Below are positions 1 through 32,068 of a DNA stretch of 32,068 bases, piece by piece. How positions within the stretch are numbered: position 1 is the first letter of the stretch; each line of letters opens with the position of its first letter. This DNA is from Candidatus Cacconaster scatequi (GTDB lineage Bacteria; Bacteroidota; Bacteroidia; Bacteroidales; UBA932). The notes beneath the pieces were generated by a model. The model was not told the DNA's origin. It worked only from the letters and a program-made list of their open reading frames with translations, and made no database searches. The translations under genes and the position numbers were made by a program. The stretch spans positions 1 through 32,068 of the forward strand of contig JAGHTO010000051.1 in NCBI GenBank assembly GCA_018065305.1. The letters are read 5' to 3'.

Positions 1-340
1 ACATTCCTACTTCCTCTGGGGTCTCAGATGAAATCGTGAAAAATGCATCTCCTCTTCGAACGGTATTCTGTGAGTGTTTTAGCCTTTCTTGTTCTGTTAT
101 TTTAACAAGACCAGTACGACTAATGTCAACTTTCGAATTGTCGAATACCGATTTGTATGTAATGAATGGCGCCCCTGTACCAAAATCAGAACCGCTTTTA
201 CCAGACAGGCCGTTATATGTATATCCAATTGATCTGAGTTTGTATGATTCCCACTCCCCGCTGAATTCCGGGAATCTCAAAGATGGGACCTTTGGGAGTT
301 GCACCGGACCGAGGTAGTATATTTCTCTGACATAAAACAT
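1..340 (-). CDS. hsdS: Type I restriction specificity subunit HsdS, 5' part only (runs off the left edge)
   Basis: HsdS reads the target sequence for a type I restriction-modification complex, through two target-recognition domains separated by helices. The frame is open from the ATG at 340 to the left edge (113 codons). It shows the typical HsdS opening, VPSLRFPEFSGEWE, around residues 19-32, followed by the start of a target-recognition domain (GLSGKSGSDFGTG, then FITYKSVFDNSK). An in-frame stop lies directly before the ATG, so the gene cannot begin further upstream. Residues 1-17 do not look like HsdS, so this may be a promoterless silent cassette joined here by recombination and not the expressed copy. 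It starts 7 bases from the divergent recombinase gene. hsdM, hsdR and the rest of the gene are not in view. The family call is firm; whether the gene is expressed or silent is inference. Confidence 0.85.
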   Translation of the reverse strand, partial: MFYVREIYYLGPVQLPKVPSLRFPEFSGEWESYKLRSIGYTYNGLSGKSGSDFGTGAPFITYKSVFDNSKVDISRTGLVKITEQERLKHSQNTVRRGDAFFTISSETPEEVGM

Positions 341-347
341 TCATTCT

Positions 348-1271
348 ATGAAAGAGAAAACAATCAAAGAAGTTTCCGACCTCTGGAGGAGGGACAAGAA
401 ACAGTATGTCAAGGTATCGACATACGCAGCCTACGTTCTCATTCTTGAGAATCACATTCTGCCGGCATTCGGCAACCGGACTACCATCAACGAAAGCGAA
501 GTCCAGGAATTCGTCATTACGTCCTTGAACAATGGACTTGCCCATAAGACCGTCCGGGATATGCTCATCGTCCTGAAGATGGTTGTCCGCTTCGGCACAA
601 AACTGGGATGCGACTGGAAGACGGATTGGGATATCAAGTTTCCAACGGTGCAACAAAGGCCGGAGCTGGAAGTGCTCAGTATCGAGAGCCACAAGAAAGT
701 GATGCAGTATGTCCGGGAAAATTTCACTTTCCGGAACCTTGGTATCTATATCTGCCTTTCCTGCGGACTCCGTATCGGTGAGGTCTGTGCACTTACCTGG
801 TCTGACATCGACATTGATGCAGGTGTCATTCGAATCCGGAAAACCATCGAGAGGGTTTATGTGATGGATGAGGATGAACGCCATACCGAACTTATGATTG
901 GCGCTCCGAAAACTCAGAATTCAATCCGGGACATTCCTATTTCGAGAGAGTTGATGAAGATGCTTAAGCCTGTACGGAAGGTTGTCAATGCCGATTATTT
1001 CATCCTGAGCAATGATGCCAATCCCATTGAGCCCAGGACATACCGGAACTATTATAAGGCCTTGATGGCGGAAATCGGCATCCCTGCGATGAAATTTCAC
1101 GGTCTGCGCCATAGTTTTGCGACGCGCTGCATCGAGAGCAACTGCGATTACAAGACTGTCAGTGTACTGCTCGGCCACTCGAATATCGGTACCACACTCA
1201 ACCTGTATGTGCATCCGAATCTGGAGCAAAAGAAGAAGTGCATCGACAGGGCGTTCAAGTTTATGAGGTAG
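348..1271 (+). CDS. Tyrosine recombinase (XerC/D-like integrase) beside hsdS
   Basis: A 307-residue site-specific recombinase of normal length. The N-terminal SAM-like DNA-binding half covers about residues 1-100 and the catalytic half about 110-300. The full catalytic set is visible: Arg142 in CGLRIGEV, Lys188 in APKTQNS, His251 and Arg254 in HGLRHSF, His277 in LLGHSN, and the nucleophile Tyr287 in LNLYVHP, so the enzyme should be active. It is divergent from the hsdS fragment. In Bacteroidales a recombinase in this position commonly inverts hsdS segments and so changes restriction specificity. A weak promoter (TTTG at 291, TATATTTC at 318) lies inside the hsdS reading frame. An integrase of a mobile element is the alternative, but no other element genes adjoin it. 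Confidence 0.93.
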   Translation: MKEKTIKEVSDLWRRDKKQYVKVSTYAAYVLILENHILPAFGNRTTINESEVQEFVITSLNNGLAHKTVRDMLIVLKMVVRFGTKLGCDWKTDWDIKFPTVQQRPELEVLSIESHKKVMQYVRENFTFRNLGIYICLSCGLRIGEVCALTWSDIDIDAGVIRIRKTIERVYVMDEDERHTELMIGAPKTQNSIRDIPISRELMKMLKPVRKVVNADYFILSNDANPIEPRTYRNYYKALMAEIGIPAMKFHGLRHSFATRCIESNCDYKTVSVLLGHSNIGTTLNLYVHPNLEQKKKCIDRAFKFMR

Positions 1272-1336
1272 GGGAGCCAATCAAGAATTAAGAACTCCAG
1301 TTTACGAAATGAAGGTAGTGCTTCATTGACTGAGAA

Positions 1337-1588
1337 TTAAATAATAGAGCCTTCGTACAATTGCTCCAGTGGAAATATCATATCCCAATCTTGCCCCCAC
1401 ACGATGTTGCCGTCTTCAAGAATAAACTTCTCAAATTCCTCTTCATCAAGATACTTGTTATATTGAGGATGGGGATGACGATGAATGAAATCACCAATGT
1501 TTATGGTTTGGCGTTTGTTGTCGCTAAAAATCAATTCAACACACAATTTACCGGCAACTTTGGCTTCAACAATTCTCAATCTGTCCAT
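1337..1588 (-). CDS. DUF2442 family small protein
   Basis: An 83-residue protein resembling the DUF2442 family: an N-terminal strand-rich part (MDRLRIVEAK, then FSDNKRQTINIGDF) and a C-terminal FILEDGNIVWGQDWDM segment. The role of the family is unsettled; members often sit beside DUF4160 proteins in toxin-antitoxin-like pairs, but no DUF4160 partner is present here. A longer frame extends upstream into the GH3 gene. I chose the internal ATG at 1588 because similarity starts there and a GAAGGAA Shine-Dalgarno-like sequence precedes it. It lies 10 bases downstream of the GH3 stop on the same strand, so it could be read through from that gene, though a functional link is doubtful. Confidence 0.7.
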   Translation of the reverse strand: MDRLRIVEAKVAGKLCVELIFSDNKRQTINIGDFIHRHPHPQYNKYLDEEEFEKFILEDGNIVWGQDWDMIFPLEQLYEGSII

Positions 1589-1598
1589 TTTCCTTCGA

Positions 1599-3893
1599 TT
1601 ACAGTTTGAAGAGTACGGAAAGGGGGCCTGCGGTTGCCTTGAATTCGCCGGGTTCGAGAACCCATTTGAGGTTCTCATCCACGAAGGCAAGGTCGGAGGC
1701 CTTGAACGACAACTCCACAGTTCTGGTCTGGTGAGGTTCGAGAGAAACCTTATCAAAGGCGCGGAGGCGTTTGATGTCAGGGGAGATTGAAGCTACCAGA
1801 TCGGATACAAACAGGAGTACGGGCTCCTTGACGCTTCTTCCGGATTTGTTGGTAAGCGTAACGCTGAACTTGACGGTCTCTCCCTGTTCCACGAGTTTCA
1901 GTTCATTATACTCCACTTCAGAATATGACAGGCCGTAGCCGAAAGGCCACTGCACAGTGGTGTTCGCATCATAGTTGTATGCGCCGTTCATCGTCTCCAC
2001 ATATTCGCAGGGTTTGCAGTCGTATGTGATGAACGAACCGTGGTACTTGGGATAGGTGTAGGGGAGGCGTCCGGAGAAGTTGGACTCCCCGGAAATCAGA
2101 TTGGCAAGAGCGTCTCCACCGTAGTTTCCGGGGAGGAATGTCTGCACAACGGCCGATGCGAGGGGAACAAGCCCTCCGATGAGGCGGGGACGGCCTTCGT
2201 TGAGCACCAGGATTACGGGCTTGCCGGTTGCGGCGAGAGATTCAATCATCGCCGTCTGGTTGGCTGACAGGTTGAGGTCATCGATGTTGCCGGGTGTCTC
2301 AGTGTAGGAATTCTCTCCTATGAACGCTATCAGCACGTCTGCACGGGCAATCTTGTCTGCAGTGGAACCGACTTGCGAAACAGCGGATTCGGGGACCTGT
2401 TCGTCTTTCCGGAAATCAAATCTGTCATAGCGCACCATCTCGCTGAATTCCACGTTCTGCTTTCCGAACTTTTCCTCAAGCGCTTCACGGAAACTGTGAT
2501 ATCGTCCTATCTTTCTGGCAACCAGGTCAGTCCTTTCGCCCTGCCAGCTGTAGGACCAACCCCCGTTCATCGGGCGGAAATTATCGGCATTCGGGCCGCA
2601 TACGAAGATTTTTGTGCCGGGCTTCAGAGGAAGAATGTCTTTGTTGTTCTTGAGAAGCACCATACACTCTTCAGCCATCTTCACGGCCTCACGCGCAAAG
2701 CTTTCGGAACCGAAATCCTTGTACATTGACTTGAGTTCATCGGAAGGGATGTCCCACGTGGCGCGATCCATCAGGCCGACATGAATCTTCAGTCTGAGAA
2801 TGCGGCGTACGGCATCGTCAATCCTGGACATCGGGACGCGGCCTTCATTTACAAGTTCGGTCAGCAGGTCGCAGAAATCGGTGGAGTAGGGGTCCATTGT
2901 CATATCGATGCCGGCATTGATGGCAAGGGCGATGGCGCCCTTCTTGTCCGCCGCGACGTGGTCGCGCCTCCATAGGTTGTCGATGTCAGCCCAGTCGGTG
3001 ACAATCATTCCGTCCCAGTCCAGACCTTCTTTCAGCCATTCCGTGAGAAGCGTATGGTTCGCGTGGAAAGGTATGCCCCCGTTGTTTGAGGAATTGACCA
3101 TCACGCTCAGCGCCCCGGCTTCGCAGCTGGCTTTGAACGGCTGGAAGTACTTTTCCATCATATCGCGGTATGTGATGTTTGACGGTGTCCTGTCCTTGCC
3201 GCTGACTGCAGCTCCGTAAGCCAGATAATGCTTCAGGCAGGCGGCGGTGTTGTACATTCCTATATGGTTCGGGTCGTCACCCTGAAGTCCTTTGGTAAGT
3301 TCTACACCCATAACGGAGTTGACAAGCACGTCCTCTCCGAAACTTTCCCACATACGGGGCCAGAGAGGGGAGCGTGAGATGTCCATTACCGGAGAATAGA
3401 CCCAGGGAATAAGGCAGGCCCTGCTCTCGTAGGCGGTTATCTGACCGATTCTGAAGGGGATTTCGGGGTTGAAGGAAGCTCCCTGCCCGATCTCCTGAGG
3501 GAAGAGGGTGGCGCCCCAGGTATAGCTTGCTCCGTGTACCTGGTCAACCCCGTAGATTTGGGGAACGCCGCATTTGGCGTTGGATACATCGTTCAGGGTT
3601 CGTATTATATCAGCCCAGACTTCCGGCGTCTGCGCGACTCCTTCCGGAACATTGAGGATTGAGCCCACCTTGTATTTTCCGAAGACAGTGTTGACAGCCT
3701 CCGCGGACAGCTTGCCGCCTGCAAGGACCTTGTCTATGGCAAGCTCGCACATCTGACCGATTTTTTCCTCCAGAGTCATCCCGGAAAGGATGGACTCTAT
3801 CTGGGATTCAACTTTAGGGTCTTTAGGAAGGCACTGTGCATAGGCATACTGTATGCCGGCAAGTGCAATGAGGGCTAGGAGTAATCTTTTCAT
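1599..3893 (-). CDS. Secreted GH3 beta-glucosidase-like glycoside hydrolase
   Basis: A 764-residue family 3 glycoside hydrolase, probably a periplasmic exo-acting beta-glucosidase or beta-xylosidase that trims oligosaccharides from plant glucans. Residues 1-20 form a signal peptide ending in AYAQ. The (beta/alpha)8 domain follows, with SFGEDV near 184, the KHY substrate motif at 221-223 and the nucleophile Asp300 in MIVTDWADI. The alpha/beta sandwich domain carries the GENSYTETPG loop expected to hold the acid/base Glu. A fibronectin-III-like C-terminal domain ends the protein. Length and domain order fit BglX-type enzymes of Bacteroidales; the exact substrate cannot be read from the sequence. 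It diverges from the GH95-like gene across a 92-base gap, so the two may respond to the same glycan, but no SusC/SusD pair is present. Confidence 0.94.
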   Translation of the reverse strand: MKRLLLALIALAGIQYAYAQCLPKDPKVESQIESILSGMTLEEKIGQMCELAIDKVLAGGKLSAEAVNTVFGKYKVGSILNVPEGVAQTPEVWADIIRTLNDVSNAKCGVPQIYGVDQVHGASYTWGATLFPQEIGQGASFNPEIPFRIGQITAYESRACLIPWVYSPVMDISRSPLWPRMWESFGEDVLVNSVMGVELTKGLQGDDPNHIGMYNTAACLKHYLAYGAAVSGKDRTPSNITYRDMMEKYFQPFKASCEAGALSVMVNSSNNGGIPFHANHTLLTEWLKEGLDWDGMIVTDWADIDNLWRRDHVAADKKGAIALAINAGIDMTMDPYSTDFCDLLTELVNEGRVPMSRIDDAVRRILRLKIHVGLMDRATWDIPSDELKSMYKDFGSESFAREAVKMAEECMVLLKNNKDILPLKPGTKIFVCGPNADNFRPMNGGWSYSWQGERTDLVARKIGRYHSFREALEEKFGKQNVEFSEMVRYDRFDFRKDEQVPESAVSQVGSTADKIARADVLIAFIGENSYTETPGNIDDLNLSANQTAMIESLAATGKPVILVLNEGRPRLIGGLVPLASAVVQTFLPGNYGGDALANLISGESNFSGRLPYTYPKYHGSFITYDCKPCEYVETMNGAYNYDANTTVQWPFGYGLSYSEVEYNELKLVEQGETVKFSVTLTNKSGRSVKEPVLLFVSDLVASISPDIKRLRAFDKVSLEPHQTRTVELSFKASDLAFVDENLKWVLEPGEFKATAGPLSVLFKL

Positions 3894-3932
3894 AAGTGCA
3901 ATTTACCCAATATTAATCAACTTGACAAATGA

Positions 3933-3961
3933 TTTGTTATCCTCTTTTTTGACTATTTTTG
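3933..3961 (+). promoter_or_regulatory. Promoter of the GH95-like gene
   Basis: TTTG at 3933-3936 and TATTTTTG at 3954-3961 match the Bacteroidota -33 and -7 elements, with a 17-base spacer that is slightly short. Transcription would start near 3966, after the upstream ATG at 3959. This supports translation from the ATG at 3986. Confidence 0.6.
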
Positions 3962-3985
3962 CATAAACAATCCATTAATTGCGGT

Positions 3986-6217
3986 ATGAGAAAATTTGTC
4001 TTGATTCTGGCGGCCGGATGTATGGCGGCCCTTGCATCGTGTAACGGAGGCTTCACGCCGGAAGCAGGTGACAGTGACCTTGTGTTTGACAGCCTTGCAA
4101 CTACCTGGGATGAGGCTGTGCCTCTGGGCAATGCCGAACTGGGTCAGCTTGTCTGGGAAAAGAGAGGCAATCTCCGTTTCTCCCTGGACCATTATGATTT
4201 GTGGGATCTCAGCAAGACCCCTGACTATCAGGATACCGTCAAATTCAAGTTCAAGTGGCTTCTGGACAGGGTGGCAGCCGAAGACAATGAGGCGATACGG
4301 CAACAGTTCTCCTATCATTACGGCCACGCCCCGGCCCCTTCCAAGATATCCTGCGCGGCTCTTGAATTCCCTATGGAAAAGCTGGGTGCAGTGAAATCTG
4401 TCCGTCTGTACCTCAATGACGCTTTGTGCCGCGTGGAGTGGGAGAGTGGAGCGACTCTGGAAACCTTCGTCGCCGCCTCCGAACACGTCGGATGGTTCAT
4501 ATTCAAAGGGGTGGATGCCCCAGAGTTCGTACCTTCCATCAAAGCGCCTCAGTATCAGGGTAAAGCTGATGAGGAAGCCGACGGCATCACGGTCACTGAA
4601 CTGTCGTCGCTGGGGTATGAACAGGGGAGTATCATCGCCTCCGACCGCAGCATACACTATCACCAGAAAGGTGTGGGAGATTATTCCTATGACGTGGCAG
4701 TTTCTTGGGAGCAAGGCGGTGGCAGCCTTACGGGTGCCTGGAGTGTGAGTACCTCCCTCAATGACATCAATGCCGTGGATGAGGTGGCAAAGGCTATGGA
4801 ACGTGGCATCGGAAGAGATTACCGCAGCCATCTGGAATATTGGGACGGCTTCTGGAGCGCTTCCTCCGTGACAGTACCGGACCCGGTGATACAGAAGCAG
4901 TATGACAATGAGATGTATAAATTGGGCTCTGCAAGCCGAAAGGAGTCGCGCCCGATCTCTCTTCAGGCTGTATGGACTGCCGACAACGGCCTGCTTCCTC
5001 CCTGGAAAGGGGACTACCACAACGACCTCAATACCCAGCTCAGCTATTGGCCCGTATATGTGGGCAACCATCTTGACGAAGGGGAGGCGTTCCTGAAATA
5101 CCTCTGGGATTGCAGGGATACATTCAGGCGATACGCCCGCGACTTCTTTGAAGTGGATGGCATTATGGTACCCGGTGTCGCAACGCTTGACGGCGAACCG
5201 ATGGGCGGATGGGCACAATATTCCTTCTCGCCAACGACGTCGGCTTGGGTGGCGCAGCACTTCTACCTCCATTGGAAGTACAGCGCAGATGACGGATTCC
5301 TCAAGGAAAAGGGCTATCCGTTTGTCTATGAGGTGGCTGTCGCATTAGAACAGATTTCGTATATCGATGCCGGCGGACATCGCGTGCTGCCAGTGAGTTC
5401 CAGCCCCGAGATTTATAACGACAGTATGGAGGCGTGGTTCCACACTATGACCAATTACGACCTTTCTCTGATGCGCTTCATTTTCAGAGCTGCCGCTGAG
5501 ATGGGGGAGGCGCTCGGCCTCCCGGACGATTCCGCCAAATGGAGAAGATGCCTGTCGGAACTGCCGGAGCTTGATGTAGAGGACGATGCTCTCACCTTTG
5601 CCCACGGATTCCCGTACAATGAGTCGCACCGCCACTTTTCCAATGCCATGGCAATCTTTCCCCTCGATCTGCTGGACTGGTACGATGGAGAGGAATCCCG
5701 CAGAATCATAAAGGGCACCATAGCAAAGCTCGACGAGTACGGACCGGACTGGTGGTGCGGTTATTCATATTCGTGGCTTGCAAATATGAAGGCTTATGCC
5801 CTGGCTGGTGAGGGCGCCGCCGAAGCCCTGCGCACTTTTGCCCGGTGTTTCTGTCTTCCGAATACATTCCACGCCAACGGAGACCAGACCAAAAGCGGCA
5901 AATCGCAGTTCACCTACAGGCCGTTCACTCTTGAAGGCAACTTCGCTTTCGCTTCCGGTCTCCAGCAGATGCTTATGCAGAGCAGAAGCGGTGTGATAAG
6001 GGTCTTTCCGGCAATTCCTGCCGATTGGAAGGATGTCAGATTCAGTCATCTTCGTGCCCGCGGAGCCTTCCTTGTCTCTGCCGTGATGAAGGACGGAAAA
6101 GTTTCCAGCCTTGAGGTCCTTTCGGAAAAAGGAGGCCGTCTCTGCATTGAAATTCCCGGTCAGAGCGAGCCGTACGTGGCTGAAACCCAGCCTGGGCAGG
6201 TCATCAGACTGATATGA
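3986..6217 (+). CDS. GH95-like glycosidase (fucosidase/galactosidase superfamily), lipoprotein
   Basis: A 743-residue lipoprotein. The signal peptide ends at a lipobox (ALAS before Cys19), so it should be membrane-anchored and face the periplasm or cell surface. The N-terminal domain has the GH95-type TTWDEAVPLGNAELGQ stretch. The (alpha/alpha)6 domain carries LQAVWTADNGLLPPW, then NDLNTQLSYWP near 346-356, SSSPE with Glu475 in the place of the family's general acid, and SHRHFS near 547-552. GH95 enzymes release alpha-L-fucose or L-galactose by inversion. The first Asn of the family's NxN water-activating motif is Asp here, so activity on fucosides is uncertain. An ATG at 3959 would add nine residues, but it precedes the predicted transcription start. 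It diverges from GH3 and ends 2 bases before the convergent phosphatase gene. Confidence 0.78.
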   Translation: MRKFVLILAAGCMAALASCNGGFTPEAGDSDLVFDSLATTWDEAVPLGNAELGQLVWEKRGNLRFSLDHYDLWDLSKTPDYQDTVKFKFKWLLDRVAAEDNEAIRQQFSYHYGHAPAPSKISCAALEFPMEKLGAVKSVRLYLNDALCRVEWESGATLETFVAASEHVGWFIFKGVDAPEFVPSIKAPQYQGKADEEADGITVTELSSLGYEQGSIIASDRSIHYHQKGVGDYSYDVAVSWEQGGGSLTGAWSVSTSLNDINAVDEVAKAMERGIGRDYRSHLEYWDGFWSASSVTVPDPVIQKQYDNEMYKLGSASRKESRPISLQAVWTADNGLLPPWKGDYHNDLNTQLSYWPVYVGNHLDEGEAFLKYLWDCRDTFRRYARDFFEVDGIMVPGVATLDGEPMGGWAQYSFSPTTSAWVAQHFYLHWKYSADDGFLKEKGYPFVYEVAVALEQISYIDAGGHRVLPVSSSPEIYNDSMEAWFHTMTNYDLSLMRFIFRAAAEMGEALGLPDDSAKWRRCLSELPELDVEDDALTFAHGFPYNESHRHFSNAMAIFPLDLLDWYDGEESRRIIKGTIAKLDEYGPDWWCGYSYSWLANMKAYALAGEGAAEALRTFARCFCLPNTFHANGDQTKSGKSQFTYRPFTLEGNFAFASGLQQMLMQSRSGVIRVFPAIPADWKDVRFSHLRARGAFLVSAVMKDGKVSSLEVLSEKGGRLCIEIPGQSEPYVAETQPGQVIRLI

Positions 6218-6219
6218 GG

Positions 6220-6678
6220 CTATTGGCGGAGCATCGCTTCGCAGCCTTCGAGAATGTCCTGGAAGGTGGTTTCGAAATCACCAGTGTACCACGGGTCGGC
6301 CACGTCCCGTTTTCTTCCGGTGTAGGACATCAGAAGTCTCACTTTCTTCTGCGTGTCGTCCGGAATGATGCGGCTCAACCATCGCAGGTTGCTTGAATCC
6401 ATACAGACAATTCTGTCGAAGCGTTCATAATCCGCTCCGGTTATGGTACGGGCGGTCTTTGCCGGGTCGAACAATACTCCGTGCTGATTCAGGCAGCGTT
6501 TTGCCGGTGGATAGATGGGGTTGCCATATTCCTCATCCGACACAGCGGCGCTCTCGACGTGATACAGATTTTCCATTCCCTTCGCCTTGACAAGGGCCTT
6601 GAATATGAATTCAGCCATCGGGCTCCTGCAGATATTCCCGTGGCAGACGAAAAGTATTCGAATCTTTTTGTCAGTCAT
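6220..6678 (-). CDS. Low-molecular-weight protein tyrosine phosphatase
   Basis: A 152-residue cytoplasmic phosphatase of standard family length. The P-loop VCHGNICRS gives the nucleophile Cys12 and the phosphate-binding Arg18, and ADPWY gives the general acid Asp128. Bacterial members dephosphorylate tyrosine kinases that control capsule or exopolysaccharide export, or other phosphotyrosine proteins. No partner kinase or polysaccharide operon is seen here, so the substrate is open. It is convergent with the GH95-like gene and divergent from the PfkB kinase, with its own -7 box just upstream. Confidence 0.93.
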   Translation of the reverse strand: MTDKKIRILFVCHGNICRSPMAEFIFKALVKAKGMENLYHVESAAVSDEEYGNPIYPPAKRCLNQHGVLFDPAKTARTITGADYERFDRIVCMDSSNLRWLSRIIPDDTQKKVRLLMSYTGRKRDVADPWYTGDFETTFQDILEGCEAMLRQ

Positions 6679-6694
6679 TGGTCTTTTTTCCTCA

Positions 6695-6702
6695 CAAATA
6701 TA
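6695..6702 (-). promoter_or_regulatory. -7 box for the phosphatase gene
   Basis: Read on the minus strand the site is TATATTTG, an exact TAnnTTTG match. It lies 16 bases before the ATG and predicts a leader of about a dozen bases. No convincing -33 element is visible. Confidence 0.5.
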
Positions 6703-6742
6703 CGGTTAAATTTCTTATCTTTCAGTTTCAAAACAACTTCAG

Positions 6743-7684
6743 ATGCGGAAGATTATCGGTATAGGCGAGACGGTGCTGGACATCATTTTCAGGGATGACC
6801 GGCCCTCGGCGGCGATTCCGGGAGGGTCGACGTTCAATGCAATGATTTCATTGGGAAGAATGACTTCCCGGCATTTTCCTCAAACCAAGGTGATGATGGT
6901 TACACAGACCGGTTCCGACCACGTGGGAGACATCGTCACTTCGTTTATGGAGGAGAACGGTGTGAGTTCTCTGGCCGTCACGCGCAATCCGGGGACGCAG
7001 ACCCACATCTCCCTTGCATTCCTGGACAAGGACAACAATGCCCGGTATGAGTTCTACAAGGACCACGCAAGCGCCTCCCTGAGGGAAGATACCGTTGAAA
7101 TCGTCGGCTTCGGAGCGGATGACCTGGTGCTCTTCGGCTCGTACTTCGCAATCAACCCGAAAATACGCGAATATACACGGACTCTTCTGGAAAAGGCCCG
7201 CAATGCCGGGGCTGTCCTCTTCTACGACGTCAATTTCCGGAAGAGCCACCTGAGCGATCTTTCCGATACTTTTGAGAATATTCAGGAGAATTGCCGTCTG
7301 AGCGATGTGGTACGCGGCTCGTCGGAGGATTTCGGCTATCTGTTCGGAACTGCGGATCCCGCGGAGATATATGACAGGCACATCAGTCCCCTGTGCCGCA
7401 ATTTCATCTGCACGCAAGGGGCCGGCCCGGTGGAGGTGTTCACGCCTGACAGGCATATGTCGTTCCCGGTGGAGGACTATGAGACGGTGTCAACTATTGG
7501 CGCCGGGGATAATTTCAACGCCGGATTTCTCTATGCGCTGCTTGCAAAGAACATCGGCGGGCCGGATTTGGAAACTATTCCGGAATCTGTCTGGAAAGAT
7601 ATCGTCTGCATAGCCGGACAATTCTCCAAGAACTGCTGCCAGAGTATTGACAACTACGTCAGCAGGGACTTTGAGGTTCTGTAA
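6743..7684 (+). CDS. PfkB-family carbohydrate kinase (fructokinase/ribokinase type)
   Basis: A 313-residue sugar kinase that transfers phosphate from ATP to a sugar hydroxyl. The N-terminal signature is IPGGSTFNAM at 25-34 and the C-terminal PfkB signature is TIGAGDNFNAGF, with Asp256 as the catalytic base and GAGD as the anion hole. Asp162 in YDVNFRKS is also typical of the family. Length is normal. The most likely substrate is fructose or a related hexose, but family members differ in specificity and this cannot be settled here. It sits alone between a divergent phosphatase and the convergent end of the polyene-like operon. A near-consensus TATCTTTC at 6716 may be its -7 box. Confidence 0.9.
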   Translation: MRKIIGIGETVLDIIFRDDRPSAAIPGGSTFNAMISLGRMTSRHFPQTKVMMVTQTGSDHVGDIVTSFMEENGVSSLAVTRNPGTQTHISLAFLDKDNNARYEFYKDHASASLREDTVEIVGFGADDLVLFGSYFAINPKIREYTRTLLEKARNAGAVLFYDVNFRKSHLSDLSDTFENIQENCRLSDVVRGSSEDFGYLFGTADPAEIYDRHISPLCRNFICTQGAGPVEVFTPDRHMSFPVEDYETVSTIGAGDNFNAGFLYALLAKNIGGPDLETIPESVWKDIVCIAGQFSKNCCQSIDNYVSRDFEVL

Positions 7685-7698
7685 AGCAAGAAATACAG

Positions 7699-8310
7699 TT
7701 ATGAGAGGGAAAGGTTGTATTTCGCCAGAATATCGTCTCCCTTTTTATAGCGCACGGCGTTGAGACCGGCGGCTCTTGCACCTTCCACGTTGGCGATTGA
7801 GTCATCTACGAAGAGAATCTCTTCGGGAAGGAAGCCTGTGCGACGGACAACCTCGTCAAAGATTTCCCTTCCGGGTTTGAGCATCTTCAGCCTGAAGGAG
7901 AAAAAGAACTCCCTGAAGCAGCCGGACACCCCTTGTTTATCGAGAATTTCCATTTCGTGCTTTAAACATACCGGGTTGTTGTTGCTTAGGATAAACAATG
8001 GATAATCCTTTGACAGTAAGATAATTTGCCGAATTATATCAAGGTTTGCTCCAGCAACAAGCGAGTTAAAGCAAAACTTTATGTCATCTGCGGTTGCATC
8101 CTTTGTGCAATGACGAAGACATTCCTCATAGAACTCACTCTCATCTATCAGCCCTTCCTCCAAATCGCTTATGAAACCCTTCTGGTGATAGACGTCGAGA
8201 TATGTCTTTATGTCCGAAAACCCTGCTCTCTCCTTGAAATTTCTTATGCAACGGGGCATATCCAAATCAAGGATGACACCTCCCATATCGAAAATGACAG
8301 CCTTGATCAT
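7699..8310 (-). CDS. HAD-superfamily hydrolase (subfamily IA), last gene of the six-gene operon
   Basis: A 203-residue phosphatase-like protein. Motif I is FDMGGVILD with the nucleophile Asp8; the usual second Asp is Gly, as in YihX-type HADs. Motif II is FILSNN, motif III has the Lys in MLKPGREIF, and motif IV is FVDDS. A cap domain lies between motifs I and II. The frame extends 11 codons further upstream, but the ATG at 8310 shares a base with the stop of the preceding ketoreductase gene (TAATG), which marks translational coupling. Its role in the operon is unknown; it could dephosphorylate a product or be a housekeeping sugar-phosphate phosphatase carried along. Confidence 0.85.
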   Translation of the reverse strand: MIKAVIFDMGGVILDLDMPRCIRNFKERAGFSDIKTYLDVYHQKGFISDLEEGLIDESEFYEECLRHCTKDATADDIKFCFNSLVAGANLDIIRQIILLSKDYPLFILSNNNPVCLKHEMEILDKQGVSGCFREFFFSFRLKMLKPGREIFDEVVRRTGFLPEEILFVDDSIANVEGARAAGLNAVRYKKGDDILAKYNLSLS

Positions 8311-9038
8311 TATGTGTAGAGGCCTCCGTTGATGGAGATGCATTCGCCGGTGATATACGCGGCTTCATCCGATGCGAGGAACGCTACAAGAGAGGCGATT
8401 TCCTCGGGTTCTCCGAATCTGTTCATCGGAATCTGTGCCTTCAGGGCGGCTTCATCGAGTCCCTCCACCATATCGGTCTTCACGAATCCGGGAGCAATCG
8501 CGTTGACTGTGACTTTCTTCTTGCCGATTTCCTGTGCAAGAGCCTTTGTGGCAGCGATTATTGCGCCCTTTGCGGCGGAATAGTTGGTCTGCCCCGGCAG
8601 TCCCTTGAGGCCTGAGAGGGAAGCCATATTGATGATTCGTCCGTGTTTGTGGCGGAGCATCGGCTGAAGTACTGCGGTTGTGACGTTATAGAATCCGTCC
8701 AGAGTGATGTCAAGTACCCGGCGCCAGTCCTTGTACTCCATCAGGAAAAGAAGGGCGTCGCGGCGGATTCCTGCATTGTTAACAAGGACATCTATGTAAT
8801 CATCGGGGTGGTTCTCCTGCCAGGCCTTGATGGCTTCAGCGGTGGCCGCTGCGTCGGAAACGTCGAATTTAAGAAGTTCAGCCTCTCCTCCTGCCTGACG
8901 CACCAACTCTGCTGCCTCTTCCGCGGCCTTGTCGTTGGATGTGTAATTCATCAGGATATTGTATCCTTTTGAAGCAAGCTTTACGCTGACAGCGCGACCT
9001 ATGCCGCGGCTTGCTCCTGTCACCAATGCGTATTTCAT
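8310..9038 (-). CDS. 3-oxoacyl-ACP reductase-like SDR (FabG type)
   Basis: A 242-residue short-chain dehydrogenase. The cofactor loop is TGASRGIG at 7-14, followed by NNAG at 87-90 and the catalytic Ser140, Tyr153 and Lys157 (NYSAAK). The C-terminal part, SIRFG-like in FabG, reads MNRFGEPEEIASLVAF and ends in ITGECISINGG, typical of FabG. It should reduce 3-ketoacyl-ACP to 3-hydroxyacyl-ACP with NADPH. Within this operon it would act after the ketosynthase and before the dehydratases. It overlaps the flavoenzyme gene by 4 bases and the HAD gene by 1. A second, housekeeping FabG is expected elsewhere in the genome. Confidence 0.92.
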   Translation of the reverse strand: MKYALVTGASRGIGRAVSVKLASKGYNILMNYTSNDKAAEEAAELVRQAGGEAELLKFDVSDAAATAEAIKAWQENHPDDYIDVLVNNAGIRRDALLFLMEYKDWRRVLDITLDGFYNVTTAVLQPMLRHKHGRIINMASLSGLKGLPGQTNYSAAKGAIIAATKALAQEIGKKKVTVNAIAPGFVKTDMVEGLDEAALKAQIPMNRFGEPEEIASLVAFLASDEAAYITGECISINGGLYT

Positions 9039-10486
9039 ATACCGAATTCTTTTTTAATCTTGTCCAGTCCCAAAATCTGGGCGCAGGTGTAAAGGGATGT
9101 CATTGAAACCCCCAAAACTCCGTGCAAGTTAAGGTTTTGTCCTGTCAAAAGCAAATTTTCAACGGGAGTCCGCGGACTGAGCACGGTTGTGAGCGGACTT
9201 CTCCAGTCTTTCATTATCCCGAAGGCAGATCCGTACGGGGTTGCCGTGTAGTCCCGATAGGTCAGGGAAGTGCTGGTATAATATCTCTCGATGGCACCGG
9301 AAAGTCCGGGAACGGCTTTTTCGGCGAAACGGATGCAATCCTCAGCGTAAGCCCTCTTGAAGGCTTCATATTCTTCGCCGCGGCGCATCGGCTTGCCTTC
9401 GCTCCATTTTTCCAGTTCCGTGAAATCGAGGTATGAAAGCAGGTCGATATTGGTGGCATATTTGCCGTCATCCGGCACAGCGTAACTGATCATCAGGCTC
9501 ATGCCTTTGTCTGCCCAGACGTCGGCATCTTCGCTGTGAAGATAGACGTTGCTGTTGACGTATGGCAGAACGCCCGGTTTTATCACGGCATTGACCGTGA
9601 ATACGCCCTTGCTGTTGCGAAGCGATGAAATTCTCCTGCGATATACTTTTTTGACGCTCCCTCCTTCAGGAATCAGTTCCAAAGTGGCGGCTGGATGGAT
9701 GTCGGAGATGAAAAAGTCTCCCGGATAGAGGTTGCCGTCACTGTCAACAGCCTCCGTGATTCTTCCGTCCGTCTCCTTGAGAAGTTCAACCTTTGAACGG
9801 GTGATGACCCTCCCTCCGAAGGCCTTGATTCCCTCGGAAAGTCTCTCCGCAATCAGGCTTCCGCCTCCTCTGAGCCGCCATCCGCTCTGGATGAACGAAT
9901 TGTTGATCTGGGCAAAGATATACAGGGGAAGGGTTTCGCGGTCATATTTGAGACGCAGCGAGGCTCCGCTGAGAACCTTCCTCAGGAGCGGGTCCGATAT
10001 GCAGTCGCAAAGGAAATCATATGCCGACATACCGAATAGGGGCATCGTTTCTCCCGTGCCGAAATTGGAGCTGATAGTGTCACCGACACTCTGCAACTTT
10101 GAGATATATCGGCACAGGCCTTCCCGTTCCGCAGGAAAAGAGGCGGACAGTGTGTCAACAAAGTTGCCGTGCCCGGAAGCCAGGCTATAGGAATTGTCTC
10201 CGATGACTATTCTGTCGACACAGTCTTTGTCAAGTTCCACCCACGGAAGGGAGTCGAGTCCATAATATTTGAAAAGCCATTCAAGCGACTCGCCGCTGCC
10301 GAGACCCCCGACGTAGTGGAATCCGGTGTCGAATACGGCTTTTCCGCGGCGGTATGTCTGAAGGCATCCTCCAATCTGGAGTCCCTGCTCCAGCACCGTC
10401 ACGTCATATCCGTTTTTTGCAAGCACATAACCGCACTGCAGGCCACCGAGACCTGCACCTATGATTATGACTCGCTGAGCGGCCAC
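9035..10486 (-). CDS. CrtI/RetSat-like FAD-dependent oxidoreductase
   Basis: A 483-residue flavoprotein of the phytoene desaturase / retinol saturase group. The Rossmann motif is IIIGAGLGGLQ at 7-17 with the ribose-binding Glu33, then IGGCLQTYRR, typical of the family. The C-terminal FAD-binding end is LTGQNLNLHGVLGVSM. Members desaturate, isomerise or saturate conjugated polyenes. Next to a ketosynthase, a reductase and dehydratases, it may act on a polyenoyl chain, but the direction of the reaction cannot be told. The start is GTG at 10486, one base after the stop of the ketosynthase gene; no in-frame ATG fits better. A carotenoid role is unlikely because no phytoene synthase is present. 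Confidence 0.85.
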   Translation of the reverse strand: MAAQRVIIIGAGLGGLQCGYVLAKNGYDVTVLEQGLQIGGCLQTYRRGKAVFDTGFHYVGGLGSGESLEWLFKYYGLDSLPWVELDKDCVDRIVIGDNSYSLASGHGNFVDTLSASFPAEREGLCRYISKLQSVGDTISSNFGTGETMPLFGMSAYDFLCDCISDPLLRKVLSGASLRLKYDRETLPLYIFAQINNSFIQSGWRLRGGGSLIAERLSEGIKAFGGRVITRSKVELLKETDGRITEAVDSDGNLYPGDFFISDIHPAATLELIPEGGSVKKVYRRRISSLRNSKGVFTVNAVIKPGVLPYVNSNVYLHSEDADVWADKGMSLMISYAVPDDGKYATNIDLLSYLDFTELEKWSEGKPMRRGEEYEAFKRAYAEDCIRFAEKAVPGLSGAIERYYTSTSLTYRDYTATPYGSAFGIMKDWRSPLTTVLSPRTPVENLLLTGQNLNLHGVLGVSMTSLYTCAQILGLDKIKKEFGI

Positions 10487-10487
10487 G

Positions 10488-11705
10488 TTACAGGTTTTTG
10501 ATTACAAGTGAGGAGTTCGTGCCTCCGAACCCGAACGAGTTGGAGAGGAACATGTCAAAGTTCTTTTCTATGCGTTTTGCGGGAATCAGAAGCTTGGCCG
10601 AATCTTCATCGGGGTTCTCGAAGTTCAGGTTGGCCGCGATAAAGCCGTTCTTCATCATAAGGATGGAGTAGATGACCTCGCTGGCACCGGCCATCCACAT
10701 CTCATGGCCTGTCTGGCTCTTGGTGCTGGTGACTTCAGTGCGCTGGTCTCCGAAGACCTTGTAAATCGCTTTTGCTTCGTTGGTGTCGCCTACGTGGGTG
10801 GACGTTGCGTGGGCGTTGATGTATCCGATGTCGGATATCTGCACGCCAGCGCGCCTGATTGACATCTCAAGGGCGCGGCTCGGACCTTCCACGTTGGGGG
10901 AGGAGATATGGTCACCATTGCTTGAAAAACCGTATCCCAAAACTTCCGCAATTATCGGAGCGCCCCTGCGGACAGCGGATTCATAGCTCTCAAGAATTAC
11001 CGTAGCGGCTCCGCCACCCGGAACAAGTCCGTCGCGGTCACGGTCGAAAGGACGGCTGGCCTTCTGCGGTTCATCCTCCCTTATGGAGAAAGCCGCTATT
11101 CCGTCGAATGAGCCTGTCGCCGCAGGGTTGATCTCCTGAGCTCCGCCGCAGACAACCATATCCTGAAGTCCGTCCTGAATAAGCAGTGCGCCGAGTCCTA
11201 TCGAGTGGGAACCGCTGGCGCAAGCTGCAGAAATGGTCATATTTATTCCCTTCAGCTTGAAAATCACACTGAGGTTCATCGTCACGGTGGAGTTCATGGA
11301 CTGGAATATTGCGCCTGAACCGCAGAGCATCGTGTCTTTCTTCTGGACTATCGTGTTCACCGCGTTGTAAACCGGTTCTGCCGTGCTGTCGCCGCCGTAG
11401 AGTATTCCCACCTCGTGGGTGTTGAGATACTCCTGGTCTATGTGGGCATTGGCGAATGCGTCGCGGGTCGCGCAATATGCGTATTTCGCATGTTCGGGCA
11501 TATAAACCCTCTGCGATCTGGGAAGTTCCTTCTTCAGGTCCGGGCTGTCGACATAACCTGTCAGACCGCTGCGGAATCCCATCTCCTTGCGTACGGGGTC
11601 GAGGATGATGCCTGACTTTCCGTTGTACAGGGAATCCCTTACTTCATCAAGAGTTTTACCTAGGCAGGAATAGATGCCCATTCCGGTTATCACTACACGT
11701 TGCAT
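10488..11705 (-). CDS. Beta-ketoacyl-ACP synthase (KAS I/II type)
   Basis: A 405-residue condensing enzyme with the thiolase fold. The nucleophile is Cys162 in SAACASGSH, and the two active-site histidines are His299 in NAHATSTHVGD and His334 in KSQTGHEMWMAG, so it should be catalytically competent and not a chain-length factor. It would extend an acyl-ACP by two carbons with malonyl-ACP. No chain-length-factor partner and no acyl carrier protein gene are in the operon, so it either works as a homodimer or pairs with a protein encoded elsewhere. It overlaps the upstream dehydratase-like gene by 13 bases. A housekeeping FabF is possible, but its neighbours argue for a dedicated pathway. Confidence 0.92.
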   Translation of the reverse strand: MQRVVITGMGIYSCLGKTLDEVRDSLYNGKSGIILDPVRKEMGFRSGLTGYVDSPDLKKELPRSQRVYMPEHAKYAYCATRDAFANAHIDQEYLNTHEVGILYGGDSTAEPVYNAVNTIVQKKDTMLCGSGAIFQSMNSTVTMNLSVIFKLKGINMTISAACASGSHSIGLGALLIQDGLQDMVVCGGAQEINPAATGSFDGIAAFSIREDEPQKASRPFDRDRDGLVPGGGAATVILESYESAVRRGAPIIAEVLGYGFSSNGDHISSPNVEGPSRALEMSIRRAGVQISDIGYINAHATSTHVGDTNEAKAIYKVFGDQRTEVTSTKSQTGHEMWMAGASEVIYSILMMKNGFIAANLNFENPDEDSAKLLIPAKRIEKNFDMFLSNSFGFGGTNSSLVIKNL

Positions 11706-12052
11706 AATCTTACAGACATTTTAGAACTTAACTGGCCGCCGGCGTAGATACAGACAGCCCATCTGCCCCCGTCATCCAGTTTGGACAACTCATAGCGCAC
11801 TGATTTGTGCTCCAGAGGGCTTATTATCGACAGGAACTTGATATCCTTGGCTTCCGCAAGAGCGAGGCTCCGCTTTTCTATAACGGACGCAATTTCAACC
11901 GCAATCTGGACAAGGCACACGCCGGGTGTGATGGGCTTGCAGGGGAAATGAGCTTTGTAAATCTCACTGTCCGGCAGAAGAGCGATGTCGGCGACGTAGC
12001 CGGCATCCCTGAAAGTCAGGGAGGTTAATTTATATAGGTTACCTTTAATCAT
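11693..12052 (-). CDS. Hotdog-fold dehydratase-like protein with catalytic His but no Glu
   Basis: A 119-residue FabZ/FabA-like hotdog protein. The central-helix motif HFPCKPITPGVCLVQ starts with His35, the dehydratase histidine. FabZ has Glu, and FabA Asp, 14 residues after the His; here that position is Gln49 (codon CAG, checked on the minus strand). The protein therefore holds only half of the normal dyad. The preceding gene product keeps the Glu and lacks the His. Because dehydratase active sites form across a dimer interface, the two may make a heterodimer. It overlaps the upstream gene by 8 bases and the ketosynthase gene by 13, consistent with matched synthesis. Confidence 0.82.
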   Translation of the reverse strand: MIKGNLYKLTSLTFRDAGYVADIALLPDSEIYKAHFPCKPITPGVCLVQIAVEIASVIEKRSLALAEAKDIKFLSIISPLEHKSVRYELSKLDDGGRWAVCIYAGGQLSSKMSVRLCNV

Positions 12053-12485
12053 CGACCGGCATACTTGTATCCTGCGCCGTCTTGATTGACGATTGCGCTA
12101 TTATTTCACTTCCTACGCGAACGACAGCCTCACACAATTGTATTCCGGCTATGTTCTCTCCGAAGATTACGGTGGTGTGGATGGTTTCTCCGACTTCGGG
12201 ATTGCGTTTGACAATGAGATGGTGGACATTGCCTATGTAGCCGACAGTCACTTTGCCGTGTTCGATGAACTTCGATACATACCCTATCTTGGCCACAGCC
12301 GACTGGGCGATGTTTTCAATGAGTCCCGGAGTCTGGAACACACCGTTTTCGGTAAAAATGGAGTCTTCCCTGATCAGATAAGAGGTCTCGGCGGAACTCT
12401 CGTCGCAACCAAGCAATGAGTCAATGAAGACGAAAGGCTTTCGCTGTGGGATAATATCTGTTATTTTTACCGATTTGGAGGTCAT
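12045..12485 (-). CDS. Hotdog-fold dehydratase-like protein (ApeP-like) with Glu but no catalytic His
   Basis: A 146-residue hotdog protein and the first gene of the operon. Its opening IPQRKPFVFIDSLLG aligns with the FabZ N-terminal motif LPHRxPFLLVD, and TPGLIENIAQS aligns with the central helix of FabZ, placing Glu57 at the catalytic acid position. The residue 14 positions earlier, where FabZ has its His, is Ile43, and no HFPG motif exists. Proteins of this kind occur in aryl-polyene-type clusters. Alone it should be inactive as a classical dehydratase; paired with the next gene product it could complete one active site. A strong promoter lies 25 bases upstream of its ATG. Confidence 0.78.
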   Translation of the reverse strand: MTSKSVKITDIIPQRKPFVFIDSLLGCDESSAETSYLIREDSIFTENGVFQTPGLIENIAQSAVAKIGYVSKFIEHGKVTVGYIGNVHHLIVKRNPEVGETIHTTVIFGENIAGIQLCEAVVRVGSEIIAQSSIKTAQDTSMPVDD

Positions 12486-12509
12486 TCGCTTGTATTATCT
12501 CTATTTCGG

Positions 12510-12541
12510 CAAAAGTACTGCTTTTTTATTAAAAAATCAAA
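12510..12541 (-). promoter_or_regulatory. Promoter of the six-gene polyene-like operon
   Basis: On the minus strand, TTTG (12541-12538) is followed after 20 bases by TACTTTTG (12517-12510), an exact match in sequence and spacing to the Bacteroidota -33/-7 promoter. The predicted transcript begins near 12505, about 20 bases before the first ATG. The -33 box lies inside the 3' end of the VTT gene, so the operon has its own promoter. Confidence 0.72.
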
Positions 12542-12966
12542 ATTGTAAGTGTCCAAATGGCAAATCTGGCGAATTTGCCAATCAGAAGCAGTACGGTTGT
12601 CGCGGTTGCAGGAGTCTTGTAGAATCCCAAAGCTATTGCGATGACATCCCCGATGATGGGAACCCAGCATATCAGGGCGAGCCATACTCCATATTTGTCA
12701 ATCCTTGACTTCTGTCTTTCAAGTGTTTCCCGGTTCACTTTGAAATGCTTCACGAGAAAGTCCCAGCTGGCGCACCGACCGAGCCAATAAGTAGTGACGG
12801 AACCCAGCCAGTTGCCGAGCGTGCCTATGGCTAGACACCCCCACGGATTTCTTGTTGCAAACAATATGGCTATATACAAGGCATCGGAACTGAACGGCAG
12901 GATTGTCGCCGCCAGAAAAGTTCCTATGAACAGCCCGAGGAGTCCAAGTTCTTCCAAACCCAACAT
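12529..12966 (-). CDS. YqaA/DedA-like membrane protein (VTT domain)
   Basis: A 145-residue integral membrane protein of the VTT/DedA (SNARE-associated) superfamily, probably a small lipid-flipping or homeostasis protein of the inner membrane. The N-terminal segment FIGTFLAATILPFSSDA has the short re-entrant-loop look of the family. GNWLGSVTTYWLGRC follows, and then LICWVPIIGDVIAIALGF, with the proline and glycine typical of the second re-entrant loop. The frame could start at 13002, but a perfect -7 box sits between the two ATGs, 4 bases before the ATG at 12966, so I chose the latter. It is divergent from the phosphatidyltransferase gene, which also suits a membrane-lipid role. Confidence 0.8.
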   Translation of the reverse strand: MLGLEELGLLGLFIGTFLAATILPFSSDALYIAILFATRNPWGCLAIGTLGNWLGSVTTYWLGRCASWDFLVKHFKVNRETLERQKSRIDKYGVWLALICWVPIIGDVIAIALGFYKTPATATTVLLLIGKFARFAIWTLTILIF

Positions 12967-12970
12967 ACTG

Positions 12971-12978
12971 CAAAGATA
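12971..12978 (-). promoter_or_regulatory. -7 box of the VTT gene, four bases before the ATG
   Basis: The minus strand reads TATCTTTG, then CAGT, then ATG. Transcription should begin at or within a base or two of the start codon, so a leaderless mRNA is predicted. This box also decides the start codon. Confidence 0.55.
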
Positions 12979-13009
12979 AAAAAGTGGTATGTATTTCACC
13001 AAATTTTAA

Positions 13010-13017
13010 TATATTTG
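13010..13017 (+). promoter_or_regulatory. -7 box of the CDP-alcohol phosphatidyltransferase gene
   Basis: TATATTTG is an exact TAnnTTTG match, 20 bases before the ATG at 13038. It lies downstream of the alternative ATG at 12984, which rules that start out if this promoter is the one used. No clear -33 box is seen. Confidence 0.5.
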
Positions 13018-13037
13018 TAGGATTCCATGTGATTGGT

Positions 13038-13715
13038 ATGAAAAAAGTCAAACAATCGTCACGCATTCAAGCGTCTTTTCTGTCCGGCGCCGAAAAGAGG
13101 ATTCTTGTGAAGATTGCACAAGCCCTTCCCGGATGGATTACTTCCAATATGCTTACGGCAATCGGCGTTGCCGGCTCCATCGTGATAGCGATGGGCTATT
13201 ATCTTTCCAATTACGATGCCGCCTGGCTGTGGCTTGCAAGTTTCGGGTTTGTGATCAACTGGTTCGGTGACTCTCTTGACGGTACGGTAGCCCGTGTGCG
13301 CAACACACAGCGGCCTGTATTCGGCTACTACCTTGACCACACCGTGGATGTCGTCAATGAGGCGATGATGTTCATCGGAGCCGGCCTTTCACCCTATCTT
13401 GACCTGCGCGCCGCAGTGCTTGCGTATATCATCTATCTTGCCCTGACGCTCAATGTCTATATCAACGTGCATCTGAGAGGGGAGTTCAATCTGACCTATT
13501 TCGGATTCGGGCCTACCGAACTTCGTATCGTGATGATTGCTGTCAACACCGTGCTTTTCTTTGTCGGGCCGTCTCTGATCGGCAATCCCGCGCTGCTTTA
13601 CATATCCTTTGCGATTCCTGCAATATTACTCGTCATCTATCTGGTGACAATCGTAAAGGATATCAGGCACTTCTCCAAGATAGACCCCCTGAAGAAGAAT
13701 GGAAATACCAATTAA
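13038..13715 (+). CDS. CDP-alcohol phosphatidyltransferase family membrane enzyme
   Basis: A 225-residue membrane enzyme of phospholipid or phosphoalcohol synthesis, which joins a CDP-linked donor to an alcohol. The family signature is complete: Asp78, Asp81-Gly82, Ala85-Arg86, Gly96, Asp100 and Asp104 (SLDGTVARVRN, then GYYLDHTVD). Several hydrophobic helices flank it. The acceptor (glycerol phosphate, inositol phosphate or another) cannot be told. The frame opens at 12984, but the ATG at 13038 follows the predicted promoter and gives a cleaner N terminus. The next gene, GtrA-like, begins inside its last 17 bases, so the two are probably co-translated. Confidence 0.88.
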   Translation: MKKVKQSSRIQASFLSGAEKRILVKIAQALPGWITSNMLTAIGVAGSIVIAMGYYLSNYDAAWLWLASFGFVINWFGDSLDGTVARVRNTQRPVFGYYLDHTVDVVNEAMMFIGAGLSPYLDLRAAVLAYIIYLALTLNVYINVHLRGEFNLTYFGFGPTELRIVMIAVNTVLFFVGPSLIGNPALLYISFAIPAILLVIYLVTIVKDIRHFSKIDPLKKNGNTN

Positions 13716-14124
13716 ACGGTTCGGCGGGTTTGCAGTTGCCAACGCTCTCGGTACCGTCATCGATACGGCTGTACTGTGGGTGTTTGCCACATATGTCTTG
13801 AACGGCACCTATTTCGGAGAGAACATCCTCTCTCCGACAATATCCTTCGAGGCGGCCGTGCTGACCAATTTCCTCTGCTCGTATGCGGTTATCTGGAGGG
13901 ATCGCGTCTCCGCCCGTACCCACAGGTCTTTCTGGAGACATTACCTTCCATATAATGCATCCTGCACAGGCGTCTTCTTTCTCAGGCTGGCGATACTTGT
14001 GATGATGAAGGAACTGACCGGTTTCCACGTGGTGTTCTGCAACCTTATGGCAATGTGTGTCACAGGATTGCTCAATTTCCTTATGGGTGATAAAGTTATT
14101 TTCAGGAAAAATCAGAATTCCTAA
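13699..14124 (+). CDS. GtrA-like membrane protein
   Basis: A 141-residue protein with four predicted membrane helices and the GtrA-family opening KRFGGFAVANALGTVIDTAV, in which polar residues flank the first helix. Family members are thought to help move polyprenyl-linked sugars across the membrane or to support cell-wall polysaccharide synthesis. It starts 17 bases before the end of the phosphatidyltransferase gene, so a two-gene lipid or envelope operon is likely. Its stop overlaps the convergent rnhB stop by 4 bases. The substrate is unknown. Confidence 0.82.
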   Translation: MEIPIKRFGGFAVANALGTVIDTAVLWVFATYVLNGTYFGENILSPTISFEAAVLTNFLCSYAVIWRDRVSARTHRSFWRHYLPYNASCTGVFFLRLAILVMMKELTGFHVVFCNLMAMCVTGLLNFLMGDKVIFRKNQNS

Positions 14125-14723
14125 AATAGGGTGGGCTCCAGTTGCCTGGGGTGGAAACTGCGGCGGTGATATGGGGTGAGACCGTATTTTCTGATGGCCT
14201 CGATATGGTCTGCCGTGGGGTATCCCATATTTCTGTCCCACCCGTATTGAGGATATTCTTCCGACAGTCTGATCATCATTTCATCCCGGTATGTCTTTGC
14301 CAGAACGGAGGCCGCCGCTATCGATGCGAAGGTGGCGTCTCCGTGAACAACGGTGGCGTAGGGGAGTGCGTCGAAGGGTTTGAAGCGGTTCCCGTCTATC
14401 AGCAGAAAATCCGGTTTGACCGCAAGCATCCTGACTGCGCGCTGCATTCCTGTAATGCTGGCATTCAGGATGTTGAGACTGTCTATTTCTTCCGCGCTCA
14501 CTTCCGATACGGCCCAGGCCACAGCTTCTCGCTCGATGATGGGGCGCAGGGCTTCACGCCGCAGTGCAGTCATTTTCTTGCTGTCGTTCAGCCAGGGATG
14601 GTGAAAGTCCGGAGGAAGGATTACAGCGGCAGCGAACACAGGCCCTGCAAGAGGGCCTCTGCCGGCCTCGTCGCATCCTGCTTCAAGCCTTCCCGCTTCC
14701 ATATATGGTTTGAGTTCAGCCAT
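14121..14723 (-). CDS. rnhB: Ribonuclease HII
   Basis: A 200-residue RNase HII, which nicks RNA in RNA-DNA hybrids and removes misincorporated ribonucleotides from DNA. The four metal-binding acids are present: Asp18 and Glu19 in AGCDEAGRGPLAGPV, Asp110 in LLIDGNRF and Asp129 in VVHGDATFASIAAAS. The motif LNDSKKM at 46-52 is also typical. Length is normal. The upstream region carries a -7 box four bases before the ATG, so the mRNA may be leaderless. It is convergent with the GtrA-like gene and divergent from the ferredoxin gene. Confidence 0.97.
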   Translation of the reverse strand: MAELKPYMEAGRLEAGCDEAGRGPLAGPVFAAAVILPPDFHHPWLNDSKKMTALRREALRPIIEREAVAWAVSEVSAEEIDSLNILNASITGMQRAVRMLAVKPDFLLIDGNRFKPFDALPYATVVHGDATFASIAAASVLAKTYRDEMMIRLSEEYPQYGWDRNMGYPTADHIEAIRKYGLTPYHRRSFHPRQLEPTLF

Positions 14724-14727
14724 ACCG

Positions 14728-14735
14728 CAAAATTA
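14728..14735 (-). promoter_or_regulatory. -7 box of rnhB, four bases before the ATG
   Basis: The minus strand reads TAATTTTG, then CGGT, then ATG. The geometry is identical to the VTT gene box at 12971-12978 and predicts a leaderless transcript. No -33 box was recognised. Confidence 0.5.
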
Positions 14736-14745
14736 CGAATCAAAT

Positions 14746-14776
14746 TTTGTTAAATCGACTAATCTTCCTATTTTTG
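14746..14776 (+). promoter_or_regulatory. Promoter of the ferredoxin gene
   Basis: TTTG at 14746-14749 and TATTTTTG at 14769-14776, separated by 19 bases, match the Bacteroidota consensus exactly. Transcription should start near 14781, giving a leader of about 25 bases. Confidence 0.75.
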
Positions 14777-14805
14777 TATAAACAAAACTTAAAAACATCT
14801 GAATT

Positions 14806-14973
14806 ATGGCTTACAAAATCACTGAAAACTGCGCCGCTTGCGGTACTTGTATTGATGAATGCCCCGTAGGTGCCATCTCAGCCGGCGACATCTATAAAAT
14901 CGATCCCGAAGTATGCGCTGATTGCGGTACTTGCGCAAGTGTATGTCCTATGGGCGCAATCGAGCAGGAATAA
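14806..14973 (+). CDS. 2x[4Fe-4S] ferredoxin
   Basis: A 55-residue cytoplasmic electron carrier. Two CxxCxxCxxxCP clusters are complete: Cys9, 12, 15 and 19 with Pro20, and Cys37, 40, 43 and 47 with Pro48. The repeated halves (ENCAACGTCIDECPVGAIS and EVCADCGTCASVCPMGAIE) show the ancient duplication of clostridial-type ferredoxins. It probably serves pyruvate:ferredoxin oxidoreductase and similar anaerobic enzymes. It has its own consensus promoter and terminator, so it is transcribed alone and, judging by the promoter, strongly. Confidence 0.96.
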   Translation: MAYKITENCAACGTCIDECPVGAISAGDIYKIDPEVCADCGTCASVCPMGAIEQE

Positions 14974-14990
14974 TCCTGTCGATTCATTCA

Positions 14991-15028
14991 AAAGAGAGAG
15001 AGCAACTGTTCGGTTGGTCTCTTTTTTT
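14991..15028 (+). terminator. Terminator of the ferredoxin gene
   Basis: An imperfect stem (AGAGAGAGCAAC at about 14992-15006 against GTTGGTCTCT at about 15013-15022) is followed by a run of seven or more T. It lies between the ferredoxin stop and the secA -7 box. Confidence 0.6.
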
Positions 15029-15030
15029 GT

Positions 15031-15038
15031 TATATTTG
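15031..15038 (+). promoter_or_regulatory. -7 box of secA
   Basis: TATATTTG is an exact match, 30 bases before the secA ATG and directly after the ferredoxin terminator. No -33 element at the right distance was found. Confidence 0.5.
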
Positions 15039-15068
15039 CAGGATAGATATATGTAACAGATACCGGAT

Positions 15069-18000
15069 ATGGGAAACATACTCAAAGCGTTGTTCGGCTC
15101 GAAGGCTGACAGAGATTTGAAAAAACTCACGCCTACGCTGAACCTTATCCTTGCCGCATACGAAAGGATAGACAAGCTCTCCGATGACGAGCTTCGTGAA
15201 GAATCGCAATCTCTACGCGATAAAATAAAGACTCATATTGTCGGGGAGGAGACACAGATAGCCTCCATCAGGGAGCAGCTCTCCGACCCGGAGATAGATG
15301 TCAAGAAGAAAGAGTCTCTGGCAACGGAACTCGATGAACTGACAAAGAAAGTGGATGAAAAGATTGAGGAGATTCTTGACAGGATTCTCCCCGACGCTTT
15401 TGCAATAATGAAATCCACGGCCCGCAGGTTCAAGGAGTCCGCGACCATCAGAGTCCGCGCCACCGACTTTGACCGTGACCTCAGCGCCAACCACGATTTC
15501 GTCACTATCGACGGAGACACAGCCATCTGGAAAAACAGCTGGATGGCAGGTGGCAATATGATAACCTGGGATATGGTCCACTATGACGTTCAGCTTATCG
15601 GTGGTTCTGTGCTCCACAGTGGAAAGATTGCGGAGATGGCGACCGGTGAGGGAAAGACCCTTGTGGCGACGCTTCCCGTATTCCTCAATGCTCTGGCTGG
15701 CAAAGGTGTGCACGTTGTTACAGTCAACGACTATCTTTCCAAACGAGACTCCGAATGGATGGGACCTCTCTATATGTTCCACGGTTTGAGTGTCGACTGC
15801 ATCGACAAGCATCAGCCCAACTCCGAAGCGAGAAAACGTGCGTACAGGGCCGACGTGACATTCGGAACGAACAACGAATTCGGTTTCGACTACCTTCGCG
15901 ACAATATGGCCATCAATCCGGATGACCTGGTGCAGAGGAAACATCATTTCGCAATCGTGGATGAGGTCGACTCCGTACTTATCGATGACGCCCGTACTCC
16001 TCTGATTATTTCAGGTCCTGTCGAAAAGGCCGGGGACGAGACTTTCATAGAATACAAGCCTTATGTCGAGCGTCTCTACAATGCGCAGAAAACGCTGGTC
16101 AACCAGACTCTCAATGAGGCGAAGAAACTGATTTCGGAGGGTAAAATTGTGGATCAGGGAGAGATTCTGCTTCTCCGTGCCCACAAGGGACTCCCCAAGT
16201 ATCAGCCTCTTATCAAGTATCTCAGCGAGCCGGGAATCAAGCGCATTCTCGAAGAGGCCGACAGCAAGATAATCAAGGCGGCGTTCACCGAAAAGGATAT
16301 TGAGCAGAGGGTTGTGACGAACGAACTCTATTTCGTCATTGACGAACAGCAGCGTTCCGTGGAACTGACGGACAAGGGAAACGAGGTTCTCGCAAAGGCT
16401 GTGGGAGATTCCGATTTCTTCCTGATGCCGCGTCTGGGTGACGAGGTGTCCAAGATCGAGCATTCCGGAGCGACCGACGAGGAAAAACGCCGGATGAAGG
16501 AGGAACTGTATGCCAACTATTCCCTCAAGGCGGAAAGGATGCATACCGTCGACCAGCTGCTGAAAGCGTACGCGATGTTCTCGAAGGATGTCGATTATGT
16601 CATCATAGACAACAAAGTAAAGATTGTCGATGAAGGAACCGGACGTATTATGGAGGGAAGGCGCTGGAGCGATGGACTCCATCAGGCTGTGGAGGCCAAG
16701 GAAAATGTCAAGGTAGAGGCTGCCACTCAGACCTTTGCCACCATCACGCTTCAGAACTATTTCCGAATGTACCACAAACTCTCCGGAATGACAGGTACCG
16801 CCGAGACTGAAGCCGGCGAATTCTGGAGCATATACAAACTGGATGTTGTCGTGATACCGACCAACCGCCCGATTCTCCGCAAGGATCAGGAGGACCTGAT
16901 ATATAAGACAAAGAAGGCCAAATATGCCGCCGTCATCGAGAAGATTCAGGAATATGTATCCCAGGGTCGTCCTGTCCTTGTCGGCACGACTTCCGTAGAA
17001 ATCTCCGAACTTCTCAGCAGGATGTTGAAGATAAGGGGTATAGAGCATCAGGTGTTGAATGCCAAGCAGCACGCGCGTGAGGCTGAAGTCGTCGCTCACG
17101 CAGGTGAACCCGGCACCGTCACCATCGCAACCAATATGGCGGGCCGTGGTACCGATATCAAGTTGACGGAAGGCGTCCGGAATGCCGGAGGCCTTGCCAT
17201 CATCGGCACCGAAAGACACGACAGCCGCCGTGTCGACCGTCAGCTCCGTGGCCGTGCGGGACGACAGGGTGACCCCGGAAGTTCAATCTTCTACGTTTCT
17301 CTCGAAGATGACCTAATGCGTCTCTTCGGAAGCGAGCGTATCACCAAGGTGGTGGACAATATGGGTATGGCCGAGAACGAGGCGCTTCAGGCCTCAATGC
17401 TTTCCAGTGCAATCGAGCGTGCGCAGCGTAAGGTCGAGGAGAACAACTTCGGAACCAGAAAACGTCTTGTCGATTATGATGATGTGATGAACTCTCAGCG
17501 TGAGGTTGTCTATACGAAGCGCCGCAGCGCCCTCACCGGTGAGAGGATTGACGTCGATGTCCTCAATATGGCATCCGACTATTGCGAGATGTTCGTGGAG
17601 GACAACAAGGGGCTTGGATACGAGGAGTTCTGCGATGAACTTATGAAGAAGATGTCTTTCCATCCCCAGTTTGACGAGGCTTTCTATGAGAAATCATCGA
17701 AGGCGCAGCTCGCCGAGACTTTGGAGAAGGAGATTCTTGAAGCCCAGCAGAGGCGATTCGACCTCCTTATTGAACAGGCCTGGCCTGTCATCAAGACCGT
17801 TTATGAGACAAAGCGAATGTTCTATCAGAACATAGCTTTGCCGATAACCGACGGCAAGATAGTCCAGACGATTCTGGTGGATTTGCGAAAGGCATACGAG
17901 AGCAAGGGCAAGGAGATAATACGTGCCGTCGAGAAGGCGGCAACCCTGCGGGTGATAGACAATTACTGGAAGGAGCATCTGCGTGAGATGGATGACTTGA

Positions 18001-18359
18001 AGCAGTCTGTACAGAATGCCGCGTACGAACAGAAGGATCCTATCCTTATATATAAGGGCGAAAGTTTCAACCTGTTCATCACGATGCTTGAAAATCTGAG
18101 CAATGATGTCCTTGCATTCCTGCTGAGGGCGCAGATATACCTCAGGCAGGACCAGCAGCCCGAACAGGTGGCTTCTCAGGCACAGGAGAAACATTCTGAT
18201 ATGAGCAGGATGCAGATGAGCCGCTCCGACCTGTTGACGAACAGCGCCGAGCCCAGGTCCAACGCGCCGGTGCATATCGAGAAGAAGGTCGGAAGAAACG
18301 ATCCCTGCCCCTGCGGCAGCGGCAAGAAATTCAAGAACTGTCACGGAAAGGATTTGTAA
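15069..18359 (+). CDS. secA: Protein translocase ATPase SecA
   Basis: A 1096-residue SecA, the motor that drives unfolded preproteins through SecYEG at the inner membrane. Walker A is MATGEGKT at 190-197, the DEVD box (Walker B) is at 298-301 in VDEVDSVLIDDART, the preprotein cross-linking domain follows, and the second nucleotide-binding fold has TNMAGRGTDIKL and RQLRGRAGRQGDPG. The helical scaffold and wing domains come next. The extreme C terminus has a zinc-binding SEC-C tail (Cys1080, Cys1082, Cys1091, His1092) that contacts SecB or ribosomes. The length, greater than in E. coli, is normal for Bacteroidota, which carry an N-terminal insertion around residues 60-110. It has its own promoter. 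Confidence 0.99.
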   Translation: MGNILKALFGSKADRDLKKLTPTLNLILAAYERIDKLSDDELREESQSLRDKIKTHIVGEETQIASIREQLSDPEIDVKKKESLATELDELTKKVDEKIEEILDRILPDAFAIMKSTARRFKESATIRVRATDFDRDLSANHDFVTIDGDTAIWKNSWMAGGNMITWDMVHYDVQLIGGSVLHSGKIAEMATGEGKTLVATLPVFLNALAGKGVHVVTVNDYLSKRDSEWMGPLYMFHGLSVDCIDKHQPNSEARKRAYRADVTFGTNNEFGFDYLRDNMAINPDDLVQRKHHFAIVDEVDSVLIDDARTPLIISGPVEKAGDETFIEYKPYVERLYNAQKTLVNQTLNEAKKLISEGKIVDQGEILLLRAHKGLPKYQPLIKYLSEPGIKRILEEADSKIIKAAFTEKDIEQRVVTNELYFVIDEQQRSVELTDKGNEVLAKAVGDSDFFLMPRLGDEVSKIEHSGATDEEKRRMKEELYANYSLKAERMHTVDQLLKAYAMFSKDVDYVIIDNKVKIVDEGTGRIMEGRRWSDGLHQAVEAKENVKVEAATQTFATITLQNYFRMYHKLSGMTGTAETEAGEFWSIYKLDVVVIPTNRPILRKDQEDLIYKTKKAKYAAVIEKIQEYVSQGRPVLVGTTSVEISELLSRMLKIRGIEHQVLNAKQHAREAEVVAHAGEPGTVTIATNMAGRGTDIKLTEGVRNAGGLAIIGTERHDSRRVDRQLRGRAGRQGDPGSSIFYVSLEDDLMRLFGSERITKVVDNMGMAENEALQASMLSSAIERAQRKVEENNFGTRKRLVDYDDVMNSQREVVYTKRRSALTGERIDVDVLNMASDYCEMFVEDNKGLGYEEFCDELMKKMSFHPQFDEAFYEKSSKAQLAETLEKEILEAQQRRFDLLIEQAWPVIKTVYETKRMFYQNIALPITDGKIVQTILVDLRKAYESKGKEIIRAVEKAATLRVIDNYWKEHLREMDDLKQSVQNAAYEQKDPILIYKGESFNLFITMLENLSNDVLAFLLRAQIYLRQDQQPEQVASQAQEKHSDMSRMQMSRSDLLTNSAEPRSNAPVHIEKKVGRNDPCPCGSGKKFKNCHGKDL

Positions 18360-18415
18360 TCCAACTTCAAGCGACAACTTGTAACGGATTAAACAGCTTC
18401 TAAATTGAATTGTAA

Positions 18416-19786
18416 ATGAAATACGATGTTGTTGTAATAGGTGCCGGTCCGGGTGGATATGTCGCCGCTGTAAAGGCCGCCGGATATGGAATGTCGGTGG
18501 CGGTGGTTGAACGTGATGCACTCGGGGGTGTATGCCTCAATTGGGGCTGCATTCCCACAAAGGCACTGCTCAAGAGCGCGCAGGCAATCCATTATGCATC
18601 GAGAGCCGCAGAGTTCGGCTTTTCAGTAGGAGAGGTGATTCCGGATATCCGGAAGATTGTGGAACGCAGCCGCGGAGTGGCATCCACGATGAACAAGGGA
18701 ATCGAATATCTTTTCAAGAAAAACAACGTTACCCTTGTTCACGGAAATGCAAGACTCCTGTCCGAAAAGCGGGTGGAGGTCTCCGGCCCCGACGGAGTGT
18801 CTGTTTTGGAATACGACAATGTCATCATTGCCACCGGTTCCCATCCCGCCGGCCTGCCTTTCGCTCCCATTGACGGGAAGAGAATAATCTCATATCGTCA
18901 GGCTCTTGTTCCCGAAACTTTGCCTGCAAGTATGGTTGTCATAGGCTCCGGTGCCATAGGCTCGGAGTTGGCCTTCTTCTACCGCTCTCTCGGCGTGGAA
19001 GTTACAATCGTGGAGTTTTTGGACAGGATTCTTCCTCTTGAGGATGATGACGTATGCGCTCAGGTGAGCCGTCAGTTCAGAAAGGCCGGAATGAAAGTGA
19101 TGACGGGTTCTTCTGTCAAAAAGGTAGATGTGTCAGACGGCTTGTGCAAAGTTTACGTGGATACTCCGAAAGGGGAGCAGACGCTTGATGCGGAGGTCGT
19201 CCTTTCCGCGGTCGGGGTAAGACCCAATACTGAGAATCTGGGCCTTGAGGAACTCGGGGTGAAGATGGAAAGGGGAAGGATAATCGTTGACGGAAATTAT
19301 ATGACAGATGTCGCCGGTGTCTATGCGATAGGGGACGTGATTCCGACACCCGCGCTGGCTCACGTGGCTTCCGCCGAAGCCGTGGCCTGTGTGGATGCCA
19401 TTGCCGGAAAAAAACCGCAACCTGTCGATTATCGCTATGTACCTGCCTGCACGTACATCACGCCGGAGGTGGCTTCCGTTGGAATGACCGAGCGTGCCGC
19501 CAAGGAAAAGGGACTCTCCTACAGGTGCTCCAAGTTCCTTTTTACCGCTTCCGGAAGGGCCGCCGCGGCCGGTGCCAGAGACGGTTTTGTCAAACTTGTG
19601 GTGGAGGAGGGCAGTGACCGCATCCTCGGGGTTCACATTGTAGGTGACAATGCATCCGAAATGATAGGAGGTATGGTGATAGCGTGCCGTCACGGTGTGA
19701 CCGCTTCTGAACTTGCAAAGACAATTTTCCCCCACCCGACAATGAGTGAGGGAATTATGGAAGCCGCCGACATCGCGTCAATGTGA
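18416..19786 (+). CDS. lpdA: Dihydrolipoyl dehydrogenase
   Basis: A 456-residue flavoprotein disulfide reductase that reoxidises dihydrolipoamide with NAD+ in 2-oxoacid dehydrogenase or glycine cleavage complexes. The FAD motif GAGPGGYVAA is at 9-18, the redox disulfide Cys40/Cys45 lies in GGVCLNWGCIPTK, the NAD-binding fold is VIGSGAIGSELA, and the C-terminal catalytic pair is His440 and Glu445 in HPHPTMSEG-type context (here FPHPTMSE). Length is typical. No E1, E2 or glycine-cleavage genes adjoin it, so its complex is encoded elsewhere. It follows secA by 56 bases and ends 10 bases before a convergent glycosyltransferase gene. Confidence 0.96.
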   Translation: MKYDVVVIGAGPGGYVAAVKAAGYGMSVAVVERDALGGVCLNWGCIPTKALLKSAQAIHYASRAAEFGFSVGEVIPDIRKIVERSRGVASTMNKGIEYLFKKNNVTLVHGNARLLSEKRVEVSGPDGVSVLEYDNVIIATGSHPAGLPFAPIDGKRIISYRQALVPETLPASMVVIGSGAIGSELAFFYRSLGVEVTIVEFLDRILPLEDDDVCAQVSRQFRKAGMKVMTGSSVKKVDVSDGLCKVYVDTPKGEQTLDAEVVLSAVGVRPNTENLGLEELGVKMERGRIIVDGNYMTDVAGVYAIGDVIPTPALAHVASAEAVACVDAIAGKKPQPVDYRYVPACTYITPEVASVGMTERAAKEKGLSYRCSKFLFTASGRAAAAGARDGFVKLVVEEGSDRILGVHIVGDNASEMIGGMVIACRHGVTASELAKTIFPHPTMSEGIMEAADIASM

Positions 19787-19796
19787 CGCATGCGTT

Positions 19797-20765
19797 TCAG
19801 ATTCTTTCCTTGATATTGTATTTGTTTCTGTCCTGACTGTTTCTTGACACTAGTTCTGCAAGGAACCCTGTCAGGAAGAGTTGTACTCCGATTATCACGG
19901 CCAGCAGGGCAAGATAGAACAGGGGCTGGTCCGTGACGGCTCTGAATATGTGTCCGTTTGCCTGTGCGACAAGTTTCTTGACAATCAGATAGATTGTTAT
20001 TATGATACCGGTGAGGAACATCAGAGCTCCGCCGCCGCCGAACAGATACATAGGCTTCTTCCCGAATCTCTGAAGAAACCAGATGGAGAGCAGGTCGAGG
20101 AATCCGTGTATGAATCTGTCGATTCCGAATTTGCTTTTGCCGTACTTCCTGGCCTGATGGAGGACAACCTTTTCACCGATGTTTCCGAAGCCGGCATTCT
20201 TGGCGAGGTAGGGGATGAAGCGGTGCATCTCTCCATAGACTTCGATGTGCTTGACCACATCTTTCCTGTAAGCTTTCAGGCCGCAGTTCATGTCGTGCAG
20301 CTTTATCCCTGTCACTCTTCTGGCCGTAGCATTGTATAACTTGGATGGGAGGTTCTTCGTCGCAACGTTGTCATAACGTTTCTTCTTCCAGCCGGATACA
20401 AGGTCGTAGCCGTCTTCGCGGATCATTCTGACCATTTCCGGAATCTCTTCCGGGTTGTCCTGCAAGTCAGCGTCCATAGTGATTACAATCTCGCCGCAGG
20501 CCGCTTCAAAGCCGCAATACAGAGCCGCGGACTTGCCATAATTGCGGCGGAACCGGATTGCACGTATCATGTCGTACTGACCTTTCAGCTCGTTGATTAC
20601 TCTCCACGAGCCGTCCGTGCTGCCGTCATCCACCATTATTATCTCGAAACTGAATTCTTTCGGAGTCAGAGCGGAGTCAATCCATCGCACCAGTTCGGGA
20701 AGGGATTCCTCTTCGTTGAAGAGAGAAATCACGATGGAAAGATCCGGATTACTGTTGTTCTCCAT
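19797..20765 (-). CDS. Family 2 glycosyltransferase, DPM1/GtrB-like with two C-terminal membrane helices
   Basis: A 322-residue enzyme that should transfer a sugar from a nucleotide donor to undecaprenyl phosphate on the cytoplasmic face. The GT-A fold starts with DLSIVISLFNEEESLPEL; MVDDGSTDGS follows near 44-53, and the metal-binding DAD is at 98-100 in TMDADLQDNP. RFRRNYGKSAALYCGF is also typical. Two hydrophobic helices (about 230-255 and 275-300) anchor it. The frame opens at 20825, but the ATG at 20765 fits family starts and lies within the last 17 bases of the DUF4199 gene, so the two are coupled. The sugar is unknown. Confidence 0.9.
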   Translation of the reverse strand: MENNSNPDLSIVISLFNEEESLPELVRWIDSALTPKEFSFEIIMVDDGSTDGSWRVINELKGQYDMIRAIRFRRNYGKSAALYCGFEAACGEIVITMDADLQDNPEEIPEMVRMIREDGYDLVSGWKKKRYDNVATKNLPSKLYNATARRVTGIKLHDMNCGLKAYRKDVVKHIEVYGEMHRFIPYLAKNAGFGNIGEKVVLHQARKYGKSKFGIDRFIHGFLDLLSIWFLQRFGKKPMYLFGGGGALMFLTGIIITIYLIVKKLVAQANGHIFRAVTDQPLFYLALLAVIIGVQLFLTGFLAELVSRNSQDRNKYNIKERI

Positions 20766-21279
20766 TGAGTTCCTCATTTGTGAAAACGTCTTTTGCACCA
20801 TTGGACTTTTTTGCAAGAATAGCACTGAAAATCAATCCGAGGAAGGTGTACCACAGAAAAGTGACTACACAGGACAACTGGGCGAAATTATCTTCGAGCT
20901 TCAGCAGGGCGTCACTGACTTCATCGGGAATATTGTTTCCGGTTGAAGCGAGTGATGCAACCACCGTATCGATAGTCTCCGTAATCTTTTCCGGGCAGAT
21001 GTACTGGTACAGCACGAAACTGAAAACTCCGCAGAGAAGTGCGGAACAGAAACTTGTTGCGAATCCGAATTTGAATGCGGATGAATCCTCGTTCCTTTTC
21101 TTGTAGCCGAGCATGAAATATCTCAACAGCCAGATGGTGAAGACAAGTTTGGCAAGCCACAGAATCATCTGCAGAATGGATGAGGGTACGAAAGCGTCAA
21201 TTGCGGTGACAACGATTGTTACAAGGGCCAGAAAAATGCCGTCAATGCCGGCTTCACCCCATAATGTGTTACTTTTCAT
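20749..21279 (-). CDS. DUF4199 membrane protein
   Basis: A 176-residue membrane protein with about four hydrophobic helices (near 12-30, 37-57, 70-93 and 135-158) and a charged C-terminal tail. It resembles DUF4199 proteins of Bacteroidota, which often precede a GT2 gene as here. Function is unknown; the overlap with the glycosyltransferase suggests that it supports that enzyme or its lipid-linked product. It has a -7 box 34 bases upstream, divergent from the thrS promoter. Confidence 0.75.
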   Translation of the reverse strand: MKSNTLWGEAGIDGIFLALVTIVVTAIDAFVPSSILQMILWLAKLVFTIWLLRYFMLGYKKRNEDSSAFKFGFATSFCSALLCGVFSFVLYQYICPEKITETIDTVVASLASTGNNIPDEVSDALLKLEDNFAQLSCVVTFLWYTFLGLIFSAILAKKSNGAKDVFTNEELNGEQQ

Positions 21280-21312
21280 AATATTACAGGACTGATTTTG
21301 TCTTTTTCAGTG

Positions 21313-21320
21313 CAAATATA
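21313..21320 (-). promoter_or_regulatory. -7 box of the DUF4199-GT2 operon
   Basis: The minus strand reads TATATTTG, an exact TAnnTTTG match, 33 bases from the ATG. It lies back to back with the thrS promoter. A -33 box is not evident. Confidence 0.45.
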
Positions 21321-21332
21321 TCAATTTATTGT

Positions 21333-21340
21333 TAAATTTG
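21333..21340 (+). promoter_or_regulatory. -7 box of the thrS-infC-rpmI-rplT operon
   Basis: TAAATTTG is an exact match, predicting a thrS leader of about 43 bases. No T-box-like structure was seen in this short leader. Confidence 0.5.
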
Positions 21341-21388
21341 CGATTTATTGCAATCCGGCTTTGTATGTCGGTTTAAATTAAAGGTATT

Positions 21389-23323
21389 ATGATCAAAATT
21401 ACTTTTCCAGACGGTGCTGTAAAGGAATACCAGGAAGGTATTTCAGCATATCAGATTGCAGAGAGCCTCAGCCCCAGACTGGCTGACGATGTTTTGTCTT
21501 CATCGGTGAACGGCAAAATCTACGATCTGGACCGCCCTATCAACGCAGATTCCACTCTCAAACTTCACAAATGGGATGACCCCGAGGCGAAGGAAACATT
21601 CTGGCATTCTTCATCCCACCTTATGGCAGAGGCCATCAAGGCTCTGTATCCGAACGTGAAATTCGGAATCGGCCCCGCTATAGAAAACGGGTTTTATTAT
21701 GACATCGACCTTGAAGGCAAGCAGCTTGTCGAAGCCGACCTGAAGGCCATCGAGGACAAGATGTTGGAGTTCGCACGTTCCAAGGAGAAATTCGTGCGTC
21801 AGGATGTTTCAAAGGCCGAGGCTCTTGAGGTTTTCTCTGAAAAAGGGGAGACTTTCAAATGCGAACTTATAAATGACCTGCAGGACGGTACCATTTCATT
21901 CTATACAAACGGCTCTTTCACAGACCTTTGCCGCGGACCCCATTTGAGGGACACCTCCGCAATCAAGGCTGTCAAACTGCTCTCGATAGCGGGAGCTTAT
22001 TGGAGGGGAGATGAACACAACAAACAGCTCACCCGCATCTATGGAATCACCTTCCCCAAGAAGAGTATGCTTGATGAATATCTGCAGATGCTGGAGGAGG
22101 CCAAGAAGCGTGACCACCGCAAGATAGGGAAGGAGATGGAACTTTTCGCCTTTTCACAGAGAGTCGGTATGGGACTTCCTCTCTGGCTGCCCAAGGGAAC
22201 TGACCTCAGGATGCGGCTTGAGAATTTCCTCCGCAAGGTTCAGAAACGTTACGGATATGTTCAGGTAATCACTCCGCATATCGGTCAGAAGGATTTATAC
22301 GTGACTTCAGGTCACTGGGCCAAATATGGGGCCGACTCTTTCCGCCCCATCAGCACCCCGCAGGAAGGTGAAGAGTACCTTCTCAAACCTATGAACTGCC
22401 CTCATCACTGCGAGATATACAGGTTGAAACCCCGCTCATACAGGGATCTTCCCCTGAGACTCGCCGAATTCGGCACCGTCTACCGCTATGAGCAGAGCGG
22501 CGAGCTTCACGGACTGACCCGTGTCCGCAGTTTCACTCAGGATGACGCCCACCTTTTCTGCCGTCAGGACCAGATCAAGGAGGAGTTCTGCAAGGTCATA
22601 GATATCGTGCTCTACATATTCAAGACTTTGAAGTTCGAGGAATACACCGCACAGATTTCACTCCGTGACCCCGATAACAAAACCAAATACATCGGTTCCG
22701 ATGAAAACTGGGCGAAAGCGGAGGCCGCTATCGTCGAGGCTGCAAAGGAAAAGGGGTTGCCCACCGTCGTGGAGTTGGGAGAGGCTGCTTTCTATGGTCC
22801 GAAGCTTGACTTTATGGTGAAGGATGCGCTTGGAAGAAGCTGGCAGCTCGGTACCATTCAGGTCGACTACAACCTTCCGGAGCGTTTTGACCTGGAGTAC
22901 ATCGGGTCTGACGACAAGAAGCACAGGCCGGTGATGATTCACAGGGCTCCGTTCGGCTCTATGGAGCGTTTTGTCGCTGTACTTCTTGAACACACCGCAG
23001 GAAGACTGCCCCTCTGGCTGATTCCTGAACAGTGCATTGTTCTGCCAATCAGTGAAAAATTCAACGATTATGCGAAAAAAGTTTGCGAATTGCTTAATAA
23101 TTACGAAATTCGCGCGTTTATTGACGACCGTAACGAAACTATCGGCAAGAGAATCCGTGAAAACGAGCTCAAGCATACGCCTTATATTTTGGTCGTAGGC
23201 GAGAAGGAAGAGTCAGCCGGTTCTGTTTCAATCAGGAAACAGGGCGGCGAATCTCTCGGATCAATGACGGTGGAAGAGTTCAGTCAGTTCATTAAACAGG
23301 AAGTTAAAAAAGAATTGGAATAA
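21389..23323 (+). CDS. thrS: Threonyl-tRNA synthetase
   Basis: A 644-residue class II synthetase that charges tRNA-Thr. The TGS domain is at about 1-62, and the editing domain has HSSSH at 73-77 and Cys181 in LCRGPH, so Ser-tRNA editing should be intact. The catalytic domain follows, with zinc ligands Cys337 (MNCPHHC), His388 (TQDDAHLF) and His518 ([10 protein letters not shown]), and the anticodon-binding domain ends the protein. Length is standard. It leads the widely conserved thrS-infC-rpmI-rplT order. In some bacteria its product represses its own mRNA; no operator can be identified here. Confidence 0.98.
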
Positions 23324-23331
23324 CTTAATTT

Positions 23332-23348
23332 AGGAGGACACAGCAATA
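23332..23348 (+). promoter_or_regulatory. Shine-Dalgarno and AUA start of infC
   Basis: AGGAGGA at 23332-23338 is a full anti-Shine-Dalgarno match, unusual in Bacteroidota. It is followed after 7 bases by ATA at 23346. An in-frame TAG at 23331 means no ATG, GTG or TTG start is available between that stop and the TTG at 23409. Confidence 0.65.
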
Positions 23349-23945
23349 GCTACCAATTACAGGCCACCGAAACCGAGACCGCAGGCTCCGCGCCAGCCCG
23401 ATCAGAGATTGCCTCAGAACAGGAAGGACAAGGAAGACGCACTGCGTATCAACAACCGCATCACCGCTCCGAAAGTGAGGGTGGTGGGTGACAATGTGCC
23501 CGAGCAGGGCATCTATCCTCTCTCTCAGGCTCTCAAGATGGCTGAGAATCTTGAACTTGACCTTGTCGAAATCGCTCCTAACAGCGATCCGCCGGTGTGC
23601 AAGATAATTGACTATCAGAAGTTCCTCTATCAGCAGAAAAAGAAGGCCAAGGAGCAGAAAGCCAATGCCTCCAAGATTGTCATCAAGGAAATTCGCTTCG
23701 GGCCTCAGACCGATGAGCACGACTTCCAGTTCAAACTCAACCACGCGAAGAGTTTCCTTCAGGAAGGGTCAAAGGTCAAGGCTTACGTCTTCTTCCGCGG
23801 CAGGTCCATCCTTTTTGCGGACCAGGGGGAGAAGCTTCTTCTGAGGTTCGCTCTCGAACTCGAGGAATTCGGCAAAGCCGAACAGCTTCCCAAGCTTGAA
23901 GGCAAGAAGATGCTGATGATGATTGCACCTATTAGGAAAAAGTAA
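23346..23945 (+). CDS. infC: Translation initiation factor IF-3, probable AUA start
   Basis: A protein of 199 residues from the ATA at 23346, or 178 from the internal TTG at 23409. IF-3 binds the 30S subunit and rejects wrong start codons and tRNAs. The N-terminal domain begins at [17 protein letters not shown], the helix linker is [10 protein letters not shown], and the C-terminal domain has [17 protein letters not shown] and ends in [11 protein letters not shown], all typical. The ATA has a perfect Shine-Dalgarno sequence seven bases upstream, whereas the TTG has none. IF-3 genes of other bacteria use rare starts (AUU in E. coli) so that IF-3 limits its own synthesis, and the same logic would apply here. 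The extra N-terminal segment is rich in Pro, Arg and Gln. Confidence 0.93.
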
Positions 23946-23973
23946 CTTTTAACCAATAACTAAATTATTAATT

Positions 23974-24168
23974 ATGCCAAAATTGAAGACCAACTCCGGT
24001 TCAAAGAAGCGTTTCACGCTCACCGGTTCTGGAAAAGTGAAGAGAAAACACGCTTACAAAAGCCACATTCTCACAAAGAAAACCAAGAAGCAGAAGAGAA
24101 ACCTCACTCACGTAGCAATGATTGAGAAGGTTGACCTCAAGAGAGTAAAAGCTTTGCTGGTAAAGTAA
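23974..24168 (+). CDS. rpmI: Ribosomal protein bL35
   Basis: A 64-residue, strongly basic protein of the 50S subunit. It opens with [18 protein letters not shown] and has the conserved [20 protein letters not shown] core. It lies between infC and rplT, the standard order, 28 bases after infC. Its gene is followed by a 76-base gap that folds into a strong hairpin upstream of rplT. Confidence 0.98.
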
Positions 24169-24184
24169 AATCAATGTCTAACCC

Positions 24185-24229
24185 GGATATTCAGCCGGCA
24201 AGTCCCTGCGAGACAGGGCGCTGATATCC
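24185..24229 (+). promoter_or_regulatory. Candidate L20 autoregulatory hairpin in the rpmI-rplT gap
   Basis: The lower stem pairs GGATAT (24185-24190) with ATATCC (24224-24229), and CAGC (24192-24195) with GCTG (24220-24223), with T24191 bulged. An asymmetric internal loop (8 bases on the left, 1 on the right) leads to an upper stem CCCTG/CAGGG closed by the loop CGAGA. No T-run follows, so it is not a simple terminator. It ends 15 bases before the rplT ATG, a position suited to translational control. L20 represses its own operon in other phyla through mRNA structures that mimic its rRNA site; that this is such a site is inference. Confidence 0.5.
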
Positions 24230-24244
24230 AAAAACAAATGAATT

Positions 24245-24589
24245 ATGCCAAGATCGGTAAATCACGTAGCTTCAAGAGCACGTCGCAAGAAGATTCTGAA
24301 AGAAACCCGCGGTAACTTCCTTTCAAGGAAGAATGTCTGGACCGTTGCCAAGAACACCTATGAAAAAGGTTTGACATACGCATATCGCGACCGCAAGACC
24401 AAAAAACGCAATTTCCGCGCACTTTGGATCACCCGTATCAATGCCGCAGCACGCCAGCACGGCCTGAACTACTCTCAGTTCATGGGTAAACTGGCCGCTC
24501 AGAACGTCGGATTGAACCGCAAAGTCCTCGCTGACCTTGCAATGAACAATCCTCAGGCATTCGAGGCTATCGTCAATTCAGTAAAATAG
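24245..24589 (+). CDS. rplT: Ribosomal protein bL20
   Basis: A 114-residue basic 50S protein needed for early assembly on 23S rRNA. The opening [20 protein letters not shown] and the globular part with [20 protein letters not shown] are typical. It ends the infC-rpmI-rplT set. In Bacillus and E. coli bL20 represses this operon, and the hairpin just upstream is a candidate target. lepB follows after 11 bases. Confidence 0.98.
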
Positions 24590-24600
24590 TCTGACAGGAT

Positions 24601-25947
24601 TTGAAATTCAAGGAACTATACGGAAACAGGAAAGTCCGGTTCGGTTTCTGGGCCGTGCTTTATCTCCTGTGGATTCTGTGGATGGGGAACTGGTGGTGGC
24701 TTCTCGGTCTGCCGGTCATCTATGAGATGACGGTGACTCAGAAGTTCAAGGCCTGGCTCTACAGAGACGGAAAGGAAAAGAACCATACCCGGAACGTGAT
24801 TCTGGGATGGGTCGACGCGATTGCATTTGCTGTCGTTGTCGTCTCTTTCATCAACGTCTTCTTCTTCCAGTCCTTCAAGATTCCCTCTTCCTCAATGGAA
24901 AGTTCCTTGATGACAGGTGACTATCTGTTCGTCAGCAAGGTTGCCTACGGGCCCAAGATGCCTCAGACTCCGTTGTCAGTTCCTTTCGTGCACAACACGC
25001 TCCCGTTTTCAGGAAAGGAGAGCTATTCGACCGCTCTCCAGTACAAATACCGCAGGATTGCGGGAAAAGGCGGGGTTAAGCGTGACGACTATGTTGTTTT
25101 CTCTTTTCCCCACGGGGACACAGTCCTTTCAAAGGCTCCGGCGGAAGACTACTATGCACACGTAAGGATCAACGGTCGTGAGAGCACTCTCAGGAACTAC
25201 GGACCTGTCAAGGTACGTCCCGTGGACAAGAAAGACCATTATGTCAAGAGGTGCGTCGCCGTTGCAGGCGATACGCTCCTTGTGGCGGACGGAAAAGTCT
25301 ATGTGAATGGAATTCAGCAGGAAAGTTATCCCGGTATCCAGAATACCTTCAGGGTTGTGACCAATGGTACTCCCATAAATCCGAACCTGTTCAGGGAAAT
25401 CGGCGTCAACATATCAGAAATATGGTATGACGCCAATCTCCCGGGATATCCCGCCTTGCCTCTTACCGACAGTCAGCTTGGGAGAGTGAAGGAGTTGTCC
25501 AGCGTGGTTTCGACGGAAGAGAATATAGAGAAGTTTCCCGTCAATTTTTCAGACTCGGAGGAGATGCTTTTCCCGTTTGTCAAGACAGGATGGACCCGTG
25601 ACAATTACGGTCCCCTGTGGATTCCGGCGAAAGGTGTCACCGTCAGGTTGGAATGCGGAAATATTCCTCTGTATCGCAGAATCATCGAAACATACGAAGG
25701 CAATACATTTGAAGAGAAGGACGGCGGATACCTCATCAACGGGGTTCCTTCCGACACCTACACCTTCAAGATGGATTACTACTTCATGATGGGCGATAAC
25801 CGTCACAATTCCCTTGATTCAAGGTATTGGGGATTCGTTCCCGAAGATCATATAGTGGGAAGGCCCTCCGTTATATGGTGGTCATCCGATTCAAACTATG
25901 GTTTTCCCCGGAACATACGCTGGCGCAGATTGCTGAAGATACTATAA
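24601..25947 (+). CDS. lepB: Signal peptidase I
   Basis: A 448-residue inner-membrane serine protease that removes signal peptides from secreted proteins. Two hydrophobic segments occur near 14-44 and 66-92. Box B is IPSSSMES with the nucleophile Ser98, Box D is YVKRCVAVAGD with the general base Lys216, and Box E is MGDNRHNSLDSRYWG. The protein is much longer than the E. coli enzyme because of insertions between boxes B and D and between D and E, which is common in Bacteroidota. The start is TTG at 24601, 11 bases after rplT, with ACAGGA before it; no ATG lies upstream in frame. Confidence 0.95.
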   Translation: MKFKELYGNRKVRFGFWAVLYLLWILWMGNWWWLLGLPVIYEMTVTQKFKAWLYRDGKEKNHTRNVILGWVDAIAFAVVVVSFINVFFFQSFKIPSSSMESSLMTGDYLFVSKVAYGPKMPQTPLSVPFVHNTLPFSGKESYSTALQYKYRRIAGKGGVKRDDYVVFSFPHGDTVLSKAPAEDYYAHVRINGRESTLRNYGPVKVRPVDKKDHYVKRCVAVAGDTLLVADGKVYVNGIQQESYPGIQNTFRVVTNGTPINPNLFREIGVNISEIWYDANLPGYPALPLTDSQLGRVKELSSVVSTEENIEKFPVNFSDSEEMLFPFVKTGWTRDNYGPLWIPAKGVTVRLECGNIPLYRRIIETYEGNTFEEKDGGYLINGVPSDTYTFKMDYYFMMGDNRHNSLDSRYWGFVPEDHIVGRPSVIWWSSDSNYGFPRNIRWRRLLKIL

Positions 25948-25961
25948 ATCAGGCTGGAAAA

Positions 25962-25993
25962 TTTGGTTTTTTAAATAAAAATCAAGATATTTG
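25962..25993 (+). promoter_or_regulatory. Promoter of rpmB-rpmG-DUF4295
   Basis: TTTG at 25962-25965 is followed after 20 bases by GATATTTG at 25986-25993, one mismatch from TAnnTTTG. The leader would be about 30 bases. Confidence 0.5.
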
Positions 25994-26029
25994 CGGCCAC
26001 TTTTGAAATAATATAAAAGTTAATATACA

Positions 26030-26272
26030 ATGGCACGAGTTTGTCAAGTTACAGGAAAGAAAAGGATGATTGGAAACAACGTTTCCCACTCCAAAAGACG
26101 CACTAAACGCGAGTTCGCTCCCAACCTGAAGAACAAGAAGTTCTGGTCAGAGGAGGAACAGAGGTTCATTACTCTGAAGGTTTCTTGCAGAGGTATGAAG
26201 ACTATCTACAAGAATGGTCTCGCCGAAACTTTGAAGAAATCAAAGGAACAGGGATTGATTAACATCGTTTAA
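26030..26272 (+). CDS. rpmB: Ribosomal protein bL28
   Basis: An 80-residue basic 50S protein opening with [20 protein letters not shown] and continuing with [19 protein letters not shown], both family hallmarks. Zinc-binding forms carry CxxC pairs; only Cys5 and one further Cys (in VSCRGM) remain, so this is a zinc-independent form. It leads a three-gene operon with rpmG and a DUF4295 gene. Confidence 0.97.
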
Positions 26273-26283
26273 TTTTTACGACT

Positions 26284-26472
26284 ATGGCTAAAAAAGGTAA
26301 AGGCAACAGGGTTCAGGTTATATTGGAGTGCACTGAACAGCGTGAAAGTGGCGTACCCGGAATTTCCCGTTACATCACCACAAAGAATAAAAAGAATACA
26401 AGCGAGCGTATGGAACTCAAGAAATACAATCCTTTCCTGAAGAAATACACCGTTCACAAAGAAATCAAATAA
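26284..26472 (+). CDS. rpmG: Ribosomal protein bL33
   Basis: A 62-residue 50S protein. [21 protein letters not shown] and [20 protein letters not shown] are typical. Only one Cys (residue 16) is left of the four in zinc-ribbon bL33, so this is the zinc-free form. It starts 11 bases after rpmB and is followed by DUF4295 after 17 bases. Confidence 0.96.
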
Positions 26473-26489
26473 CTTAACTTTATTATACT

Positions 26490-26648
26490 ATGGCAAAGAA
26501 AGCGGTTGCAACCTTCAGTGGCGACAAGTCAGCCCTCAGAAACGTTGTAAAATGCATCAAGATGGTCAAATCAGACCGCACCGGAGCTTATATGTTCCAG
26601 GAAGAGTTTGTACCTACCGACGAAGTTGCGAATTACTTCAAGAAATAA
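26490..26648 (+). CDS. DUF4295 small basic protein
   Basis: A 52-residue protein opening with MAKKAVATFSGDKSALRNVV and ending in EVANYFKK. It matches the DUF4295 family, which in Bacteroidota regularly follows rpmB and rpmG. The constant ribosomal company and basic N-terminal half suggest a ribosome-associated protein, but no function is established to my knowledge. It is the last gene before a strong terminator; the ftsY gene often found next in other Bacteroidales is absent here. Confidence 0.9.
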   Translation: MAKKAVATFSGDKSALRNVVKCIKMVKSDRTGAYMFQEEFVPTDEVANYFKK

Positions 26649-26668
26649 TAAAGTAGGTTAATCCTTAA

Positions 26669-26703
26669 CAGAGGCCGGCTGATAAGTCGGCCTCTGTCTT
26701 TTA
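26669..26703 (+). terminator. Strong terminator after the rpmB operon
   Basis: A 12-base stem (26669-26680 with 26687-26698, ACAGAGGCCG core, one mismatch) closes the loop TGATAA and is followed by CTTTT. It separates the ribosomal operon from the accessory lipoprotein locus. Confidence 0.85.
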
Positions 26704-27013
26704 ATCCTATCAGCCTTCAGACTGATAAGCATACAAATATTTTGCGGTTTTAAAAAAAATTTGTATTATTGAACTTGCTTAGCTAGCCCGGCATCCATTC
26801 TTTTCGGAAATGATCCAACTGGATTTGCTCTGGGAACTGGTTGCAGGGTTGGGTGGGCAAGAGTAATACTCCTAATGGCGGCAATGCATATCTCGGTTGA
26901 TTTAGACGTGAGTCCCCTTCTGTCTGGGGGGGGGTATTTAAGTGCCTGCCAATCAGTAATTTAGCGTATCAAACTTCCGTTAACGTCTTGAGTCCTCAAG
27001 TATTGGAGTCAGG
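26704..27013 (+). other. 310-base leader region of the peptide-lipoprotein locus
   Basis: No conventional gene is visible. The stretch holds a small hairpin just after the terminator (ATCAG/CTGAT, about 26708-26725), a perfect ATCCA/TGGAT inverted repeat at 26815-26826, a nine-G run at 26926-26934, and a TTGAG/CTCAA repeat near 26986-26997. Two tiny frames exist (18 codons from 26810, 29 codons from 26875). The second reads straight through the G run as three Gly codons, so slippage would break it. No consensus -7 box was found; TAATTTAG at 26957 is the closest. Promoter and control elements for the downstream genes must lie here. Confidence 0.5.
26926..26934 (+). repeat. G9 homopolymer tract
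   Basis: Nine consecutive G in an otherwise mixed sequence, 79 bases before the first possible ATG of the short peptide gene and about 310 before the surface lipoprotein gene. Tracts of this length are prone to slipped-strand changes in other bacteria. Confidence 0.9.
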
Positions 27014-27208
27014 ATGGAGACACTTATTTTCTATATGAATATGAACATGAACAAAAACAATTCAATTGACGAAGGCTGTGCGAAGACCTCGTATATTTCA
27101 CCAGAGGTGAAAATGTTTGAGTTGACAACCAGAAATGCGATTCTTTCTGCATCAAATCCTGGAAGTACGGGTGAAGACGTTACTCCTCAATATCCTTCCA
27201 GTTGGTAA
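27014..27208 (+). CDS. Short peptide 1 (family shared with the peptide after the lipoprotein)
   Basis: A peptide of up to 64 residues; starts at 27035, 27041 or 27047 are equally possible. I kept 27014 because GGAG lies seven bases before it. There is no signal peptide or membrane helix. The region from Tyr27 to Gly53 aligns without gaps with Tyr4-Gly30 of the peptide encoded after the lipoprotein, with ten identical positions (pattern Y-x2-P-x6-L-x-T-x3-I-L-x2-S-x-P-x2-T-G). The end is polar and closes with PSSW. It lies 39 bases before the lipoprotein gene and is probably in one transcript with it. I do not know the family; short proteins of similar style occur near fimbrillin-like genes in Bacteroidales. 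No modifying enzyme is encoded nearby. Confidence 0.65.
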   Translation: METLIFYMNMNMNKNNSIDEGCAKTSYISPEVKMFELTTRNAILSASNPGSTGEDVTPQYPSSW

Positions 27209-27247
27209 AAAGCAATGACAATAATCTAATTTTCAATCAATATTATT

Positions 27248-30200
27248 ATGAAGAAGATAATTTTTGTAGCAGCTGTTGCCCTGGCCCTTTGCTCCTGTGC
27301 GAAAACAGAACTTACAGGAGTCGAGGCGGGCGAGATGATTATCGGAGCTTCGATGGAAGCTTACTCTCCCGGCACAAAGGCGGCTCTTGCCGATGCCGGC
27401 AGTTTCACCTGGCAGACAGGTGATGCCATTGGTGTCGCAACCAGTAACGGTTATGCTGATTTCATTTTAAAAACCGGTGCCGAAACCAACTCCGCAACCT
27501 TCAGTGCAATTTATTCCGGTACTCTTGGCAATTATGCCGTTTATCCGGCAGACATTTTCGTTTCTGATTCGAAAATTACTATTCCTACATCACGTGATTG
27601 GTCGGATGGCAATACAAATTGCTCGATGTTTGGAAATCTGTCTTCGGGTAATGTGGCTTTCAAACATCTGGGAGGTGTAGTCAAGGTCACACTCAACGGT
27701 GTTCCTGCCGATGCGAAGAAATTTGTGTTCTCTACTCCGGGAAAAAAGATTACGGGAGAATTTGTTCTCAATACCGGAACAGGAACCGATACCGAAAAGT
27801 ACATTGAAACAGCCGACGACAACGATAACGCCAATTCATCATATACTCTGAGCTTTACTCTGTATCAGGCTCAGAATATGGCATTTTACATCCCCGTCCC
27901 TTGCGGAACATATCCTAAGTTCGCTTTCAAGGTCCTGGGTGCTGAAGATGCCGTATTGAATGAATTTGAAGGCAGCAGCCAGCAGGTAGTTAACCGGAAG
28001 GATATTCTGATAATGCCGACTCTTACGATAGGCACCATCACGGGTAGCGGAGACGATGCGGAGAAAGGTGCCATATCAAAGACTGTCCCTGCCGGAACAA
28101 AAGGCAACTACCGTCTGCCTGCAGCTGAGAAAGTAATACTGAATTTCGAAGGAGTGGAGGAACCTGGCGATGATGTTATTAACCTTGTTTATGACGGAGA
28201 TTCTCAGCTGCCTTCCAAACTTTGGCTTAGGGTTGCTTCTGGCAAAAAAGTGAATGTAAGCGGTAATCTTCAACATACGACCGTTGTGTTCGATCAGGGT
28301 GTAATGTATAATGCTAATTTTAAGACTGCACAAAACACTTTCAAAATCATTGCTCCTGCGAGAATCGAGGAAAAACTTACGGTCAAGGGTGGAAACGTAG
28401 AAATCTCCGGACCGATCGATGGTGGTGCCGACAATGTCAAGGCTATCGAAATCGTTGCTAATGCAACTGCGGACAACTCTTCCGCTCCCGTCCAGATTAC
28501 CCTTGAGAATCAGGCCAAGGTAGGAATTCCGGAACAAGGTGGTGAAGGTGGTATCACAACTAGCGCCAACGTTGTCATAGTAAACAATACTGATGCTGAG
28601 GTGAATGTTGCTGTTCCGGAAGATGCTCCGGAAACCGTTCAAGTAGCTTCTGCCGGAACAGGTACTGGAGAAGTTATGAAAGACGGAGAAAAAGTTACCA
28701 CCAAACCCGCAGCCGCAATCGGCACCCAGAATTTCATTACACTGAGTGATGCAATTAATGCTGCTCAGGCTGGCCAGACCATCACTCTAATCAATGATGT
28801 TGAACTTTCAGAACCTGTCGTGACAGACAAGACCTTCACTCTTACGCTGAATGCCAATATCTCTCCTGTATCAACTTGGGAAGGCGGCGGTTACAAAGAT
28901 GGTGTCATCATTATAAAGCGTGGTGGCAACCTCACAATTAACGGCTCAGGCAAGATTTTAAATAATGGCGTTGAAAAGGCTTATGCCGCTGTGAAGATGA
29001 CGCAAAAAGATGAACCTGACGGTGTTGCAGCAAAACTCACCGTTGACGGCAACGTTACCCTTGAAGGATATTACTATGGTATCGTGGGCGGTGGTAATCG
29101 TCACAACACTGAAATTACAATCAACGGCGGTACCATCAAGGGTAATAATGCAACAGATTGTCAGGGTATCTATCATCCTCAGGATGGTAAACTGACTGTC
29201 AATGGCGGTACGATTTCAGGATACAACTCCGCTATTGAGCTTCGTGGTGGTACATTTGTAATCAACGGTGGTACTCTCACCTGCACTGCTTCTCCTCTTG
29301 AGGTTGACCCTAATGGCAGTGGCTCTACCACCAAGGGCGCAGCTCTTGCAATTGCCCAGCACACCACAAAGAAGGATATCAATGTGACTGTAAACGGAGG
29401 TACCCTTAAGGGCTATAAGGCAATCGCAATTAAAGACATACAGAGTAATGGTACTGACAATGTGAATGTTACCTATAAGGCAGGTACGCTCGACGGTGGC
29501 ATCACCCTCGGTCACGGTACATTCAATCTGGCCGGCAACCTTGCAGTTAAAGAGCCCGTTAAGGTTATCGGCAAGACTACCCTTGATCTTGGCACTTCAA
29601 AGCTTTCTGCAGCTGAGGGTTTTACTCGTCCATCAGCAGGTGTAATCATCATCAACCGTAAAGGTGATCTCACTGTGAAAGGTACTACAGGATCCATCGA
29701 GTCAGATGGTAATGTTTATTCAGTTGTGACTCTGACAGAAAAGGATGTTGACACAGGCGATACTTCCAATCCGGCTAAACTTACAGTTGATAGTGGTTCC
29801 CTTATCGGAAGGTATTATGCTATTTCCGGTAACGGTAGTGCCGGTCGTGAAAATACGGCAATTGTCATCAATGGCGGTACCGTTAAGACAGGTGAAGAGG
29901 GCGGTGCAGCTATCTATCATCCTCAGAATGGTACTCTTACCATCAACGGCGGAACCATCGAAAGTGCAACGGGTATTTATGTCAAGTCAGGCAGCGTTAC
30001 AACAGAAGTAGCCGGAGGTACAATCAAGGGTATTGGCCCGAAGGAAGACTATGAGGCCAGCAGCAGCGGTATGCAATCTACCGGTGATGCCATTGTGTTC
30101 GATAATTGCGATTATCCCGGCGGCGCTCCTAATGCTGACATCAAGGGCGGTAACTTCTTTAGCGTCAACGCAAAGGCTGTCGGAAGCTACGCGAAGACCG

Positions 30201-30940
30201 GTAAAGATCCTATCACCGGCTTCATCTCCGGCGGTACCTTCTCATCAGATCCTTCTGCATATGTTGCTCGTGATTACGAAGCAGTTAAATCTGATGATGT
30301 ATGGACGGTTAAAAACATTGAACTTCCATGGGGGGATGCTGAATACCCTAAGGCTTTTGTTAAAGAGATATCTGAGACTGATTTAGACTTCTCATATTCA
30401 TTCTATTGCTATAGCGATACGGATATGACAATTGCCGAGAAACTGATAGATGAATCTCACATGATTATTTTTAGTGGAAATCTTCCCGATAAGTGGAATG
30501 AGCTGGATCAGACTCAGCAAGGACGCGTAAACACAATACTTAGTCAGGTAAATGATTATAGCGGATGGAATGCAGACTTCGAGGTCTCTTTTGATAAACC
30601 TGTAGCTGCAAATACCGTAGCTTTGTGTGGTCAGTATTTGAGCTGGGCGGACGGCTGGATCCAATTCGAAATTGAAAAAAGTATGAACTCATCTGATTCA
30701 TATCGTCCCTTGAAAGATAATGGGTATGTGAGTGTCACTATGACTTATTTTGAAATTCTTACGAAAGTAATCACCTTCAACTGTGGAGCCATAAATAAGT
30801 CATATGATAACATTGGAACAACAATGACCGTCCAGCTTCGTCTGTATGAAAATGACGGAAGCAATGGAACCGACGGTGAGACAGGTAAATCCTATTTGAT
30901 CGGTGAATATAAATATACATTCGATAAGGTAAGCAATTAA
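27248..30940 (+). CDS. Large lipoprotein: fimbrillin-like N terminus, beta-helix repeats, unknown C-terminal domain
   Basis: A 1230-residue predicted surface lipoprotein. The signal peptide ends in ALCS before lipid-bearing Cys17. Residues of about 20-260 look fimbrillin-like (PGTKAALADAGSFTWQTGDA, then GNYAVYPAD). About 490-1020 is a right-handed beta-helix built from short turns of the type ITINGGTIKG, with at least nine such GGT turns and an internal duplication of about 110 residues (551-658 and 797-906). From about 1025 to the end a different, less repetitive and AT-richer domain follows, with no recognised fold. An adhesin or glycan-binding surface protein is the best guess; beta-helices can also be polysaccharide lyases, but no catalytic motif is seen. 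It is flanked by two related short peptide genes and has no visible fimbrial partner genes. Confidence 0.85.
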   Translation: MKKIIFVAAVALALCSCAKTELTGVEAGEMIIGASMEAYSPGTKAALADAGSFTWQTGDAIGVATSNGYADFILKTGAETNSATFSAIYSGTLGNYAVYPADIFVSDSKITIPTSRDWSDGNTNCSMFGNLSSGNVAFKHLGGVVKVTLNGVPADAKKFVFSTPGKKITGEFVLNTGTGTDTEKYIETADDNDNANSSYTLSFTLYQAQNMAFYIPVPCGTYPKFAFKVLGAEDAVLNEFEGSSQQVVNRKDILIMPTLTIGTITGSGDDAEKGAISKTVPAGTKGNYRLPAAEKVILNFEGVEEPGDDVINLVYDGDSQLPSKLWLRVASGKKVNVSGNLQHTTVVFDQGVMYNANFKTAQNTFKIIAPARIEEKLTVKGGNVEISGPIDGGADNVKAIEIVANATADNSSAPVQITLENQAKVGIPEQGGEGGITTSANVVIVNNTDAEVNVAVPEDAPETVQVASAGTGTGEVMKDGEKVTTKPAAAIGTQNFITLSDAINAAQAGQTITLINDVELSEPVVTDKTFTLTLNANISPVSTWEGGGYKDGVIIIKRGGNLTINGSGKILNNGVEKAYAAVKMTQKDEPDGVAAKLTVDGNVTLEGYYYGIVGGGNRHNTEITINGGTIKGNNATDCQGIYHPQDGKLTVNGGTISGYNSAIELRGGTFVINGGTLTCTASPLEVDPNGSGSTTKGAALAIAQHTTKKDINVTVNGGTLKGYKAIAIKDIQSNGTDNVNVTYKAGTLDGGITLGHGTFNLAGNLAVKEPVKVIGKTTLDLGTSKLSAAEGFTRPSAGVIIINRKGDLTVKGTTGSIESDGNVYSVVTLTEKDVDTGDTSNPAKLTVDSGSLIGRYYAISGNGSAGRENTAIVINGGTVKTGEEGGAAIYHPQNGTLTINGGTIESATGIYVKSGSVTTEVAGGTIKGIGPKEDYEASSSGMQSTGDAIVFDNCDYPGGAPNADIKGGNFFSVNAKAVGSYAKTGKDPITGFISGGTFSSDPSAYVARDYEAVKSDDVWTVKNIELPWGDAEYPKAFVKEISETDLDFSYSFYCYSDTDMTIAEKLIDESHMIIFSGNLPDKWNELDQTQQGRVNTILSQVNDYSGWNADFEVSFDKPVAANTVALCGQYLSWADGWIQFEIEKSMNSSDSYRPLKDNGYVSVTMTYFEILTKVITFNCGAINKSYDNIGTTMTVQLRLYENDGSNGTDGETGKSYLIGEYKYTFDKVSN
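28898..29966 (+). repeat. Duplicated beta-helix module within the lipoprotein gene
   Basis: The segment at 28898-29221 recurs in diverged form at 29636-29966. Shared landmarks in order are GVIII, a K-G-LT strand, the AKLTVD strand, a YY-I turn, INGGT, the IYHPQ motif and LTxNGGTI. The DNA copies differ widely, so the duplication is old. Confidence 0.75.
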
Positions 30941-30955
30941 CACAATTTTAACCCT

Positions 30956-31072
30956 ATGAAAGAATACTCCCCTCCAACGGCGACAGAAGTCATACTTGAC
31001 ACCGAATTCGACATCCTGGTCGAGTCGGGGCCAACCGAAACGGGAGGGTTTCCGATAGACGATGTTGAATGA
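30956..31072 (+). CDS. Short peptide 2 (paralogue of the peptide before the lipoprotein)
   Basis: A 38-residue peptide, too short for most gene finders, starting 15 bases after the lipoprotein stop and ending 8 bases before a strong terminator. It opens with MKEYSPPTATEVILDTEF and ends in IDDVE, is acidic (ten Asp/Glu), and has no signal peptide. Tyr4, Pro7, Leu14, Thr16, Ile20, Leu21, Ser24, Pro26, Thr29 and Gly30 match peptide 1 at identical spacing, which argues strongly that it is a real gene. Function is unknown. Confidence 0.65.
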   Translation: MKEYSPPTATEVILDTEFDILVESGPTETGGFPIDDVE

Positions 31073-31080
31073 TAAAAAAA

Positions 31081-31114
31081 GCCGTCATCGCAAAAACGCG
31101 ATGACGGCCTTTTT
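31081..31114 (+). terminator. Strong terminator ending the peptide-lipoprotein operon
   Basis: A perfect 11-base-pair stem (GCCGTCATCGC at 31081-31091 with 31098-31108) encloses the loop AAAAAC and is followed by CTTTTT. A run of A precedes it, so it could work in both directions. Confidence 0.9.
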
Positions 31115-31430
31115 AGTAATCCTCCGACAAAGTACGTCTTGACGGATTGAGGTAGAACTGTTTAAGATATCTTTTGGAACCGAATCCAGGATGGCATCAG
31201 CTACAGGGCCGATGACATTGCAGTCTTGAGATTAAAGTCATAGGCATTCACAGTGATTTCACCCTCATAGAAGTCAACCCGTCGGCGTCCCATCTCCCCA
31301 AAGAGATTTTTTTTCAATTTCACTTTTTGTTGCCTCGCGTTTTGTCGAGTTCAAGGCGGGCCAGGTTCATAAGCCTGATAAATTCCGGATCTGAAACTAT
31401 TTTTGCAAAGCCTATGGATGCTGCCACCGG
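31115..31430 (-). pseudogene. Possible remnant coding region, minus strand
   Basis: Three consecutive pieces look protein-like but are broken. One, ending at the stop at 31320, finishes SDPEFIRLMNLARLELDK plus a short basic tail. One runs from a GTG at 31323 to a stop at 31201 and contains GEMGRRRVDFYEGEITVN. In another frame VIGPVADAILDSVPKDIL follows from about 31219 onward. A frameshift between the last two would join them. I do not recognise the family. It may be a decayed mobile-element gene or chance reading frames. Confidence 0.25.
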
Positions 31431-31621
31431 TAATTATCCTCCCCTCACAGATTTCCAACCCGGCTTTGATGATTTCATTGGAGTGGGAGGCTTACATTTT
31501 TGTTTTGGTATAAGAACAAATTCAGGCCATATCCTCACAAGTCCGGACAACGGTGGCGGATTAAAAACACCACCCCTCCGTTCGATGTCCGTTCATTGTC
31601 CGTTCTGAAACGTCAGAATAG

Positions 31622-31885
31622 CGGAGAGAGAACGGCCTTGGTACGAACCTGCTTCGGAGCCTCTGCACCTATCTCAAACTGAAGCAGATACCCAAATCGC
31701 TTAAAGGTGCCAACGGAAATGCCAGACTGTGTGACCTATACTCTAAGGCAAGGAGAATCTACAGCAAAGGCTATACTGCACAGGAAATGATTTCTTCTCT
31801 GAATTTTTCTCTGATAAGAAACAAGCGCCAATCCTCATTGCTTGAACTCGAGAAGGCTCTTGGTGTAAAACAGACTCCACAATAA
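31622..31885 (+). pseudogene. Possible truncated gene, 87 open codons without a start
   Basis: An open frame after the TAG at 31619 runs 87 codons to a TAA at 31883 with no usable start in its first half. The text is convincingly protein-like: KLKQIPKSLKGANGNARLCD, then YSKARRIYSKGYTAQEM and KRQSSLLELEKALGVK, basic and helical, reminiscent of a DNA-binding helix-turn-helix tail. It is probably the 3' end of a gene whose front has been lost. Family not recognised. Confidence 0.35.
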
Positions 31886-32068
31886 ATACAAAAGTCTGTC
31901 TTTACCCTCAATGAATTATCGCAAGAAAACTTCGTAGTACGTCTGAATCATCCGTCCATACAATTGTAAACGTGCCCATAAACTTAATACATTAAGGTAT
32001 AGTTATTTACGTGGGCACGCAAGGCTTGTTGCGGATGTAAATTTAAATCTATGATTGAATAAAAATGT
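31886..32068. other. Intergenic tail with nested palindrome
   Basis: AT-rich sequence to the right edge with no gene visible. Its only clear structure is the inverted repeat at 31971-32019, listed separately. Confidence 0.4.
31971..32019. repeat. Nested inverted repeats
   Basis: The outer arms CGTGCCCATAAA (31971-31982) and TTTACGTGGGCACG (32006-32019) are complementary except for a two-base insertion. Inside lies a palindrome CTTAAT-ac-ATTAAG (31983-31996). No T-run follows. It could be an attachment or recombination site, an operator or a transcribed hairpin. Confidence 0.6.

Follow-up and report, generated by a model that had tools for sequence, protein, structure and literature searches.

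An overlapping pair of hotdog genes in Bacteroidales, probably encoding a single-site dehydratase of the ApeI:ApeP type

The active site of FabZ and FabA takes its histidine from one subunit and its acid from the other. In the stretch of DNA analysed here (32,068 nucleotides, hereafter the window), two overlapping genes, here named P2 and P1, encode small hotdog proteins between which these residues are divided, raising the question of whether they are two dehydratases, each of them defective, or the two halves of one enzyme. P2 heads a tight run of genes on the minus strand (window positions 7699-12485), in the order P2, P1, beta-ketoacyl synthase (KS), FAD oxidoreductase, ketoreductase (KR) and HAD hydrolase:

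12045..12485, minus strand: P2, ApeP-like hotdog protein of 146 amino acids, ATG start; retains Glu57 and Gln61, but has Ile43 at the position of the catalytic His
12045..12052, minus strand: 8-base overlap of the P2 stop and the P1 start
11693..12052, minus strand: P1, ApeI-like hotdog protein of 119 amino acids, ATG start; retains His35, but has Gln49 at the position of the catalytic acid and Glu53 one turn beyond it
10488..11705, minus strand: KS of 405 amino acids (Pfam PF00109/PF02801), carrying the AACASG motif of the active-site Cys together with the His motifs; 13-base overlap with P1
9035..10486, minus strand: FAD-dependent oxidoreductase of the CrtD/CrtI type, 483 amino acids (TIGR02733, 138.8 bits, below the cut-off of 549.7)
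8310..9038, minus strand: KR of the FlxB family, 242 amino acids (NF053542, 398.1 bits, above the NCBIfam cut-off of 340)
7699..8343, minus strand: HAD-family hydrolase of 214 amino acids (PF00702); 34-base overlap with the KR gene

The overlap between P2 and P1 may couple their translation, in that order. The KS can be identified as a true KS rather than a chain-length factor (CLF), because it has both the active-site Cys and the His motifs. The overlap of its gene with that of the KR suggests that the HAD hydrolase may be a member of the same pathway. The CrtD/CrtI-type oxidoreductase, relatives of which were found again near P1 and P2 at other loci, adjoins a synthase resembling that of fatty acids, and might desaturate or isomerise the acyl chain.

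Read directly, the relevant stretch of P1 is YKAH35FPCKPITPGVCLVQ49IAVE53 and that of P2 is EDSI43FTENGVFQTPGLIE57NIAQ61. The register of both proteins agrees with that of FabZ, P1 being anchored by HFPxxPxxPG and P2 by ExxxQ; in three FabZ sequences from the same genus (GHFPGYPVVPGVILCEIMGQ), the His is followed by E at +14 and Q at +18 within one chain. The residue set of the FabZ/FabA homodimer was found in neither P1, which has no acid at +14, nor P2, which has no His, and both proteins scored far below the NCBIfam cut-offs for fabZ. A preliminary description of the locus had placed His35 and Gln49 in P1, Glu57 and Ile43 in P2, and an overlap of 8 bases between the genes (12045-12052); the translated open reading frames bear out these residues, their coordinates and the overlap. 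It had missed Glu53 of P1 (11894-11896, minus strand), an acid lying one helix turn past Gln49.

Comparison with known families pointed in the direction of the ApeI and ApeP proteins. P2 matched no Pfam family at E 0.01 and gave weak FabZ matches in NCBIfam (NF000582, 28.6 bits for a cut-off of 113). P1 scored 21.8 bits with the ApeI-like family PF22818, under the gathering cut-off of 28.5, and is for this reason named ApeI-like here rather than filed in that family. Profiles of the P1 and P2 families matched 6qsr_A (E 5.8e-5) and 6qsr_B (E 0.0068), respectively, with FabZ chains ranking above them in the same tables. PDB entry 6QSR is entitled 'The Dehydratase Heterocomplex ApeI:P from Xenorhabdus doucetiae', and a 2019 JACS paper reportedly lies behind it. 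For the AlphaFold2 model of P1 (pLDDT 95.2, pTM 0.88), VIA-align gave the top Z score to 6qsr_A (15.6; 111 aligned, rmsd 2.3), a lead amounting to a tie because the next rows, 8ayd (FabZ, 15.2) and 3esi_A (14.9; an ApeI relative by sequence), lie within 1 Z. In the Foldseek order for the same model, FabZ chains came first, and 6qsr_A was absent among the 50 matches listed. The P2 half of a modelled natural fusion protein (see below) had its top Z score with 6qsr_B (20.4), FabZ rows following from 19.9.

The residues of the known ApeI and ApeP proteins are divided in a similar manner. ApeP of E. coli CFT073 has the Glu and the Gln, with Phe at -14 from the Glu and no His in that stretch, and the His of 6qsr_B lying 8 residues before the Glu is not in the catalytic place (-14). 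ApeI of both E. coli and Xenorhabdus has the His, with Asp at +14 and a further His at +18. An excerpt of PMC8041823, the one paper found in literature searches to do so, describes ApeI/ApeP, on the basis of sequence comparison, as heterodimeric with a single active site; passages of PMC8358021 name ApeH-ApeP as a dehydratase, without giving residues. A section of PMC8253772 lists the E. coli deletions still giving APE-related metabolites (apeA, B, D, F, J, K and R); the list includes neither apeI nor apeP, which that section does not mention.

We consider P1 and P2 to form a heterodimeric 3-hydroxyacyl-ACP dehydratase of the ApeI:ApeP type with one working active site (probability of about 0.83), on the basis of their residues, their conservation and co-occurrence, the strand that they share at most loci, one natural fusion and the match in fold and sequence to the 6QSR chains. 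His35 of P1 would be the base and proton shuttle, and the acid would be Glu57 of P2 (with Gln61), supplied across the dimer interface. The site at the other interface would consist of Ile43 of P2 and Gln49/Glu53 of P1, and would be dead for a FabZ-type mechanism. Both sites are assigned in this way because FabZ and FabA draw His and acid from different subunits. The substrate would be a 3-hydroxyacyl-ACP delivered by the neighbouring KS and FlxB-type KR, the double bond being left in place. What the model predicts is that P1 and P2 pair physically and face to face, that a 3-hydroxyacyl-ACP is the substrate and that neither chain is active alone. The likeness to ApeI:ApeP is inexact, because ApeI of E. 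coli and Xenorhabdus keeps Asp at +14; P1 does not have this Asp, and the second site of the P1:P2 pair therefore lacks both catalytic residues, with Ile43 in P2 and Gln49 in P1, as the preliminary description had claimed. Its single composite-site heterodimer likewise stands as the best reading, favoured by the 6QSR match, the PMC8041823 excerpt, conservation, co-occurrence and the fusion, but not as a new mechanism. That the heterodimer is obligate, as the description proposed, would be a prediction of this reading.

Conservation was followed by two routes. In route (a), whole-protein and profile searches were run on 149 genomes of the window's family, and the best 30 loci of each, together with 20 chosen regions, yielded 41 unique P2-like and 45 unique P1-like sequences. 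Route (b) was a scan of named genome contigs, from which 80 of 561 loci were kept; conservation of P2 is built into this route, because the scan pattern demands Gly54, Glu57 and Gln61. A P1-like gene was present at 53 of these 80, some of the loci ending nearby. All 41 P2-like sequences from route (a) had Glu57 and Gln61, and a His at position 43 was found in none of them, nor in any of the 80 from route (b). His35 was invariant in P1 (45/45 and 53/53 for routes (a) and (b)), whereas position 49 varied (Q 28, E 11, A 3, Y 1, D 1 and G 1 in route (a); Q 42, E 3 and others 8 in route (b)). An alignment of homologues had been suggested in the preliminary description, and the split was kept in the pooled rows: among 95 unique P1 rows, His35 was present in 95, an acid at position 49 in 15 and E or D at position 53 in 91; among 116 unique P2 rows, up to 80 of them preselected by a motif with these residues, Gly54, Glu57 and Gln61 were present in all 116 and a His at position 43 in none, seven rows having a His one column earlier. 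Holding as it does across so many relatives, the residue split is more than chance. This pattern fits the prediction of a composite site, because the two residues of the putative working site are fixed while the two partners at the dead site drift. Column 49 was left out of a tree of these 95 P1 rows, on which the distribution of acid and no acid at this position requires at least five changes, which may be gains or losses and three of which are forced by well supported branches; few columns went into the tree, and many of its forks are open. The genome of Candidatus Cacconaster caballi (locus L085) contains a second P1-like gene with Glu at +14, beside the Gln-bearing one (L188, L189); both states of position 49 therefore occur in one genome.

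The near invariance of position 53 bears on a different arrangement, in which P1 would form a homodimer using His35 of one chain and Glu53 of its partner, a shift of the acid by one helix turn, and P2 would be separate or structural. The retention of E or D at this position while position 49 varies speaks for such a shift, as does the apparent swap of Gln and Glu, FabZ having its Gln at +18. We nevertheless regard this homodimer as improbable: it leaves unexplained the invariant Glu57 and Gln61 of P2, a chain with no His of its own, since a bystander would not need them; P1 and P2 co-occur and are fused once; and the residue at +18 in E. coli ApeI is a His, not an acid.

The distribution of the two genes is in agreement with the heterodimer of P1 and P2. 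Both were found in 63 of the 149 family genomes and neither in 74; the remaining 12, several of which are incomplete, had P2 only (7) or P1 only (5). The corresponding Fisher p value (1e-27) overstates the co-occurrence, because the genomes are related and many are incomplete. The two genes shared a strand at all 53 named loci with both and at 36 of 37 further loci; opposite strands were observed for L077 and G481. At nine of the 53 named loci, the P2 and P1 frames lie within 20 bases of each other, overlap or form a single frame. One such single frame, in an uncultured Prevotella (L096:9974-10840), encodes a natural P2-P1 fusion of 289 residues that repeats the split, with the Glu in its first half and the His, with Gln at +14, in its second. 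This is the only fusion among the 80 named loci, no second uninterrupted one being present among the matches listed from 393 genomes of the order; it supports the pairing. An AlphaFold2 model of the fusion was built on alignment rows picked by trial for correct MAFFT placement (20 of 67 for P2, 33 of 49 for P1); the domains were good, and no inter-domain distance is claimed because the pTM was 0.59. P1 is also fused, at L050, L059, L076-L078 and L089, to what reads from the sequence as a glycosyltransferase-2 domain, an arrangement echoing the apeI-glycosyltransferase neighbourhood of E. coli. At L013:1090-1923, a P2-like protein is fused to an apparent 4HBT thioesterase, again read from the sequence.

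That P1 and P2 are two defective dehydratases independent of each other, or result from a sequencing error, was rejected: both genes are open, conserved and co-occurring. Each chain might instead complete its site with another partner, such as the housekeeping FabZ, the chains of which carry both residues. This we consider barely credible, given that P1 and P2 overlap and co-occur and that searches of the window's own genome, the assembly of which is incomplete, turned up no canonical FabZ.

The latter result was obtained with both a PF07977 search and a FabZ query from the same genus. For two near relatives with the same P2-P1 pair (L084 and L085), FabZ searches gave only P1-like matches. Across the genus, PF07977 matched 30 of 40 genomes, 28 of them at more than 54 bits, typical of FabZ (three were read), and two only weakly. 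The LpxC gene of the window's genome, located between genes reading as lpxD and lpxA, has no FabZ domain, and other genomes of the genus have a separate FabZ, in three cases near a second FabF-like KS. It could be supposed that the canonical FabZ has been lost in the window's lineage and that P1:P2, with one live site and one lacking both residues, is the only 3-hydroxyacyl-ACP dehydratase left, an asymmetric enzyme of the pigment type now serving membrane fatty-acid synthesis. We think this unlikely: L084 and L085 each contain five or six KS genes and, besides P1, another P1-like gene, and there may be gaps in the assemblies. Absence of FabZ does not require P1:P2 either, because none of FabZ, P1 and P2 was detected in a genome that is 98% complete (G015).

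Two arrangements were found around the pair. In the long, aryl-polyene-like cluster, which occurs in many relatives, a KR, three KS genes and FAD oxidoreductases are present and P2 and P1 lie several kb apart, whereas in the compact one, represented by the window and L085, the order is P2-P1-KS-oxidoreductase-KR. The compact cluster of L085 has an ACP in front; that of L127, with the KS before P2, also encodes an MMPL family protein, LolA and a 4HBT thioesterase. Compact one-KS clusters with P2, P1, FAD oxidoreductase and KR recur in Bacteroidales (L085:6710-11129, L127:8431-16677, L072, L137 and the window at 7699-12485), no KS being seen in the short contig of L137.

The presence of KS, KR and dehydratase genes, and of no recognised enoyl reductase in the cluster, suggests that its product may be an unsaturated or polyene acyl chain. 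The evidence does not reach as far as a product of the aryl-polyene or flexirubin type, because searches of the genome detected a total of only two KS genes and no aromatic ammonia lyase. The KS genes (PF00109, E 0.001) are that of the window and one FabF-like gene, too few for the KS:CLF pair with a further KS of aryl-polyene clusters, though a very divergent CLF could escape the search. PF00221, which would include the tyrosine ammonia-lyase FlxA, was not found in the genome, which is 96% complete. As far as these parts go, the idea that this genome has a complete flexirubin or APE cluster was rejected. The suitability for a bulky polyene chain proposed in the preliminary description receives no direct support from these counts and is a guess.

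The same gene neighbourhood bears on the possibility that P1 and P2 are no longer dehydratases, but serve in binding or as a scaffold, or catalyse a different reaction of hotdog proteins (thioesterase, isomerase or decarboxylase). There is a precedent in AmcE, a hotdog protein of a KS cluster first assigned as a dehydratase and identified as a decarboxylase (PMC10698177). We consider such a function very improbable here, as His35 and Glu57 are invariant, one per chain, and the KS and KR of the cluster make the substrate of a dehydratase.

If P1 and P2 form a heterodimeric dehydratase, many Bacteroidales look like the next stage of a condition known from ApeI:ApeP, in which a heterodimer uses one of two possible hotdog sites. 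The acid at position 49 of P1 would be free to vary, and is kept in only 15 of 95 sequences, because the His is gone from the ApeP-like chain. The pair would provide a natural test of complementary degeneration in related subunits, in which the role of the nearly invariant Glu53 is directly testable, and such pairs should be annotated as one enzyme, not as two broken ones.

Heterodimeric hotdog dehydratases are also known from mycobacteria, as HadAB and HadBC, in which both catalytic residues are in HadB; in heterodimers of the HadAB/MaoC type, the Hydratase-2 motif is in one subunit. P1 and P2 resemble the homodimers of FabZ and FabA in fold and motif positions, but these have both residues in each chain and two working sites, whereas P1 and P2 carry one residue each. 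The window shares with the flexirubin (Flx) clusters of Bacteroidota a KR that scores as FlxB above the NCBIfam cut-off. Two putative dehydratases (FlxF and FlxS) and five putative KS are described for the flexirubin cluster of Chitinophaga pinensis in a portion of PMC3992019, whereas searches of the window's genome detected two KS genes and failed to find an aromatic ammonia lyase. Unlike ApeI:ApeP clusters, the window had no KS:CLF pair, dedicated ACP, acyl-ACP ligase or exporter among its proteins scanned, and its P1 and P2 genes overlap, whereas apeI and apeP of E. coli are about 6.7 kb apart. The closest likeness is nonetheless to ApeI:ApeP itself, which also consists of two small hotdog chains encoded in one cluster, the ApeP-like one with Glu and Gln and no catalytic His and the ApeI-like one with the His. 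The split mechanism is well supported for P1 and P2 and of a kind already known from the ApeI:ApeP of aryl-polyene clusters; what differs is the loss of the acid from the ApeI-like chain, seen in 80 of the 95 sequences examined, P1 having Gln at +14 and Glu at +18 where ApeI of E. coli and Xenorhabdus has Asp and His.
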